Positions 1-64,000 of a stretch of DNA of 64,000 nt are shown in pieces. Each line of letters begins with the position of its first letter. The first letter of the stretch is position 1. The notes under the pieces were generated by a model. That model searched no databases. It was not told the DNA's origin and was given only the letters and a program-made list of their open reading frames with translations. The DNA comes from Rhizobium sp. Q54 (GTDB lineage: Bacteria > Pseudomonadota > Alphaproteobacteria > Rhizobiales > Beijerinckiaceae): assembly GCA_945878875.1 (NCBI GenBank), contig CAMCUC010000002.1, forward strand, positions 1-64,000. The letters run 5' to 3'. A program made the translations under genes and the position numbers.

Positions 1-1175
1 AGGTCAAGCCGCCTTGCCATGCGATCCAGAAGTCGCTCCATCACAAACGTGCCTTGTGGACGGCCTGCGCCACGCGTCGGCGCAGAAGGGGTTTTGTTGG
101 TGAGGCAAAGGTCGATCTGAATTTTGTATGCAGGTAGAACGTAGGGGCCGATCAGATTGGTGGCTGCATTGAATGGCAGCGCGATACCGTATGGCGTGGA
201 TGCGCCATGGTCGTAGCGCAGGCGGCCTCTCAACCCGAGCAATTTGCCTTCATTCGTAAAGGCGACTTCCATCGTCCATATCTGGTCACGCTCGCCGCAG
301 GTCGCGGTGAAACTTTCAAACCGGTCTTCAGCCCATTTTACAGGGCGGTTCAGCAACAGCGCAGCGGCCGGGATCGCCAGTTCTTCCGGGTGAAAGACGG
401 CCTTGGGTCCAAAGCCGCCGCCCACGTCAGGCGTGATCACGCGTACCTGCGTTTCCTGCAGGCCCAGCGCATCGACCAGAATCGCCTTGGCGCGATGTGG
501 CATCTGCGTAGAATCCCATACCGTGAGCAAGCGCTCCATATGGTCGTAGCGTGCGAGCACGCCGCGCGGCTCTATAGAATGGCCGCCACCTTTGCTGAGA
601 CGAAACTCTTCAGCGATCACGTTGGGCGCATTCGCAAAAACGAGGTCTGCGTTTCCGTAATCAATCCCCGTCTGCGCCACATGATTGTCCGGGCAGTCGC
701 GACGCGCTTGCGGCGCCCCGGACTCAAGTCCGTCCACAGGGTCCACAACGCAAGGCAGCGGCTCAATGTCGAGTTCGATGAGCTCCAACGCATCTTCGGC
801 AATGCAGCGCGACTGCGCGATGACGACTGCGACTGGCTCGCCGACATATGTGACTTCTTCCACCGCCAGCACATCGCATTCAGCATTGAAGCGGAGGCCG
901 CTTGCGGGCAGCGCGAGGGGCATATGATCAGAGGCGAGGAGAGGGCGTAGATCGGCGTAGACGAGAACGGCATGAACGCCGGGAAGGGCGCGCGCGGCGG
1001 TGCAGTCGAGATGGCGGATTACCCCATGGGCGATGGGGCTACGAAGGAACGCGGCTTCAAGCATGTCGGGCAGGATCAGATCATCAAGAAACCGCCCGTC
1101 GCCCCGCAACAAGGCGTCGTCCTCCGAACGGCGCATGGCCGTCCCGATTCGATCCTGCTGGCGCGCGCTGGCCAT
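1..1175 (-). CDS. Molybdenum hydroxylase large subunit (CoxL/xanthine dehydrogenase family), N-terminal part
   Basis: This is the molybdopterin-binding large subunit of a xanthine dehydrogenase/aerobic CO dehydrogenase family enzyme, cut by the left edge of the window after about 391 codons. The visible part holds the family's a/b hammerhead domain (roughly residues 20-130) and the molybdopterin-contacting VGGGFGPK motif near residues 251-258. Near the edge it reads TRGAGRPQ, which resembles the RGAGR active-site loop of form II enzymes and not the AYxCSFR loop of true (form I) CO dehydrogenases. The substrate is therefore unknown and need not be CO. The ATG at 1175 follows a good ribosome site (AAGGGGAG). 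Medium and small subunits would lie outside the window. The gene is divergent from the GntR regulator at 1299, its likely controller. Confidence 0.9.
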   Translation of the reverse strand, partial: MASARQQDRIGTAMRRSEDDALLRGDGRFLDDLILPDMLEAAFLRSPIAHGVIRHLDCTAARALPGVHAVLVYADLRPLLASDHMPLALPASGLRFNAECDVLAVEEVTYVGEPVAVVIAQSRCIAEDALELIELDIEPLPCVVDPVDGLESGAPQARRDCPDNHVAQTGIDYGNADLVFANAPNVIAEEFRLSKGGGHSIEPRGVLARYDHMERLLTVWDSTQMPHRAKAILVDALGLQETQVRVITPDVGGGFGPKAVFHPEELAIPAAALLLNRPVKWAEDRFESFTATCGERDQIWTMEVAFTNEGKLLGLRGRLRYDHGASTPYGIALPFNAATNLIGPYVLPAYKIQIDLCLTNKTPSAPTRGAGRPQGTFVMERLLDRMARRLD

Positions 1176-1220
1176 CCGGTTCCGCTCCCCTTGGAACTGG
1201 CTCTAGCCAGTCCTCATTTA

Positions 1221-1241
1221 TTTGTATTATTGTCATACAAA
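1221..1241. promoter_or_regulatory. Operator-like inverted repeat of the GntR/FadR kind
   Basis: TTTGTAT at 1221-1227 and ATACAAA at 1235-1241 are perfect inverted arms around a 7-base spacer. A second, overlapping TTGT-CAT-ACAA dyad lies at 1230-1240. FadR-subfamily GntR proteins bind short palindromes with GT...AC half-sites. The repeat sits between the two divergent genes and is the best candidate for autoregulation and control of the molybdenum hydroxylase. Function is inferred from form and position. Confidence 0.55.
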
Positions 1242-1298
1242 GTTTATAGCCGCGTCAAGCCGCAATGTCGTGGAGCGGTCCGAGAGGAGCACAAGCCC

Positions 1299-1985
1299 AT
1301 GTCAGCTATCGCCAAAGCAGGCTTATCGCCGGTGGTTCAGGAGGCCGCGCCTTTGCGCCGCAAAATCGCAGCAAGTCTCCGAAAAGCTGTGCAGACGGGC
1401 GCGCTTGAGCCGGGGGCGCGGCTGGTGGAGAAAGATCTCTGCCAGGAATTGAACGTCAGCCGCACGTCTTTGCGCGAAGCCTTACGCGAGCTTGAGGCTG
1501 AGGGGCTGATAGAGAGCGGGTTGCGCGGTCTTGTGGTGGCCAGCATCACGCCGGAGGAGGCGCAAAACATCTATAACGTGCGCGCTGCGCTTGAGGGGCT
1601 CGTCGCCGAGCAATTTGCGCAATTGGCCAGCGAGGCCGACCAGATCGCCCTTGATCGTGTGGTTGATCGCCTTGCTTCTGCATATCAGAGCAATGATTTC
1701 CCGGCTATAATCTCTGAAAAAGACCGCTTCTACGAGGTGCTTTGTCTGGGGGCGAGAAACAATGTGGTGCTTGATTTGCTGACGAGACTGAATTCGCGCA
1801 TCAATCGTTTGCGATCGCTGTCGCGCTCGAACCCCACGCGCGGGAAAGACAGTTTGCGTGAAATTGTCGAGATTGCCGCCGCGCTGAAGCGCCATGACGC
1901 GCAGGCAGCCAAAGCTGCCGCAGTTCACCACATCAAATGCGCAGCAGCGGCAGCCCTCGGCGATCAAATTGCAAGAAGCTCGTAA
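1299..1985 (+). CDS. GntR family transcriptional regulator, FadR/FCD subfamily
   Basis: A 228-residue DNA-binding regulator. The N-terminal winged helix-turn-helix (about residues 20-85) carries the family signature LVEKDLCQELNVSRTSLREALRELEAEGL (shown in parts: LVEKDLCQELNVSRTSLRE, then ALRELEAEGL), followed by an all-helical FCD ligand domain (about 90-220) that binds a small carboxylate in this family. The ATG at 1299 is preferred over upstream in-frame codons because a clear GAGAGGAG site precedes it. It diverges from the molybdenum hydroxylase gene, and the palindrome at 1221-1241 lies between them, so it probably regulates that enzyme and itself. The ligand is unknown. Confidence 0.9.
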   Translation: MSAIAKAGLSPVVQEAAPLRRKIAASLRKAVQTGALEPGARLVEKDLCQELNVSRTSLREALRELEAEGLIESGLRGLVVASITPEEAQNIYNVRAALEGLVAEQFAQLASEADQIALDRVVDRLASAYQSNDFPAIISEKDRFYEVLCLGARNNVVLDLLTRLNSRINRLRSLSRSNPTRGKDSLREIVEIAAALKRHDAQAAKAAAVHHIKCAAAAALGDQIARSS

Positions 1986-2138
1986 CGTATTCGTTGAGAC
2001 AGTCGGCCTTTAGATTTTCACGAAGAACTGACCCGGGATTTTCACTGATAAGTTGGCCAGCCCCCATGAGGTGATCCGGTCGTTAGGTTAGTTGATGATT
2101 TGGTTGAGCCGCTCGGGATTGGTGGTCCATATCCAGCG

Positions 2139-2312
2139 TTAGTTTTCAGCGGCCTTTTTACCCTGCGCCGACGGCGAAGGGATTGCCTGCAAAAGATATT
2201 CTGCTGGCGTTTTGTTGCCAGGAAACATGTGAGGACGGCTCTCATTATAATCGATCCTCCAAGCATTGATCAGCCTTTTTGCTTCCTAGAGTGTTTCGAA
2301 CCAGTGGATATC
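2139..2312 (-). pseudogene. IS3-family transposase OrfB, C-terminal remnant
   Basis: Read on the minus strand this frame gives a typical C-terminus of an IS3-group integrase-type transposase: HWFETL, then EAKRLINAWRIDYNESRPH and NKTPAEYL, ending at a TAA. The conserved RxDYNExRPH motif around the last catalytic Glu of the DDE domain is recognisable. The fragment is broken. An in-frame TAG (2286-2288) sits between ETL and EAKR, and everything upstream of about 2312 is unrelated sequence, so only about 57 codons survive. It cannot encode a working transposase and marks past IS activity beside the tRNA-His gene. Confidence 0.8.
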
Positions 2313-2385
2313 GGCGCAAGGCAGAAGCATTGCAGACGATGTTAGTACCGTCGGAGCAAGGTCAGAGTTGGCACCAGCAAGGCCT

Positions 2386-2450
2386 GCTACATCCGCTACA
2401 AATGGTGGAAACCCTTGAGCGGCATTAGCAGGAGATGTAGCGAATGTAGC
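2386..2450. repeat. 15-base inverted repeat, one mismatch
   Basis: GCTACATCCGCTACA (2386-2400) and TGTAGCGAATGTAGC (2436-2450) are inverted copies differing at one position, separated by 35 bases. Each arm is itself built of two TGTAGC-like units. No T-tract follows, so a terminator is unlikely. The role is unknown; it could be a recombination or protein-binding site left by a mobile element. Confidence 0.5.
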
Positions 2451-2755
2451 GGCCCTTGCTGCCACTAATCCCACGCGCTTCACAGGCTCAAAAGCCATAC
2501 TTCAGGCAGGATCACTTTTCAGGGGGCAGGCCAGGCGCCAATCTCAAATCTGCGTTGAAGAAAAACGAATGAATGGTCTATGCACAGCCAACCCAATGGT
2601 TACTACACGACCATGCTTTGGCCGCACTACAACCAACAGGCCTATTACTTATAGTTATTATTCTTTTTCATTTGTTTAATCCAGCTTGTGATCCTAGCTG
2701 AGAAATTTTCAGCAAAATATGTTATACTTTTTTTTAAGTTTATCGGAGCATTCGT

Positions 2756-2953
2756 ATGCCTTCCACAGGTGCATTACGGCAGCAGCTATACCGCCAACGC
2801 AAAAAGCGGGGCCTTCAATGCATTCAGGTCGAGATACGTCACGCTGAAATACAAGCCCTCATACGCCGGGGTCTTCTTGTCGCCTCCGAAGCCTCTACTG
2901 CCACGGCCATTCGTTCAGCGTTATACAAACACCTAGACCGAACCCTTGCATGA
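2756..2953 (+). CDS. Small basic protein of unknown function (mobile-region type)
   Basis: A 65-residue, strongly basic protein. It starts with a Gln/Arg-rich stretch (LRQQLYRQRKKRGLQCIQVE), then a predicted strand and two helices ending in LIRRGLLVASE and ALYKHLDRTL. This layout resembles small proteins common in prophages and integrated elements of alphaproteobacteria, some possibly with a ribbon-helix-helix fold, but I cannot assign a family with certainty. The ATG at 2756 has a GGAG site about 9 bases upstream. The stop overlaps the start of the next gene (ATGA), so the two are translated together. It lies in the AT-rich, presumably acquired region. Confidence 0.6.
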   Translation: MPSTGALRQQLYRQRKKRGLQCIQVEIRHAEIQALIRRGLLVASEASTATAIRSALYKHLDRTLA

Positions 2954-3210
2954 GCAGCAGTCTCAACCCCAACGCATCTGTGACACTTACTTCTTGCCGC
3001 CAAATACGTGCGGCGCGAGCCCTCATCGGTTGGACACAAAAAGACTTGGGCAATGCCATCGGGGTCGACGAGAGGCAGATAAGGTTTTGGGAGCGACGAC
3101 TTCCAACCAACAAGACGAAACTGCTCACCCTGATTGATGCATTCAAAGCCGCCGGGGTCGAATTTATTTCTACTCCTACGATAGGCGTTCGCGGAATTAG
3201 TAGCGCGTAA
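2950..3210 (+). CDS. XRE-family helix-turn-helix regulator, small
   Basis: An 86-residue DNA-binding protein with one Cro/CI-type helix-turn-helix covering about residues 15-65: QIRAARALIGWTQKDLGNAI, then GVDERQIRFWER. The C-terminus (FKAAGVEFIS) is the usual end of this small XRE type in alphaproteobacteria. It overlaps the upstream 65-residue gene by four bases and probably forms a two-gene operon with it. Such pairs occur in phage control regions and some toxin-antitoxin modules, but the partner is not a recognisable toxin. It may simply autoregulate the cassette. Confidence 0.8.
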   Translation: MSSSLNPNASVTLTSCRQIRAARALIGWTQKDLGNAIGVDERQIRFWERRLPTNKTKLLTLIDAFKAAGVEFISTPTIGVRGISSA

Positions 3211-3819
3211 CGGCCAAAACGATCCGAATATGACGCGTCACAGGTCCCCAGCTTCCAGAGTTTTAAGACACCAAACGCGCGCGTGCGCGCGACCGGTTTC
3301 CGGAACAGTTGAGAAATGCCCAATCGAAATTGAGGTCCGGTCCTATGCGGCAAGGGACTACGACCAATGCGGGCATTACCTCTGGCCGTGCGTGAGGAGT
3401 ACGAGCCCCCTCGCCTCGCCATATCCGGTGCCGAGCGGGTTGGCGCGTCCGACAGAAGGCGGAAGTTCGCATGCCGGGAAAGCCATCCCAGAAGGTCCGC
3501 TGTGGGTCCGCAGAAATTCCCAGACGCAGAAAAGCCTCCGCCCCCGAAGGCGACAGCTCTCTGATCTTGTGAATGCGTGGGATGATGGGTGCAAGCTCCA
3601 CCACAGGGTGCGCGGTCGGCTGGTTTCCGATAGGGTTGGTTCGCTAAGATCAAGCGGCTTGGGGCTTATTGATCAGCTCAAAATAATAGCTGCAACAGGC
3701 CCACAACCCCAAAATAAAGAAACTATAGCCGCGACCTGCCTCATGCTTCCCATAAGCTTCCCAATCGGTAGTTTTGGGAAGCACGGAAAAGCTAATATCC
3801 ACTAGGTCTTTGATTTAAT
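3211..3819. other. Stretch without recognisable genes beside tRNA-His
   Basis: About 600 bases between the XRE gene and the 3' end of tRNA-His. Open frames exist on both strands (for example 3230-3805 plus and 3263-3604 minus), but none has a good ribosome site or a recognisable domain, and they overlap one another. The last 180 bases are AT-rich. I searched by eye for a duplicate of the tRNA 3' end that could mark an attachment site and found none within 2000-3819. Confidence 0.55.
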
Positions 3820-3896
3820 TGGTACCGCCTCCCCGGCTTGAACGGGGGACCCCCAGATCCACAATCTGGTGCTCTAACCAACTGAGCTAAGGCGGC
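3820..3896 (-). tRNA. tRNA-His (anticodon GTG), CCA encoded
   Basis: The minus strand folds as a complete tRNA: acceptor GCCGCCT pairs with AGGCGGT, the anticodon stem is CCAGA/TCTGG with loop TTGTGGA (anticodon GTG), and the T arm contains GTTCAAGC. CCA is encoded at 3820-3822. The gene starts directly at G1 with no G-1, the first pair is G1.U72, and the discriminator is A73. That is the altered tRNA-His identity set known from many alphaproteobacteria, not an error. Its 3' end faces the foreign-looking region, the usual orientation for a tRNA used as an integration site. Confidence 0.95.
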
Positions 3897-3960
3897 AAAA
3901 GTTGAGCGGAAACTAGTTTGCCCTGCGCCCGATTGCAAGCGCGGGAATGGGCCTTAAACG

Positions 3961-3989
3961 AAAAAAGCGTCACGCAGGCGCGCGACGCT
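3961..3989 (-). terminator. Rho-independent terminator of the phasin genes
   Basis: On the minus strand AGCGTC pairs with GACGCT (arms at 3984-3989 and 3966-3971), with further GC pairing inside, followed by a run of six T. It lies 28 bases after the stop of the downstream phasin. Confidence 0.75.
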
Positions 3990-4017
3990 CTTGAGCAAGC
4001 CTTCAGACTTCAGACTT

Positions 4018-4563
4018 TCAGGCCGTGAGGCCAAAGCCTTTGCCGAAACTGGCCGTCAACGGGCTCATTGTGTCGTTGGCGACTTTTTGAACCAGACCAG
4101 CATAGTCCTTCGCCTGCGCGTTGAACGCTTCAACCTGCTTGCGGGCGTGCTCGTTTTGCAGCGCGAAAGCGTCGGTGAGGGTCTTGCAACCGGCCAAAGC
4201 GCGGGCGAAATCGAAGCTGGCGTCGGTCGAGGTTTTGATGGTCTCAAGCGCTTTCAAACGCAGAGCTTCCACACCCTCGTCACCGACCTTGCGGGCGGCC
4301 TCAAGTGAAGCCGCGGCCTCGTCTGCCGCTTCCTTCAGGCGGTTGAAAGCAGCGCGGCTCTGCTCCAGCGAACTGGTGCTTGCCTGACGCACGACTTGCG
4401 TGAAGCCCTCTACCTGTTCAATGACTACGCCCAGAGCGAGCACGGGGCTGGCCTCGGGCGCGCCCGCGGGCGCGTCAACAGGTGCTTGCACAAGAGCCAG
4501 AGCAGGAACGGCAGCGCCTGATTTGCTTGTCGCAGTGCGGGGAGATTTGCGGGGAGCAGCCAT
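4018..4563 (-). CDS. Phasin family protein (181 residues)
   Basis: A polyhydroxyalkanoate granule-surface protein. The first 40 residues are Ala/Pro-rich and probably disordered. The rest is an amphipathic alpha-helical phasin domain with the characteristic run of helices ending in ALAGCKTLTDAFALQNEHA, then RKQVEAFNAQAKDYAGLVQK. This Phasin_2-type motif is typical of Hyphomicrobiales. There is no signal peptide, so the protein is cytoplasmic. It follows another phasin gene by 41 bases on the same strand and is followed by a terminator, so the two may form an operon under the PhaR-type operator at 5086-5104. The start has AAAGGA upstream. Confidence 0.88.
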   Translation of the reverse strand: MAAPRKSPRTATSKSGAAVPALALVQAPVDAPAGAPEASPVLALGVVIEQVEGFTQVVRQASTSSLEQSRAAFNRLKEAADEAAASLEAARKVGDEGVEALRLKALETIKTSTDASFDFARALAGCKTLTDAFALQNEHARKQVEAFNAQAKDYAGLVQKVANDTMSPLTASFGKGFGLTA

Positions 4564-4604
4564 GAAAGATGTCCTTTCGCTTTAAATGTATGAGGGATTT
4601 GAAC

Positions 4605-4970
4605 TTACTTATTGAGGCCGGAGGCTTTCTGGACAGCTTCGCCCAGTTCGCGCGCCTGCTCCTGCACAGCCGTCATTTGCTGCTGCAGATAAGCCGATTG
4701 AAGCGCGAGCACTTCCTGAATGTCCTTCGCGTTGACGAGCTTTTCAGCCAGATCAAACGCTGACGTCACGCTCTTTTCGGCAAACGCCACGGCCTTGGAG
4801 CCAGCGTCCTTGACGCCGACCGGGCTGGAGCCGGCTGCGGCGTCTACGGTGCTGGCGGTCTTGGCGACGGCGCCGATGAAGCCTTCAAAAGCCTTGCGGG
4901 CCTGCGCAACGCTGCGGCCTGCGAATTCACGCATTTCAGGGGGAATCTGCTGGGGAAATTCATTCGTCAT
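4605..4970 (-). CDS. Phasin family protein (121 residues)
   Basis: A second, shorter phasin. The C-terminal half has the conserved FDLAEKLVNAKDIQEVLALQ, SAYLQQQMTAVQEQARELGE motif. Phasins coat polyhydroxybutyrate granules and control their number and size. The start at 4970 (MTNEFPQQ) is chosen because AGGAGA sits 8-9 bases upstream; an ATG at 4988 would lie before that site. The region upstream (4971-5286) holds a perfect CTGC-N3-GCAG palindrome, the binding site of the PHB-sensing repressor PhaR, which supports the assignment and suggests induction when polymer accumulates. Confidence 0.9.
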   Translation of the reverse strand: MTNEFPQQIPPEMREFAGRSVAQARKAFEGFIGAVAKTASTVDAAAGSSPVGVKDAGSKAVAFAEKSVTSAFDLAEKLVNAKDIQEVLALQSAYLQQQMTAVQEQARELGEAVQKASGLNK

Positions 4971-5286
4971 GATCGTGTCTCCTGACATGAAGGCTCACCA
5001 GTTCAACGGGCGAAAAGCCCCCCGGTTTGCATTCTGATGAATGACATACCGGAGCTTTTGCTGCATTGCAACATAAATCGCGAGCTACGCTGCAATGCAG
5101 CGTACGCAACGCGCCGCCAATCGCTAAGATTCAGGATGAACGCAGCCAGATGGGCGCCAAAGCCTGCTTTGCATGGATTCCCAAGCTGGAGCGGTTTAAC
5201 AATCCATTAAGCAAATGCTTGAAACGGCGGCCATCTTTAGGCACGCTGCGATTCAGACGCAAAGTCAGGCTTAAGGATTTCGCTGA
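4971..5286. other. Divergent control region between phasins and sensor kinase
   Basis: This 316-base region has no gene. It carries two PhaR-like sites (5061-5071 and 5086-5104) about 100-130 bases before the phasin start, and the leader of the sensor kinase on the other strand. I could not place -35/-10 boxes with confidence. Confidence 0.6.
5061..5104. promoter_or_regulatory. PhaR-type operator, one perfect and one imperfect site
   Basis: TACGCTGCA (5086-5094) and TGCAGCGTA (5096-5104) form a perfect 9-base inverted repeat with a one-base centre. It contains CTGC-AAT-GCAG (5090-5100), matching the CTGC-N3-GCAG site described for PhaR of Paracoccus and Rhodobacter. CTGC-ATT-GCAA at 5061-5071 is a second, imperfect copy 29 bases away. 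PhaR represses phasin and PHB genes until it binds PHB. Regulation here is inferred from the match and the position upstream of the phasins. Confidence 0.75.
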
Positions 5287-8073
5287 ATGTCGGACGAGCC
5301 GCGTATTTCGGCCCACGGTGCACCGCAAGTGACGAGCGCGCGTCTTGAAGCCGCGCTCGCCGATGCTGCGTTCGCAACGTTCCGCAAAAGCGGCGTGGTG
5401 CTGGTCGCCGCTGGCGAGCCTGCGCGCATTGTTCACGCCAGCCCGGAAGCCCTGACGCTCTTTGGCGCTGAAAACCTCGACAGCCTCTCCAATCGTTGCC
5501 TGCGCGGCGACGAGCCGGGCGCGCGCCGCCTCCGGGATCTCGTCTCAAACCTGCGCCCCGACGGCCCGGCGCGGCTGGAGCGCCTGCGTTTTATCATTGA
5601 GGGGCAATCCATCGCGCTGATCTTCCAGTGCCGCCGTTTTGCAGGCGAGCCGCCGCTATTTATCGCCGCAGCCGATGGGCAGGCGACGCTGGCCCGGGCG
5701 AGCGCGTCCCACCCGGCCCCGACAGCCTATGAAGCGCCAACCATGAATCTGGCGCCCATGAACTTGACCCGGGCGGAAGCGCCCACCAGCAGCGTTCGCT
5801 TCGTCTGGCGCACGGATGCGAGCCATCGCTTCACAAATATCGACGAGCGCCTGACGCCGGCTCTGGGCTGGAGCGCGCAACATCTGATCGGGATGAGCTT
5901 TCTGGAATTTGCCGCCCGCGCGGGCGTTGATCCGCAGGCGCGGTTGCGAGACGCTTTGGCCCGGCGCCAGACATGGAGCGGAATTGAAGCGCTTTGGCCG
6001 CACGCGAGCGGGAAGCTGGCGGCGCCCGTCACGCTGGGCGCCGTGCCCTTGCAAGCGCGCGACAAAAGCTTCGACGGCTTCAGCGGCTTTGGCGTGATCC
6101 ATCTTTCACGCATGCGGGCTCTTTCCGCCGCGTCGGCTGAAGAAGCGCCTGCGCCCGTCGAGGAAGCTGCGACGGCGCCCGCGATTGAGGCACCGCACGC
6201 CAGCGCCTCTAACGACGATGCGGCCTTCGAGATCGAAAAAAATGCGGAAGAAAGACGCGATCAAGAGACGCAATCTTCGCAGCCTGTCGTCAAGTTTCGG
6301 GCGCCGAACGTCGTCGCGCTCGACGCATGGAAAGGCGCGCCAGCGGCAGACAAAACAAACCACGACAACAGCATTGAATTGTCCGCCAGCGAGAAGACCG
6401 CCTTTCGAGAAATCGCGCGCGCTCTTGGCGCCGCGCGCAGGGACGGCGCCTCAAGCCAGTCCGCAAACGATTCCATCGAGCGGGCGATCTTGGACGAAGA
6501 GCACAGAGAAGCCTCTGCGCCAGAGCAAGAAGAACCGCTTGAGCTTGTATCTGACGCCGTCGCCAACGCGAACGATCAGGCGCCGTCGCCCGCCGCAGCA
6601 TTGGTGGACAGCATCGACACAGGCCTGATGGTCAGCCGACTCGGCGAGGCTGTGTATTTAAACTGCGCTTTGCTCGACGCGCTGGGCTATTGCTCGCTTG
6701 AAGTTTTCAACGCAGCCGGCGGCCTTGCAAAATTGTTCGCCGATCGGGAAAACGGGAGCGGCGGCGCTTGCGTCAGCGTGACCACCGCCCAGGGCGAGAC
6801 ACTGACGCTCGACGCACGCATGAAGACCATCGACTGGAACGGCGCCCCCGCAACATTGATGACCTTCAGCAACGCAAAGGATTTCGGGGCCGGCGAAGAG
6901 CGGTTGGGCGCCGCCGCCCGCCTGCGCGCGCTGGAGATCGATGCGCGCGCGTTTGAGGCTGAAGTGCAGGAATTGCGCAGCATCCTCGATACCGCCACCG
7001 ACGGCGTCGCCGTGCTCGACGATGGCGGCGCGATCCTGTCGCTCAATTCATCCGCAGAAGCCCTGTTTGGCTTTGAGCGCCATGAAGTGATCGGCCAGAG
7101 TTTCATCACCCTGTTCGCCCGCGAAAGCCACGCCGCCGCTGAGGATTATCTGGCGAGGCTCAAAACAAACGGCGTGCGCAGCGTTCTCAACGACGGGCGC
7201 GAAGTGGTGGGCCGCGCGCATCAGGGCGGGCATATCCCGATTTTCATGACGCTGGGCCGCATTGGCGCACCCGAAGACAAGCGGTTTTGCGCCGTTTTGC
7301 GCGACCTCACGCAATGGAAAAACGCCGAGCGCGAGCTCAAGGAAGCGCGCCGCGAGGCCGAGCGCGTGAGTGCATTGAAAACCGACTTTCTCGCCAAGAT
7401 CAGCCATGAAGTGCGCACGCCGCTGAACGCCATCATCGGCTTTGCAGAAGTCATGATGGAAGAGCAATTGGGGCCGCTGGGCAACGAACGTTATCGCGAT
7501 TACCTGAAGGACATCCATTCGTCCGGCGGCCACGTGATGAGTCTCGTCAACGATCTTCTCGATCTGTCGAAGATCGAAGCGGGGCGGATGGAGCTGACAT
7601 TCAGCAGCGTCGACGCCAATCGCGTCATCGCCGAATGCGTCTCGATTATGCAGCCGCAAGCCTTGCGCGAGCGTGTAATCTTGCGCCTGTCACTGGCCGC
7701 CAAGCTCCCAAATCTGGTTGCTGACGAGCGTGCGCTGCGTCAGATTGTCCTCAACATTCTCTCCAACGCCGTGAAGTTCAACCAGCCCGGGGGACAGGTG
7801 ATCGTCTCCACCGCGCTCACCGAATCCGGCGACGCCGTGTTGCGGGTGCGCGACACCGGCATCGGCATGAACGAACACGAAGTGGAGACTGCGCTGGAGC
7901 CATTCCGTCAAATTCAAACCTCGCGCCCGACCAATGGCACAGGTCTTGGCCTGCCGCTCACCAAAGCTTTGGTGGAAGCCAATCGCGCTGCTTTCTTTAT
8001 CCGCAGCCGCAAGGGCGAGGGCACGCTGGTGGAAGTTTCGTTCCCCGCCGCGCGCGTGATGGTGGCGCAATAG
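5287..8073 (+). CDS. PAS-domain sensor histidine kinase, PdhS/PleC/DivJ type
   Basis: A 928-residue kinase without clear membrane segments, so probably cytosolic or polar. It has a PAS-like N-terminus, a PAS domain at about 170-277, a long acidic, low-complexity Ala/Glu/Asp-rich linker (about 280-440), another PAS-like region near 440-530, a canonical PAS at about 560-680, a short coiled coil, HisKA with phosphoacceptor His707 in SHEVRTPLNAIIGFAEVM, and an ATPase domain with NILSNAVKF, DTGIGM (about 857) and GTGLGL. ALEPFRQ is the hallmark of the PleC/PdhS group that phosphorylates DivK/PleD-type cell-cycle regulators. No response regulator is adjacent, which is normal for that group. AAGGA precedes the ATG. 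Confidence 0.88.
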   Translation: MSDEPRISAHGAPQVTSARLEAALADAAFATFRKSGVVLVAAGEPARIVHASPEALTLFGAENLDSLSNRCLRGDEPGARRLRDLVSNLRPDGPARLERLRFIIEGQSIALIFQCRRFAGEPPLFIAAADGQATLARASASHPAPTAYEAPTMNLAPMNLTRAEAPTSSVRFVWRTDASHRFTNIDERLTPALGWSAQHLIGMSFLEFAARAGVDPQARLRDALARRQTWSGIEALWPHASGKLAAPVTLGAVPLQARDKSFDGFSGFGVIHLSRMRALSAASAEEAPAPVEEAATAPAIEAPHASASNDDAAFEIEKNAEERRDQETQSSQPVVKFRAPNVVALDAWKGAPAADKTNHDNSIELSASEKTAFREIARALGAARRDGASSQSANDSIERAILDEEHREASAPEQEEPLELVSDAVANANDQAPSPAAALVDSIDTGLMVSRLGEAVYLNCALLDALGYCSLEVFNAAGGLAKLFADRENGSGGACVSVTTAQGETLTLDARMKTIDWNGAPATLMTFSNAKDFGAGEERLGAAARLRALEIDARAFEAEVQELRSILDTATDGVAVLDDGGAILSLNSSAEALFGFERHEVIGQSFITLFARESHAAAEDYLARLKTNGVRSVLNDGREVVGRAHQGGHIPIFMTLGRIGAPEDKRFCAVLRDLTQWKNAERELKEARREAERVSALKTDFLAKISHEVRTPLNAIIGFAEVMMEEQLGPLGNERYRDYLKDIHSSGGHVMSLVNDLLDLSKIEAGRMELTFSSVDANRVIAECVSIMQPQALRERVILRLSLAAKLPNLVADERALRQIVLNILSNAVKFNQPGGQVIVSTALTESGDAVLRVRDTGIGMNEHEVETALEPFRQIQTSRPTNGTGLGLPLTKALVEANRAAFFIRSRKGEGTLVEVSFPAARVMVAQ

Positions 8074-8094
8074 ACTGGCTCCTGTAAGGTAGCA

Positions 8095-8122
8095 GAGACG
8101 CGCAGCCCGCGTTGCGCGTCTC
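8095..8122. terminator. GC-rich hairpin between kinase and acyl-CoA synthetase genes
   Basis: GAGACGCGCA (8095-8104) pairs perfectly with TGCGCGTCTC (8113-8122) around an 8-base loop. It lies 20 bases after the kinase stop and 19 bases before the next start. The following bases are only moderately T-rich, so it may terminate weakly or act as a leader structure. Confidence 0.5.
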
Positions 8123-8141
8123 GTCTTCAGGGAAACACGCC

Positions 8142-10841
8142 ATGGGCATTCGCAATCTTGACCGCCTGTTTTATGCGCGCTCCATTGCGCTCGTCGGCGC
8201 GAGCGCGAGGCCGGGCAGCCTTGGTCACGCAGTACATGAAAATCTGCGCAATGGCGGGTTCAAGGGTGCCATTCACCTTGTCAATCCGCGCCACAGCGAG
8301 ATTGACGGACATACCTGCGTCGCAAGCCTTTCCGATCTTGCCCAAGCGCCAGATGTCGTCATCATCGCCGCCCCGCGCGCGCACGTTCTGACGCTTGCTG
8401 AAGAGGCCGCCAACATCGGCGCGCCAGTCGCCATCGTCATCACGTCGGACCCTTCCGGCCACGGACAGAACTCGCTTAAAGCGCAATTGCAGGCGCTCGC
8501 TGCACGCACGCAGCTGCGCATCATCGGCCCCAATTGCCTGGGCGTTCTGGCGCCGCGCATCGGCCTTGACGCCAGCTTTGCCGCCCATCGTCCGCCCGCA
8601 GGCGACCTTGCGGTGATCTCGCAATCGGGCGCCATCACCGTGTCGCTATTGGCGTTTGCGGCGGAGCGGCGCGTGGGCTTCTCGGGCCTCGTATCGGTTG
8701 GCGACATGGCGGACGTCGACTTTGACGACCTGCTCGACTGGTTTGCGATTGACGCTGGCACGCGGGCGATTCTGCTCTATGTCGAAGCCATTCAGGACGC
8801 AAAATCCTTCATGTCGGCAGCGCGCGCAGCCGCACGCGTAAAACCGGTCATCGTCATCAAGGCGGGGCGTTCGCGGCGTGCGGCGCAAGCGGCGGCCACC
8901 CACACCGGCGCGCTGGCAGGCGCAGACGATGTCTATGGCGCAGCATTCCGGCGCGCGGGCGTGCTGCGCGTGGACACGATCGACGAATTGTTTGCCGCCG
9001 CCGAAACGCTTGGCCGCATCGCGCCCTTTCCCGGCGACCGGCTCGCCATTCTCACCAATGGCGGCGGACTTGGCGTTCTGGCAGTGGACGAACTCAGCGC
9101 GCTTGGCGGCAAGCTCGCCGATTTTACGCCCAAAACAATTGCGCAATTGAACGTCGCCATGCCGCCCGCATGGTCGCACGCCAATCCCGCCGACATTGTT
9201 GGGGATGCCGATCCAGCGCGCTTTGCCGCAGCGCTGGCGCCCATTCTCGAAGATCCAAACGTGGATGCTGCAATGGTCATCCATTGTCCCACAGCGGTTT
9301 CTCACGGGGACGAAGTGGCGCAAGCGGTGGTGGACGTGGTGCGTGAGCATCGAACCGCTGCGTGGCGCGCCAAGCCCGTCTTTGCGGTCTGGCTGGGCGC
9401 CGATGAGCGCTCCAATGCAATCTTTGGCGAGGCCGGCATTCCCCATTACGTCAGCGGCGGCATGCAAGGCTTCATGCATCTTGTGAACTGGCGCAAAACC
9501 CGCGATGCGCTGATGGCGACCCCTGCCGGCGTGCCTGACGGTGAGCCGGATGTGGCTGGCGCGCAGGCGATTGTCGCAGGCGCCCTTGCGCGCGGCGAGC
9601 CCTGGCTTGATGCGGTGGAGATCGCCAAGCTCTTGCGCGCCTACGCGATTCCGTGCGCCGATGCGCAATTGGCGGCCAGTCCTGACGAGGCGGCGCTGAT
9701 CGCCGCGCCCATGATTGCCGAGCACGGCTCATGCGTCGTGAAAATCTTCTCACGCGACATCACGCACAAGTCCGATGTCAGCGGCGTGGTGCTGGATTTA
9801 ACAACGAGCGAGGCCGTGCGCGAGGCCGCGATTACGATCATCGCGCGCGCCAGGAAAGCCCGGCCCGACGCCCACATTGCAGGCGTGACCGTGCACCCCA
9901 TGGTGCGGCGCCCCAATGGTCGCGAGCTGATCGCAGGGCTTGCCGAAGACCCCACGTTCGGCCCCGTGGTGTTGTTTGGACGCGGCGGCACGGCGGTGGA
10001 AGTCATCAACGACAAGGCGCTGGCGCTCCCCCCGCTCGACATGGGGCTTGCGCGCGCGCAGATCGAGCGCACCCGCGTCGCCCGCCTGCTGCGCTCCTAT
10101 CGCGACAAGCCGGAGGCCGATATTGACGCCGTAGCGTTGACGCTGGTGCGCCTTGCGCAAATGTCGGCGGACATTCCGCAGATCATGGGGCTCGATCTCA
10201 ATCCGCTGATCGCAGACGAGACCGGCGTGATCGCGCTTGATGCCCGGGTGCAGATTGCGCCCTGTCCCGAGCCTGCGCGCGCGGGCGCCAACCCGCGTTT
10301 TGCGGTGGCCCCCTATCCGCGTTTTCTCGAACAGAAGCTGGTTCTGCGCGACGGCGCCAGCATTTTCGCGCGGCCCGTGCGGCCTGAAGACGAGGAGATG
10401 TATCGACGCTTTTTCCATCGCGTGACGATGGAGGATTTGCGCCTGCGTTTCTTTGCGCCGGTCAAGGACTTCAACCACGTCTTCATCGCGCGTCTCACGC
10501 AAATTGATTACGCGCGCGCCTTCGCGCTCTGCGCCATCGACGAGAGCGACGGCGAGATGGCGGGCGGCGTGCGCGTGATGCACGATCCCGACGAGACGAG
10601 CGGCGAGTATGCCGTGCTGATCCGCTCCGATTTCAAAGGTCGCGGCCTTGGCTGGGCGTTGATGAAAAGCGCAATCGACTATGCCCGCAGCGTCGGACTT
10701 GAAAAGCTCAAGGGCTACGTCCTGCCGGAAAACCGCGCGATGCTGGACCTGTGCGAGCGCCTTGGTTTCGAAATGATCGACGACCGCGAAGACCCTGGCG
10801 TTAAAATCGTGATCCTCGACGTGCGCAAGATAGTTTTGTAA
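8142..10841 (+). CDS. ADP-forming acyl-CoA synthetase-like/GNAT protein acetyltransferase (Pat family)
   Basis: An 899-residue multidomain protein: CoA-binding Rossmann domain (1 to about 130, ARSIALVGASARPGSLG), succinyl-CoA-ligase-like flavodoxin domain with TNGGGLGVLAVDEL, ATP-grasp domain (about 480-690), and a C-terminal GNAT domain (about 725-890) with the acetyl-CoA loop KGRGLGWALMKSAIDYARSVG. This is the layout of Salmonella Pat/E. coli PatZ and Rhodopseudomonas RpPat, lysine acetyltransferases that switch off acyl-CoA synthetases. In those proteins the synthetase part senses acetyl-CoA and is not catalytic. ATG 8142 is chosen because CAGGGA precedes it and homology starts there. The gene is convergent with lutC, with a 3-base gap. 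Confidence 0.88.
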   Translation: MGIRNLDRLFYARSIALVGASARPGSLGHAVHENLRNGGFKGAIHLVNPRHSEIDGHTCVASLSDLAQAPDVVIIAAPRAHVLTLAEEAANIGAPVAIVITSDPSGHGQNSLKAQLQALAARTQLRIIGPNCLGVLAPRIGLDASFAAHRPPAGDLAVISQSGAITVSLLAFAAERRVGFSGLVSVGDMADVDFDDLLDWFAIDAGTRAILLYVEAIQDAKSFMSAARAAARVKPVIVIKAGRSRRAAQAAATHTGALAGADDVYGAAFRRAGVLRVDTIDELFAAAETLGRIAPFPGDRLAILTNGGGLGVLAVDELSALGGKLADFTPKTIAQLNVAMPPAWSHANPADIVGDADPARFAAALAPILEDPNVDAAMVIHCPTAVSHGDEVAQAVVDVVREHRTAAWRAKPVFAVWLGADERSNAIFGEAGIPHYVSGGMQGFMHLVNWRKTRDALMATPAGVPDGEPDVAGAQAIVAGALARGEPWLDAVEIAKLLRAYAIPCADAQLAASPDEAALIAAPMIAEHGSCVVKIFSRDITHKSDVSGVVLDLTTSEAVREAAITIIARARKARPDAHIAGVTVHPMVRRPNGRELIAGLAEDPTFGPVVLFGRGGTAVEVINDKALALPPLDMGLARAQIERTRVARLLRSYRDKPEADIDAVALTLVRLAQMSADIPQIMGLDLNPLIADETGVIALDARVQIAPCPEPARAGANPRFAVAPYPRFLEQKLVLRDGASIFARPVRPEDEEMYRRFFHRVTMEDLRLRFFAPVKDFNHVFIARLTQIDYARAFALCAIDESDGEMAGGVRVMHDPDETSGEYAVLIRSDFKGRGLGWALMKSAIDYARSVGLEKLKGYVLPENRAMLDLCERLGFEMIDDREDPGVKIVILDVRKIVL

Positions 10842-10844
10842 CGC

Positions 10845-11516
10845 CTAGTCGCCCACAATCACCACATGCAGCCGACGCGGACCGTGCGCGCCCAGCAGCA
10901 ACTTCTGCTCGATATCGGCTGAGCGCGAGGGGCCAGTCACCAGATTGACCGTGCGCGGCATGAGGCCTGCGCCATAACGCTCGCGCAAGCGCGCCCACAC
11001 CGATTCATAATGAGCCTCGATGTCGGAAGCGCGCAAGATCACGATGTGGTTGTCTGGCAAGAAGTTCAGCGTGGTTGGATTATGCGCGCCCGACACAAGC
11101 GCCAGCGTGCCGGTCTCGGCGACGCCCGCCTCTGCAAAGCTGACGGAATTGAGATCGTCGCCCGCTGAGGCCCCGTGCGAAATCTCAAGTGATGCTGCGC
11201 CCCATGGCAAATCGCGCAGGCGCGCATCATCACCCATGCGCAGGCGCGCTGGCAGATTGTGCGCGCGCAAGAATTCGGCGATCAGAACCGGCGCCTCATC
11301 GACGCTGGCGACATGGCCAATGCTCGTCGCGACCGCTTGCGCCTGCTCAACGAACATTTTGAGCCGCGCGGCGGCATCGCCCTGCCCGCGTTGCGGCGCA
11401 ATCCCGCACTCATGTGCTGCAAGCCGCGCTTCAACCGAGGCGCGGCGCGGGGCGTCAATTCCAGAGACGCCAAGCGAGCGGCGCACGTTGGAGAGAATGT
11501 CTTCGCGCGCGCTCAT
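10845..11516 (-). CDS. lutC: Lactate utilization protein C, LUD domain
   Basis: A 223-residue cytoplasmic protein of the LUD (DUF162/YkgG) family, one subunit of the LutABC iron-sulfur L-lactate oxidation complex. The central LUD fold includes the SFAEAGVAETGTLALVSG segment and the NFLPDNHIVIL strand typical of LutC. The ATG at 11514-11516 overlaps the lutB stop (ATGA), so translation is coupled. It is the last gene of the minus-strand operon lutA-fusion-lutB-lutC. Confidence 0.9.
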   Translation of the reverse strand: MSAREDILSNVRRSLGVSGIDAPRRASVEARLAAHECGIAPQRGQGDAAARLKMFVEQAQAVATSIGHVASVDEAPVLIAEFLRAHNLPARLRMGDDARLRDLPWGAASLEISHGASAGDDLNSVSFAEAGVAETGTLALVSGAHNPTTLNFLPDNHIVILRASDIEAHYESVWARLRERYGAGLMPRTVNLVTGPSRSADIEQKLLLGAHGPRRLHVVIVGD

Positions 11517-12952
11517 GGGCGCTTCCTCCTGGCTGCTTGGTGCGCCTTCCATTGCGCCTGAAACGTTTGACCCTGCGGCGCAGGCAGATCGCGCTGATTG
11601 GTCCAGCCGCTGGCCAGCGGCAGGGACGTAAACCGCCCCTTGCCGCGCGCGGCCCAGGCGAGCGCACGCATCGTCAAGCCAGTCGCAAACCGATAGAGCG
11701 CAGGTCGGCGCGCAAAGAACGCCCACAGACCCAAAAACGCACGCGAGACGGCGGGCGACAGATGCCGCTCGAACTCGCGCTCGCGCCAATGGCGCATCAG
11801 CTTTGGCAGCGGAATGCGCACCGGGCACACGCTCTCGCAGCGCCCGCAAAACGTCGAGGCGTTGGGCAAATGCCCCGCCTTGTCGACGCCAATCAGGGAT
11901 GGCGTCAGCACCGCCCCCATCGGCCCCGGATAAACCCAGCCATAGGCATGACCGCCGACCGCGTGATAGACGGGACAATGGTTCATGCACGCGCCGCATC
12001 TTATGCAGCGCAGCATCTCTTCAAATTCCGAGCCCAGCATATTCGAGCGGCCGTTATCGACCAGCACCACATGATATTCCTGCGGCCCATCGACATCTTC
12101 CGCGCGGCGCGGGCCGGTTGAGAGCGTGGTGTAGACCGACATCTCCTGCCCCGTGGCCGAGCGCGCCAGCACGCGCAGCAGGCTCGCTGCGTCCTCAAGC
12201 GTGGGAACAATCTTTTCAATCGAGGCCACGACCACATGCACACGCGGCAAAATCTGCGACAGATCGCCATTGCCCTCGTTGGTGACGATGATCGAGGTGC
12301 CGGTTTCGGCCACCAGAAAATTGGCCCCGGTGACGCCAATGTCGGCGGCCAGAAACTTCGCCCGCAATTCCGCCCGCGCCTCAGCCAGAAGGCTTTCCGG
12401 CTCGCTCAAATCGCGGTCCTTTGGCAACCACGTATGCACGCGGCGAAACTCGGCCTCCACGTCCTCCTGGTTCAAATGCACGGCGGGCGCGATGATATGC
12501 GAGGGCGCCTCGCCGCGAAGCTGAATGATGTATTCGCCAAGGTCAGTCTCGACAGCTTTGATCCCGGCGCGCTCCAGCGCAGCGTTAAGTCCGATCTCTT
12601 CGGACACCATCGACTTGCCTTTGGCGACGCTGCGGGCACCGCGCGATTTGGCCAGATCAACGATAATGCGGCTCGCCTCCTCCGCCGTTCGCACCCAATG
12701 CACATGGCCGCCCGATTCAAGGACCTTGCGCTCGTAGGCTTCGAGATAAACGTCGAGATGGGCGAGCACATGATCGCGCAGGTCTCTCGCCTGATCGCGC
12801 AGCGCTTCAAACTCGGGCAGGCGATCAGCGACGGCGGCGCGCTTGGCGATGAAATTTGTGCGCACGTTGCCGAGCGCTTTTTGCAATTGCCCGTCTGCCA
12901 AAGCGGCGCGGGCGTTTTTCTTGAACTGCGGAGACGACGGATAAACTGTCAT
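11513..12952 (-). CDS. lutB: Lactate utilization iron-sulfur protein B
   Basis: A 479-residue protein with an N-terminal LUD domain (about 60-290), a bacterial ferredoxin-like double [4Fe-4S] module (CIRCGACMNHCP and CGRCESVCP, about 300-375) and a C-terminal extension. With LutA and LutC it oxidises L-lactate to pyruvate. The SVAKGKSMVSEEIGLN segment and the GETGT-like VAETGTSIIVTNEGNGDLSQ loop are characteristic. ATG 12952 is preferred over an upstream in-frame TTG at 12961; no strong ribosome site is seen. Unusually, it is separated from lutA by the 2.1 kb membrane/spermidine-synthase-like gene, whose stop lies 13 bases upstream. Confidence 0.92.
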   Translation of the reverse strand: MTVYPSSPQFKKNARAALADGQLQKALGNVRTNFIAKRAAVADRLPEFEALRDQARDLRDHVLAHLDVYLEAYERKVLESGGHVHWVRTAEEASRIIVDLAKSRGARSVAKGKSMVSEEIGLNAALERAGIKAVETDLGEYIIQLRGEAPSHIIAPAVHLNQEDVEAEFRRVHTWLPKDRDLSEPESLLAEARAELRAKFLAADIGVTGANFLVAETGTSIIVTNEGNGDLSQILPRVHVVVASIEKIVPTLEDAASLLRVLARSATGQEMSVYTTLSTGPRRAEDVDGPQEYHVVLVDNGRSNMLGSEFEEMLRCIRCGACMNHCPVYHAVGGHAYGWVYPGPMGAVLTPSLIGVDKAGHLPNASTFCGRCESVCPVRIPLPKLMRHWREREFERHLSPAVSRAFLGLWAFFARRPALYRFATGLTMRALAWAARGKGRFTSLPLASGWTNQRDLPAPQGQTFQAQWKAHQAARRKRP

Positions 12953-12965
12953 GTTGAACAAGCTT

Positions 12966-15053
12966 TCATGGCTGACTGCCCCAATTGAGAATGCTCATGA
13001 GATTGCTGCTTTTATCAGTCCACACCAAGTGGGAGACGCCCCCGTCGCGCCATGGCGATATGGCGCTTTTGACTTGGCGCGCTTCAAAGAAACCCTTGTC
13101 GCGCGAATAAAGCGCCCAGGAAATCGGCTGCGCGCAATCATCGCTCGTCTTCGTCTCGAACCATCCTAATTCAAGTTTGAACGCTTGCGCCATGCCCCGA
13201 TGAAGCGGCGCCATTTCAAAAGTGTCCAGCTCAAAATTGATCGCCAGCACGCCGCCGTCCGCCAGATGGGCAAGATAGACCTCGAACGCTTCCCTTGTCA
13301 TCAGATGCAGGGGCGGAGCGGCGCCGCGAAACGCGTTCATCACCAGCACGTCGAAGTTCTGGCGCTCGCCCGCAACCAGCTGGCGCTCCATCACGAGGCG
13401 CGCATCGCCAAGCTGCACTTTTATTTGCGCCCTGCTCTCTTGCAGAAATGTGAAGCGGCGATTGGCCAGATCGAGCGCAGCGGGGTTGAGTTCGTAATAA
13501 GTTACAATATCGCCCTGCCGCCCAAGGCTCGCCACCATGCCTGCGCCAAGCCCGATCACGCCAATGCGCAAAGGCGCTTCCAGATCTGCGCGGCGCTTTA
13601 CATGATGATCGAGCGCAAGGCCAAGCGCGCTCTGTGCATCAAAGCCGCAAACCGGCTGTTGCTTGCGGTCCGCCTGCTGAAATTGCAAACCCTGATCGAC
13701 GCCCGCTTGCTGCATCACGAGGCTGGCGTAAGCTGGATCGCCCGGCTCGTGCCGCACCACGCGCAACACGCCGTAGAAATTACGAATGCGTTCGACAAGC
13801 GTCTGCTCAACGCGCGTTTCCTCATAAACATTGACGCCGATTCCAAACAGAAAGCAGACGCCGGAGATAGCGCCCGCAAACCGCAGCCAATGCGACTGCC
13901 GCCACAAAAGCCAGACGCAAACCCCGCCAATGGACAGCAAAACGAGCTGATGCTCGAAATAATCGGCAAACGCCAGCGGCGCCGCAAGCGCCACAGAAAG
14001 CCCGCCAAGCGCGCCACCGAAAGACATCGCAAGATAGAATTTTGGCAGCCGGACGGCGGGCGGTTGCAGCCGCGCCAGCTCGCCATGGCAGATTATGCAG
14101 CCTGTAAACAGAACCACTAAATTCAGGCCCAGCTGCAACGCCAGATCAGCCGACGAGACCGGCTGCGCCAGCACAAAAGACGCGCCCGACAGCAGCAGGA
14201 AGGCAATTGCAAAAGGCGCGCGGCGATAGAGCTTTGCGCGCCCGAAGACGATCACGAACGACAGCAAATACAGGCTCAGCGGCGCCACCCACAAGAACGG
14301 TGCAACGCCTGAAAATTGCGTGATCGCGTTCGTGACCGCCAGCAGCAAGATAGAGCCCAGCGCCGCATAGCTGATCCAGCACAACACGGGATCGATTCCG
14401 CGCGCAGCCCGCAGCAAGGCGCCAGCATTGGCCAGCTCCTCGCCTTTGGCGCGCGCCATTGTTATGAGCCCGCACGCGAAAAACAGCACCGCATAAGCTG
14501 CAAACGCCCACGACCAGACCAGCGTCTGTGCGCCGCTGGACAGCGTGCGCTCAAAGACGAAAGGATAGGACAGCAGCCCGATGAACGAACCCAGATTTGA
14601 GGCCGCGAAAAAGCGCGCTGGCTGAAGGCCCGGATCAATGCGCGCCAGCCAGGTCGACAGCAGCGGCGACGTCATTGCCAAAACCACATAGGGAAGCCCG
14701 ACGCTGGCGGCGAGCAATGCGATGATGCGCCAATTGGGATCGTCGCCTGCGTCCGGCTTCCATGTCTCCAGCGGCGTGATCGGCAACAAAGCCAGCCCGA
14801 TCAGCAACAATGCGATTTGCGTTTTCACCTGCGTACGAAAAGGAAACGGCAACGTGATGGAATAGGCGAGGCCATAGCCCGCCAGCAGCGCACCCTGAAA
14901 AAACAGCATGCAGACAATCCACGTCGTCGCGCTGCCGCCAAACCATGGCAAAATGAACTTCGCCAGCATCGGCTGCACCTGAAACAACAAGAAACCAGCC
15001 AGCCCCATCGTGGCGGCAAAGACGACGACAATTGTCTGGCGCGAAAGCGTCAC
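12966..15053 (-). CDS. Multispanning membrane protein fused to a spermidine synthase-like domain
   Basis: A 695-residue fusion. Residues 1 to about 420 form some 10-12 hydrophobic helices starting IVVVFAATMGLAGFLLFQVQ. The C-terminal 250 residues are a class I SAM-dependent fold of the spermidine synthase family, with the cofactor loop IGVIGLGAGMVASLG near residues 493-507, the acidic TYYELNPAA strand, and LGDARLVM. Such fused proteins are widespread but no role is established; the canonical polyamine-synthase catalytic Asp motif is not evident (VMNAFRG occupies that place). The GTG start overlaps the lutA stop (GTGA), and lutB follows after 13 bases, so it is embedded in the lut operon. Confidence 0.85.
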   Translation of the reverse strand: MTLSRQTIVVVFAATMGLAGFLLFQVQPMLAKFILPWFGGSATTWIVCMLFFQGALLAGYGLAYSITLPFPFRTQVKTQIALLLIGLALLPITPLETWKPDAGDDPNWRIIALLAASVGLPYVVLAMTSPLLSTWLARIDPGLQPARFFAASNLGSFIGLLSYPFVFERTLSSGAQTLVWSWAFAAYAVLFFACGLITMARAKGEELANAGALLRAARGIDPVLCWISYAALGSILLLAVTNAITQFSGVAPFLWVAPLSLYLLSFVIVFGRAKLYRRAPFAIAFLLLSGASFVLAQPVSSADLALQLGLNLVVLFTGCIICHGELARLQPPAVRLPKFYLAMSFGGALGGLSVALAAPLAFADYFEHQLVLLSIGGVCVWLLWRQSHWLRFAGAISGVCFLFGIGVNVYEETRVEQTLVERIRNFYGVLRVVRHEPGDPAYASLVMQQAGVDQGLQFQQADRKQQPVCGFDAQSALGLALDHHVKRRADLEAPLRIGVIGLGAGMVASLGRQGDIVTYYELNPAALDLANRRFTFLQESRAQIKVQLGDARLVMERQLVAGERQNFDVLVMNAFRGAAPPLHLMTREAFEVYLAHLADGGVLAINFELDTFEMAPLHRGMAQAFKLELGWFETKTSDDCAQPISWALYSRDKGFFEARQVKSAISPWRDGGVSHLVWTDKSSNLMSILNWGSQP

Positions 15054-15838
15054 GCTTTTTCAGGCGCGGCGGCGGCGATCGGCGGCGCGTCCGTCATGCC
15101 CGCCAGCACCTCGGCCACATGGCGAACTTCAATTTTGGATCCATCGCGCGCAAGCTTGCCGGCCATGTTCATCAGGCACCCAAGATCGCCAGCCAGCAGC
15201 GTATGCGCGCCGCTGGCTTCAACGCACGCCGTCTTGGACGATACGATAGCGCCGGAAATATCGCTGTATTTGACGGCGAACGCGCCGCCAAAGCCGCAGC
15301 AGACGTCGCTGTCTTTCATCTCGCGCAATTGCAGGCCTGCTACGCTTGCAAGCAATGTGCGCGGCTGGTCGCGCACGTTCAGCTCGCGCAGCCCTGAGCA
15401 TGAATCGTGATAGGCGACAGCATACGGAAACGCCGCCTGTACCGATTGCACGCCCAGCACATCGACGAGAAAGCTCACCAGCTCATGGGTTTTAGCCGCA
15501 AACGCGCGAGAACGCGCGCTTAAAGCTGGATCGTCTTCGAACAATTCAGGATAATGGCGCGCCAGCATGCCCCCGCATGAGCCAGACGGCGCCACGACAT
15601 AATCGACGTTGGCGAACGCATCCATCACCTGCACGGCGATGGCGCGCGCATTTGCGCGGTCGCCGGAATTGAACGCAGGTTGCCCGCAACAGGTTTGCGA
15701 GGGCACGCTGACCACGCAGCCCGCATCCTCCAGCAATTTGACTGCAGCAAAGCCGATGCCGGGACGAAACAGATCGACCAGACAGGTGACGAGCAGGCCG
15801 ACGCGAATCTCTGGCCCGGCCTTGTTGTTGTCAGACAT
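15050..15838 (-). CDS. lutA: Lactate utilization protein A, CCG-domain Fe-S oxidoreductase subunit
   Basis: A 262-residue subunit of the L-lactate oxidation complex. It has two cysteine-rich CCG repeats, as in heterodisulfide reductase B and GlcF: CCGQPAFNSGDRANAR (about 50-65) with a downstream SGSCGGM, and HDSCSGLREL with DVCCGFGGAFAVKYSDIS. Together these bind Fe-S clusters. The ATG at 15838 has a strong GGGAGG site, which rules out longer frames. It heads the minus-strand operon and diverges from glcD, sharing a 208-base control region. Confidence 0.92.
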   Translation of the reverse strand: MSDNNKAGPEIRVGLLVTCLVDLFRPGIGFAAVKLLEDAGCVVSVPSQTCCGQPAFNSGDRANARAIAVQVMDAFANVDYVVAPSGSCGGMLARHYPELFEDDPALSARSRAFAAKTHELVSFLVDVLGVQSVQAAFPYAVAYHDSCSGLRELNVRDQPRTLLASVAGLQLREMKDSDVCCGFGGAFAVKYSDISGAIVSSKTACVEASGAHTLLAGDLGCLMNMAGKLARDGSKIEVRHVAEVLAGMTDAPPIAAAAPEKA

Positions 15839-15888
15839 CCGTCGCCTCCCTCGCGTGAAACAGCTTGCATCAAAACTTGATCCCAGTG

Positions 15889-15912
15889 TGCCTGCCTGCA
15901 GGCTGGCAGGCA
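15889..15912. promoter_or_regulatory. Inverted repeat in the lut/glc divergent promoter region
   Basis: TGCCTGCC (15889-15896) and GGCAGGCA (15905-15912) are perfect inverted arms with an 8-base spacer, 51 bases before lutA and 135 before glcD. Just beyond lie two copies of ATGAGCCAAA (15913-15922, 15929-15938) and two of AAGGTCCAAA (starting at 15921 and about 15953). These are good candidates for regulator binding; the regulator is not identified and is not encoded next to the operons. Confidence 0.5.
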
Positions 15913-16046
15913 ATGAGCCAAAGGTCCAAATGAGCCAAAACCTGCGCGCACGAAGGTCCAAAAGACGCACGAGCGGGACTTTGCGCGAAACCCGCGCGGC
16001 ATGTATGTTGGGCCCAAGCATGCTCAGCTGTGGCCGGGAGCGAAAA

Positions 16047-17498
16047 ATGAACGAGATTCTTTTTCCAACGCCTGATGGCGCCATCATGGATCGCCGCGAC
16101 GCCATCTTAAGCGAGCTGGCCGCCATCGCCTCGCCCGGCTGTCTCATCGTTTCCGAGGACGAGCGCCGCGCGTTCGAGACCGACGCCTTCACCGCCTATC
16201 GCCGCATGCCGCTGGCCGTGGTGCTGCCGCGCACAACGGAGGAGGTCAGCGCGCTGCTGGCCTATTGCAACAGAGCGGGCGTCAAGGTCGTGCCGCGCGG
16301 AGCTGGAACGTCGCTGGCGGGCGGGGCTATCCCGCAAGAAGATTCCATCGTTATCGGAATCTCGAAGCTCAACAAAATTCTCGACGTCAACCTGCCCGAC
16401 CGCACAATCCGCGTGCAGGCCGGGGTTACGAATCTCTCCGTCTCCGAGGCGGTTTCGCCAGACGGATTCTTTTATGCGCCCGACCCCTCCTCGCAACTCG
16501 CCTGCACGATTGCGGGCAATATCGCGATGAATTCCGGCGGCGCCCATTGCCTGAAATACGGCGTCACCACCAACAACGTTCTTGGCGCCAAGATCGTGCT
16601 CATCACCGGGGAGGTCATCGAGCTTGGCGGCGAGGCGTTCGACGCGCCGGGGCTTGATCTTTTGGGGCTGGTGGTTGGCTCGGAGGGCCAATTGGGCATT
16701 GTGACGGAGGCCACGTTACGCATCGTGCGAGCGGCGGAAGGCGCGCGCCCGGTGCTGTTTGGCTTTGACTCCAGCGAGGCGGCGGGCGCGTGCGTGGCCG
16801 CCATTATTGGCGCAGGCATCGTGCCGGTGGCGATGGAATTCATGGACCGGCCTGCGATTCAAATCTGCGAAGCCTACGCAAAAGCCGGCTATCCGCTCGA
16901 CGTTGAGGCGATGCTGATTATCGAGGTCGAGGGATCGGACGCGGAGATGGAGGCGGAGCTGGCGCGCATCGTCGATATCGCCCGCGCGCACAACGTCAGC
17001 GTGGTGCGTGAATCGCGCTCGGCGATGGAGGCGGCACTGATCTGGAAAGGCCGCAAATCCGCGTTCGGCGCCACGGGCCGCGTGGCCGACTACATTTGCA
17101 TGGACGGCACAGTGCCCACTGGCCAATTGTCCCACGTGCTCAAGCGCACGGGCGAAATCGTGGCGAGCTATGGCCTGCGCGTGGCCAACGTGTTCCATGC
17201 AGGCGATGGCAACATGCACCCGCTCATTCTCTACAACGTCAACGACCCCGCCGATCAGGCCAAAGCTGAGGCTGCGGGCATGGACATTTTGCGTCTTTGC
17301 GTTGAAGTCGGCGGCTGCCTCACGGGCGAGCATGGCGTTGGCATAGAGAAGCGCGACTTGATGCGTTGCCAGTTCAACGATGTCGATCTTGACCAGCAAA
17401 TGCGCGTGCGCGCAGCGTTTGATCCGCAATGGCTGCTGAACCCCGCCAAAGTGTTTCCGCTGGACGGACGGCTGGGCGCAGTTGAGAGCGCCGCATGA
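16047..17498 (+). CDS. glcD: Glycolate oxidase FAD-linked subunit
   Basis: A 483-residue FAD-dependent 2-hydroxyacid dehydrogenase that oxidises glycolate (and often D-lactate) with GlcE and GlcF. It has a PCMH-type FAD-binding domain (about 55-235) with the pyrophosphate loop VPRGAGTSLAGGAI, and a FAD-linked oxidase C-terminal domain (about 250-470) with HAGDGNMHPLI and GEHGVGIEKRD. ATG 16047 has GGGAG upstream, and the gene begins a plus-strand operon. The stop overlaps the glcE start (ATGA). Substrate preference between glycolate and D-lactate cannot be told from sequence. Confidence 0.93.
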   Translation: MNEILFPTPDGAIMDRRDAILSELAAIASPGCLIVSEDERRAFETDAFTAYRRMPLAVVLPRTTEEVSALLAYCNRAGVKVVPRGAGTSLAGGAIPQEDSIVIGISKLNKILDVNLPDRTIRVQAGVTNLSVSEAVSPDGFFYAPDPSSQLACTIAGNIAMNSGGAHCLKYGVTTNNVLGAKIVLITGEVIELGGEAFDAPGLDLLGLVVGSEGQLGIVTEATLRIVRAAEGARPVLFGFDSSEAAGACVAAIIGAGIVPVAMEFMDRPAIQICEAYAKAGYPLDVEAMLIIEVEGSDAEMEAELARIVDIARAHNVSVVRESRSAMEAALIWKGRKSAFGATGRVADYICMDGTVPTGQLSHVLKRTGEIVASYGLRVANVFHAGDGNMHPLILYNVNDPADQAKAEAAGMDILRLCVEVGGCLTGEHGVGIEKRDLMRCQFNDVDLDQQMRVRAAFDPQWLLNPAKVFPLDGRLGAVESAA

Positions 17499-18670
17499 TG
17501 CAGGTTTTGGCGCCTGAGACGGAAGCGCAGGCCTGCGAGGCGATCGCCAGCGCCCGCGCCGATAAACGAACGCTGGAAATTGTCGGCGGTGGCACGCGCT
17601 CAGGGCTCGGGCGCCCGGTGAACGCCGATTGCGTTCTCTCGACGCAAAGCCTGCGCGGAATCACGCTTTACGAGCCCGCAGAACTTGTGGTGAGCGCATG
17701 GGCGGGCACGCCTCTGCGCGAGATTGAGGCTCTGCTGGCGGGCAAACAGCAAGTTCTCCCCTTCGAGCCTATGGACCATCGCGCAATTTATGGCACTGAC
17801 GGCGATCCGACGATTGGCGCGCTGGCGGCGTGCAACATTTCCGGTCCGCGCCGCGTGCGTTCGGGCGCCGCGCGCGATTCGCTTATCGGGTTGCGCTTCG
17901 TAAACGGGCGCGGGGAAGCAGTGAAAAGCGGCGGCCGCGTCATGAAAAACGTCACCGGGCTTGATCTCGTCAAGCTCTCGTGCGGCGCGCATGGCACGCT
18001 TGGCCTACTCACGGAAGTCACGTTCAAGCTGTCGCCGGCGTCGCGCGGCAGCGGCACGCTTGTCATTGAGGGGCTGGACGATGCGCGCGCCATCGCCGCC
18101 ATGTCGATGGCGCTGGGGTCTCCGTTTGAGGTGAGCGCTGCGGCCCATGTCCCCTCGCAGCAGCGCACGTTGCTGCGCATCGAGCAGGCGCCGGACTCGC
18201 TGGCCTATCGGCTGGAGGCTTTGACCGGACTCGCCAAGCCATTTGGCCACGCGCGCAAGCTGTCTGACCCCGATGCGCATGAGGCTTGGGCGGGCATGCG
18301 CGACGTAGCGCCGCTGGCTGATTCAAAAGCGCACGCGCTATGGCGAATTTCCATTGCGCCCAGCCGTGCAGCCGCTTTTGTCGCCGACATGGCCACACAA
18401 AATATCGCGCAAGATTATTTTTACGATTGGGGCGGCGGGCTCATATGGCTCACAAGCGGGCTTGACGCGGGCCAGGCTGCAACACTGCAAGCCGCCGTAG
18501 CAAAAGCAAAAGGGCACGCGACGCTGGTGCGCGCAAGCGACGAGGCGCGCGCGCAATTGCATGTATTCCAGCCGCAGCCGCAAGCGATGATGGATTTGAG
18601 CGGTCGCGTTAAGGCGAGCATGGACCCTGACGGGATTCTCAATCCCGGCCGCATGTACGCAGGCGTTTAG
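17495..18670 (+). CDS. glcE: Glycolate oxidase subunit GlcE
   Basis: A 391-residue FAD-binding subunit with a PCMH-type domain in the first 170 residues (EIVGGGTRSGLGRPV, and later GRVMKNVTGLDLVKLSCGAHGTLG in two parts: GRVMKNVTGLDLVKL, SCGAHGTLGLL). It lacks the full C-terminal oxidase domain of GlcD, as usual for GlcE. It overlaps glcD by four bases and lies 9 bases before glcF, and is needed for the GlcDEF complex that passes electrons to the quinone pool. Confidence 0.93.
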   Translation: MMQVLAPETEAQACEAIASARADKRTLEIVGGGTRSGLGRPVNADCVLSTQSLRGITLYEPAELVVSAWAGTPLREIEALLAGKQQVLPFEPMDHRAIYGTDGDPTIGALAACNISGPRRVRSGAARDSLIGLRFVNGRGEAVKSGGRVMKNVTGLDLVKLSCGAHGTLGLLTEVTFKLSPASRGSGTLVIEGLDDARAIAAMSMALGSPFEVSAAAHVPSQQRTLLRIEQAPDSLAYRLEALTGLAKPFGHARKLSDPDAHEAWAGMRDVAPLADSKAHALWRISIAPSRAAAFVADMATQNIAQDYFYDWGGGLIWLTSGLDAGQAATLQAAVAKAKGHATLVRASDEARAQLHVFQPQPQAMMDLSGRVKASMDPDGILNPGRMYAGV

Positions 18671-18679
18671 GAGCAGGCG

Positions 18680-19993
18680 ATGCAAACCAGTTTCTCGGAC
18701 GCGCAACTTGCCGATCCGCACTTGCGGGAATCGGAAAAGATCCTGCGCACCTGCGTCCATTGCGGTTTTTGCACCGCGACGTGCCCGACCTATCTGCTGC
18801 TGGGCGACGAACTGGATTCGCCGCGCGGGCGCATTTATCTCATCAAGGACATGCTGGAGAACGGCAAGCCCGCCACCAAAGAAGTCGTCACCCACATCGA
18901 CCGTTGCCTGTCGTGCCTGTCCTGCATGACGACGTGCCCGTCGGGCGTGCATTACATGCATCTGGTGGACCATGCGCGCGCCCACATTGAGCAGACCTAT
19001 GATCGCTCATGGAGCGACAGACTGATGCGCGCATTGCTCGCCAATGTGCTGCCCTATCAAAACCGGTTCCGGCTGGCGCTGTTGGGCGCCTGGTTCGCGC
19101 GGCCCTTGCGCGGCGTCTTCGCGCGCATTCCGCAAATCGGCCCGCGTATTGCGGCGATGCTGGGTCTGGCGCCTGTGAAATTTGCCGTCCGTGAACCAAA
19201 TACCCCTGCGCCGCAAGGCTCTTCTTCACGCAAGCGCGTGGCGATGCTGGAGGGTTGCGCCCAGCCGGTGCTGCGCCCCTCGATCAATGCGGCGACGCGC
19301 CGCGTGCTGGCGCGCGCTGACATCGACGTGATAGCAGCGCCCGGCGAAGGATGCTGCGGCGCGCTTGTTCACCACATGGGACGCGAGGCCGATGCGCTGG
19401 CGTTCGCGCGCCGTAACGTCGATGCGTGGACCCGGCTGATGGACGATGGCAAGCTCGACGCCATTCTCGTCACCGCGTCAGGCTGCGGCACCACGATCAA
19501 GGATTACGGCTTTATGCTGCGCGAGGATAAAGCCTATGCGGAAAAAGCCGCCCGCGTTTCGGCGGCGGCAAAAGACGTCAGCGAATATCTGGCCGGTCTC
19601 GAGCTGCCGGCCATTGCGCGCGCGCAAAAGTTGGTCGTCGCCTATCATTCCGCCTGCTCGATGCAACACGGCCAGCAAATCCGCGACGAGCCCAAAAAGC
19701 TGCTGCGTGCAGCCGGTTTTGAGGTGCGCGACGTGCCGGAGGGCCACATCTGCTGCGGCTCGGCGGGCGTCTACAACATCATGCAGCCCGAGATCGCGGG
19801 CCAGCTGAAGGCGCGCAAGCTCGCCAACATCGCCCGCACAAAACCAGACGTGATCGCCACCGGCAACATCGGCTGCATCACACATCTTGCGGGCGGATCG
19901 AACGCGCCCATCCTCCACACGGTGGAGCTGATCGACTGGGCGCAGGGCGGCCCCTGCCCGCCCGCGCTTGAAGGCGCTGGATTTCCGGACTGA
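18680..19993 (+). CDS. glcF: Glycolate oxidase iron-sulfur subunit
   Basis: A 437-residue Fe-S subunit. Two [4Fe-4S] ferredoxin motifs lie in the first 100 residues (CVHCGFCTATCP, CLSCLSCMTTCPSG), followed by two CCG domains (GEGCCGALVHHMGRE; HICCGSAGVYNIMQPE). It takes electrons from the GlcD/GlcE flavins. Family length is about 410-440, so the gene is complete. The H1-like/GNAT fusion begins 53 bases downstream on the same strand and may be co-transcribed, since I see no terminator between them. Confidence 0.93.
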   Translation: MQTSFSDAQLADPHLRESEKILRTCVHCGFCTATCPTYLLLGDELDSPRGRIYLIKDMLENGKPATKEVVTHIDRCLSCLSCMTTCPSGVHYMHLVDHARAHIEQTYDRSWSDRLMRALLANVLPYQNRFRLALLGAWFARPLRGVFARIPQIGPRIAAMLGLAPVKFAVREPNTPAPQGSSSRKRVAMLEGCAQPVLRPSINAATRRVLARADIDVIAAPGEGCCGALVHHMGREADALAFARRNVDAWTRLMDDGKLDAILVTASGCGTTIKDYGFMLREDKAYAEKAARVSAAAKDVSEYLAGLELPAIARAQKLVVAYHSACSMQHGQQIRDEPKKLLRAAGFEVRDVPEGHICCGSAGVYNIMQPEIAGQLKARKLANIARTKPDVIATGNIGCITHLAGGSNAPILHTVELIDWAQGGPCPPALEGAGFPD

Positions 19994-20046
19994 TCTGTGG
20001 CGTTCTGGCCGCGCAACATCGGGCGGCGGCCCCGGAGGATTTAGAC

Positions 20047-21420
20047 ATGGCGCGGAAGACAATCAGCAAGGCTGCAGAACAGAGCGGCAAAGACGGCAAA
20101 AAAGCAGAAAAAGCTTCAGCCAGGAAAGACAAGAAGGCAGCGAGAAAGGCTGAGAAGAAGGCTGAAAAGAAAGCTGATAAAAAAGCTGATAAAAAAGCTG
20201 GAAAAGCCGCGCTCAGCAAGGGTGACAAAAAAGCCGACAAGAAAGCTGCCAAGAAAGACAGCAAGAAGACCGTGAAACTGGCATCGAAAAAGGCTGTTGG
20301 CAAAGCGGTGAAAGCCGACAAGGCGGCAGCCGGAAAAGTAGCCAAGGAAGCTGTCAAAAAGGCAACCAAGAAAACTAGCAAGAAAGCTGCCGCTCCAAAA
20401 TCTTCCAAAACGCCATCGGCAAAGGCGGTCATCAAAAAGGCGAGCGTAAAGAAGGCGGCCAAAAAGGCGGGCGCAAAAGTGTCCAAGACGGCCGCCAAAG
20501 CAACGGTTACCAAGAAAACCATCGCCAAAAAGGCTCTTGCGCCCGCTTTGCCTGCCGCCTCACGGCGCGCTGCGGCCTCGCGCAGCGCCTCCAACCGCCG
20601 CGCAACCGCTCGCAAACCCGAGAGCCGCGAAGCCCTCGTCAAGCGCACGCTGGCCGAGGCTGGCAAAAGCGCGCCTGCCCGCAAGTCGGCAAAAGTCGCC
20701 AAAAGCGTCAAGCAGCCCGGCGCAGCCCGAACGGCCCCCAAAGGCGCGTTGCCAAAGACCGCGCGCAGCCGCATCGGCGCCCGCGCCAGCAAGAAGGCCG
20801 CCTCCCCGGTTCAGGCCAACGCCCGCACCCCGGTTTCGCAGGCCACCGCAGCGCACGCGGCGCCGAAATCTTCACGAAAGGCGCCCCGCAAAGCGCCCTT
20901 CCGGATGCAGGCGCTGGGCGTTCGCGACGAACACGCGACCGATCAGCCACGGATCGAATTGCTGTTGAGCGGCCCGGCTGGCGCCAGCGAACCCGCGCTT
21001 TATTCGCGCCTTTCTGTTGAAGGGCTCGCGCAGATGCGGGCGGGCGAGCATGTGGCTTTGGCGCTTGTGGCCGAACACGATGGCGCGCTTGTGGCCCACG
21101 CCGTGTTCGTGCGGCTTGCGGCCGTCGCCGACGGCGCAGACGCCTCAGCCGTTGTGCTGGCGAGCCTCGTTGTAGATGAGTCGCTGAAGGCGCAGGGCGT
21201 TGACGAGCGCCTGCTGGCAGCCGGGCTCGAATCAGCCCGCGCCGCCGGCGTGCGCCTCGCGTTCGCGCTGGGAGACGTGGATTTCCTGGGCCGATTCGGC
21301 TTCTCGGTTGAGACCGGAGCGCGCTTTGACTCGCCGTTCAGTGGCGCTCTGCTCGGTCTCGTGCTCGACGACGAATGGGATCCGGAATTGGGGGCGGTGG
21401 AGTTTCCGGGCGGGGAATAG
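20047..21420 (+). CDS. Histone H1-like Lys/Ala-rich tail fused to a GNAT-like domain
   Basis: A 457-residue two-part protein. Residues 1-165 are almost only Lys, Ala, Asp, Glu, Ser and Thr in degenerate KKADKKA/KKAAKKA repeats, like eukaryotic H1 tails, AlgP and chlamydial Hc proteins. Residues 165-285 are Arg/Ala/Ser/Pro-rich, also basic and disordered. Residues 300-450 resemble YhbS-type N-acetyltransferases: LALVAEHDGALVAHAVF, VVLASLVVDESLKAQGVDER, then AFALGDVDFLGRFGFSVETG. The acetyl-CoA loop is degenerate (KAQGVDERL where RxxGxG/A is usual), so activity is uncertain. The tail predicts DNA or RNA binding. CGGAGGATTTAGAC precedes the ATG, and a terminator follows. Confidence 0.85.
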   Translation: MARKTISKAAEQSGKDGKKAEKASARKDKKAARKAEKKAEKKADKKADKKAGKAALSKGDKKADKKAAKKDSKKTVKLASKKAVGKAVKADKAAAGKVAKEAVKKATKKTSKKAAAPKSSKTPSAKAVIKKASVKKAAKKAGAKVSKTAAKATVTKKTIAKKALAPALPAASRRAAASRSASNRRATARKPESREALVKRTLAEAGKSAPARKSAKVAKSVKQPGAARTAPKGALPKTARSRIGARASKKAASPVQANARTPVSQATAAHAAPKSSRKAPRKAPFRMQALGVRDEHATDQPRIELLLSGPAGASEPALYSRLSVEGLAQMRAGEHVALALVAEHDGALVAHAVFVRLAAVADGADASAVVLASLVVDESLKAQGVDERLLAAGLESARAAGVRLAFALGDVDFLGRFGFSVETGARFDSPFSGALLGLVLDDEWDPELGAVEFPGGE

Positions 21421-21443
21421 AGATTGACGAGTAGCGAATAGAA

Positions 21444-21497
21444 ACCCCTCATCCGTCGCGCCTTGAGTCAGCAAGGAGCGGATGAGGGGTATTTTTC
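21444..21497 (+). terminator. Rho-independent terminator after the H1-like/GNAT gene
   Basis: ACCCCTCATCCG (21444-21455) pairs perfectly with CGGATGAGGGGT (21479-21490), with a 23-base loop, followed by ATTTTTC. It lies 24 bases after the stop. Confidence 0.85.
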
Positions 21498-21639
21498 TAC
21501 TGCCTGCTCCCCATTCCCACCTGTTGCAAAAAAGCCACCAGCCTTCCCAATGTTCTGATAAGCATTAGTGTTTGCACAAAGACTGAGCAATTGCACAATG
21601 CTTCTCCTTGCCGCCAAGTTGCCTGTGGGGATTGATGTC

Positions 21640-21663
21640 GTCAGCAATTTAGTGCTGACGGAG
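21640..21663 (+). promoter_or_regulatory. Hairpin abutting the ribosome site of the TorF-type porin
   Basis: GTCAGCA (21640-21646) and TGCTGAC (21653-21659) pair perfectly around ATTTAG, and the GGAG ribosome site (21660-21663) follows at once, 7 bases before the ATG. A stem this close can affect initiation or protect the mRNA 5' end. Upstream, TTGCACAA occurs twice (21572-21579 and 21591-21598). Function is inferred from position only. Confidence 0.45.
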
Positions 21664-21670
21664 CAAATCA

Positions 21671-22477
21671 ATGAACAAGTTCACGACGGCGGTTCTCGCC
21701 ACTATTGCCCTGACTGGCCCCGCCGCTGCGGCTGATCTTCTCTCGAAGAAGTCTCCCCCGGCGCCCGTTATGGCCGTATCCCCGTGGGATTTCGCCGCTG
21801 GCGGCAAGCTGATGAGCGATTATAACTTCCGCGGAATCTCGCAGTCGGATCGCAATCCCTCGACGACCGCTTACGGCGAAGTGCGCTATAATTTCAGCGA
21901 CAATTACCAGATGTACGCTGGCGCCCAGGGCTACAGCGTCAAGCTGCCGACCTCGCCCTCCATGGAGCTGGACCTGTTTGCGGGCGTTCGCCCCGTCTAC
22001 GGCGCGCTGTCTTTCGACATTGGCGTGATGCAATACGTCTACCCGGGCGAGAGCAAGACTGTTGCGCCCTTCAATACCGACATGACGGAAGTTTACGGCA
22101 AGGCGTCCTACGCCATCAACGACATGTTCACGGTCGGCGCGAACCTGTTCTACACCCCCGATTGGCTGGGCACAGGCTCCACCGGCACCTACGCATCAGC
22201 CACCGCCAAGGTGACCCTGCCCCATAATTTCGCACTCTCGGGCGAAGTCGGCCAGTACTGGCTGGGCAAGGCGAACACCGGCTTCTCCACCTATGATTAC
22301 ACCTACTGGAACGCTGGCGCGTCCTACACCTACAAGCTCGCCACGCTAGACCTGCGCTACCACGACACGACCCTCACCAAGACCGAGTGCGCAAACATGG
22401 CGGGCAACCGCAAGTGGTGCGGTCAGGCCTACATCGCCACGCTGTCGTTCGACATCACCGGCAAGGACATCAAGTAA
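21671..22477 (+). CDS. TorF-family putative outer-membrane porin
   Basis: A 268-residue outer-membrane beta-barrel of the TorF/Gcw_chp family (TIGR02001). A signal peptide (KFTTAVLATIALTGPAAA, cut near AAA-DLL) is followed by alternating beta strands such as GGKLMSDYNFRGISQSDRNP, the family's opening motif, and ends in a strand, AYIATLSFDITG. Members are thought to be small diffusion channels, but function is mostly inferred. Flanking terminators on both sides make it a single-gene unit. Two Cys (TECANMAGNRKWCG) could form a loop disulfide. Confidence 0.87.
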   Translation: MNKFTTAVLATIALTGPAAAADLLSKKSPPAPVMAVSPWDFAAGGKLMSDYNFRGISQSDRNPSTTAYGEVRYNFSDNYQMYAGAQGYSVKLPTSPSMELDLFAGVRPVYGALSFDIGVMQYVYPGESKTVAPFNTDMTEVYGKASYAINDMFTVGANLFYTPDWLGTGSTGTYASATAKVTLPHNFALSGEVGQYWLGKANTGFSTYDYTYWNAGASYTYKLATLDLRYHDTTLTKTECANMAGNRKWCGQAYIATLSFDITGKDIK

Positions 22478-22487
22478 TCGGGGAGCG

Positions 22488-22569
22488 TCAGGCCGGGCTC
22501 AACGTCCCGGCCTGATCTTTGCGCGCTTGAAATTTGAAACCGCGTCGCCTCCCAGCGGCGCGTTTTTTT
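22488..22569 (+). terminator. Tandem terminators after the porin gene
   Basis: First hairpin: CAGGCCGGG (22489-22497) with CCCGGCCTG (22506-22514), then TCTTT. Second hairpin: CGCGTCGC (22541-22548) with GCGGCGCG (22555-22562), one G.U pair, followed by seven T. The second has the classical intrinsic terminator form, so the pair should stop plus-strand transcription tightly. Confidence 0.8.
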
Positions 22570-22587
22570 ATGCGCAGACGCAAATGG

Positions 22588-22619
22588 AAAAGCCGCCCGG
22601 CCTTGCGGCCGAACGGCTT
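22588..22619 (-). terminator. Terminator of the L,D-transpeptidase gene
   Basis: On the minus strand AAGCCG and CGGCTT (22614-22619 and 22590-22595) enclose a second GGCC/GGCC stem and are followed by TT. It lies 54 bases beyond the L,D-transpeptidase stop, facing the porin terminators. Confidence 0.7.
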
Positions 22620-22672
22620 CCCCCTGTCCGCTCTGTCGAGCAGCCCCGGCCTGCGCCGGGGGATATGAAACT

Positions 22673-23449
22673 TCAGATCACAACCACTTTGGCGCCGGTG
22701 CGCACGCGGCTGTAAAGATCTTCCACGTCCTCATTCATCAGGCGGATGCAGCCTGAGGAGACATTCTGGCCAATCGTCCACGGCTCGTTGGTGCCATGAA
22801 TGCGATAGAGCGAGGAGCCCAGATAGAGCGCACGGGCGCCCAGCGGATTTTCCGGCCCGCCCTTCATAAAGCGTGGCAGATCGGGGCGGCGCTTCAGCAT
22901 TTCAGCCGGGGGTGTCCAATCAGGCCATTCCGCCTTGCGGGTGACGTGTTTCACGCCCGCCCATTCAAAGCCGGGACGGCCAACGCCGATGCCATAGCGA
23001 ATCGCGCGCCCGCCCGGCTGCACCAGATAGAGAAAACGCTGCGGCGTATTGATGACGATAGTGCCGGGCTTATGCGGGCCGTGATAGGGCACCTCAGCGC
23101 GCGCGAAAGCCGGATCGATTTCGCGCGACAGATCAACCGCGTTGGCCCCGACCGCATTGGCTGGCGCATAAGCCATCTGCTGACGGGCTTGCGGTGGCGC
23201 AAAATGCGCTTGCGGCGCAGGCGCAAACGCAGGCTGGGGCTGATTGTAGCGGGCGCCGGAGCCGTAGTTTCCCGTCCATCGCGAGACCGGCGCAACGCGC
23301 TCCTGGCCGGGCTGGCCGACAACAGATAGCCCGTGCAAGACATAAGGCTCGGCGCGCAGCGGACTGGCTGCGAGGCTTGCTAAAACAGCGGTCGCGGGGA
23401 AAACGACGCGAGATAAAACCAGAGGCGAAACCAACGAACGCAAAAACAT
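22673..23449 (-). CDS. L,D-transpeptidase, YkuD domain
   Basis: A 258-residue exported enzyme that makes 3-3 peptidoglycan crosslinks or attaches proteins to peptidoglycan. A signal sequence or anchor (VVFPATAVLASLAASPLRA) is followed by a Pro/Ala/Gln-rich linker (to about residue 110) and the catalytic YkuD domain, with HGTNEPWTIGQNVSSGCIRL containing the active-site His and Cys and ending NEDVEDLYSRV. The start is ambiguous: ATG at 23449 sits 9 bases after GGAG, while ATG at 23455 sits only 3 bases after it. Hyphomicrobiales carry many paralogues, so no gene symbol is given. Confidence 0.9.
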   Translation of the reverse strand: MFLRSLVSPLVLSRVVFPATAVLASLAASPLRAEPYVLHGLSVVGQPGQERVAPVSRWTGNYGSGARYNQPQPAFAPAPQAHFAPPQARQQMAYAPANAVGANAVDLSREIDPAFARAEVPYHGPHKPGTIVINTPQRFLYLVQPGGRAIRYGIGVGRPGFEWAGVKHVTRKAEWPDWTPPAEMLKRRPDLPRFMKGGPENPLGARALYLGSSLYRIHGTNEPWTIGQNVSSGCIRLMNEDVEDLYSRVRTGAKVVVI

Positions 23450-23564
23450 ACGCATAAACTCCAAACCTCGCCGCTCCGGGCTGAGCAGCGCTGCGGGGAC
23501 AATTTGATAATAGCGTAAATGCGGAGCATTTTAAGCAAAGCCCAAGTTAATGGTTAGCTTTTGC

Positions 23565-24980
23565 TTAAGCTCGCAGCGCGCGCTTCACCGCCTGCACGAA
23601 CGTCGCGCGCAAACCCGCAATATCGAAAGAGGCCACGCAGGCGCCGTAGACTGCAAGCCCGGTCGCCATCTGAACCACCAGTGCGGCCACGCCCGGCTCC
23701 ATGCTGCGCAGAGGCCACAGCGCAAGGCCCATCAGCAGCGTCGCGGCTGCGACTTTAGCAAAATCCGTCGCGCTCATCAGCGCGCTGGGCCCTCGCCAAA
23801 AGAGCAAAATTGCGAGCGCGCAGGCGAAGGCCAGCGATTGCGCTATTCCCACATAGTTCGGCGCGGGCGCGCCCAGCGCAATCGCATTCACCGCAAAGGC
23901 GACGAGAGCGGCCACCAGCAGCGGCGCGGTTTGTGTCTCGATCTGGAACCGGGCCTGTGCGCCAAAGCTGGCCAGCGCAAGGCAGAAAAAGCCCGGCAGA
24001 AGCAGCGTGAAGAATTCAAGGAACGGCCCATGAAAAGCCGCTGGCGCAAATACGCTTTGCAGGCCGGGCGCAACCAGCCACAGCCCCAATGCGGCGGGCG
24101 CCAGCACTGCAAACACAACGCCGAAATTGCGCGCGACTTGCACACGCGCATGGGTCGCGCCCTGTTTCTCGTTGGTGCGAACGGCGATCTGGAACAGCAA
24201 CACGTCAAGCGCCGCGCCAAAGGCCGCCAGCACGCGCCAGCCGATGTCGAACGCCAGCGAAAAATAACCGCTCTGCGCATAGCCCCAGCGATGCGCGACC
24301 CAGAGCCGGTCCAGCAGCGGCACGGCCAGATAAAGCGAAGCCGCCAGCACGATGGGCGCACAATAGCGGGCGCAATCGCGCGCAATTTCCTGCACATCCT
24401 CGCGCGAAAGTTCGCCTTGTTGCACAGGGGGATCACGCAACGTACGCCGCGCTGCGACCAATGAGATCGCCAGCGCGCCAGCAGCTGCAAACAACGTCGC
24501 CGCCGCCGATTGCGTGTAGTAAGCAGCGCCAACGACGAGGACCAGCGAGGCCAGATTCTTGACAAGGAGCAGCCGCACATAAACGTCGTCAAGAAAACGC
24601 GCCCGCGCCAGTGCGGCGTAGAAATCAAACAACCCGTTCAAAACCGTCATGGCGAGCGCAGCCAGCCCCAATGCGCGCAAATCATCGGGAGCCAGCAGCG
24701 CAATCGCCAGAGCGCCGACGCCAGCAATGACGCCCGCCGCCCATGCAAAGCCCGCGTTCAGCACAGCGCGCATTTGCGGGCGCTGCTCGCGCACGCTCTG
24801 CGAATAAAACCGCGTGGCCGAAAGCCGCAGCCAGTCGAACGCCAGAATCTGCACAAAGCCAGCCGCCGCCAGACCCAGCGCGAAACGGCCAAATTGCTCC
24901 GGCCCCAGAAAGGCGGCGGCCGCCAGCCCCACAACGAGGCTGAACAGGGCATGGGAGAGAAAGGCGGCGAGAATTTTCAT
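23565..24980 (-). CDS. Oligosaccharide flippase / polysaccharide exporter (MOP superfamily)
   Basis: A 471-residue integral membrane protein with about 12-14 hydrophobic helices, starting LAAFLSHALFSLVVGLAAAAFLG with the Wzx-like motif FLGPEQFGRFALGLAAAGF. MOP flippases move lipid-linked saccharides across the inner membrane. No glycosyltransferase genes are adjacent, so its substrate (O-antigen, exopolysaccharide or another) is unknown. It is a lone minus-strand gene, and its start lies about 160 bases from the divergent gshA. Confidence 0.82.
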   Translation of the reverse strand: MKILAAFLSHALFSLVVGLAAAAFLGPEQFGRFALGLAAAGFVQILAFDWLRLSATRFYSQSVREQRPQMRAVLNAGFAWAAGVIAGVGALAIALLAPDDLRALGLAALAMTVLNGLFDFYAALARARFLDDVYVRLLLVKNLASLVLVVGAAYYTQSAAATLFAAAGALAISLVAARRTLRDPPVQQGELSREDVQEIARDCARYCAPIVLAASLYLAVPLLDRLWVAHRWGYAQSGYFSLAFDIGWRVLAAFGAALDVLLFQIAVRTNEKQGATHARVQVARNFGVVFAVLAPAALGLWLVAPGLQSVFAPAAFHGPFLEFFTLLLPGFFCLALASFGAQARFQIETQTAPLLVAALVAFAVNAIALGAPAPNYVGIAQSLAFACALAILLFWRGPSALMSATDFAKVAAATLLMGLALWPLRSMEPGVAALVVQMATGLAVYGACVASFDIAGLRATFVQAVKRALRA

Positions 24981-25145
24981 GCGCGAATCGCAGGCGTGAG
25001 CATGATTTGAGATAAACTTGTTCCGCGCGGTTTGGCAGCGCCGTAGTGTGGCTCCTCCCTATGCCAGTCCGCCCAATTGCCTCAAAACCTTCCCGGGCCT
25101 ATGAAGGCGAACCCTGCGGGTGCGCCCGCCGATGAAGATAGAGCC

Positions 25146-26525
25146 ATGGCCCGCGACGTCTCAGACACCACACCGATTTCCTCGCGCGGCGAGCTGGTCT
25201 CCTGGCTTGAGGAGGGCTGCAAGCCCGGCGGGCCGTTTTTGCTTGGCACCGAGCATGAGAAATTCGCGTTCTATCTCGATGATTTGAGCCCCGTTCCCTA
25301 TGCCGGGCGCGATGGGCGCGGCGGCATTGCGGCGCTGCTTGAGGGCGTGCAGGCGCAGACCGGCTGGGAGCCGATCATGGACGAGGGGTCGCTGATCGGC
25401 CTCTTCGACGGCTCGGGCGGGGGCGCGATTTCGCTGGAGCCGGGCGGGCAGTTTGAGCTTTCGGGCGCCCCGCTCGACAATGTGCATGAGACGCAGCGCG
25501 AATTGCGCAATCACCTCGATCTGGTGAACGCCATCGCCGAAAAACACGGCATCGGATTTCTGGGCCTTGGCATGAGCCCCTCATGGCGGTTTGACGAGAC
25601 CCCGGGCATGCCTAAGAGCCGCTATCGCATTATGAAAAACTACATGCCGAAGGTCGGCTCGCGCGGCCTCGACATGATGTATCGCACCTGCACCGTGCAG
25701 GTGAACGTCGATTTCCGGTCCGAGGCCGACATGGTGCGCAAGCTGCGCGTGTCGCTGGCGCTGCAGCCCGTCGCCACCGCCCTGTTCGCCAATTCGCCGT
25801 TCACGGATGGCGCGCTCAACGGCCTGCAATCAGCGCGATCTGAAATCTGGCGCGACACCGACAACAATCGCGCCGGGATGATGGCGTTTGCGTTCGAGGA
25901 GGGCTTTGGCTTCGAGCGCTACGTCGATTGGGCCGTTAAAGTGCCGATGTATTTCGTCAAGCGCGGCCAGACTTATCACGACGTCGCCGGCGCCGATTTC
26001 CGCCATTTGCTTGACGGCAAGCTCGACGCGCTGCCGGGCGAGCGGGCCACAATGTCGGACTGGGCCAACCATTTGTCGACGATTTTTCCCGAAGTACGCC
26101 TGAAGCGCTACATGGAAATGCGCGGCGCCGACGTGGGCTCTGCCGAACATATTCTGGCGCTGTCGGCCTTCTTCGTCGGCCTGCTTTATGATGAAGACGC
26201 GCAGTTGGGCGCGTGGGATCTTGTGAAGCATTGGAGCGCGGAGGAGCGCCAGCAATTGCGCGACGACGTGCCGCGCCTTGGCTTTGACGCGCAGATTGCC
26301 GGGCGAAGCGTGCGCGACATCGCCCGCGACGCGCTGGCTTTGTCCCGCCGGGGCCTCACGCGCCGGCGCCGGTCCGACGAGCGCGGCTCGGACGAGTCGA
26401 TCCACCTTGAAGTGCTGGACGAGCGCGTGGCGCGCAATCGCACGGCGGCGCAAGAGCTGGTCGAACTTTACAAAGGCGAATGGAATGGCTCCGTCGCCCC
26501 CGCGTTCAAGGCTTGCCGCTTGTAG
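25146..26525 (+). CDS. gshA: Glutamate-cysteine ligase
   Basis: A 459-residue enzyme of the plant/alphaproteobacterial (GCS2) glutamate-cysteine ligase class, the first step of glutathione synthesis: ATP + Glu + Cys to gamma-glutamylcysteine. Conserved segments are FLLGTEHEKFAFY (about 30-42), GGAISLEPGGQFELSGAPL, MYRTCTVQVNVDF and ANSPFTDG. ATG 25146 (MARDVS) is where homology begins; upstream in-frame codons lack ribosome sites. The protein is cytoplasmic. gshB is not in the window. Confidence 0.93.
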   Translation: MARDVSDTTPISSRGELVSWLEEGCKPGGPFLLGTEHEKFAFYLDDLSPVPYAGRDGRGGIAALLEGVQAQTGWEPIMDEGSLIGLFDGSGGGAISLEPGGQFELSGAPLDNVHETQRELRNHLDLVNAIAEKHGIGFLGLGMSPSWRFDETPGMPKSRYRIMKNYMPKVGSRGLDMMYRTCTVQVNVDFRSEADMVRKLRVSLALQPVATALFANSPFTDGALNGLQSARSEIWRDTDNNRAGMMAFAFEEGFGFERYVDWAVKVPMYFVKRGQTYHDVAGADFRHLLDGKLDALPGERATMSDWANHLSTIFPEVRLKRYMEMRGADVGSAEHILALSAFFVGLLYDEDAQLGAWDLVKHWSAEERQQLRDDVPRLGFDAQIAGRSVRDIARDALALSRRGLTRRRRSDERGSDESIHLEVLDERVARNRTAAQELVELYKGEWNGSVAPAFKACRL

Positions 26526-26738
26526 GCGACAAGGCGCGCGCTTGGCTAACAAGAGCTGAATCCAAAGCCGTACAATTTGAACCAATTGGTTTTGCAAACG
26601 TCGACCATGGCTCCTGAAACCTGGTCAAAAGCCTGCAAATACTGCCGATTCAGCGCTCCTTAACCAGCCCCGTTAGGGAATTTCCGCCCCTGCCAGCCCC
26701 ATCGTCAGTCTCAGAAAACGACGCGACAGGGGCCAGCG

Positions 26739-27311
26739 ATGAACACGAACGCACAACCGATCCAGAACGAAATCAAGACGCCGCGTTCCTCGGCTGGCTT
26801 GCTGGATTGCCGCGCCGACGGCGGCCAGCGCGACGTGACGTTGACGCGCCATCGCGTCATTATTCGCCGCCGCATTGCGGGCATGGGCATGAAGATCGAC
26901 CTGCCCACCCGCGCCTATCGCGGCGTGGTGTTGTCGCTGGAGCAATCGGCGCGCGGGCGACTGCATTATCGCGTCACGCTGCGCCATGCCGATCCTGACC
27001 TCAGCGTGATCTTGACGGAAGCCTTCGACGAGAGCGAAATCCTGAAGGACTGGCGCGATTGGGCGAGCTTCCTCACGCAAAGCCCGCTGGTGGAGCGCGA
27101 CAGCGGCGCACTTGTGGGGGTTGACGACGTTGAGGCGCGGGAGCCCGCACAGGCACCTGTCGCAGAGACGTTCACAGGATCATTCCAGCGCCGTCGCGGC
27201 GCACCCGTCGCAGCCCGCAGCCGGGGCCGCTTCGTGCGCCGCCGCCAAGTCGGCGGGACTATTGGAGACGCCGTACACGCAGGCGCGCGCGAAATCGTCT
27301 GCTACGAGTAG
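26739..27311 (+). CDS. DUF6101-like conserved protein of unknown function
   Basis: A 190-residue basic cytoplasmic protein found in Hyphomicrobiales; I believe it matches DUF6101. A core of about residues 30-125 contains RHRVIIRRRIAGMGMKIDLP and TRAYRGVVLSLEQ, followed by an acidic, then Arg-rich, tail (SFQRRRGAPVAARSRGRFVR). There is no catalytic motif. AGGGG precedes the ATG. Its last ten bases overlap the end of ubiA on the other strand. Confidence 0.7.
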   Translation: MNTNAQPIQNEIKTPRSSAGLLDCRADGGQRDVTLTRHRVIIRRRIAGMGMKIDLPTRAYRGVVLSLEQSARGRLHYRVTLRHADPDLSVILTEAFDESEILKDWRDWASFLTQSPLVERDSGALVGVDDVEAREPAQAPVAETFTGSFQRRRGAPVAARSRGRFVRRRQVGGTIGDAVHAGAREIVCYE

Positions 27312-28288
27312 AAACTCAAAGCCAGTCCATCCAGCGCCAAACCATCTAGCGCAAGCCCTGCAAACAGAATCAGCCCCGCATTGCGATTGGCGCGAAACAG
27401 CATCAGGGCGCTGGCGGGATCGTCTTTGGAAATGCGCGTGACCTGCCAGGCCAGATGGGCGCCAAAGCCCGCCAGCCCCAGCCACGAGATCAGCCCCGCG
27501 CCCACAGCATAAAGCGCCAGAGCGCCCGCCAGCACGGCGGCGACATAAAACGCGCCGACGCCAGCGCGCACATTGTCGCCAAACAGGCGCGCGGTTGAGC
27601 GCACGCCCGCAATTGCATCGTCGCGCGCATCTTGCAGCGCATAGATCGTGTCGTAGCCAATCGTCCAGAAAATCGCGCAGGCGTAAATGAGAAACGCGGG
27701 CGCCGACAGCGCGCCCATCGCCGCCGCCCAGCCCATCAACCCGCCCCATGCAAAAGCCAGCCCCAGAACCGCCTGCGGCCAGAACGTAAAGCGCTTGGCG
27801 AACGGATAGGCCGCCACAACCAGCAGCGAGGCGAGGCCGGTTCCAATAGCGAATCCATTGAACGACAGCAGCACGGCGGCTCCGACCAGCGACAGCGCGA
27901 TCAGGAAAATCTTGGCCGCACGCGGCGTTGCGCGGCCCGAGGGTAGCGGACGATTCTTTGTGCGCTCAACCTTGGCGTCGATCTCGCGATCCACAAGGTC
28001 GTTCCATGTCGAGCCAGCGCCGCGCATGGCGATGGCGCCGATCAGGAATAGCGCTAAATGACTCCAATAAGGCGCGCGCCCCTGCGCCACGCCCGCCAAA
28101 GCGTCCGACCACCAGCACGGCAGCAACAGCAATTGCCAGCCGATGGGCCGGTCAATGCGCGCCAATTGCACGAAGGGAAGCCATGCTGGCGGCAAAAGCC
28201 GCATCAGCGCATTGGGGGGAATTGCATCAGGCAGGGCGTAAAGATTGGTACGTGAGGATTCAGGACGCGAAGATTTTTCGACGATCAC
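27302..28288 (-). CDS. ubiA: 4-hydroxybenzoate polyprenyltransferase
   Basis: A 328-residue membrane prenyltransferase that attaches the polyprenyl tail to 4-hydroxybenzoate in ubiquinone synthesis. Both Asp-rich Mg-diphosphate motifs are present: NDLVDREID and DTIYALQDARDD. About eight to nine transmembrane helices follow a cytosolic N-terminus of about 30 residues. The GTG start (28286-28288) overlaps the stop of the upstream secreted-protein gene (GTGA). An internal duplication, LALDGLALDGLAL, is seen near the C-terminus. Confidence 0.92.
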   Translation of the reverse strand: MIVEKSSRPESSRTNLYALPDAIPPNALMRLLPPAWLPFVQLARIDRPIGWQLLLLPCWWSDALAGVAQGRAPYWSHLALFLIGAIAMRGAGSTWNDLVDREIDAKVERTKNRPLPSGRATPRAAKIFLIALSLVGAAVLLSFNGFAIGTGLASLLVVAAYPFAKRFTFWPQAVLGLAFAWGGLMGWAAAMGALSAPAFLIYACAIFWTIGYDTIYALQDARDDAIAGVRSTARLFGDNVRAGVGAFYVAAVLAGALALYAVGAGLISWLGLAGFGAHLAWQVTRISKDDPASALMLFRANRNAGLILFAGLALDGLALDGLALSFYS

Positions 28289-28719
28289 AGCGGTCCTCTG
28301 GGCAGAGACGGCGCGGGCGGACCGCCCATCACCTGACCGCCAGCTGCCTGCTGCTGCTGCATCTTTCTCATCTGCGCCGCTACTTTGCAGGCTTGGCCCG
28401 CAACTTCCTCAGTCTTCTGGCCGCCGCCCTTCACCTGCTCGATGATGCTTTCAGGAATCGAGCACCAGTTCTGGTTCTTCTCCATATAGGCCAGCATTTC
28501 GCGCTCGGCGGCGGCGAGATTGCGCAAGCGCGGGCACGAGGCGATAGGATCAAGCTTGCCCTGCGCGGCCTTGCTCATCTTGTTGAGCGCGTCGATATGG
28601 CTCTGACGTTTCTGCTGCAATTGGCCGATGTCCTCGTTGCAGCTCTGCGCCGATGCGCCTGCGGCGCCCGCCAGAAGCAGTCCCATCGACAGAAATGCGG
28701 CCTTGAAGATTGCGCTCAT
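28285..28719 (-). CDS. Small exported protein of unknown function, coupled to ubiA
   Basis: A 144-residue protein with a signal peptide (FKAAFLSMGLLLAGAAGASA, cut before QSC). The mature part is helical, with four Cys (at QSCNED, ASCPRL, NWCSIP, QACKVA) that could form two disulfides, and ends in a Gln-rich (MRKMQQQQAAGG) and Pro/Gly tail. I recognise no family. The start at 28719 is chosen for the signal peptide. The stop overlaps the ubiA start, so expression is linked, but a role in quinone synthesis is only guesswork. Confidence 0.75.
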   Translation of the reverse strand: MSAIFKAAFLSMGLLLAGAAGASAQSCNEDIGQLQQKRQSHIDALNKMSKAAQGKLDPIASCPRLRNLAAAEREMLAYMEKNQNWCSIPESIIEQVKGGGQKTEEVAGQACKVAAQMRKMQQQQAAGGQVMGGPPAPSLPRGPL

Positions 28720-28886
28720 CTCGATCACCCGTGCTGCTCTTGACGCCCCGGCCAAAGCCGGCCCGCGCACTGCGGAGTGCCGCCTTCTTACCAAGGACAC
28801 AGGCACAAGGGCAAGTTCGAGCCTGAGTATGGCCGAGTTAAGGCTAACCAGTTCCGGGACGCAGCCAAATATGCGACACCCCGTTC

Positions 28887-29639
28887 ATGGCCCGATATGA
28901 TTTCAACGCACAACGCCTTTTTGTGGACGCCGATCTGGCGGAAGGCGCCCGCGCGCCGGTCAGCAAGGAGCAATCCAATTACCTGCTGAACGTGCTGCGT
29001 CTGCGCGACGGAGATCCCCTGCTCGTCTTCAACGGACGGCACGGCGAATGGCGGGCGCGCCTCGCCTGCCTCAGCCGCAAGGAAGCGGCTCTGGCGATTG
29101 AAACCCTTGAGCGCCCGCAGGATCAACCCTGCGATCTGCACTACGTGTTTGCGCCGCTGAAACATGCCCGGCTCGATTATATGGTGCAGAAAGCCATTGA
29201 AATGGGCGCCGGAAAGCTTGTGCCCGCCCTCACCCATCGCACCCAGAATTCGCGCGTCAACGTGGAGCGCATGCGCGCCAACGCCATCGAGGCGGCCGAG
29301 CAATGCGGCATTCTCAACATTCCGGAAGTGGACGAGCCGCGCAAACTCGAAAAGTTGCTGGCCGACTGGCCAACGGGCCGCCTGCTCGTGTTCTGCGACG
29401 AGGACGCCCCGCCCGGCGATCCGATAGCCCGCCTGCGGGCGCTGGCCGCCGACAGGCCGATTCCTCCTCTGGCGGTGCTGATTGGCCCCGAGGGCGGGTT
29501 TGACGAGGGCGAGCGGGCCATGCTGGCCGCCCTGCCGTTTGTGATCGCTGTGTCGCTCGGCCCCCGCATTTTGCGCGCCGACACCGCCGCCGTCGCCGCA
29601 TTGGCGCTCGTGCAGGCGGCGCTGGGCGATTGGCGATAG
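28887..29639 (+). CDS. rsmE: 16S rRNA (uracil(1498)-N3)-methyltransferase
   Basis: A 250-residue SPOUT-class methyltransferase. The N-terminal PUA-like RNA-binding part (1-75: [12 protein letters not shown]-like [13 protein letters not shown]) precedes the knotted SAM domain (about 80-245) with [24 protein letters not shown]-like RVNVERM, and the SAM loop [12 protein letters not shown] plus [17 protein letters not shown]. It methylates U1498 of 16S rRNA. In many alphaproteobacteria rsmE lies next to ubiA, and here they are divergent around the small exported protein. Confidence 0.93.
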
Positions 29640-29761
29640 ACGACCCCAATCTGGAACGCGCGCGTCCCCGCGCGCTCTTGTCTTGGCTACAAAATCACGA
29701 TCTCGCCATGATTGAGGCGCTCTGGTTGGGGGTAGATATTAATGATTCGTTTCGGGGTTCC

Positions 29762-30097
29762 ATGATTGCTCGCGTCACCAGCCAGACCTTGAGCGCTGCT
29801 TTGATCGGCGCCGTTTGCTCCGCATTCGCCACGCCAGCTCTGGCGCAGGCTAACCCCTGCGCGATTTATGGGTCAGGTTATGTCGCGGTTTTAGGCGGCG
29901 AGGGCTGCGAGCGCATTGGCGAACGCGTGCGGGTGGAAAGCGATTCCGCCACAAGCCGAACTGTCGTCCATGGGCTTCCCAACGGCGCTCTGGGCTATGC
30001 GCCCCATCAGCCCGCTGGCCCGGCGCCCGCCCACATGCGGTCCCCCACCGGCGGCCAATGGCCGGGCGAACGACAGAATAACCCGCGCATCCGTTGA
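29762..30097 (+). CDS. Small exported protein with a porin N-terminus-like motif
   Basis: A 111-residue protein. A signal peptide (RVTSQTLSAALIGAVCSAFA, cut near ALA-QAN) is followed by CAIYGSGYVAVLGGEGCERI and GERVRVE, which resembles the C-x-x-YG-x-G-F...GTDTC-x-R-x-GG-x-VR motif at the start of Hyphomicrobiales porins. No beta-barrel follows: the rest is a short Pro/Gly-rich tail. It may be a truncated porin relic or a small periplasmic protein of its own. The start is uncertain, as upstream in-frame codons exist, and the ribosome site is weak. Confidence 0.6.
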   Translation: MIARVTSQTLSAALIGAVCSAFATPALAQANPCAIYGSGYVAVLGGEGCERIGERVRVESDSATSRTVVHGLPNGALGYAPHQPAGPAPAHMRSPTGGQWPGERQNNPRIR

Positions 30098-30172
30098 ACG
30101 GACGGCATATGGCTTGCTCTGGCGTCTGTCGCCCGGTACGACGGCGGACAGCTCAGAGGCGAGATATATTTC

Positions 30173-30973
30173 ATGCAATCCGGGGACGACGATCTCCTGA
30201 CCTTGATGGAGAGCGCAGCTTTTGAAGCTGGAGCGATTGCGCTCGCCTTTTTCAACGAAGGGGCCGCCACAAACGCGCGCATCGACTGGAAGGCCGGCGG
30301 CTCGCCGGTTTCGGAGGCCGATTACTCCGTTGATGTTTTCCTGCGCGAGCGTCTTGGCGCCCTGCAGCCGGACGCAGGCTGGCTCTCTGAGGAAACGACT
30401 GACGATTCCGACCGCATGAGCCGGGAGCGGCTGTTCATCGTCGATCCCATCGACGGCACGCGCGCCTTTATCAAGGGCGATCCGCGCTGGGCGATCTCGA
30501 TTGCGCTGGTGATGCAAGGGCGCCCGCGCCTTGCGGTGCTGCATTTGCCTGCGCTCAATGAAACGTTCACGGCCAGCGCGGGCGGCGGCGCCCGGCTGAA
30601 CGGGACGCCGATCAGCGCTTCTGCCCGCAGCGGCCTTGAGGGGGCGGCGATTTCCGGGCCTCCGAAAATCCTTGAGGATATGGCGCGACGGGGCCTCGCC
30701 TTTGCACCCCAGCCGCGCGTGCCCTCGCTCGCCTACAGGCTGGCATTGGTGGCGTGCGGACGCATTGAGGCTGGCATAGCCTCGACCAATGCGTGGGATT
30801 GGGATATAGCCGCCGCCGACCTGATCGTCGCCGAAGCTGGCGGGTGTCTCACCGATCTGGCCGATTGCAAGCCCGCGTATAATGCGTCCCTTCCCCGGCA
30901 CGGCGTCCTCGGCGCTGCGCCTGTCCATTTGCATGGGGCGCTCATCAAAGCGCTTCGCGAAACCCAAATCTAG
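30173..30973 (+). CDS. cysQ: 3'(2'),5'-bisphosphate nucleotidase, inositol monophosphatase family
   Basis: A 266-residue Mg-dependent phosphatase with both family signatures: DPIDGTRAFIKG (metal site, about 99-110) and WDWDIAAADLIVAEAGG (about 205-221), plus the SEE motif in WLSEETTDD. CysQ removes 3'-phosphoadenosine 5'-phosphate made in sulfate assimilation. IMPase relatives are hard to separate by sequence, but this position upstream of DUF4170, the acyltransferase, waaA and lpxK is the one annotated cysQ across Hyphomicrobiales. Confidence 0.85.
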   Translation: MQSGDDDLLTLMESAAFEAGAIALAFFNEGAATNARIDWKAGGSPVSEADYSVDVFLRERLGALQPDAGWLSEETTDDSDRMSRERLFIVDPIDGTRAFIKGDPRWAISIALVMQGRPRLAVLHLPALNETFTASAGGGARLNGTPISASARSGLEGAAISGPPKILEDMARRGLAFAPQPRVPSLAYRLALVACGRIEAGIASTNAWDWDIAAADLIVAEAGGCLTDLADCKPAYNASLPRHGVLGAAPVHLHGALIKALRETQI

Positions 30974-30990
30974 CCAATCAGAGTGGATCG

Positions 30991-31218
30991 ATGTCTGAAC
31001 TCCAGTCCAAACAGCTCCTGCATCTTGTTTTCGGCGGCGAACTTGAAAACATCGGCGGCACGACCTTTCGCGATCCCGGAAAGCTCGACATCGTCGGGGT
31101 ATTCCCCAATTACGCGACCGCCGAACAGGCGTGGCGCGCCAAGGCGCAGCAGACGGTGGACAGCGCCATGACGCGCTATTTCATCGTGCATCTGCACCGC
31201 TATCTCGACCCGACCTGA
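30991..31218 (+). CDS. DUF4170 protein
   Basis: A 75-residue cytoplasmic protein of the DUF4170 family (core LHLVFGGELENIGGTTFRD, GVFPNYATAEQAWRAKAQQT, YFIVHLHRYLDP). Its function is unknown, but it is nearly always found in the lipid A gene block of Hyphomicrobiales. It lies 17 bases after cysQ and 11 before the acyltransferase, so it is in the same operon. The GGEL/YFIVHLHRYL ends suggest a compact alpha-beta fold. Confidence 0.85.
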   Translation: MSELQSKQLLHLVFGGELENIGGTTFRDPGKLDIVGVFPNYATAEQAWRAKAQQTVDSAMTRYFIVHLHRYLDPT

Positions 31219-31229
31219 TTTAGCGGCAG

Positions 31230-31958
31230 ATGCTGAAAAAGCTCGGTCGCTCGCGGCCCGCCCAGGAAACGCTCGCCTTCATCGGCGCGCATTACCTGCG
31301 GCTTGTCGAGGCGACGTCGCGCTTTACTCTGGAGCCTGCTGATTTTCGCGAGCGCGTGCTTGCGGATGCGCCCGTCATCGGCGCGCTCTGGCACGGCCAG
31401 CATCTGACCGCCCATTTCGCATGGCCCAAGGGCATGAAAGTCTCGGCGCTAATTTCGCGCAACGCCGATGCGCAGGCCAACGCGCGCGCGCTTGAGCGGC
31501 TTGGCGTCACGCCCATTCGCGGCTCGGGCGGATCAAAGCACGGCATGCGGCGGCGCGGCGGCGTGGCCGCTTTGCGCGAGATGGTGCGCGCTCTGGCGTC
31601 AGGCTCGTCGCTGGTGCTCACCGCAGACGTGCCAAAAAAGGCCCGCATCTGCGGCATGGGCGTAATTGCGCTGGCCAAACATTCGGGGCGCCCGATCTAT
31701 CCGCTGGCTGTGGCCAGCGCGCGGCGCATTGATTTCAAATCCTGGGACCGCGCCAGCCTTGCGCTGCCGTTCAGCAAAGTCGCTATTATAGTAGGCGAGC
31801 CGGTTTGCGTCGGCCCGGACGCCAGCGACGCCCAAATGGAGGAGGCCCGCCTGTTGCTGCAAGAGCGCCTCGACGACGCCCATGCGCGCGCCTACGCCTC
31901 TTTCGGCGCGACCGATCCCGGCGCCGGTCTGCGACAGCCGCAGGGGTCGCGCCCATGA
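31230..31958 (+). CDS. DUF374-type lysophospholipid/lipid A acyltransferase family protein
   Basis: A 242-residue protein of the LPLAT superfamily (DUF374). The HX4D-like element is replaced by LWHGQHLTAHFA, with SALISRNADAQANARALERL and PIRGSGGSKHGMRRRGG downstream, and VLTADVPKKARICGMGVIALAK in two parts: VLTADVPKKAR, ICGMGVIALAK. This form is typical of the group. It is a cytosolic face/inner-membrane enzyme and the acceptor is unproven; context points to lipid A or lipid precursor acylation. The ATG at 31230 follows DUF4170 closely; its TGA overlaps the waaA start. Confidence 0.85.
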   Translation: MLKKLGRSRPAQETLAFIGAHYLRLVEATSRFTLEPADFRERVLADAPVIGALWHGQHLTAHFAWPKGMKVSALISRNADAQANARALERLGVTPIRGSGGSKHGMRRRGGVAALREMVRALASGSSLVLTADVPKKARICGMGVIALAKHSGRPIYPLAVASARRIDFKSWDRASLALPFSKVAIIVGEPVCVGPDASDAQMEEARLLLQERLDDAHARAYASFGATDPGAGLRQPQGSRP

Positions 31959-33244
31959 ATGCACGCTCGCCCCTGCTCATCGCCTATCGCGCGCTCACCA
32001 CAATCGCCACGCCGCTCTTGCCCGCGTGGCTCCTGTGGCGTTTGAGCCGGGGCAAGGAGGATCGCAATCGTCTTGGCGAGCGGCGCGGACTGGCGGGGCT
32101 GAACCGTCCCAAGGGCCGCCTTGCATGGCTGCATGGAGCCAGCGTCGGCGAGGCGCTGGCCTTGCAGCCGTTGATCCAGCGCCTGCGCGCGCGCGGCTTC
32201 AACGTGCTGCTGACCACAGGCACGCTCACCTCGGCGCGCGTGATGGAGGACCGGCTTAGCGACGGCGTGTTCCACCAATTTGCGCCGCTGGACAGCGCGC
32301 ATTACGTGAACCGATTCCTCGATCATTGGCGCCCCGACATCGCGCTGTTCGCCGAATCTGAATTGTGGCCCAACATGCTTCTGGAGGCGGACGCGCGCGG
32401 CATTCCGCTGGTGCTCGTCAACGCCCGCGTGTCGGAGCGCTCCTACAATCGCTGGCGCCAATTCCCCGGCGCCATCCGCGCGCTGCTGGGCGCCATCGAT
32501 TTGTGCCTGGCCCAAAGCCCCGCCGACGCCACGCGGCTGATGGACCTTGGCGGCGCCCGCGTGCAGGTGGCGGGCAATCTCAAATATGACGTGCCAGCCC
32601 TGCCCGCAGATCCGGCAAAACTTGCGCGCATGCGGGCGATCGTCGGCGCGCGCCCGGTGTGGCTGGCGGCCTCCACGCACGCGGGCGAGGAGGAGATTGC
32701 GCTTGCGGTCCATTGCGGCCTGCTGCGTCAATTCCCCAACCTTCTGACGATTGTGGCCCCGCGCCATCCCGAACGCGGTGGACAGATCGCAGCCATGGCG
32801 CGCCAATATGGCGTGCCTGTCAGCCAGCGCTCGGCCGGCGAGACGCCCGGCCCCGGCTCGCAATTCTACGTCGCCGACACCATCGGCGAACTTGGCATGT
32901 TCTACCGCGTGTGCGGCATCGTCTTCGTCGGCAAATCGCTTGCTGGCGAGGGCGGGCAAAACCCGATTGAACCCGTAAAGCTTGGCGCCGCCATTCTGCA
33001 CGGACCAAACGTGTCGAACTTCGCCGACGTCTATGCCGCGATCCAGTTGGAAAGCGGCGCGATTGAAGTGCGCGACGTCGAGGAAATGGCCAGCGCACTG
33101 GCCTCCCTGCTCAGCGACGCGCGGCGCCTGCGCCAGACTGCGCGCGCCGCCAGCGAAGTCGTGCACGGTATGGGCGGCGCCTGCGATTCGATCATGCAGG
33201 CGATAGAGCCCTATATTTTGCAAATGCAGATCGGGCGCAATTGA
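31955..33244 (+). CDS. waaA: 3-deoxy-D-manno-octulosonic acid (Kdo) transferase
   Basis: A 429-residue inner-membrane GT30 glycosyltransferase that adds Kdo to the lipid A precursor. It has an N-terminal membrane anchor (about 10-25), the GT30 N domain with LAWLHGASVGEALALQPLI (catalytic Glu in GASVGE) and FAESELWPNMLLEA, and a C domain with VAPRHPERGGQIAAMA and GGQNPIEP. The start overlaps the upstream acyltransferase stop (ATGA), and the stop touches the lpxK start (TGATG). Confidence 0.94.
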   Translation: MNARSPLLIAYRALTTIATPLLPAWLLWRLSRGKEDRNRLGERRGLAGLNRPKGRLAWLHGASVGEALALQPLIQRLRARGFNVLLTTGTLTSARVMEDRLSDGVFHQFAPLDSAHYVNRFLDHWRPDIALFAESELWPNMLLEADARGIPLVLVNARVSERSYNRWRQFPGAIRALLGAIDLCLAQSPADATRLMDLGGARVQVAGNLKYDVPALPADPAKLARMRAIVGARPVWLAASTHAGEEEIALAVHCGLLRQFPNLLTIVAPRHPERGGQIAAMARQYGVPVSQRSAGETPGPGSQFYVADTIGELGMFYRVCGIVFVGKSLAGEGGQNPIEPVKLGAAILHGPNVSNFADVYAAIQLESGAIEVRDVEEMASALASLLSDARRLRQTARAASEVVHGMGGACDSIMQAIEPYILQMQIGRN

Positions 33245-34266
33245 TGCGCGCGCCAGACTTCTGGTGGGATCAGAAGCCGGATTTTCGCGCGACCGCGCTC
33301 GCCCCATTGGCCGCGCTTTATGGCGCCATCGCCGCCCGCCGCATGGCGCGCAGGGGCGTAGCGGTCGACGCGCCAGTCATCTGCATCGGCAATTTTGTCG
33401 CTGGCGGCGCCGGCAAGACTCCAACAGCGCTGGAGGCGGCCCGCGTTCTGCGCCAGCTTGGCGAGCGGCCATTCTTTCTGTCGCGTGGCTATGGCGCGCG
33501 CAGCGCCAACCGCACGCCGCTGCGGGTCGATTTTGAGCGCCATAATTCAACGCAGGTTGGCGACGAGCCGCTGTTGCTGGCGCTGCAAGCCCCCACCATT
33601 GTCTGCACCGACCGTATCGCCGGGGCGCAGGCCTGCGTGCGCGCGGGCGCCAGCGTCATCGTGATGGACGACGGCCTGCAAAACCCCGCGCTGCTGAAGG
33701 ATCTCGCCATCGCCGTGATCGATGCGGGCGCCGGTGTCGGCAATGGCCTGTGCATCCCTGCCGGGCCGCTGCGCGCGCCTCTGGAGGCGCAATTCTCGCA
33801 CATCGACGCAGTGATGCTGATCGGCCAGAATTCGAGCTTTGGGCCGGGACAGGACGTTGCGGAAAGCGCCCGCGACCATGCCATCCCGGCTCTCACCGGC
33901 GTTCTGGCGCCGGACCCGGAACAGGCCGCAGATTTTCTGGGTCGCCGGGTCGTGGCGTTTGCGGGCATCGGGCGCCCGGAGAAGTTTTTCGACACGCTGC
34001 GCAGCGCCGGCGCCGTGCTGACGGCAAGCCATGCCTTCGCCGATCATCACGTCTATTCAAAAACTGAACTGGAGCGACTGCGGGCCGAGGCCAAAAGCAC
34101 GGGCGCGCTGCTTGTCACCACCGCCAAGGATCACGCCCGCTTGGCGTCTTCAGGAATGGGCTCCCCGCGCGACATCAGCGTGCTTGATGTGACGCTTGTC
34201 CCCGACGAGCCGTCCGATTTCGCCGACCTGCTGGCGCAAGGCCTTGCGCGCGCCCGCCGTCGCTAG
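33244..34266 (+). CDS. lpxK: Tetraacyldisaccharide 4'-kinase
   Basis: A 340-residue membrane-associated P-loop kinase that phosphorylates the 4' position of the lipid A disaccharide. The Walker A motif is modified as in the family: GNFVAGGAGKTPTALEAARVL (residues about 50-70). The substrate motif SRGYGAR and VIVMDDGLQNP follow. ATG 33244 overlaps the waaA TGA by one base; a TTG three bases upstream is less likely. The last four bases overlap the DUF2093 gene on the other strand. Confidence 0.94.
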   Translation: MRAPDFWWDQKPDFRATALAPLAALYGAIAARRMARRGVAVDAPVICIGNFVAGGAGKTPTALEAARVLRQLGERPFFLSRGYGARSANRTPLRVDFERHNSTQVGDEPLLLALQAPTIVCTDRIAGAQACVRAGASVIVMDDGLQNPALLKDLAIAVIDAGAGVGNGLCIPAGPLRAPLEAQFSHIDAVMLIGQNSSFGPGQDVAESARDHAIPALTGVLAPDPEQAADFLGRRVVAFAGIGRPEKFFDTLRSAGAVLTASHAFADHHVYSKTELERLRAEAKSTGALLVTTAKDHARLASSGMGSPRDISVLDVTLVPDEPSDFADLLAQGLARARRR

Positions 34267-34487
34267 AGCTTCACCCTCACGCCAAGTCGGACGAGCTTGG
34301 CTTGCGGATCGAGATAGGCTTCCTGAAGATCGACGTCCCAATAGCGTAATTCCTCTATCGGGATAGGTTCTCCCGTGACGGCGCAACGCACGAAGGCGCC
34401 GGGGCGAACGATGCGGAAATCGCCGTCGAGATATTCAATCTGCGCCTCAGGCGCGCCGGGCGTGGACGGGCGTTCAATGCGGTTCAT
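34263..34487 (-). CDS. DUF2093 protein
   Basis: A 74-residue protein of the DUF2093 family (EAQIEYLDGDFRIVRPGAFV, RCAVTGEPIPIEELRYWDVD), common in Hyphomicrobiales beside lpxK. It is probably a small beta-rich cytoplasmic protein of unknown function. It is convergent with lpxK, sharing four bases at the stops. Confidence 0.88.
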   Translation of the reverse strand: MNRIERPSTPGAPEAQIEYLDGDFRIVRPGAFVRCAVTGEPIPIEELRYWDVDLQEAYLDPQAKLVRLGVRVKL

Positions 34488-34553
34488 GGTTTTGGATCCA
34501 GTGTTGAAACCACCATAAAACGTGGCGGGCGCAATTCAAGCTGCTCAATTTTT

Positions 34554-34600
34554 GGACCACGGACCTGTGGTCCCCATGCGGGCTGGAAGCCCGCGGTCCA
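34554..34600. repeat. Dispersed palindromic (REP-like) repeat, copy 1
   Basis: Two palindromes in a row: GGACCAC-ggacct-GTGGTCC (34554-34573) and GCGGGCT-gga-AGCCCGC followed by GGTCC (34578-34599). The second palindrome recurs at 47011-47027, 52149-52170 and, inverted, 52191-52207, always between genes. Confidence 0.75.
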
Positions 34601-34618
34601 GACACCGCCTGAAACCCC

Positions 34619-36040
34619 CTAACCCGCGTTCGCCTCCTGCTTGATCGAGCGTGGATCGGTTGCGCGCACCAGCGTCACGCTGCAGGGGGCGCGAGCCGCC
34701 ACTTCCGAGGAGACGCTGCCAAGGAAGCGGCGCATTTGCGAGCGGCCTTTGGCGCCCACAACGATCTGGTCGGCGTGGTTTTTTGAGGCAAATTCCAAAA
34801 TCGCTTCCGCCGGGTCCATATGTTCCAGCACGTGGAAGCTGATCTTGTCGGTCGCCAGCCCCAGCGGGCGCGCCCAGTCTTTCAGCTCGACGAGGCGCTG
34901 CACATGGATGTTGCGCCCCTCAGCGTCAAAGGGATCGTGAACGAACACAGCGCTCAGCTTCAACACGTTGACGCAGGCGAGACGCACGTCGCCGGAGCTT
35001 CCCAACACGCGCTCGGTATGCACCCGCACGGCTTCGGCCAGATATTCCAGATCCTCATCCAGATTGACCGCCACCAGTACGATGGAGCCGGAATTGGGCG
35101 CGTAGGCCTGGGGCTCTGGCGGGGGCAGCGCGCGCACCCGCAGCCAGCGACGCAGCGCAGTGATGATGCCGTTGCGGTTCATGCGTTCGGCGCGCTCGGT
35201 CAGCAGCACGGCGTCCGGATTTTGCAGGGCGAACGCCAGCCGCGCCGGGGTCTGGAAGCGCTTGGCGGGGTCTACTTCGAGGCAGCGCAGGATGATTTCC
35301 TGCAGGAAGGGGGGAATATCCTTGCGGATTTTGCGCGGCGGAATGGGGTCGCGCCAGAGCCTCGTCTTGAGCGCCTGTTGCGAACGAGGCAAGCCGAAGG
35401 GGCGCTCGCCGGTCGCCAGATGATAAAGCAGCACGCCCAGCGAAAAGATGTCGGAGCGCGGGTCGGCGCGGTTCTGGCGCACCTGCTCGGGCGAAATATA
35501 GGGCGCCGTTCCCATCGGCAGCCGGAATTCGGCCTCCAGCAGATCGGGCATTTCACGATGGCGCGAGAGACCAAAGTCGATAAAACACGCCTCGCCCGTG
35601 TCGCGAATCATGATGTTGGAGGGCTTGATGTCGTGGTGGATGACCTTCTGCTTGTGCAGCTCGATCAGGGCGGTCGCCACTTTAACGCCAATCGCCGCGA
35701 CCTCCATCGGCGGCAAAGGCGAGCGCTCGAACGTGGGATAGAGCGTATCGCCCTGCACGAATTCCATCGCGATATAGGGCCGGCTGGCGTAATCGCCGAC
35801 GCTGTAGACCTTGGGCACATGCACGCCCGACAGGCGCGGCAGGATCATCATCTCCATCTCGAAGCCCACGATCACGGTGGGGTCTTCGCCGTCCTGAATC
35901 TTCGGCACTTTGAACAGCACCGGGCCGGGAATGTCGGGATGGCTGGCGCGAAAGATGATCGCCATGCCGCCGACGTGCAATTGCTCGCCGACGAGATAAC
36001 CGTCGATGGTCTCCCCGGGCGTGACTTCCATTCGGTTCAT
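34619..36040 (-). CDS. Serine/threonine protein kinase fused to a universal stress protein domain
   Basis: A 473-residue cytosolic fusion. Residues 12 to about 275 form a Hanks-type kinase: glycine-poor loop GEQLHVGGMAIIF, VLFKVPK (Lys), VIHHDIKPSNIMI (catalytic Asp), DFGLSR and TAPYISPEQV. Residues 318 to about 460 are a UspA domain (VLVAVNLDEDLEYL, ending DQIVVGAKGRSQMRRFLGSV and APCSVTLV), with the G-2x-G-9x-G-type ATP loop. The combination is recurrent in Hyphomicrobiales and suggests stress-linked phosphorylation. The phosphoesterase gene ends 3 bases before this start, so the two may act together. Confidence 0.9.
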   Translation of the reverse strand: MNRMEVTPGETIDGYLVGEQLHVGGMAIIFRASHPDIPGPVLFKVPKIQDGEDPTVIVGFEMEMMILPRLSGVHVPKVYSVGDYASRPYIAMEFVQGDTLYPTFERSPLPPMEVAAIGVKVATALIELHKQKVIHHDIKPSNIMIRDTGEACFIDFGLSRHREMPDLLEAEFRLPMGTAPYISPEQVRQNRADPRSDIFSLGVLLYHLATGERPFGLPRSQQALKTRLWRDPIPPRKIRKDIPPFLQEIILRCLEVDPAKRFQTPARLAFALQNPDAVLLTERAERMNRNGIITALRRWLRVRALPPPEPQAYAPNSGSIVLVAVNLDEDLEYLAEAVRVHTERVLGSSGDVRLACVNVLKLSAVFVHDPFDAEGRNIHVQRLVELKDWARPLGLATDKISFHVLEHMDPAEAILEFASKNHADQIVVGAKGRSQMRRFLGSVSSEVAARAPCSVTLVRATDPRSIKQEANAG

Positions 36041-36043
36041 GGA

Positions 36044-36787
36044 TCACCGCCCGATGAAGAGGCGCGCTGCGAGCAATTGCGGCAGGCCGGCCGCATGGAT
36101 TTTGCGTGCGGCGCTCTCAATATCGTAGGGCACGCGCAGATAGCTCATCTCGTTGCGCTTCGAATCCAGCAGGCCGTAGGCGGCGGCGGGATTGCGATCG
36201 CGAGGCTGGCCGACCGCCCCCTGCACCATGAGCCATTTGCGGCTGGCAACCAGCGGCACCGGCGCGCCATTTTGCGGCTTGAAGCCAATCGCAGGCTTCT
36301 GCGGCGCCATATGATAGAGCTGCGGCACGTGGATATGGCCGCAAAAAGTCAGCCGCTTTTCAGTGGCGCGCAGCGAACGTTCGGCGCTGGATCCGTCCGT
36401 CACATAGCGCCAGTCGTCAGGCCTGTTGGCCTCGGCGTGAACATAGAGACGATCTTCGTCCTCGATGGCCATGGGCAGCGTGCGCAGATAATCGCGCGCG
36501 TCCTCGTCCAGCTCGTCATAGGTCCAGGTGATGGCGGCGGTCGCGTAATCGTTCATGTTCTCGGCGACGCCGGAGGCCGCCGCCGCATCATGATTGCCCT
36601 TGACGACGAAGCTCTCGTCGCGCGCCAGTTCTCGCACCTTGTCCACGACATAGGCGGGATCAGCGCCATAACCCACGAGGTCGCCCAGAAACACCCAGCG
36701 ATCTACGCCCTGGCGCTTGGCGTGGGCGACGCAGGCGTCAAGCGCCTCCCGATTTGCGTGGATGTCCGATATGAAAGCGATACGCAT
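36044..36787 (-). CDS. Calcineurin-type metallophosphoesterase
   Basis: A 247-residue metallophosphatase of the YfcE/MJ0936-like family. The metal-ligand set is complete: DIHANREAL (D..H), GDLVGYGADP, GNHDAAA, then HAEANRPDDW and GHIHVPQLYH. The natural substrate (protein, nucleotide or phosphodiester) is unknown. ATG 36787 is where the fold begins; upstream in-frame sequence is not conserved in character. Tight linkage to the downstream kinase-USP gene raises the possibility of a kinase/phosphatase pair. Confidence 0.87.
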   Translation of the reverse strand: MRIAFISDIHANREALDACVAHAKRQGVDRWVFLGDLVGYGADPAYVVDKVRELARDESFVVKGNHDAAAASGVAENMNDYATAAITWTYDELDEDARDYLRTLPMAIEDEDRLYVHAEANRPDDWRYVTDGSSAERSLRATEKRLTFCGHIHVPQLYHMAPQKPAIGFKPQNGAPVPLVASRKWLMVQGAVGQPRDRNPAAAYGLLDSKRNEMSYLRVPYDIESAARKIHAAGLPQLLAARLFIGR

Positions 36788-36870
36788 TTTGCCCGTCCAG
36801 AAGCGGGAGCCCCTCAAGCTGCACAACGTACAGCTTTCCCGCGCAACTTGCTCTGGCACAAAGGAATGAG

Positions 36871-36934
36871 AGCGTCACGCCTTTTGAAAGGGCGCCCTGT
36901 CCGCAAAGCGGGCAAACAGGGCGCGGTTGACGCT
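36871..36934 (-). terminator. Nested hairpins at the end of msrB
   Basis: Inner arms GCGCCCTGT (36892-36900) and ACAGGGCGC (36916-36924), outer arms AGCGTCA (36871-36877) and TGACGCT (36928-36934). The outer arm reaches into the msrB stop codon (36933-36935). There is no strong T-run, so termination is likely but not certain. Confidence 0.5.
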
Positions 36935-37376
36935 ATTTCTGCGGCTCAAACCCCATCGCTAGACCGTTCATGCAATAGCGCAAGCCCGTAGGGGCCGGAC
37001 CGTCGGGGAAGACGTGGCCAAGATGGCCGCCGCACGCAGCGCAATGGACTTCCGTGCGCGCCATGAAGAAAGCCCGGTCTTCGGACGTCTCGACAGCGCC
37101 CTCCAGCGGCTCAAAGAAGCTCGGCCAGCCGGTGCCTGATTCAAACTTTGTCCCCGCATCGAACAGCGCTTGCTGGCAGCCCGCGCAGACGAAGGTTCCG
37201 GCCCGCTTCTCGTGATTGAGGGGGCTTGTGCCAGCGCGCTCGGTGCCGTGCTCGCGCAAGACGTAGAATTGCTCAGGCGTGAGATCGCGCTTCCATTCTT
37301 CCGGTGTCTTCTCGACGCGAAAGTCCTCGCCCTTGGTCTCTTTCGACGATGACCCGAACATTGAACCCAATCCCAT
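36933..37376 (-). CDS. msrB: Peptide-methionine (R)-S-oxide reductase
   Basis: A 147-residue enzyme that reduces methionine-R-sulfoxide in oxidised proteins. The SelR fold is complete, with two zinc CxxC pairs (VCAGCQQ and HCAACGG), GTGWPSFFEPL, and the catalytic Cys in LRYCMNGLAM. The ATG at 37376 has GGGAGA upstream; a longer frame starts at 37424 but lacks a site. No signal peptide remains after this choice, so it is cytosolic. It ends within a large hairpin. Confidence 0.93.
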   Translation of the reverse strand: MGLGSMFGSSSKETKGEDFRVEKTPEEWKRDLTPEQFYVLREHGTERAGTSPLNHEKRAGTFVCAGCQQALFDAGTKFESGTGWPSFFEPLEGAVETSEDRAFFMARTEVHCAACGGHLGHVFPDGPAPTGLRYCMNGLAMGFEPQK

Positions 37377-37436
37377 TTCAAATCTCCCTGCGCACGCTGA
37401 TTTAAATAAGGCGCATGGCTGCAAAAGCCCAGCCGC

Positions 37437-38993
37437 CTAAAACAGATCGCCCTGCGTTTTGGGCGCAAGTGGCTTGGGGGAAGCCACGCGCGCAGGTTTG
37501 GCGCGCAGCGGCGATGAGGCGCCCGATGCGGCGCCCGGCGGCGGCGCTCCATCCCCGCCGGTGGCGATTGCGTCAGCCCGCCCGTCGGCAAACTCCAGCG
37601 ACAAGCCCTGTCCCGGCGCAATCTGGCTGACGCTGCGCACAAGCTGGCCGCCCTCGACCGCCCGCACCAGAGCGAACCCGCGCGCCAGCACGTTGCGATG
37701 ATCGAACGAGGCGAACAATTTGCCCAGGCCTGAAAGCGCGTTGCGGCGCTGCGCCAGCCCGCCCGCATAGGCGCGGGCCAAGCGCTCATGCACCATTTTC
37801 AGCCGCGCCGCATTGGCCTTGTTGCGCTCGCCCTCGCGCCGCAGCGCCGTGACATGGCCAGCGTTCAGCCGCGCTGAAAGCCCCACCAGCCGCTCGCGAC
37901 GGCGCGCCAGCTCGGCATAGGGCGAATGGCGCGCCACCAGCGCGCCAAGCTGGCCAAGGCGCACGACATGATCGCGCAGCAAAGCCCGCACGCGCGCAGG
38001 CAGCATGTCGCCAGCGCGGTCCAGCCTCTGGCGCGGCATGGCGAGGAGATCTTCCACGCCCGGCATCGCGCGAACCAGCGCCCGCATGTCAGCGCGGCAG
38101 CGCTCGGTCAGGCGCGCCATCGCTCCGCGCTGGCGCCGGGCAAGCGCCTCGACCTGGCCGATGAGATCGGCGCGCACCGGCACGCACATTTCAGCCGCCG
38201 CCGTTGGCGTTGGCGCACGCCTGTCGGAGGCATGGTCGATCAGCGTCCAGTCGGTCTCGTGGCCGACGGCGGAGACCAGCGGAATCATGCTGGCGGCGGC
38301 CGCGCGCACCAGCGCCTCGTCGTTGAAGCCCCAGAGATCTTCGAGCGAGCCGCCGCCGCGCGCAACGATGATCACGTCTGGCCGGGTGACGGCGCCGCCT
38401 TCAGGCAAGGCGTTGAAGCCCTCAATCGCGCGCGTGACTTCCATCGCGCAGGTATCGCCCTGCACCCGCACCGGCCACACGATCACGCGCACGGGAAAGC
38501 GGTCTTTGATTCGATGCAGAATGTCGCGGATCACTGCGCCCGTGGGGGAAGTTACGACGCCGATGGTGCGCGGCATGAAGGGGAGAAGCTGCTTGCGCCC
38601 CTCGTCGAACAGCCCTTCGGCCGCCAGCCTGCGGCGGCGATCCTCCAATTGCGCCAGCAGCGCGCCAACGCCCGCGGGCTCAATGGTTTCAACGATGATC
38701 TGGTAGGAGGATTTGTTGGGATAGGTCGTGATCTTGCCGGTGGCGATCACCTCCATACCCTCTTCGGGCTTGACGCGCAGGCGCTGGAACACGCCCTTCC
38801 ACATCACCGCGTCAATCTTGGCGCCCTGATCCTTGAGCGCAAAATAGACATGGCCCGAGGAATGGGGCCCGCGCCAGCCCGACACTTCGCCGCGCACCCG
38901 CACATAGCCGAAGCGATCCTCGACCGTGCGCTTGAGAGCGCTCGACAATTCCGTGACGCTGAGTTCGGGCGCGTTGCCGGTGGCTTCTGACAT
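37437..38993 (-). CDS. xseA: Exodeoxyribonuclease VII large subunit
   Basis: A 518-residue subunit of the single-strand-specific exonuclease. An N-terminal OB fold (about 10-110: VTELSSALKRTVEDRFGYVR, GEVSGWRGPHSSGHVYFALKD in part) is followed by the catalytic domain (about 130-440) with GVVTSPTGAVIRDILH, VIIVARGGGSLEDLWGFNDE and AVGHETDWTLIDHASDRRAP, and helical C-terminal segments. The tail (about 470-518) is Gly/Pro/Ala-rich. The small subunit xseB is not in the window. Confidence 0.94.
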   Translation of the reverse strand: MSEATGNAPELSVTELSSALKRTVEDRFGYVRVRGEVSGWRGPHSSGHVYFALKDQGAKIDAVMWKGVFQRLRVKPEEGMEVIATGKITTYPNKSSYQIIVETIEPAGVGALLAQLEDRRRRLAAEGLFDEGRKQLLPFMPRTIGVVTSPTGAVIRDILHRIKDRFPVRVIVWPVRVQGDTCAMEVTRAIEGFNALPEGGAVTRPDVIIVARGGGSLEDLWGFNDEALVRAAAASMIPLVSAVGHETDWTLIDHASDRRAPTPTAAAEMCVPVRADLIGQVEALARRQRGAMARLTERCRADMRALVRAMPGVEDLLAMPRQRLDRAGDMLPARVRALLRDHVVRLGQLGALVARHSPYAELARRRERLVGLSARLNAGHVTALRREGERNKANAARLKMVHERLARAYAGGLAQRRNALSGLGKLFASFDHRNVLARGFALVRAVEGGQLVRSVSQIAPGQGLSLEFADGRADAIATGGDGAPPPGAASGASSPLRAKPARVASPKPLAPKTQGDLF

Positions 38994-39101
38994 GGTTCAA
39001 TTATGCACAGATGGCGACGCGCACGCCAATCTCCATTAACTTCAACTTAACTATAAATTGCGATTTTCGAATGGTCCGCTCTCCTGACGGGACCCCCGAA
39101 A

Positions 39102-39332
39102 GTGACAGCACGCTCGCTTACGTCGCACAACAATCCGAACGCTCCAGCGGAGAGTTTTGAGCTGCGCGCGCCGCGACGTCAGGAGGCGGACGCCTTCCCC
39201 GTCCGCCCGTATTCAGCAATGGTGATTCTGGGCGTCTGGTGTTGCGGTGCGGCGCTTTCGCTCGCTGTCGTTCTCAAGTTGGCAGCCTTATGTCAGGCGC
39301 TCGTTCATTCGCTGTCTGCGGGCTCGACGTAG
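39102..39332 (+). CDS. Hypothetical small membrane protein
   Basis: A possible 76-residue protein with a polar N-terminus of about 38 residues and one strong transmembrane helix (AMVILGVWCCGAALSLAVVL, about 40-60) plus a second hydrophobic stretch. It would start with GTG and has no good ribosome site. It is divergent from xseA. Without a family match it is only a plausible gene. Confidence 0.4.
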   Translation: MTARSLTSHNNPNAPAESFELRAPRRQEADAFPVRPYSAMVILGVWCCGAALSLAVVLKLAALCQALVHSLSAGST

Positions 39333-39381
39333 AGTTTAGCACGCGCGATCATGTTCGCGCTGACTGACCTCGTGACCTGTG

Positions 39382-40179
39382 TCACGAGCCCTCGTCGGGA
39401 ATATTGAGGACGACGCCGCAAGCCTTGCAATGCACGGCGTCCGGCTCATGCCGCTGAAGACCGCATTGCGGGCATGGAAAACGCACTTTGTGGGGCCGGA
39501 ACAGCACCTGCGCCAGACGCAGAAACAGCGTGACGCCAGCGATCATCACAACGACTGAAATCAATCGTCCCCACGTTCCGGACAGAGTGATGTCGCCAAA
39601 ACCGGTCGTTGTCAGCGTCGTCACCGTGAAATAGAGCGCATCGACATAATTGGCGATCAGCGGGTTTTTCGCGTGCTGGCTCTCGTAGACAACGCCAGTC
39701 ATGACAAAGATGAACACCAGAAGATGCACGATCGCGATAATGACGTCTTCATTGCGCCGGAAAAACGCAAAATCTACCCGGAGCCGCGCCAGTAATTGAT
39801 AGGCGTGCAACAACCGCAGCGTGCGCAATATGCGCAGGAAAGCCGCGCCCTCGCTGGACAGCGGCGCCAGAAACGAGGCGATTGCAATGATGTCCGCCCA
39901 CGTCGTTGGATGAAGAAGATCGCGCTTGCGATTTTGGCTGATGGCGAGGCGGATCGACAGATCCGCAAGCACCGCAAGGCCGATGACGATGTCCGCCCAT
40001 TCAATAAAGCGATTTCGCTCGATGAACGAGGTTCCAATGATGAAAGCAATCGTAGCCAGATCGAAGATCAGCAGGCCGTAACGAAAGCGATGGCCTCGCC
40101 GCGAATCTCCCTCATACAGTTCCGATAGCCAGTCAAACAGCCTTTGACGAAGCGGGGACGACGCGCTGGCGATGCTCAT
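39382..40179 (-). CDS. Voltage-gated-type potassium channel with C-terminal zinc ribbon
   Basis: A 265-residue inner-membrane channel. Six transmembrane segments are apparent: an S4-like helix with Arg every third or fourth residue (FLRILRTLRLLHAYQLLARL, about 115-134), and a pore loop with selectivity filter TTTGFGDI (about 190-197) between S5 and S6. The last 40 residues hold CPQCG and CKACG, a zinc ribbon rarely seen on such channels. The start overlaps the upstream thioesterase stop (ATGA). Ion selectivity for K+ is inferred from the TGFGD filter. Confidence 0.87.
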   Translation of the reverse strand: MSIASASSPLRQRLFDWLSELYEGDSRRGHRFRYGLLIFDLATIAFIIGTSFIERNRFIEWADIVIGLAVLADLSIRLAISQNRKRDLLHPTTWADIIAIASFLAPLSSEGAAFLRILRTLRLLHAYQLLARLRVDFAFFRRNEDVIIAIVHLLVFIFVMTGVVYESQHAKNPLIANYVDALYFTVTTLTTTGFGDITLSGTWGRLISVVVMIAGVTLFLRLAQVLFRPHKVRFPCPQCGLQRHEPDAVHCKACGVVLNIPDEGS

Positions 40180-40562
40180 AACGGCACGGGCCTTGGTTTG
40201 CCGGCCTCGTCAATGGCGACAAAGGTGAAGACGGCGTCCGTCACTTTCTCGCGCGTTCGGCTTTCGAACCGGCGCGCCCACGCCTCGACATGGATCTTCA
40301 TCGACGTCCGCCCCACCGAATCAACCTGCGTATACACGCACAAAACGTCGCCAACCTTGACTGGCGCGATGAAATGCATCGCGTCGAGCGCCACCGTCAC
40401 CACCCGGCCATGGGAGCGATCAGCGCCCGCAATGCCGCCCGCCAGATCCATCTGCGACAGCACCCATCCGCCGAAAATGTCGCCATTTGCGTTGGTGTCG
40501 GCAGGCATTGCGATGGTGCGCACGGTCAATTCGCCGCGCGGCTCCTGTGTCTGACTGGTCAT
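40176..40562 (-). CDS. Acyl-CoA thioesterase, YciA type hotdog
   Basis: A 128-residue hotdog-fold thioesterase. It has the YciA/BACH signature TNANGDIFGGWVLSQMDLAG (catalytic Asp within) and DAMHFIAPVKVGDVLCVYTQ. Such enzymes release free acids from acyl-CoA in the cytosol. ATG 40562 begins the fold. The stop overlaps the channel gene start, suggesting co-translation, though the functional link is unclear. Confidence 0.9.
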   Translation of the reverse strand: MTSQTQEPRGELTVRTIAMPADTNANGDIFGGWVLSQMDLAGGIAGADRSHGRVVTVALDAMHFIAPVKVGDVLCVYTQVDSVGRTSMKIHVEAWARRFESRTREKVTDAVFTFVAIDEAGKPRPVPL

Positions 40563-40740
40563 CGCGCATCTTACCGCTTCGCACTCAAGACCGCCACAGA
40601 GAGCAGGCATGCCCATGACGAGGGATATCTTCACAAGCCATGCGCACTGCGCATGGCAATAGCTAGTTCCGCTTGACCGCCATGCAAGAAAGGATGATTT
40701 TGCTTTTACATTGATCCACGTCACAAAAAAGAGGGTTGGG

Positions 40741-42000
40741 ATGACAGCTGTCGTCAGCGCATCGGAAGACAAGAGCACTCAGGCCGGTCGGCCCATGCTC
40801 GAAGTCTGGATCATCACCATCGGCCATGCGCTGACCCATTGGTATCCCGCCACATTCTACATTCTCCTGCCGCTGATCGGCGTCGAGCTGGGCCTCAGCT
40901 ACGGCCAGATCGGCATGATCCTGACCGCGCAATATGCGGCGGGCGCGATCTCCAACCTGCCCGGCGGCATTCTGGTCGATTCCATGAGCCGCAAGGGCCT
41001 TTTGATGGCAGCCTCGCTGTTCTGGATCGGCGTTCCCTATTTCCTGATGGGCTTTTCGGACGCCTATTGGGTGCTGCTGACCTGTTCGGCGCTGATTGGC
41101 GTTGGCAACAACCTGTGGCACCCGACCGCCATTCCATGGCTTGGCCGTCGCTACCCCGAGCGCAAGGGGCTGGTCATGGCCTATCACGGCATGGGCGGCA
41201 ATGTCGGCGATGCGCTGGCACCGCTCGCGGCAGGCGCGCTTCTCACCACCTTCGCCTGGATGACGTGGCGCGACGTGGTGTTCCTGAACATCGCCCCGGG
41301 CCTCATCATGGCGGTCGCGATCCTGTGGTATCTGGGCAAGATCACCACCGAGGCCAAGCCAGTTGAGGGCGCCGCCAAACAGCGCCCGCAGCAAAAGAGC
41401 CTGAGCGAAGTGCTGTCGGCTTTGCCCGCCCTGTTTCGCAACAAAACGCTGGTGTTTTTGTCCTGCAGCTCGGCCTTCCGCTCGATGACCCAGAACGGCA
41501 TCATGGCTTTCCTGCCGCTCTATCTGGCCAAGGAGCTGGGCTACAATCCGTTGTGGGTCGGCCTCTGCATGTTCCTGTTGCAGGCGGCGGGCTTCATCGC
41601 TGCCCCCATCGCAGGCCATATGTCGGACAGACTGGGTCGCCGCAACGTCATCATGTCGTCGATGATCATGACCGGCCTCGTGCTGGCGATGATGTTCTTT
41701 GCCGGCGGCACACCGCTGTTCGTGATGTTCGTGGCGCTGCTGGGCTTCTTCCTGTTCGCCATCCGCCCAGTGCTGCAAGCCTGGCTGCTCGACGCCACCC
41801 CCAGGGACATGGGCGGCTCGGCGATTGGCGCCATGTTTGGCATTCAGGCGGTGGGCTCGGCCATCGGCCCGTTCGTCTGCGGCATGATCGCCGACAAATG
41901 GGGCCTGCTGGCGACCTTCTGGTTCCTGTCCTTGACGATCATCATCGCCAATTTGCTGGTGTTCTTCATGCCGAAGGGCGAGGGCAAGGCTGCGGCCTGA
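40741..42000 (+). CDS. MFS transporter, fosmidomycin-resistance (Fsr)-like
   Basis: A 419-residue major facilitator with 12 predicted helices and a central loop near residues 195-225. The N-terminal signature ITIGHALTHWYPATFYILLP and LPGGILVDSMSRKGLLMAAS resembles E. coli Fsr, and the second half has the GHMSDRLGRRNVIM motif A. It probably exports a small hydrophilic drug or sugar phosphate analogue; the real substrate is unknown. The ATG at 40741 has GAGGGTTGGG upstream. Confidence 0.83.
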   Translation: MTAVVSASEDKSTQAGRPMLEVWIITIGHALTHWYPATFYILLPLIGVELGLSYGQIGMILTAQYAAGAISNLPGGILVDSMSRKGLLMAASLFWIGVPYFLMGFSDAYWVLLTCSALIGVGNNLWHPTAIPWLGRRYPERKGLVMAYHGMGGNVGDALAPLAAGALLTTFAWMTWRDVVFLNIAPGLIMAVAILWYLGKITTEAKPVEGAAKQRPQQKSLSEVLSALPALFRNKTLVFLSCSSAFRSMTQNGIMAFLPLYLAKELGYNPLWVGLCMFLLQAAGFIAAPIAGHMSDRLGRRNVIMSSMIMTGLVLAMMFFAGGTPLFVMFVALLGFFLFAIRPVLQAWLLDATPRDMGGSAIGAMFGIQAVGSAIGPFVCGMIADKWGLLATFWFLSLTIIIANLLVFFMPKGEGKAAA

Positions 42001-42021
42001 GCGGGTCGGGATCTGCGTCAT

Positions 42022-42091
42022 CCCGGCGAAGGCCGGGAACCACGGCAGGCATCAAGCTCGTAGCCTGCCGTAGGTGGCGGCCTTCGCCGCC
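42022..42091. repeat. Three consecutive hairpins between the MFS gene and purD
   Basis: CCCGGC-gaag-GCCGGG (42022-42037), ACGGCAGGC/GCCTGCCGT (42042-42050, 42063-42071) and GGCGGC-cttc-GCCGCC (42076-42091). The first, with its TCATCCCGGCGAAGGCCGGGA context, belongs to a repeat type common in proteobacterial intergenic regions. Together they may also end transcription of the MFS gene. Confidence 0.65.
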
Positions 42092-42163
42092 AAGACGTAG
42101 ATACCCCAACCTTGCAGCCCCGCCCCGGCGCCTTTACACAAGCGGCTCGGTAAAGGGTCGCAC

Positions 42164-43432
42164 ATGAATGTTCTTCTGATTGGGTCCGGCGGCCGCGAAC
42201 ATGCGCTCGCCATTGCGCTTGGCGCCTCCCCGCTGCTCACGCGCCTGTTCGCCGCCCCCGGCAATCCGGGCATTGGTGAGGTCGCGCAGAACGTGGCGCT
42301 GGACGCGGCCAACCATTCAGCCGTCATCGCCTTCTGCAAGGCGCACGAGATCGACCTAGTCGTGATTGGTCCCGAAGCGCCGCTGGTGGCGGGCCTTGTG
42401 GACGATCTGACCGCGGCCGGCGTGCCAGCTTTTGGCCCCTCGAAGATCGCCGCGCAGCTTGAGGGCTCCAAGGGCTACACCAAGGATTTGTGCCGGGAAT
42501 TTTCAATCCCCACCGCCGATTACGAGCGCTTTTCCGACGCGGAAGGCGCCAAAGCCTATGCCCGCCAGCGCGGCGCGCCCATCGTTGTGAAAGCTGACGG
42601 GCTGGCAGCTGGCAAGGGCGTCGTGGTCGCCGAATCCATGGACGAGGCGGAAGCGGCCATCGACATGATTTTCGGCGGCGCGTTCGGACAGGCGGGCGCG
42701 GAAGTCGTGATCGAGGATTTTCTGGAGGGCGAGGAGACCTCGTTCTTCGCGCTCTGCGATGGCGAGTGCGCCATACCTTTCGCCTCGGCGCAGGACCACA
42801 AGCGCGTCGGCGAGGGCGATGTCGGCCCCAACACTGGCGGCATGGGCGCCTATTCGCCCGCCCCCATTATGAGCGACGCCATGTCGGCCCGCGTGATGGC
42901 TGAGATCGTCGCCCCCACAATGGCAGGCATGAAAGCGCGCGGCGCGCCCTATCGCGGCGTGTTGTTCGTGGGCCTGATGATCGGCGCGAGCGGCCCCAAG
43001 CTGATCGAGTTCAACGCCCGCTTTGGCGATCCTGAAACGCAGGTCATGCTGCCACGTCTCGATTGCGATTTGCTGCCACTGCTGCTGGCCAGCGCCACGG
43101 GGAAATTGCCGCAAGCGCCCGTCGCTTTGAAGCCGCAGTCCGCACTCACCATCGTCTATGCCGCCAACGGCTATCCCGATTCGCCGCAGCGGGGCACGGA
43201 AATTCATGGGTTGGACAATGCGCGCGCTCAAGCTGACGTGACCATCACCCACGCCGGAACAAAGCTGCAGGGCGACAAGCTCATCGCCAATGGCGGGCGC
43301 GTACTCAACGTCACGGCGTTGGGCGAAGACGTGGCCGACGCCCGGCGTAAAGCCTATGCGGCGCTCGAAATGATCGACTGGCCCGGCGGCTTTTACCGCC
43401 GCGATATTGGCTGGCGGGCGCTGGCGCGCTAA
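42164..43432 (+). CDS. purD: Phosphoribosylamine-glycine ligase
   Basis: A 422-residue ATP-grasp enzyme, the second step of purine synthesis. Family marks are [16 protein letters not shown] at the N-terminus, [54 protein letters not shown] and [12 protein letters not shown] (metal ligands). AAGGG precedes the ATG. It is alone in its orientation here, unlike the purH/purD pairs of enterics. Confidence 0.96.
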
Positions 43433-43482
43433 CGGGACTTGCTGCTAATCTCGCCCGATAAACAAAATATCGGGAGGATTAA

Positions 43483-44001
43483 ATGACCAGCGCGCCCCAA
43501 CCTGTTCGCCGCATCGTCACCGGCCATGATGCAAACGGCACAGCAAAAGCGATTATCGACGGACCAGCGCAGAACACGCGCCCCGGATCCTCGCCCGGCC
43601 AGTTCACGACGCTGATGTGGTGCACGGATTCGATGCCCACCAAAATGCCAATCGGCGAAGACGCAGAGGATATGGGCGCGCGCATTCTGGGCACTTATCC
43701 GCCCGTCAACGGATCCCGCTTCATGATCGCAGAATATCCGCCGGGCAATCATCCCCGCATGCACCGCACCGAGACGATTGACTACATCATCGTGCTCGAC
43801 GGGGAGATCGACATGGAGATGGATGAGGGCGCCATGGTGACGATGAAGCGCGGCGACGTGATGATCCAGCGCGGCACGTATCATTCATGGATCAACAGGA
43901 GCGCAGAAGTCTGCCGCATGGCATTTGTGTTGATGGACGCCGAGCCGCTGGGCATCGGCGATCCCGTGCCGCGCGGCGCCATCGTCGGCGACCACAAATA
44001 G
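43483..44001 (+). CDS. Cupin-domain protein
   Basis: A 172-residue protein with one cupin barrel (about 75-150): PPGNHPRMHRTETIDYIIVL with metal-binding H..H..E, and GDVMIQRGTYHSWINRS with a further His. This conserved-barrel type is found in dioxygenase-like and binding proteins; the substrate cannot be inferred. A strong GGGAGG site precedes the ATG. It is convergent with exoD, two bases apart. Confidence 0.85.
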   Translation: MTSAPQPVRRIVTGHDANGTAKAIIDGPAQNTRPGSSPGQFTTLMWCTDSMPTKMPIGEDAEDMGARILGTYPPVNGSRFMIAEYPPGNHPRMHRTETIDYIIVLDGEIDMEMDEGAMVTMKRGDVMIQRGTYHSWINRSAEVCRMAFVLMDAEPLGIGDPVPRGAIVGDHK

Positions 44002-44003
44002 GT

Positions 44004-44639
44004 TCAGGCGGGCAGCATCGCCCACAGCCATTCTGTGAGCGCCGCGCCGAAGATCACCAGTGCGACGTTCCACGCCACGCCAATGAAGGCGAAGATGACG
44101 CCCACCAAAATCGCCAAACCATCGCGCTCCAGCAAGCCAAAGGCGAAGATGACGATGGCGAAGGCCGGCCCCTGATTACCAAACGGGATCGGCAGCACAA
44201 GCGTCAGGCCAAGAATGAAAATCAGCGCCGCGACCACGATGGTCGCGGTGCGATCCGTCAACGCCAGCAGGCGCGGACGCAGAACTCCGTCGAGCTTCGA
44301 CATGAAGCGCTCCAGCCGCTCGATGGTGGACACCACCGCTTTGCGCGGCAAAGCGCGCTGGCGCAGAAAATCGGGCAGGGTCAAGGCCTCGCGTCCGCCG
44401 ATCATTTGCATGGCCACCAGCGTCAACGCCGTGCCGAACACCAACCCGGTCGGCAGAGCAGGCACGGGAATGAACGCAGGCAGCGCCAGCAAAAGCAAAA
44501 CCAGCCCCTGGCCGGAGCGGCCCAGCGCATCCACCAATTGCCCAAGCGTCAGGCGCTCGCCGTCGATGGAGTCAATCGCGCGACGCAAAGCGCGGCTTGT
44601 TTCCCCGCGTGGCCACGGATCTGGCGCGGCCTCAGTCAT
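44004..44639 (-). CDS. exoD: ExoD-family membrane protein
   Basis: A 211-residue inner-membrane protein of the ExoD family, named from Sinorhizobium where mutants are defective in exopolysaccharide and alkali tolerance. Three to four hydrophobic helices include GLVLLLLALPAFIPVPALPT (the family's PAFIP motif) and LGLTLVLPIPFGNQGPAFAI. The start at 44639 is chosen for the GGGAG site; an in-frame TTG lies six codons upstream. The molecular role is unknown. Confidence 0.85.
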   Translation of the reverse strand: MTEAAPDPWPRGETSRALRRAIDSIDGERLTLGQLVDALGRSGQGLVLLLLALPAFIPVPALPTGLVFGTALTLVAMQMIGGREALTLPDFLRQRALPRKAVVSTIERLERFMSKLDGVLRPRLLALTDRTATIVVAALIFILGLTLVLPIPFGNQGPAFAIVIFAFGLLERDGLAILVGVIFAFIGVAWNVALVIFGAALTEWLWAMLPA

Positions 44640-44871
44640 TACGGGCTCCCGATTCAACGAACAAGAACAATGTATACCTCAAAAAAGCGCGCAAACGCCA
44701 GAGCTTGCGCTGGAAACCGGTCGCCGACCATTCAAGTGGCGACGGCCTTGCGCTCATTCAAGCAATAGCGTTCACCCTGACACCCGAAACCTGTCGATCA
44801 TGTGACGAGCCCTTGCTAAAGAGGGACGATTCTGAAAATTGACGTTAATGTTGACGAGAGAGGCGAACGCT

Positions 44872-46008
44872 ATGTCGGACCAGAGAGGGCCAATCGGCAG
44901 CGCAGGCGATGCGCTGATCGCCCATCTCGTCGCGCAAGGCTATGAGCGGGCCGAGCCCGCCGTGCTGCAGCCGGCGCCCCTGTTCCTGGATCTGGCGGGC
45001 GAGGATATTCGCGGTCGGCTCTACATCACCTCGGATGCGTCCGGTGCCGAATTCTGCTTGCGCCCGGAGTACACCATTCCCGTCTGCCGCGATTATCTGG
45101 CGGGCTCCCGCACGGGCCAGGCTGCGGCCTATTCATATTACGGCAAGGTGTTCCGCTATCGCCCGGCAGGCTCGGGCGAGTTTGAGCAGGCAGGCCTTGA
45201 GAGCTTCGGGCGCAATGACCGCGAAGCGGCTGACGCGGAGATTCTAGCGCTGTCGCTGGAGGCCGCCCATTTTGGCGGCGCGCAGGGGCTGGCCGTGCGC
45301 TTTGGCGATGCGGGCCTGTTCACCGCTCTGCTGGCCGCGCTCGATCTGCCCCCTGTCTGGATGCGCCGCATTCGCCGCGCCCATGCGCGGGGACTTTCGC
45401 TGGCCGACCTGCTGCGGGCCAATGAGGACGCGCCGACACCCGATTATTCCGGCATGCTGGCCGCGCTTGAGGGCGTGGACCGGGCGGGCGCCCGCGCGCT
45501 CGTCGAAGACCTGCTGTCGATTGCAGGCATTTCAAGCGTTGGCGGGCGCAGCGCGTCCGAGATCGCCGAGCGCTTTCTGGAGCAATCCTCCTTGCAGGCC
45601 GGCTCCGGTTTTTCTGCCGAAAAGCAAAACGTGATCGAGGCCTGGCTCGCCATAGCGGGCGACCCCGACACATCATCCGCGCAGATGCGCGCTTTGGCGG
45701 GCGATTCAAAGCTTGATCTGTCTGCGGCCCTCGACGCCTTCGATGAGCGCCTCGGCTTTTTGGCCGCCCGCGGGCTCGACGTCTCGTCGATGAGCTTCTC
45801 GGCGCGCTTTGCCCGCGATCTTGATTATTACACCGGCTTCGTGTTCGAGGCGCACGATCCCGCCCGCACCGATGGGCGCCCGGTCGTTGGCGGCGGGCGC
45901 TATGACGGGCTGGTGCGCGCGCTTGGCGCAAGAGCCGATATTCCAGCCGTCGGCGCCGCCATCTGGTGCGAACGCCTGATCGATCCAAACGCTGGAGCAG
46001 CAGAATGA
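44872..46008 (+). CDS. hisZ: ATP phosphoribosyltransferase regulatory subunit
   Basis: A 378-residue paralogue of histidyl-tRNA synthetase without the anticodon-binding domain, which activates and feedback-controls HisG. It shows class II synthetase-like motifs: [35 protein letters not shown] and the C-terminal [33 protein letters not shown] 44872 has GAGAGG upstream; other in-frame ATGs are possible 24 bases earlier. The stop overlaps hisG (ATGA). Confidence 0.92.
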
Positions 46009-46988
46009 GCCAGACCCGCAAACCCGCGCCGCTGGTGCTGGCCGTCCCCTCCAAGGGACGCCTGCAGGAGAACGCGTTCTCGTTTTTCTCCCGCGCGGGC
46101 CTCAACTTTGTGCAGGGGCGCGGCGCACGCGATTATCGCGGCGTCCTGCGCGAAATCCCCGGCGTTGAAGTGGCCTTCCTGTCGGCCTCCGAGATCGTGC
46201 AGCAGCTTGCCTCCGGCGCCGCGCACCTTGGCGTCACCGGCGAGGACCTTGTGCGCGAAAGCCTTGCCAATTCCGAAGACCACGTGACGCTGCTCACGCC
46301 GCTGGGTTTTGGCCACGCCAACGTGATTGTGGCTGTGCCGCAGGCCTGGATCGACGTGCGCACCATGGCCGACCTTGAAGACGTGGCCGCCGCCTTCCGC
46401 GCCAGGCGGGGCGAGCGGATGCGCGTGGCCACCAAATACGTCAACAGCACACGGCGCTTTTTTGCGGAAAAAGGCGTCACTGATTATCGCATCGTGGAAT
46501 CTCTCGGCGCCACCGAGGGCGCCCCTGCGGCTGGGCAAGCCGAGCTGATCGTCGACATCACCACGACGGGCGCAACGCTGAAAGCCAACGCGCTGAAGAT
46601 CCTTGATGATGGAATTATGCTGTGCTCGCAGGCCAATCTCGTAGCCTCGCGCGCCGCCAACTGGGACTCCGGCACCCTCGACATGGCGCGCGCAATCCTG
46701 TCGCGCATTTGCGCCGAGGAAGACGCCCGCACAAGCCGCGAAGTGCGCGCCCGGATCGGCGGCGACCGCGCTTTGCTTTTGCGTGAGATCGAAGCCGCCT
46801 TTGGCGCCCGGGCGCCTTTGGGCGCAAGCACCGAATTGCTGTCGCTGGTGTGCCCTGCCGATAAAGTCTCGCCACTGGCCGACTGGCTGATATCAAGAGG
46901 GGCGGAGCACGTGCTGGTCTCAGCGCTCGATTACGTGTTCAGCGCCGTCAACCCGCTGCACCAGAAACTGGTGGACAGCTTGCGGTAA
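46005..46988 (+). CDS. hisG: ATP phosphoribosyltransferase catalytic subunit
   Basis: A 327-residue enzyme for the first step of histidine synthesis (ATP + PRPP). It has [17 protein letters not shown] at the N-terminus, [23 protein letters not shown] and the PRPP-binding [16 protein letters not shown]. HisZ-dependent HisG proteins are often about 210-230 residues; this one has an extra C-terminal part of some 90 residues but is still paired with hisZ, as in some Hyphomicrobiales. It overlaps hisZ by four bases. Confidence 0.94.
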
Positions 46989-47010
46989 TCTTTGGACCGC
47001 CCCTGGACCA

Positions 47011-47027
47011 GCGGACTTCCAGCCCGC
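47011..47027. repeat. Dispersed palindromic (REP-like) repeat, copy 2
   Basis: GCGGACTTCCAGCCCGC, one base off the perfect GCGGGCTTCCAGCCCGC palindrome, preceded by GGACCGCCCCTGGACC (46994-47009). It lies in the 89-base gap between the convergent hisG and ABC transporter genes. Confidence 0.7.
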
Positions 47028-47077
47028 ATCTTCCTGACTGCCGGGCTCCAACGCACGAGCTCTATCCTGCCGGCGCG

Positions 47078-49201
47078 CTAATTCGCCGCCGCCTGCGCCA
47101 CATGGCGGGGCGAGAAAGCGCCGGTCTCTTGCGCGGCCATGTCCACGCGCTCGTCGTGCAGCAACAACAGCGTGCTGCGATGGCCGATGGAGACGATCGT
47201 CGCGTTTGGCAATTCGCGCCGCAGCATGCGGTAAATATCGCCCTCCAGCGCCTCATCAAGCGCCGAGGTGGCCTCGTCGAGGAACAGCCAGTCGGGCTTG
47301 TCGAGCAAGGCGCGCGCAATCGCCAGCCGCTGTTGCTCGCCGCCGGACAGGCGCTGCGCCCACATCTCCTCGCTATCGAGCTTGTCTGCGAACGCGCCAA
47401 GACGTGCGGCCTCAAGGGCGGCGATGATGCTGGCGTCGTCATAAGAGCCCGAAAGGCCGGGATATGTCACCGCCGTGCGCAGCGTGCCGGAGGGAATATA
47501 GGGGCGCTGCGGCAGGAGCATCAGCCGCGCCGCGCCCGGCGCTTCGATGCGACCCTGTCCATAGGGCCAGATGTCGGCGATAGCGCGAAACATCGTCGAC
47601 TTGCCTGAACCCGACGGACCCGTGACCAACGTCGCGCGGCCAACCTTAAAAGTCAGCTCGTCGACCTGCACGATACGCCGTCCATCGGGCAGGAACAGCG
47701 ACAGATCGCGCAAGACGAGATCGCGCGTGGCCGATTGGCCATGCACGATGTGGGGAGCAATCGTCCCCAGCGCGCGGGCGCGGCCCATCGCCTCGCCAAA
47801 CGTGGTCAGACGATCCACCACAGCCTTGTAGCTCGCCAGCGATTGGTAGCGCGCAATGAAGAACGTCAGCGAGCCCTCCACGCGCGAGAAGGCGCCCGCC
47901 GTCTGCGTCATCACGCCGAGCGTGATCTTGTCGAGAAAATAATAGGGCGCGACGATGACGTAAGGGATCACGACGCTGGCCTGGAAATAGCCCTGCGTGA
48001 ACGTCGTCAGCTTCATGTTGCGGATCAGGATCGCATAATAATTGGCGACGATGGCCGAAAAGCGGGCGCCCAGAATCTGCCGCTCCGCAGGCTCGCCGCG
48101 CAGCAGCGCCACCTGTTCGGAATATTCGCGCAGACGCGCCAGCGAGAAGCGGAAATCGGCCTCGTAACGCTCCTGCTGGAAATCGAGCCGCACCAGCGGG
48201 CGGCCGATGCGATGGGTCAGCCATGTGCCGACAGTCGCGTAGAGCAGCGCCACCCAGAACGGGAAGCCGGGAATCACAATGTCAGTGCCCGGCAGCACGA
48301 AATCCGCCGGGATCAGCCACAGGATGATCGAGAACGACACCAGATTGCTCAAGGTCGATAGCATGCTCACCGAATAGCCATAGGTGAGGTTGATGAAGGC
48401 GCGCACGTCTTCGGCGATGCGCTGATCGGGATTGTCGGCGCCATCCCCCACAAGGTTCATGCGGTAGAGCCCGCCGCGCGCCAGCCAATTGCCCGAATAG
48501 CGCTCGGTCAGCCATTCGCGCCAGCTGATCTTGAGCACGTTCTCGAGGAACAATTCGATCAAAACCGAAACGACCGAAATCGCCGCCCAGACGCAGAACA
48601 CCCAGATCAGCAGATACCAGAACGCCTCTTCGTTCTTCTTCTGGATCGCATCGAAGAAATCGCGATTGAAAAACGACAATCGGACGTTGATGCCGACCTG
48701 CGCCTGATTGATGACGACCAGCGTAATGACAAGCGTCTTGCCCAGAGCCGCCTCGCTCATTCGGCGCACGCCGAAGGGACCAAGATGGACGTCGCGCAGA
48801 CGGTTGGCCTCAAAGAACGGATCGGCCAGCGAAGTGATCTGGCGGATGACGGGAATATAGGAAATCAGCAGCACGATGACGCCAAAGGCGGCCAGCGTGG
48901 CGGGCAGACTCGGCGGCGGCGTCAACGGCGCGAGCGCTTGCGGCCAGAAGCCCAGCGAGGCGGCGGCGAAGGCCAGCGCGACGACAGCATATTCAGCGGC
49001 GAACACGACCGAGAAAATCCGCAGGAAGGCAGAGATCGCCTGCGCCCGCCATGTGGCGAAAGCCAGAACGAAGCCCGAAGCCGCGACGCTTAGAAGCGCG
49101 CCGTCGACAGGCAGGCCCAGAACGGAGCCGCCGCCCTTGACCAGCGCCGCAACGAGACAGGCGGCGGCTGAGGCGGCCACAAAGGCGATGAAAAAAGGCA
49201 T
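47078..49201 (-). CDS. ABC transporter, fused permease and ATPase (YddA/ABCD type)
   Basis: A 707-residue half-transporter. The permease domain (about 130-450) is of the ABC_membrane_2/SbmA-BacA kind, with extra hydrophobic helices before it (1-120) and the EAA-like LREYSEQVALLRGE loop. The nucleotide-binding domain (about 490-690) has Walker A GPSGSGKST, Q-loop LLPQRPYI, signature LSGGEQQR, Walker B WLFLDEATSALDE and an H-loop GHRST. Relatives import very-long-chain fatty acids, cobalamin or peptides; the substrate here is unknown. Confidence 0.88.
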   Translation of the reverse strand: MPFFIAFVAASAAACLVAALVKGGGSVLGLPVDGALLSVAASGFVLAFATWRAQAISAFLRIFSVVFAAEYAVVALAFAAASLGFWPQALAPLTPPPSLPATLAAFGVIVLLISYIPVIRQITSLADPFFEANRLRDVHLGPFGVRRMSEAALGKTLVITLVVINQAQVGINVRLSFFNRDFFDAIQKKNEEAFWYLLIWVFCVWAAISVVSVLIELFLENVLKISWREWLTERYSGNWLARGGLYRMNLVGDGADNPDQRIAEDVRAFINLTYGYSVSMLSTLSNLVSFSIILWLIPADFVLPGTDIVIPGFPFWVALLYATVGTWLTHRIGRPLVRLDFQQERYEADFRFSLARLREYSEQVALLRGEPAERQILGARFSAIVANYYAILIRNMKLTTFTQGYFQASVVIPYVIVAPYYFLDKITLGVMTQTAGAFSRVEGSLTFFIARYQSLASYKAVVDRLTTFGEAMGRARALGTIAPHIVHGQSATRDLVLRDLSLFLPDGRRIVQVDELTFKVGRATLVTGPSGSGKSTMFRAIADIWPYGQGRIEAPGAARLMLLPQRPYIPSGTLRTAVTYPGLSGSYDDASIIAALEAARLGAFADKLDSEEMWAQRLSGGEQQRLAIARALLDKPDWLFLDEATSALDEALEGDIYRMLRRELPNATIVSIGHRSTLLLLHDERVDMAAQETGAFSPRHVAQAAAN

Positions 49202-49249
49202 GAGGAAAATCTCGCCGCGGCGCCCAATGCGCCCAAAGCAATTTTAGAC

Positions 49250-49630
49250 TTAACGGGTCGAGAGCGCCAGATCCGCGTTTTTTGCCAGCATGTCTGCGGA
49301 ATCGTTCATATCTTCGGATTCAGCGCCAGGATCGGCGTCGCCATTAATGGCGGCCACGAGGCGCGGCGAGGGCTTGAAGGTGAGAACGCGACGCGCGGAG
49401 ATGGGATATTCATGCCCCGTCTTGGGGTTGCGGCCGACGCGCGGGCGCTTGGCGCGCCCCTGGAACGTGCCGAACGCCCGCAGCTTTACGGCCTCTCCAC
49501 GCTCCAGAGCGCAGCAAATTTCTTCAAGCGCCGTTTCGACTATGCCCTTTGCCTCGACGCGGGACAGGCCGGGTCCCGCGACATACACAGCATGCAGGAG
49601 ATCCTGACGGGTAAGCGTTCTGTTTGCCAT
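49250..49630 (-). CDS. ihfA: Integration host factor alpha/HU-family protein with acidic tail
   Basis: A 126-residue DNA-bending protein. Residues 1 to about 95 are the HU/IHF fold: TLTRQDLLHAVY, EICCALERGEAVKLRAFGTF and the DNA-inserting arm RPRVGRNPKTGHEYPISARR. The match is closest to IHF-alpha. The last 30 residues (NGDADPGAESEDMNDSADML) form an acidic extension beyond the usual 100-105 residues. ATG 49630 follows AAGGGCGG; an in-frame ATG at 49651 is an alternative. Confidence 0.87.
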   Translation of the reverse strand: MANRTLTRQDLLHAVYVAGPGLSRVEAKGIVETALEEICCALERGEAVKLRAFGTFQGRAKRPRVGRNPKTGHEYPISARRVLTFKPSPRLVAAINGDADPGAESEDMNDSADMLAKNADLALSTR

Positions 49631-49977
49631 ATTGATGCCGCCCTTCGCCATAACGCTTCGTCAATATGAAACGCCCCAGCTCCAGGTTCCCTTCTTCATG
49701 CGGAGAACTCTCATGACTGCATGACTTTGCGTCACGTCGCGCCACGCCCCCGGCTTTTCTGCTACCTTGCAAATTCAACGCCTTTAAACAAGCGCCGTCA
49801 AAGGGAAAATACATAGACTTGACTTATAAATAGCTCGTTTGGAGCCGAAAAACCGTGTCTTGAGCAACACGCGATCGCACAAAAAGAAGCGCGCCGGAAA
49901 CCGACGCGCTTTTTTATTCAGAACCAGACCGGACTTGCCCGGTCTGGTCATATCGACTTTGGTCGGCCCTGGGCTTC
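49631..49977. other. Intergenic region between ihfA and groEL with terminators
   Basis: No gene is seen in these 347 bases. The part next to ihfA should hold its promoter; the part next to groEL holds two strong hairpins (49887-49948). The centre, about 49790-49850, is AT-richer. Confidence 0.6.
49887..49948 (-). terminator. Two hairpins ending groESL transcription
   Basis: ACCAGACCGG (49923-49932) pairs with CCGGTCTGGT (49939-49948), 30 bases after the groEL stop. Beyond it AAGCGCG (49887-49893) pairs with CGCGCTT (49905-49911), with inner CGG/CCG, flanked by T-rich sequence on both strands, so the second works in either direction. Confidence 0.75.
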
Positions 49978-51621
<1,644 letters not shown>

Positions 51622-51671
51622 TCAATTCTCCAAAAAAGTGTGTCGATAAGGATGCGAAAAAGGCGTGCGGT

Positions 51672-51959
51672 TCAGCCGACCACGCCCATGATGTCGCTTT
51701 CCTTCATGATCAGCAGTTCCTGACCGTCGATCTTGACCTCGGTGCCGGACCATTTGCCGAACAGAATGCGGTCGCCAGCCTTCACGTCGAGAGCGACGAG
51801 CTTGCCGGAATCATCACGCGAGCCGGGGCCTACGGCCACAACTTCACCCTCCTGGGGCTTTTCCTTGGCGCTATCGGGAATGATGATGCCGCCCTTGGAC
51901 TTCTCTTCGCCTTCGAGGCGCTTGACGACCACGCGGTCGTGCAGGGGACGAAACTTCAT
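51672..51959 (-). CDS. groES: Co-chaperonin GroES
   Basis: A 95-residue lid of the GroEL chamber: [20 protein letters not shown], mobile loop [18 protein letters not shown], and [19 protein letters not shown]. The ATG at 51959 follows AGGACACGATCTC, and the longer frame upstream is not conserved. It is the first gene of the groESL operon, about 84 bases downstream of the CIRCE element. Confidence 0.98.
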
Positions 51960-52042
51960 GAGATCGTGTCCTGTGTTTTGCAGACGTTGCACTGGCCGTA
52001 GATGGCCTGCGCTGAACATCGGCTAATACGGTTACAAATGTG

Positions 52043-52069
52043 TTAGCACTCACAGGTTGCGAGTGCCAC
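52043..52069. promoter_or_regulatory. CIRCE element (HrcA operator) of groESL
   Basis: TTAGCACTC (52043-52051), nine bases, then GAGTGCCAC (52061-52069). The consensus is TTAGCACTC-N9-GAGTGCTAA; the right arm departs in its last three bases (CAC for TAA). It binds the heat-labile repressor HrcA. The gene for HrcA is not in the window. Confidence 0.9.
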
Positions 52070-52148
52070 GCCATTGGAGATAGGGAGGGGTGTGCGGGGA
52101 GTCAAGGGCGGGGGATGGGGGAGGCAAAGCCACGGCTTGCGCCGTTTT

Positions 52149-52207
52149 GCGGGCTGGAAGCCCGCGGTCCACGAAGGCGCCCTTTGGCCCGCGGGCTTCC
52201 AGCCCGC
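52149..52207. repeat. Dispersed palindromic (REP-like) repeat, inverted pair (copies 3 and 4)
   Basis: GCGGGCTGGAAGCCCGC plus GGTCC (52149-52170) and the inverted copy GGCCC plus GCGGGCTTCCAGCCCGC (52186-52207) form a 22-base inverted repeat with one mismatch. The pair can fold as one long stem or two short ones. It lies between the groES promoter region and the end of the GH15 gene. Confidence 0.8.
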
Positions 52208-52235
52208 ATTCTTCGAGCGCATCTGCTGAAAACGA

Positions 52236-54089
52236 CTATTCCGCTAAACGCTTCTGCAGCGCCCCCACGCCCTCCACCCCACTCCTCTCCGCCCGCGGCT
52301 CGGCGGGCTTGTCCGCGCGGGCGAGATTGAACGCCGTGTTCACCAGCGCGATATGCGACAAGCCCTGCGGGAAATTGCCCAGAAACCGGCCGGTGGCAGC
52401 GTCGAGCTCTTCCGACATCAGGCCCAGATCATTGCAGGCCGTGCCCGTCAGGCGCTCGAACAGGGCGCGCGCTTCGGGCAGGCGTCCCGCCAGAATGTAA
52501 TTGTCGGCGAGCCAGAACGAGCACGGCAGAAACACCCCCTCTCCGCCCTGCAGGCCATCGTCGGTCTGCCCCGTGTCGTAGCGCAGAAGAAAGCCGCGCC
52601 GCATCAGGCGGCGCTCGATGGCTTCAATTGTGCCGAGCATGCGGGGATCGTCGACGGGCAGAAAGCCCACCAGCGGCAGCAGCAGCAGGCTGGCGTCCAG
52701 CGCTTTTGATCCGTAGCTTTGCACGAACGAGCCTAGATCGGGATCGAACCCGTGCGCCAGAATGTCGGCGCGCACCGCTTGCCGGCTGGCGCGAAGCCGT
52801 TTCAGATCGCCCTTCAGGCCAAAGCGCTCGATGGATTTCACCGCCCGGTCATAGGCGACCCAGACCAGCGCCTTGGACGACGTGAAGTGCTGCAACGGCC
52901 CGCGCACCTCCCAGATGCCCGCGTCCGGCTGGCGCCAGACCTGATCGAGCCGGTCCAGCAGCGCGGTTTGAAGGCTCCAGTCGAGATCGTGCTCGGGCAG
53001 CCCGCCGCAGCGGCCCTGATAGAGACAATCGAGCACTTCGCCGAACACGTCGAGCTGCAATTGCTGCGCAGCCGCATTGCCCACCCGCACCGGGCGCGCG
53101 CCATGATAGCCTGCCAGCCACGAGGCGGTCCATTCAGGCAAGCGGCGCTCCCCGCCGATCCCATACATGATTTGCGCTTGCGCGGGATCGCCCGCCGCGG
53201 CGCGAAACAGCCAGTCGCGCCAGGCGGCGGCCTCTTCGAAATAGCCCGCGTTCATGAGTGCCAGCAGCGTGAACGTGGCGTCGCGCAGCCAGCAAAAGCG
53301 ATAATCCCAATTGCGCTCGCCGCCCGGCTCTTCGGGCAATGAAGTCGTGGGCGCCGCCACGATGCCGCCCGTGGGGGCGTAAGTGAGCGCTTTCAGCGTA
53401 ATCAGCGAGCGCCGGACCAGCTCGGTATATGGCCCCGCCGCATGGCAGCGCCCGCTCCAGCCGCGCCAGAAATGGGTCGTGTGCTCCAACGCCAGATGCG
53501 GATCCTCGGCGCGCGGCATCGGCAAATGAGACGGCCCCCACGTCAGCTCGAACGCCAGTTCCTGGCCGGCCTCCACGGTGAAATGGGCACAATGGGTGAA
53601 GTTCTCGGGTCTCAGAGTAATTGGCGAGCGCAGCACCACGCAATCAGGCCCCGCGACGGCGCGCAGCACGCCCCCTTCAAGCCGGTTGATCCAGGGTTTG
53701 CTGCGGCCATAATCGAACCGAAGCAAAAGCTCGGCGCAAAACTCGACCTTGCCGTGCAAGCCGCGCACGATGCGCATGAGATCAGAATTGACCCCGCGCA
53801 ACGGCATGAAATCAATCACCTCGGCCTCGCCCTCGGGCGTGGTCAAGCGCGTTTCAAGGATCAGCGTTCCATCGCGATAACGCCGCGTCGCGCGCGCCGA
53901 CTTGTCGCTGGCGCACAGTAGGAAACGCCCGTTCGAGGAATCGCCCAGAAGGGCGGCGAAACAGGCGCCGCTATCAAAGCGCGGCCAGCAGAGCCAGTCA
54001 ATCGAGCCATCACGCGAGACAAGCGCCGCCGTTTCGCAATCTCCAATGAGCGCGTAATCTTCTATTGGAGCAGGCAGGCGTGGATTCAT
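52236..54089 (-). CDS. Glycoside hydrolase family 15 protein (glucoamylase/trehalase-like)
   Basis: A 617-residue cytosolic enzyme of GH15. The N-terminal beta-sandwich domain (1 to about 220: PIEDYALIGDCETAALVSRD, GSIDWLCWPRFDSGACFAAL) leads to an (alpha/alpha)6 barrel (about 240-600) with LPEEPGGERNWDYRFCWLRD, ATFTL and the catalytic-acid region. Bacterial members of this length include trehalases and glucan hydrolases; the substrate cannot be fixed from sequence. GTG at 54095 is an alternative start to ATG 54089. Confidence 0.9.
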   Translation of the reverse strand: MNPRLPAPIEDYALIGDCETAALVSRDGSIDWLCWPRFDSGACFAALLGDSSNGRFLLCASDKSARATRRYRDGTLILETRLTTPEGEAEVIDFMPLRGVNSDLMRIVRGLHGKVEFCAELLLRFDYGRSKPWINRLEGGVLRAVAGPDCVVLRSPITLRPENFTHCAHFTVEAGQELAFELTWGPSHLPMPRAEDPHLALEHTTHFWRGWSGRCHAAGPYTELVRRSLITLKALTYAPTGGIVAAPTTSLPEEPGGERNWDYRFCWLRDATFTLLALMNAGYFEEAAAWRDWLFRAAAGDPAQAQIMYGIGGERRLPEWTASWLAGYHGARPVRVGNAAAQQLQLDVFGEVLDCLYQGRCGGLPEHDLDWSLQTALLDRLDQVWRQPDAGIWEVRGPLQHFTSSKALVWVAYDRAVKSIERFGLKGDLKRLRASRQAVRADILAHGFDPDLGSFVQSYGSKALDASLLLLPLVGFLPVDDPRMLGTIEAIERRLMRRGFLLRYDTGQTDDGLQGGEGVFLPCSFWLADNYILAGRLPEARALFERLTGTACNDLGLMSEELDAATGRFLGNFPQGLSHIALVNTAFNLARADKPAEPRAERSGVEGVGALQKRLAE

Positions 54090-54258
54090 CGACACGCCTT
54101 TAGACTAAGCCTCAATCAGGCGATAGCAAGGCGCCGTGATAACGCCTCACACATGAGGCCAGAAACCCTAACGCACGGCATGAAGCTTCTGCACAAAAAG
54201 CTCTGGGCGCGAGGGGGAACCTGACGCTTCAAGGCAAGCAGCGCCGCGCCATTTGCCT

Positions 54259-55443
54259 CTATTGCGCCGCTTCCATTGTCTGTTTTTGCGTCTGCTTTTC
54301 CGCAACGCCGCGCAAATGTGGCGCGACCTCGCTGGCGAACAGCCGCAAGCTTTTCTCGGTCTGCCACGCGGGTTGCGTGGCCACCTGCATCATCGCGATG
54401 AGATTGCCAAAGCCCATGTTTTTCTGGTGATGCAGGAACGCGTCGCGCACCGTGCTGGCGCTGCCGCAAATCACCATGCCCATGTCGATCAGCTTGTCGA
54501 TGGTCTGGTCCGTGGAGCGCAGCGCAAACTTCGTCTCAATCAGATATTTTGCAGACGCTATCGACGAATAGCCCGGCGGCATGCGCATCTCGAGGGGAAA
54601 GCGCAGGAAACGATTGAAGAAGGCTTCAATATGCGGCTTCAATTCGGCGCGCGCGATCTCGTCGGTCTCGGCCACGTAGGTGGGCACCGCCCAACCAAGC
54701 TGATCGGGTTGCGCCTCATAGCCTTCGCGGTGGGCGATAGTGCGGTAGGCGTCAAAGTTTTTCTGCGCCAGATGCAGCGGGCTGAAGGTTTGCAGATAGG
54801 TGTATTTGCGCTCTTTGGCCGCGCACCATTCAATGGTTTCGCTGCTGCCCTGCGAGGGCACCCAAACTGGTGGATGTGGCTGCTGCACAGGACGCGGCCA
54901 CAGATTCACATAATCAAAATTATAATGACGGCCATGATATTTGAACGGCCCCTCGCGCGTCCACGCCTGCAAAATCAGATCATGGGCCTCATAATAGCGC
55001 TCATGCGAAAACGTCGGATTGACTCCAGCAGCGTAATATTCCGACCCGATGCCGCGCACAAAGCCTGTGATGATGCGCCCGCCCGACATCTGGTCGAGCA
55101 TCGCGAATTCCTCGGCAATGTTGACCGGATTGTTCACCAGCGGCAGAGCCCGGCCCAGAATCGCTATCTTTGCGTTTTTCGTTGTGCGCGTAAGGGCGGC
55201 GGCAATCAGGTTTGGCGCCGGCATCAGGCCATAAGCTGTTTGATGATGCTCGTTGACGCAAATGCCGTCGAAGCCCAATTGATCGGCCAGCTCCAGCTCG
55301 CCAATATAGCGATCATAGGTGGCTTTGCCCTTGGCGGGATCAAAGTATGAATTGGGCAGCGTCACCCACGCAGTGTCGTGCTTGTCCGCGTAAGACAGAT
55401 CGAGATCGGCATAGGGCATGAGATGAAAGAAAAAAAGTTTCAT
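54259..55443 (-). CDS. LLM-class flavin-dependent oxidoreductase (luciferase-like)
   Basis: A 394-residue TIM-barrel flavoprotein of the bacterial luciferase superfamily, using reduced FMN or F420 to oxidise an organic substrate. Characteristic segments are LADQLGFDGICVNEHHQTAY, GRALPLVNNPVNIAEEFAML, DQMSGGRIITGFVRGIGSEY and VWVPSQGSSETIEW. The upstream alpha/beta hydrolase overlaps its start (ATGA), so an oxygenation-then-hydrolysis pathway is plausible; the substrate is unknown. Confidence 0.9.
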   Translation of the reverse strand: MKLFFFHLMPYADLDLSYADKHDTAWVTLPNSYFDPAKGKATYDRYIGELELADQLGFDGICVNEHHQTAYGLMPAPNLIAAALTRTTKNAKIAILGRALPLVNNPVNIAEEFAMLDQMSGGRIITGFVRGIGSEYYAAGVNPTFSHERYYEAHDLILQAWTREGPFKYHGRHYNFDYVNLWPRPVQQPHPPVWVPSQGSSETIEWCAAKERKYTYLQTFSPLHLAQKNFDAYRTIAHREGYEAQPDQLGWAVPTYVAETDEIARAELKPHIEAFFNRFLRFPLEMRMPPGYSSIASAKYLIETKFALRSTDQTIDKLIDMGMVICGSASTVRDAFLHHQKNMGFGNLIAMMQVATQPAWQTEKSLRLFASEVAPHLRGVAEKQTQKQTMEAAQ

Positions 55444-56213
55444 GCTTTTGCTCCCTCAATAAATGCGATCATGTGCTGGCTGGCGGCGTCCGGCTTTTCA
55501 TTATGCAGGCCGTGCCCGCATTCCTCGATCACGCGTGAGACGCTGTGCCGCAGGTCTTTCTTCCAATAAGCCTCGCATGCATAGGGGATCACGCGGTCTT
55601 GACGTCCCCATAGCAAGAGCGTCGGCTTGTCGATACGATGCAGCCAATAGGGCAATTGCAGATTGCACAAACGCGGGCTCCAGGCCAGACGCGCAGTGGC
55701 GGTTTTATTCTGCAAAACAAGATCGAGATTGGGCGGGATTGCAAGCCGCTTTTCGGCCAGAGCCTGATCGTAAAACTGCGCCCGCGTGCCCTGCTCGTGC
55801 GACCACAGGAAGATATCGCCGAACGGTTCTTCAGGCGCAGCGATGCCAGCGGGCGCCAGCAGCGAGACACTGGCCAGCCGCGACGTGTTCCGGATCGCGA
55901 TTTCGCCAGCAAGCCAGCCGCCCAGCGAATGCCCGGCCAGATGGACGCCGCGCAGATCGAGCGCCTCCAGAAAATCGAGATAGTACAGCGCCAGATCGGC
56001 CATCGAGGCCATCCATTCTGGCAGCTCGCAGCGCCCGAAACCGGGATGCTCGGGCGCAATCACCTCAAAGCGCTCCGCCAGCCGGTCGTGCAGCGGGCTC
56101 CATGTGCGCCCGCCCGCCCCATGCAGGAAAAGCAGAGGCTCACCCTGCCCCGCCCGCATCACGCTGACGCGCGCGCCCGCTATTTCAACGAATTCTTCGC
56201 GAACCTCTGCCAT
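55440..56213 (-). CDS. Alpha/beta hydrolase
   Basis: A 257-residue alpha/beta hydrolase, probably an esterase or C-C bond hydrolase. It has the oxyanion segment LLFLHGAGGRTWSPL, nucleophile elbow GHSLGGW (Ser about 96), acidic residue in LLWGRQDRVIPY and catalytic His in IEECGHGLHNEKPD. It is the first gene of a two-gene operon with the LLM oxidoreductase, overlapping it by four bases. Substrate unknown. Confidence 0.9.
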   Translation of the reverse strand: MAEVREEFVEIAGARVSVMRAGQGEPLLFLHGAGGRTWSPLHDRLAERFEVIAPEHPGFGRCELPEWMASMADLALYYLDFLEALDLRGVHLAGHSLGGWLAGEIAIRNTSRLASVSLLAPAGIAAPEEPFGDIFLWSHEQGTRAQFYDQALAEKRLAIPPNLDLVLQNKTATARLAWSPRLCNLQLPYWLHRIDKPTLLLWGRQDRVIPYACEAYWKKDLRHSVSRVIEECGHGLHNEKPDAASQHMIAFIEGAKA

Positions 56214-56382
56214 TAGCCCTGATCTCTGTACGTTTCCCTGTCAGCCGCTTGGGGCTTTGAACGACAGGATAGAAGCAGGTTCCCGCATGCACAAGCGGTG
56301 CAGCGCAGAGGGCAGAATCAGTCTGGTTTCAGTAGGAAAACGCCGGCGCCCAAGCGCCACAGCCTCATGTCTTGCCGCAGGC

Positions 56383-56469
56383 TCATTTCTTCTTGTTGCG
56401 AAACAGCCACGCGCCCCAGATTGCGCCCGAGGCGATGAGGATAAGCTCCCAATACTCAAAACCCAGCAT
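56383..56469 (-). CDS. 28-residue membrane protein
   Basis: A very short gene with a textbook ribosome site (CAGGAAAAACA before the ATG at 56469). The product is MLGFEYWELILIASGAIWGA then WLFRNKKK: an acidic N-terminus, one transmembrane helix, and a positively charged RNKKK end, so it should sit in the inner membrane with the C-terminus in the cytosol. I know no family for it. The region around it (56214-56697) has no other gene. Confidence 0.6.
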   Translation of the reverse strand: MLGFEYWELILIASGAIWGAWLFRNKKK

Positions 56470-56697
56470 TGTTTTTCCTGTAAGCCAAAACTGAACGCAC
56501 ACCCTGATGCGGGTGGGAAAGGCTGAAGGTGTCTAACGAAATTCAGGACTGTCTTCCAGAAAATTCCAATTGCAGGCTTTCACCGGACGCGCCCGATCAT
56601 ATCTCCGCCAGCGAATAACTCGTAGCTCTGCAGCCGCCCGCATCTTATGCGGCGAACAAGCGCTTTATTCTCCGCATGCGAGGCAGAACGAGCTGAT

Positions 56698-56782
56698 TGG
56701 TGCGGACGGCGGGAATCGAACCCGCACGGGATAACCCGAGAGATTTTAAGTCTCTTGCGTCTACCAGTTTCGCCACGTCCGC
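56698..56782 (-). tRNA. tRNA-Leu (anticodon TAA), CCA encoded
   Basis: The minus strand gives an 85-base class II tRNA: acceptor GCGGACG/CGTCCGC, D arm GGCGAAACTGGTAGACGC typical of tRNA-Leu, anticodon stem AGAGA/TCTCT with loop CTTAAAA (anticodon TAA), long variable arm CGGGTTATCCCGT, T arm GGGTTCGATTCCC, discriminator A and CCA (56698-56700). Confidence 0.97.
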
Positions 56783-56852
56783 GTTGCATCAGGATTAGCC
56801 TGTGCGCGCCTCTCGCACAAGCGCTGCCTGGCCTTCTTGCGCCTTCCTTATT

Positions 56853-56876
56853 CCTTCTCGCGCCTGCGGGAGAAGG
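56853..56876 (-). terminator. Hairpin after the monooxygenase gene
   Basis: CCTTCTCGCG (56853-56862) and CGGGAGAAGG (56867-56876) are inverted arms with one mismatch, 17 bases beyond the monooxygenase stop. The CCTTCTC/GAGAAGG motif is also a common intergenic repeat; there is no strong T-run. Confidence 0.45.
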
Positions 56877-56892
56877 AGGAGAAGTGTGCCCT

Positions 56893-58134
56893 CTAAGGCA
56901 GCAACCGCCTGCGCTGGCCGCGCCCCTGCGCATAGCCGTAGATCCAGTCCATGCGGCCCATCATGGCCTCGATGCCGAGGCGTCCCATCACCATGTCGCG
57001 GCCGAACGCCAGCGGGCCGGACATGTGGTAGATGGCGCCCTGCCTGCGCGAGGCGATGGCGATATCGGCGGCGCGGGGCATGCGCTCGCCCTCAAAGGCG
57101 CGCAAGGTGGCGGGCACGTCGCGGCCATGGGCGGCCAGCATGCGCACCAGCGCCTCTGAATCCTCAATCGCCAGCGCGGAACCCTGCGCCAGAAATGGTA
57201 AAATTGGATGAGCGGAATCGCCCAGCAGCGCCACCCGTCCGTCGAGGCTCCAGCAGCTGGCGGGCGGGCGCTCGAACAGCGGCCAGCGGCGCCAGGCGGG
57301 GGCGGCGGCGATCAGCTCGCGCGCCTGCCGGCTCCAGCGCGAGGTCGCCGCTTGCAGTGCGCGCGGGTCAGTCTCGCCCGAGCGCCATGGATCGGCATTC
57401 CGCTCGTCGCGCCATGGATCTTCGATGATGGCGACCACATTGACGAGATCGCCAGCGCGCAGCGGGTAATGCACCATATGGGCGCGCGAGCCCAGCCACA
57501 GATTGGTCTCAAGCTTCAGCGCGTCAGGCGGGGCGAGCGCGCCGGGGATCAGCGCGCGCCATGCGGTGCGCCCTGAATAGATCGGCCTGTCCGCCAGCCC
57601 CAAACCCAGCCGCTCGCGCATGGCCGAACGCAGGCCGTCGGCGGCGACCAATAGATCGCCGTCAAAACGCACATGCTCGCCGCGCTCTTTAGCGCCGACC
57701 TGCACGCCTGAAGCATGAATGGCAAAGCCCAGAGCCTCAACGTCGGTGCGCAGATCGACGCCCGCCTGCGTACAGGCTTCCAGCAGCACGCGCTGGAGAT
57801 CGGCGCGATGAACCACGATATGCGGCGCGCCCCAGCGGGCGTCCGCCAACGCGCCCAGCGGCATGCGCATGAGCTGGGCGCCGTTGGAGCCGCGCCGAAC
57901 GCGCAAAGCCTCGGGCGCCAAAGCAGATAACATCAGTGCATCGAGCGCGCCAAAATCTCGCAAGATACGGGTCGCGTTGGGCGAGAGCTGAATCCCGGCT
58001 CCAACTTCATCGAGGATCGGCGCGCGCTCCAGCACGGTGACGCGAACGCCCGAGCGCGCCAGCCCCAGTGCGCTCGTCAGGCCGCCGATGCCGGCGCCCG
58101 CAATGATGACGCGCAGCTTTTCGGTCTGGCTCAT
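56893..58134 (-). CDS. FAD-dependent aromatic monooxygenase (salicylate hydroxylase-like)
   Basis: A 413-residue group A flavoprotein hydroxylase. It has the N-terminal dinucleotide fold VIIAGAGIGGLTSALGLARS with the ERA motif, LVAADGLRSAMRERLGL (DG motif) and the second FAD contact VALLGDSAHPILPFLAQGSA (GD motif). Relatives hydroxylate salicylate or 3-hydroxybenzoate using NAD(P)H and O2. The substrate cannot be assigned; no ring-cleavage genes lie nearby. ATG 58134 starts the family homology. The C-terminus ends in a basic GRGQRRRLLP. Confidence 0.88.
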   Translation of the reverse strand: MSQTEKLRVIIAGAGIGGLTSALGLARSGVRVTVLERAPILDEVGAGIQLSPNATRILRDFGALDALMLSALAPEALRVRRGSNGAQLMRMPLGALADARWGAPHIVVHRADLQRVLLEACTQAGVDLRTDVEALGFAIHASGVQVGAKERGEHVRFDGDLLVAADGLRSAMRERLGLGLADRPIYSGRTAWRALIPGALAPPDALKLETNLWLGSRAHMVHYPLRAGDLVNVVAIIEDPWRDERNADPWRSGETDPRALQAATSRWSRQARELIAAAPAWRRWPLFERPPASCWSLDGRVALLGDSAHPILPFLAQGSALAIEDSEALVRMLAAHGRDVPATLRAFEGERMPRAADIAIASRRQGAIYHMSGPLAFGRDMVMGRLGIEAMMGRMDWIYGYAQGRGQRRRLLP

Positions 58135-58147
58135 GCCGGTGCCCCGA

Positions 58148-58396
58148 TCAGGCGGCGGCTGTGGCGTTCCATTCGCACTCGGCTGGCGAGGCATGCGGGC
58201 CAAGCGCCGCCTCATAGACGAAGCGGGTCGAGCAATAGGGGCAGATGGTCTCGGTGTCGGAGCCCATATCGATGAAGATGTGGGGATGATCGAACGGCGG
58301 CAGCGCGCCAATGCACATGAATTCCTTCACGCCCACGCGCACGCTGGGAACGCCCGGCTGGTTGTGGAAGTGCGGCGTGGAATGGTCGGCGGCCAT
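58148..58396 (-). CDS. Zinc-finger (zf-CHCC) domain protein
   Basis: An 82-residue protein with the CHCC zinc finger related to the mitochondrial complex I subunit NDUFS6: KEFMCIGALPPFDHPHIFID, then ETICPYCSTRFVYE (ligands Cys, His, Cys, Cys). In alphaproteobacteria it may be an accessory of respiratory complex I; this is family knowledge, not seen here. It lies 13 bases upstream of the monooxygenase and may be co-transcribed with it. Confidence 0.88.
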   Translation of the reverse strand: MAADHSTPHFHNQPGVPSVRVGVKEFMCIGALPPFDHPHIFIDMGSDTETICPYCSTRFVYEAALGPHASPAECEWNATAAA

Positions 58397-58475
58397 GGCG
58401 GAATCCCTGACGTAAAATCTTGCGCGACCATACGGGAGGACGCGCGGTTTGGGTAGTAGGTTAGTCGTCGCGCAA

Positions 58476-59468
58476 TTAATCGTCGCTTGCAAAATGCGCG
58501 GGATCGAAATCGCGCGGCACGCCGCAGAATTCACAGGTAACGCCGATGCGCCCGTCGTCACCCACCATGTCCTTGCGCTCCTGCACGCTGAAGCCGCGCA
58601 ACATCGCCTCAATGCCGTTGCGCGAGCAGCGGCAGGCGTGACGTAGGGCGCCTGCCTCATAAACCGTGACGCCGCGCTCGTGGAACAGGCGATAGAGCAG
58701 GCGCTCGCTTGAAAGCGCAGGATCGACCAGCTCATGATCCTCAACCGTGCCAGCCAAAGCGCGGGCCTCGGCCCAGAAATCATCCTCCGAGAAGGCGGCG
58801 ATCTGGGCGCCTTCGGGCGCATCGCCCGGATCAAGATCGGCAATGCGGCGCCGCTCGGGCGAATCGGGCAAAAATTGCACGATCAACCCGCCCGCCCGCC
58901 AGTTTGGCGCAGCGGCGCCGGGCTCCAGAACTTCGGCGACCGCAAGACGCACCAGCGTCGGGATCTGTTCGGAGCGCAGAAAATACTCGTGGGCGGCGGC
59001 CTCAAGCCCCTGCCCGCTCAGCGACACAACGCCCTGATAGCGTGACATGTCCGGCCCCTGGTCGATCGTGAACGCCAGATGGCCGCGGCCCAGCAGTTCA
59101 GCCGGGCTGGCCGCATTTTCGGCAAGAGCCTCTGCCAGCTTGTCGGAATTGAAGCGGGCGAAAGCGCGCAGCCGGTCGGGGGCGTCGAAATCCACCACCA
59201 GCATGTCGATGACGCCGTCGCTGCGCGTCTGCAATTGAAAGCGGCCCTCGAACTTGAGCGAGGTTCCCAGCAGAGCCGTCAACGCCGCCGCCTCGCCGAG
59301 TGCGCGGGCGACGGGGACCGGATAGCCATGGTTCGACAGCAGTACGTCGAGCGATGCGCCAAGCCGCACGACGCGTCCGCGCACGTCGAGCGGGATGACG
59401 GCGAAGGGAATGACCACGTCGTCGGCCCCGGCATCGGACGCCGAACGCGTTTCAGGCAAGGCGTTCAT
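58476..59468 (-). CDS. hslO: Hsp33 redox-regulated chaperone
   Basis: A 330-residue holdase chaperone activated by oxidation. The redox switch has the CxC and CxxC pairs CRCSRN and CEFCG near the C-terminus, which bind zinc when reduced. The N-terminal domain includes GRGHLAFTIDQGPDMSRYQG and YFLRSEQIPT. It follows argF/argD on the same strand (15 bases after argF), a common neighbourhood in Hyphomicrobiales. It protects unfolded proteins under oxidative stress. Confidence 0.95.
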   Translation of the reverse strand: MNALPETRSASDAGADDVVIPFAVIPLDVRGRVVRLGASLDVLLSNHGYPVPVARALGEAAALTALLGTSLKFEGRFQLQTRSDGVIDMLVVDFDAPDRLRAFARFNSDKLAEALAENAASPAELLGRGHLAFTIDQGPDMSRYQGVVSLSGQGLEAAAHEYFLRSEQIPTLVRLAVAEVLEPGAAAPNWRAGGLIVQFLPDSPERRRIADLDPGDAPEGAQIAAFSEDDFWAEARALAGTVEDHELVDPALSSERLLYRLFHERGVTVYEAGALRHACRCSRNGIEAMLRGFSVQERKDMVGDDGRIGVTCEFCGVPRDFDPAHFASDD

Positions 59469-59483
59469 GAACTAAAACTCACT

Positions 59484-60437
59484 CTAATCAAAGGCTGAGA
59501 TCGCCTCTGGCGCGAGCGCCCAGCAGACGATGCCTTTCTGCGCGTGCAGGCGGTTTTCCGCCTCGTCGAACACCACCGAGTTCGGCCCGTCCATCACCTC
59601 GTTGGTGACTTCCTCGCCGCGATGGGCGGGCAGGCAATGCATGAACAAGGCGTCGCGCGCGGCAGCCCCCATCAGCTTTGAATTGACCTGAAACGGCGAC
59701 AGCAGATTGTGCCTGCGCCGCGCCTCTTCCTCGTCGCCCATCGAAACCCAGCAATCGGTGACGATGGCGTGCGCGCCGTCAGCCGCCTCGAACGGATCGC
59801 TCGTCAGATGCAGCCGCACGCCGTTCGCCTTCGCCCAATCGAGGATCGGGCGCCCGGGCGACAATTCGGCAGGCGTGGCCACGCGGATCGAAAAATCAAA
59901 GCGCTGCGCGGCGTGAATCCAGCTTGCCAGCACGTTGTTGCTGTCGCCGACCCAGGCGATGGTGCGCTCCTTGATCGGCCCGCGATGCTCTTCGAACGTC
60001 AGCACGTCGGCCATGATCTGGCACGGATGACTGCGCTTGGTCAGGCCGTTGATCACGGGAACCGTTGCGCTGGCGGAAAGTTCGCGCAGGTCTTCGTGGT
60101 CGAGAATGCGGATCATGATCGCGTCTACGAAACGCGACAACACGCGCGCCGTGTCGCCGATGCTCTCGCCGCGCCCGAGCTGCATTTCCGTGCCGGTCAG
60201 CATGATGGTTTCGCCGCCGAGCTCGCGGAAGCCGACGTCGAACGACACCCGCGTGCGCGTTGAAGGCTTGTCGAACACCATCGCCAGAACCTTGCCCTCC
60301 ATCGGGCGAAAATCAGCGCGCACGCCTTTGCGCCGACGCTTCTTGATGGCGACGGCTGCATCGAGAATGATCCGCAGATCTTCTCTGGAGACTTCCGGCA
60401 GATCCAGAAAATGGCGGAGCGGACTAACCGTCATCAT
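59484..60437 (-). CDS. argF: Ornithine carbamoyltransferase
   Basis: A 317-residue enzyme converting ornithine and carbamoyl phosphate to citrulline in arginine synthesis. Motifs: [13 protein letters not shown] (carbamoyl-phosphate site), [22 protein letters not shown] (ornithine site region) and [13 protein letters not shown] (catalytic Cys). The ATG at 60437 overlaps the argD stop (ATGA); a second ATG follows at once. Cytosolic homotrimer in the family. Confidence 0.95.
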
Positions 60438-61654
60438 TTATGTGCTCCGGCGCTGCTTTGCGCGGCTTCAAGGTGCTGGCATGTTTTGTCGAGGCGGGAA
60501 ATCGCCTCCTCGATGTCGGAATCGTCGATGATCAGCGGCGGCAACAGCCGCACCACATTATCGCCGGCGGGTATGACAAGCATATGTTGCGCCCGCGCCG
60601 CGACCGCAAAATCACTGTTCACAACGTGCAGTCGCAAGCCCAGCAACAGCCCCTCGCCCCGCACCTGCTCGATGATTGAGGGATGCTTTTCCATCAGGTC
60701 ATTGAGCTTCTGCTTCAGCTTGACGCCTGTCTTCTTTACATGGTCGAGAAAGCCCGGCTCAAGGATCAGATCGAGAGCAGCCAGCCCCACGGCGGTCGCC
60801 AGCGGATTGCCGCCGTAAGTTGTGCCGTGCGAGCCGGCCACCATGCCCTTGCCGGCCTCGCGCGTCGTCAAAAAAGCGCCCAGCGGAAAGCCGCCGCCGA
60901 TGCCTTTGGCGACCGCCATAATGTCTGGCGTTACGCCAACAAGCTCATGGGCGAACAGCTTGCCGGTGCGCCCCATGCCGCTTTGCACTTCGTCCAGCAC
61001 CAGCAACAGGCCGTGCTTGTCGCACAAGGCGCGCAGGCCGGGCAAAAAGACAGGGCACGGCACGCGAATGCCGCCCTCGCCCTGGATCGGCTCAACCAAT
61101 ACGCCCGCCGTCTCCGGCCCGATGGCGGCTTCAACTGCGGCCAGATCGCCGAAGGGCACCTGATCGAACCCGTCCACCTTGGGGCCGAAGCCGTCTATAT
61201 ATTTGGGGTTGCCGCCCGCCGCGATGGTGGCCAGCGTGCGTCCGTGGAACGCGCCTTCAAACGTAATGAGGCGGAAGCGTTCGGGATGGCCGCTGGCGGC
61301 GTGGTATTTCCGGGCAGTCTTGATCGCGCCTTCCAGAGCCTCGGCGCCGGAATTGGTGAAGAAGACATAATCGGCGAAGGTCGCGCCCGTCAGCCGCTTT
61401 CCCAACGCCTCAGCCTGGGGAATGCGGAACAGGTTCGAGACATGCCACAATTTGCCGCCCTGCTCGGCCAGAGCCGCAACCAGCGCAGGGTGCGAATGGC
61501 CCAAAGCGCAAACGGCGATGCCGGCGCCAAAATCGAGATAGCGCGACCCGTCTTCGGCCACCAGCCATGCGCCCTCGCCTCGTACGAACGCAACGTCAGC
61601 GCGAGCGTAAGTAGGAAGGAGGGCAGATTGCGTCAGGTTGGCTGGCTGTGACAT
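60434..61654 (-). CDS. argD: Acetylornithine aminotransferase
   Basis: A 406-residue PLP enzyme making N-acetylornithine (it may also act on succinyl-diaminopimelate). It has [33 protein letters not shown], the PLP-contacting [20 protein letters not shown] and the Schiff-base Lys in [20 protein letters not shown] 61654 begins the homology; its ribosome site is weak. A terminator-like hairpin lies 56 bases upstream in the leader, suggesting attenuation-type control. It starts the argD-argF-hslO series. Confidence 0.93.
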
Positions 61655-62119
61655 TGGATGGAGCCCGGTCTGGGATATCGCTGCGGAATTTGCCGTCTCG
61701 AAACGCTGAACCAAAAATCAAACTGCCGCCACAAGGGCGGCAGCAAGGCGAAGCACATCAAGAAGATCTCAAACTTAAGTTCTTATTTTATGTTTTTCCC
61801 GGCGGCGGGTCAAATAAAGCCGCAATAGCGATTTAGGCAGCGCCTGAACCCTTGCGCAAACCACTTGTATGGCGGGCCTCTTCCGAACATACCGGTGGGT
61901 AAACGCGTAATGCTTGGGGAAAACGCAGTAAACGCATCCTTAAAGAGGCCCGCACGCCTTGCATGCGATTCAACAGGTAGTGTAATTTCTCACCTGTCCA
62001 CTACAACATTATGTGTGCGGCGGACCTTCATATGAGAGTTTCCCTAGCGTTGAACGACGCCGGCGGGTCCGGCGCATCGTCGCGTCCGGATTCTTGCCAC
62101 GGACCCCTGAGGAGGACTT
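61655..62119. other. Divergent control region of argD and gcrA
   Basis: A 465-base region without recognisable genes. The argD side carries a terminator-like hairpin (61710-61743). The gcrA side has a CcrM methylation site GATTC (61967-61971) about 150 bases before the start, of interest because GcrA acts at methylated GANTC sites. The centre is AT-richer around 61760-61800. Promoter boxes could not be placed with confidence. Confidence 0.55.
61710..61743 (-). terminator. Terminator-like hairpin in the argD leader
   Basis: On the minus strand CTGCCGCC and GGCGGCAG (61736-61743 and 61723-61730) pair perfectly around a 5-base loop and are followed by TTTGATTTTTGG. No minus-strand gene precedes it within the region, so it would stop transcripts that begin upstream of argD, as an attenuator does. 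Confidence 0.65.
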
Positions 62120-62668
62120 ATGTCCTGGACCGATGAACGAGTTGACCTTCTGCGCAAGCTCTGGACCGATGGTCTGAGCGCGAGCCAGATCGCCGCTGAA
62201 CTTTCCAACGGCATCACCCGCAACGCTGTCATCGGCAAGGTGCATCGCCTCGGCCTTTCAGGGCGGGTGAAGGCGAACGCGCCCGTGGTCGCCCGGCCCC
62301 GCGTACAACAGGCGGCGGCTGCCCCCCGCGCCGCCAAGCCGGCCCCGTCGCGCCCGATGACCGCCGTGCGCGGCAACACTGTGATGGTGATCGAGGCCCA
62401 GACGTTCGAGGCCGCCGCGCCTGCGCCGCGTCCGATGGAAGAGGTCGTCATTCCGATCTCCGAGCGCGTCACCATCATGGAATTGCGCGAGGCGATGTGC
62501 CGCTGGCCGCTGGGCGATCCCTCCCAGCCGGACTTTCGCTATTGCGGCGCCCGCTCCGACGTCGGCGCCTCCTATTGCGCGCATCATTCGCGCATGGCCT
62601 ACCAGCCAGCTCAGGACCGCCGCCGCGAACGCGAGCGCCGCGCCCAGCAGATGGCCCGTCAGGGCTGA
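62120..62668 (+). CDS. gcrA: GcrA cell-cycle regulator
   Basis: A 182-residue regulator conserved in alphaproteobacteria. It binds RNA polymerase sigma70 and CcrM-methylated GANTC promoters to control S-phase genes. The N-terminal helix-turn-helix (SWTDERVDLLRKLWTDGLSA, SQIAAELSNGITRNAVIGKV) is followed by an Ala/Pro-rich linker (about 50-110) and the C-terminal sigma-interacting part with CRWPLGDPSQPDFRYCGARS and SYCAHHSRMAYQ. A strong GGAGGA site precedes the ATG. It is followed by a bidirectional terminator. Confidence 0.97.
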   Translation: MSWTDERVDLLRKLWTDGLSASQIAAELSNGITRNAVIGKVHRLGLSGRVKANAPVVARPRVQQAAAAPRAAKPAPSRPMTAVRGNTVMVIEAQTFEAAAPAPRPMEEVVIPISERVTIMELREAMCRWPLGDPSQPDFRYCGARSDVGASYCAHHSRMAYQPAQDRRRERERRAQQMARQG

Positions 62669-62692
62669 TCTGCATCAACCTCGATCAATCAT

Positions 62693-62725
62693 AAAGCGGG
62701 GCCTTCAGGCCCCGCTTTTGTTTTT
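62693..62725. terminator. Bidirectional terminator between gcrA and the PhoR-type kinase gene
   Basis: AAAGCGGGGCC (62693-62703) pairs with GGCCCCGCTTT (62708-62718), loop TTCA, followed by T-rich sequence on the plus strand and preceded by A-rich sequence. The kinase's TGA stop (62705-62707 on the minus strand) lies in the loop, so the last codons of that gene are inside the stem. Confidence 0.85.
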
Positions 62726-63769
62726 CGGAATCCGCACCGCAAATTTGGTGCCCAGTCCCGGCTCGCTCTCGATCACGAGACGCCCGGAATGGCGCACCAC
62801 GATATGCTTCACAATCGCCAAACCAAGGCCTGTGCCGCCTTTGGCGCGGCTGGATTTGGCGTCGGCGCGATAGAAGCGCTCGGTCAGGCGCGGCAGATGT
62901 TCGGGTTCAATGCCCGGCCCCTCGTCCTGCACGCTCAACTCAACATCGTGATCGCCCAACGCAAGGTCAATCGTCACATGCGCGGACCCGCCGGGCTTAG
63001 CGCCATATTTGATTGCGTTCTCAATCAGGTTTTCAACCACGCGGATCAGCTCGTCCGGGTCGCCGACAACCCATGCGTTCTGCGGTGCGTTAATGGTGAC
63101 GACAGCGCGTTCTTCCTGCGCCAGAGGCGACAATTCATCCATTGCGCGGCGCAATATATCGGCCATGTCCACGCGGGCGCTGGGGCGCACATGCTGCGTC
63201 TGCTCGATGCGCGAGAGCGACAACAGATCGTCGATCAGGCGAGACATGCGTCGCGCCTGATCGGCCATGATCGGCAGAAATTGCGCATGGGCTGCCGGAT
63301 CGTCGCGCGCGGGGCCCTGCAGGGTCTCGACAAAGCCCAGTAGCGAGGCAAGCGGCGTGCGCAATTCATGGCTGGCGTTGGCGATGAAATCGCTGCGCAT
63401 CCGCTCCAGCCGGCGCGGCTCGCTCAAATCCAGAAACGACAACACGATCACCAGCGCGCCCGACAGGTTTGCCGGGGCCACGCGCACGTCAAACAACAGC
63501 TCGTGGGGAAAGCGCTCGCTCCACGCGACTTGCTGCGCCTCGGCGCCGCCAGCCACGCAGGCGATGGCGTCAATCACGTCAGGCGCACGCAAGACCATGG
63601 CCAGCAGCACGTTTTCGCGCAAGGCTGGCATCAGCGCTTGCGCCTGCGAATTGGCGACGAGCACACGGGCTTGCGCGTCCAGCGCAATAACCGGCGCGTT
63701 CATGGCTTGCGCCATTACGGCAAAGGCGGCGCGCTCGGAAGGTTCAAGGGGACGCATGCCAGAGATCAT
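62705..63769 (-). CDS. phoR: PhoR-like sensor histidine kinase
   Basis: A 354-residue kinase resembling PhoR of the phosphate regulon. It has a cytoplasmic PAS-like N-terminal domain (about 15-115) with no obvious membrane helix, HisKA with His134 in DFIANASHELRTPLASLLGF, and a complete ATPase domain (NLIENAIKYG, DEGPGIEPEHLPRLTERFYR, GGTGLGLAIVKHIV). No pst, phoU or phoB genes follow within the window, so the phosphate role rests on similarity alone. Its ATG directly abuts the stop of the upstream PuuD-like gene, and it ends inside a terminator shared with gcrA. Confidence 0.8.
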   Translation of the reverse strand: MISGMRPLEPSERAAFAVMAQAMNAPVIALDAQARVLVANSQAQALMPALRENVLLAMVLRAPDVIDAIACVAGGAEAQQVAWSERFPHELLFDVRVAPANLSGALVIVLSFLDLSEPRRLERMRSDFIANASHELRTPLASLLGFVETLQGPARDDPAAHAQFLPIMADQARRMSRLIDDLLSLSRIEQTQHVRPSARVDMADILRRAMDELSPLAQEERAVVTINAPQNAWVVGDPDELIRVVENLIENAIKYGAKPGGSAHVTIDLALGDHDVELSVQDEGPGIEPEHLPRLTERFYRADAKSSRAKGGTGLGLAIVKHIVVRHSGRLVIESEPGLGTKFAVRIPKNKSGA

Positions 63770-64000
63770 CTAGCGCGCCAGATCGGCGCGCTGGCGCTGG
63801 CTCTGGTTCTGGCCCCAATCACGGATTTGCGCGCGCTCCTCGTTTGTCATCTCGGTGAGATTGTTGGGGGGCATTGCGCGGGTGAGGCCAGATTGCAGGC
63901 GCACCTGTGCGCTCCAGCGCTGAATACGCTCGGGCGTATCAAGCAAGACGCCGTTGGGCGCTATCGCCAGACCCGGCCAGGCCGGATTGTCGCCATGACA
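63770..64000 (-). CDS. puuD: PuuD-like urate hydroxylase, C-terminal cytochrome c part (partial)
   Basis: The last 76 residues of a gene cut by the right edge. It begins within a haem motif (CHGDNPAW, the C-H of CxxCH) and continues APNGVLLDTPERIQRWSAQV, then MPPNNLTEMTNEERAQIRDW with the distal Met ligand. This matches the cytochrome c tail of membrane urate hydroxylase PuuD, a purine catabolism enzyme, but other membrane-bound c-type cytochrome proteins are possible. The stop (63770-63772) directly abuts the kinase start. Confidence 0.65.
   Translation of the reverse strand, partial: CHGDNPAWPGLAIAPNGVLLDTPERIQRWSAQVRLQSGLTRAMPPNNLTEMTNEERAQIRDWGQNQSQRQRADLAR

Follow-up and report, generated by a model that had tools for sequence, protein, structure and literature searches.

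Histone H1-like tails attached to other domains are already described in bacteria. AlgP of Pseudomonas has a 124-amino-acid (aa) predicted helical N-terminal domain and PhaF has the same kind of tail; in both proteins the H1-like tail is combined with another domain, and both have been connected with polyP and PHA granules (PMC9239181, in the available part of its text). Lysine-rich domains of HupB and HupS bind DNA and are acetylated, and the GNAT enzyme Eis acetylates the lysine-rich HupB in vitro (PMC11229371, available part). For GNAT enzymes, the P-loop consensus is given as Gln/Arg-x-x-Gly-x-Gly/Ala and a Tyr is the proposed general acid in PA4794, and MtAAC(2')-Ic, Hpa2 and PseH are named as active GNATs with atypical P-loops (PMC4964394, available part).

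We analysed a stretch of 64,000 nucleotides, here called the window, from Rhizobium sp. Q54 (GCA_945878875.1, contig CAMCUC010000002.1, positions 1 to 64,000, forward strand). It contains at 20047-21420 (+) a single ORF with an ATG start, which encodes 457 aa consisting of a K/A-rich tail, a basic linker and a GNAT domain. Like AlgP and PhaF, as far as their published description was available, the window protein combines a long K/A-rich tail with a folded or helical domain in a single chain, with a net charge of +75 for tail and linker vs +55 for AlgP. The tail is C-terminal in those proteins but N-terminal here, and their heads are of another kind, with no phasin match in our Pfam scans. An earlier note on this DNA had stated that bacterial H1-like tails, AlgP among them, normally stand alone, which the helical domain of AlgP and the same tail in PhaF qualify (PMC9239181, available part). 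As in the mycobacterial pair Eis and HupB, where the two meet functionally, an H1-like lysine-rich tail is brought together with a GNAT in the window protein; Eis and HupB are two separate proteins, however, and Eis is an active enzyme (PMC11229371, available part). In the genomes G004, G035, G034 and G006, whose C-termini we call HEL1, the head of the tail gene comes from malate synthase A and is its C-terminal domain (TIGR01344, PF20659), the remainder of the enzyme being missing there; the window protein lacks this domain. The closest acyltransferases are those of the 4rs2 and 4zbg type, which we take to be YhbS-like and which are homologous in sequence over the domain, whereas the window protein lacks the usual P-loop and Tyr and carries 284 residues of basic tail and linker. 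Among the titles listed from the open-access literature none pointed to an H1-like tail joined with a GNAT or with malate synthase, and we know of no H1-like tail/GNAT fusion of this kind. This tail-head fusion would thus be what is new, and H1-like tails on other domains are what was known.

The tail-GNAT gene and its locus

A ribosome-binding site, GGAGGA, is read at 20034..20039 (+), 7 nt upstream of the ATG, in agreement with the strong site noted earlier. Residues 1-165 (20047..20541, +) form the H1-like tail, and residues 166-284 (20542..20898, +) the basic linker with its KTARSR and ARTPVS stretches. The locus L067 is the nearest relative (70% identity to the window in the GNAT part) and is taken as genome G701, since the glcF coordinates agree. 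The C-terminal head, placed by Pfam and PDB homology, covers residues 285-457 (20899..21417, +). Together, residues 1-284 contain K 0.25, A 0.27, R 0.07 and D+E 0.06 and have a net charge of +75, vs -15 for the head. The tail is long, rich in K and A and poor in acidic residues, which is an H1-like composition. The curated H1-like model NF038053 did not match the window protein at E<=0.01; two family tails gave weak matches (L074, E 0.0018; L146, E 0.0073), far under its 80-bit cut-off.

The window domain matched the solved acetyltransferases 4zbg (E 5.6e-10) and 4rs2 (E 5.2e-7); when seven fused heads were combined into a profile, 4rs2 was matched with E 3.6e-26. When the C-terminal domain alone was searched against GNAT profiles, as the earlier note had proposed, PF00583 passed its cut-off (21.7 bits; cut-off 20.7) and PF13527 stayed under its own (21.8 bits; cut-off 25); with the whole window protein both were under cut-off. 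All seven fused relatives scanned (L002-L007, L067) passed at least one GNAT cut-off. By homology, then, the head is assigned to the GNAT domains, and the earlier description of an H1-like tail and a YhbS-like GNAT in one frame stands. AlphaFold2, given a two-sequence input only (window and L067), returned a mean pLDDT of 36.6. One scan of viral contigs with the L007 head gave no relative. The earlier note had also considered that the two parts might be joined in this frame only by error; a sequencing error of this kind is very unlikely, and the objection is disposed of by eight complete fused frames in eight genomes, the window included.

The gene lies behind a glcDEF-like unit on the same strand. 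The first gene, 15609..17498 (+), is from the ORF list, its true start being inside the frame; we presume it to be GlcD-like from its sequence and the gene order, and L067 has a counterpart in the same gene order. It is followed by a GlcE-like gene at 17495..18670 (+), named by gene order (FAD_binding_4, PF01565, E 7.9e-19), and a GlcF-like iron-sulphur subunit at 18680..19993 (+; PF02754 CCG, E 1.4e-28, and Fer4 families). The tail-GNAT gene starts 53 bases past the stop of glcF. In this gap no terminator-like site was listed by a simple scan that allowed loops of 3-8 only, and the gap folds no better than its shuffles (z 0.46), as the earlier note had it. An intrinsic-terminator-like hairpin with a T-run lies 3' of the tail-GNAT gene at 21444..21497 (+), with a fold of -32.4 kcal/mol (z -4.98; none of 200 shuffles reached this stability); the simple scan missed it, its loops being limited to 3-8. 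Sigma-70 promoter-like sites numbered 0 in 15000-22600, vs 1.3 expected. The simplest reading is that the tail-GNAT gene is the last gene of the glcDEF unit and would be transcribed with it.

Downstream, at 21671..22477 (+), is a Gcw_chp gene (PF09694, E 1.2e-20), presumably outer-membrane-like. A relative of it was seen near the same slot in at least 26 of 51 genomes of the genus, the window included. Some of these have no tail gene, and several other contigs stop too early to tell.

Distribution of the fusion and the C-termini found after glcF

The fusion was counted in 11 of the 51 genus genomes (G000, G701, G007, G001, G641, G003, G013, G020, G030, G624 and G029), with eight complete frames and three cut by contig ends (G013 and G624 at the 5' side, G029 at the 3' side); these counts are lower bounds, because at L142, L148, L006 and L151 the contigs break off within or beside the K-rich stretch. 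As anchor for the synteny comparison we used glcF, which was matched in 44 of the 51 genomes at E<=1e-80. The fusion follows glcF directly in all nine genomes with both on one contig, with a gap of 49-62 bases; G013 and G624 begin at a contig edge and show the right flank alone. When the full-length profile was searched at E<=1e-45, with at most 4 candidates scored per genome, none of 396 other genomes of the order and none of 397 other genomes of the phylum, two samples that overlap, appeared among the matches listed, and in a family search of 298 genomes the top eight matches were all genus genomes. The GNAT profile alone matched 327 of 397 genomes order-wide; there the best 30 of these loci were taken, of which one is the window and the other 29 were read for K-rich sequence upstream. 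Altogether, 71 distinct GNAT loci without a fusion were read, from genus paralogs, the family and the order, and in none was the GNAT preceded by a K-rich stretch. On a free tree, which lacks L115 and L151, the fused GNAT heads need three changes; holding them together was not rejected (AU p 0.415 with 9 rows, 0.518 without L092).

The same slot also holds K-rich tails with other C-termini. In 14 of the 51 genomes a tail with a non-GNAT C-terminus follows glcF, at -1 to 63 bases (13 measured), and we distinguish HEL2 (6; G025, G008, G031, G026, G685, G487), HEL1 (4), an acidic C-terminus (3; G014, G002, G024) and HEL3 (1; G018), class names of our own that were assigned by eye from the sequence alone. 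In the acidic type an acidic stretch replaces the folded head (L080, L084 and L109, net -5, -23 and -15). G697 carries a headless tail, and in G698 and G696 the tail is cut by the contig end; G696 is probably HEL1, since a malate synthase C-terminal match lies on another of its contigs. In the remaining genus genomes no K-rich gene follows glcF (12), the contig ends too early (5), or both glcF and the fusion are missing (6). Judged by this slot, the tail gene would be dispensable in the 12 genomes where nothing K-rich follows glcF.

On the glcF tree these C-terminal labels are clustered: 11 changes are needed for 10 groups (minimum 9; shuffled mean 29.9; 0 of 200 shuffles as low). HEL1, the second GNAT type (L004, L006, L007) and the acidic type form one clade each; the window-type GNAT takes 3 changes, HEL2 2 and absence 3. 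A cut contig (L108) inside the clade explains part of the changes of the window-type GNAT, and L034 stands apart. The C-terminus is thus exchangeable, different C-termini being found at one syntenic slot.

In a genome of another family (G057) a GNAT-like ORF of a different type was seen by eye ~174-768 bases after glcF (L098); it did not match the fused-head profile.

HEL1 is the other head that could be identified. It matches the C-terminal end of malate synthase A in 4 of 4 genomes (TIGR01344, E 3.4e-10 to 9.4e-7; for the HEL1 proteins encoded at L081 and L072, E 4.1e-8 and 6.4e-6), and when compared by hhalign with seven malate synthase C-terminal domains it reached 99.2% (E 2.8e-19). The HEL1 fusion is as odd as the GNAT fusion, and its origin is clearer. 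Malate synthase A condenses glyoxylate with acetyl-CoA. Of 14 loci sampled in other families, 6 have its gene 3' of glcF and in the same orientation, directly after it in L097, L104 and L105 and within ~3.2 kb in L095, L099 and L100. Within the genus, 1 of 51 genomes (G014) had a malate synthase A over the model cut-off and G633 a divergent match in a 553-aa frame; the other genus genomes listed had mainly weaker matches, in frames of ~720-860 residues that we take to be malate synthase G. Given the gene order in other families, the rarity of the enzyme in the genus and the HEL1 homology, the tail gene appears to occupy the place of malate synthase A, and one lineage seems to have kept that enzyme's last domain.

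Loci in which a K-rich tail fused to this domain directly follows glcF are L072:2371-3186 and also L077, L081 and L090.

HEL2 and HEL3 were considered as decayed malate synthase and rejected, with hhalign probabilities of 69.8 for HEL3, 28.4 for HEL2a, 15.9 for HEL2 and 0.1 for HEL2b. Searches with a profile including HEL1 gave E 0.0027 for L087 and 0.0076 for L076. On these comparisons we propose a malate synthase origin for HEL1 only.

Unlike the head, the basic part looks constant. Between the window and L067 the last 100 aa of the linker side are 79% identical, vs 70% for the head, and the linker has dN 0.14 and dS 1.0. A core motif, ARKV-x-IRT-x-VSKPT, was built from nine HEL2 and acidic-type proteins; in 13 of 16 other tails, vs 2.6 expected, its best match lies at most 30 residues from the head, a positional result that may be inflated, since shuffling erases the composition change along the chain and the tails are mutually related. 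At most 14 of 1000 shuffles reached the motif score in the window (11), L067 (14), L006 (9), L072 (5), L077 (13) and L087 (6), and more than 14 did in the other ten tails. For a 39-residue motif, 0 of 500 shuffles reached the score in L087, L005, L006 and L007, vs 90 for the window and 122 for L067. With 55-residue profiles, near-head matches numbered 7 of 17, 8 of 19 and 16 of 23 (4.0, 4.4 and 4.8 expected). The motifs lend moderate support, and the linker is likely common to the tail types. The shared slot, spacing and tail composition hold independently of the linker motif. Tail and linker thus look like the constant part of a protein whose head is replaceable.

Catalytic signatures and selection on the head

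The putative CoA P-loop of the window, residues 381-386 (21187..21204, +), reads KAQGVD and that of L067 KGQGVD, neither of which fits the consensus; the degenerate acetyl-CoA loop noted earlier is therefore real. We compared the heads with 71 tail-less relatives, which are the best matches to the fused-head profile and not a random sample (L055 and L130 were left out as repeats; L113, L114 and L116-L120 are fused and were counted already). The last P-loop residue is G in 65 and A in 6 of these relatives vs D in the window and L067; the first is Q or R in 63 of 71 and K, as in the window, in 2. The second Tyr of the motif Y-Y-x-R-F-G-F would, judging from the motif, be equivalent to the PA4794 Tyr. 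It is found in 71 of 71 tail-less relatives and in 0 of 7 window-type heads, where F or L replaces it; in the window it is Leu 414 (21286..21288, +). The Tyr proposed as general acid is not universal in GNATs. The second-type fused heads L004, L006 and L007 all keep the Tyr, and all three have E for Q/R at the P-loop, vs 1 of 71 tail-less relatives. A consensus P-loop is present in 5 of the 7 window-type heads. L092 is cut before both motifs.

Head dN/dS is 0.18 for the window and L067 and 0.17, 0.14 and 0.16 in three other fused pairs, several of these values being rough, since dS runs from 0.44 to 2.9 and is 1.1-2.9, near saturation, in three of the four. The low ratios indicate purifying selection on the head; the domain is used, but with its signature residues lost it is probably no ordinary acetyltransferase. 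Elsewhere in the family a version that is active or binds CoA may exist, as the Tyr of the second-type heads and the consensus P-loop of five window-type heads indicate.

Net charge runs from 0 (L002, L007) to -13 (window envelope) among the fused heads and from -1 to -8 in HEL1; tail-less relatives have a mean of -2.0 (sd 4.5). Acidity is therefore no clean common trait of the heads.

Possible roles of the fused protein

We favour, at about an even chance, a polyanion-binding tether with lineage-specific heads, the window head being a probable pseudo-acetyltransferase. The protein would be a polycationic tether probably co-expressed, through the suggested co-transcription, with glycolate oxidase (glcDEF). 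From its composition and the examples of AlgP, PhaF and HupB, the 165-residue tail may bind DNA, RNA or polyphosphate without sequence specificity, and the basic linker would connect it to a C-terminal part that depends on the lineage. In the window lineage the GNAT head would be folded, acidic and non-catalytic and might serve in dimerisation, in binding a protein partner or in charge balance. Counting against such a tether are the missing common acidity, the extra changes of the window-type GNAT and of HEL2 on the glcF tree, the moderate support for the linker motif, the near saturation of synonymous sites, the active GNATs with atypical P-loops and the 12 genomes in which glcF is followed by no K-rich gene.

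The earlier note had suggested an acyltransferase tethered to nucleic acid or modifying its own tail. An active head with an atypical P-loop would acetylate the tail or nearby nucleoid proteins and so lower DNA binding when acetyl-CoA is high. This fits the GNAT homology, the consensus P-loops and Tyr kept elsewhere in the family, and the acetylation of HupB by Eis in vitro (PMC11229371, available part). Catalysis by the window head itself could still occur, since atypical P-loops are found in active GNATs (PMC4964394, available part) and a K-first P-loop in two of the tail-less relatives. But the window and L067 lack both the final G/A and the Tyr, no window-type head has the Tyr, every second-type head has E for Q/R, and 14 of 51 genomes carry such a tail with a C-terminus that is no GNAT at all. 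The suggestion thus finds no support in the window lineage and survives for an active version elsewhere; overall we consider it unlikely. Loss of the usual catalytic residues with continued purifying selection would also suit a sensor, a head that binds an acyl-CoA or a compound of the glycolate pathway and switches binding by the tail, tying the state of the nucleoid to glycolate use. The position behind glcDEF agrees with this, as does the other identified head, which comes from an enzyme of glyoxylate and acetyl-CoA. The Asp in the P-loop, however, should disfavour the CoA pyrophosphate, the malate synthase head is a C-terminal domain without the barrel, and acidic stretches are poor candidates for sensing; we rate a sensor slightly lower than an acyltransferase.

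Finally, only the tail may matter, an H1-like protein having been joined to remains of neighbouring genes that persist as relics. The variation of the C-terminus by lineage at one slot, the headless tail of G697, and malate synthase A in or near the slot in other families with its C-terminal domain as head in four genomes are all consistent with this. Relics should decay, however, and the GNAT heads are intact in the eight complete fused frames, with dN/dS of 0.14-0.18 in four pairs; we consider relic heads the least likely of these readings.

For the tether reading we tentatively propose, at somewhat below an even chance, a history in which malate synthase A, as last gene of the glycolate operon, gave way to an H1-like tail gene in one Beijerinckiaceae genus. 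The heads of the tail gene would since have been drawn from enzymes that use acetyl-CoA, namely malate synthase A, through its C-terminal domain, in one lineage and a GNAT without its catalytic features in the window lineage, giving a nucleoid or polyphosphate tether that evolves by head exchange within an operon of central metabolism. If right, the locus offers a natural series of one H1-like tail type with different heads, in which comparison of sister species could show what tail and head each contribute in bacterial H1-like proteins. Domains of a GNAT and of malate synthase would then be enzyme parts reused as heads of a polyanion-binding protein, with a possible link from glycolate metabolism to the organisation of the nucleoid or of polyphosphate.

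The window's own genome also contains a stand-alone H1-like ORF of 131 aa that consists only of K/A repeats (L112:1531-1926, minus strand; G000:C13). This ORF is a possible source of the tail.
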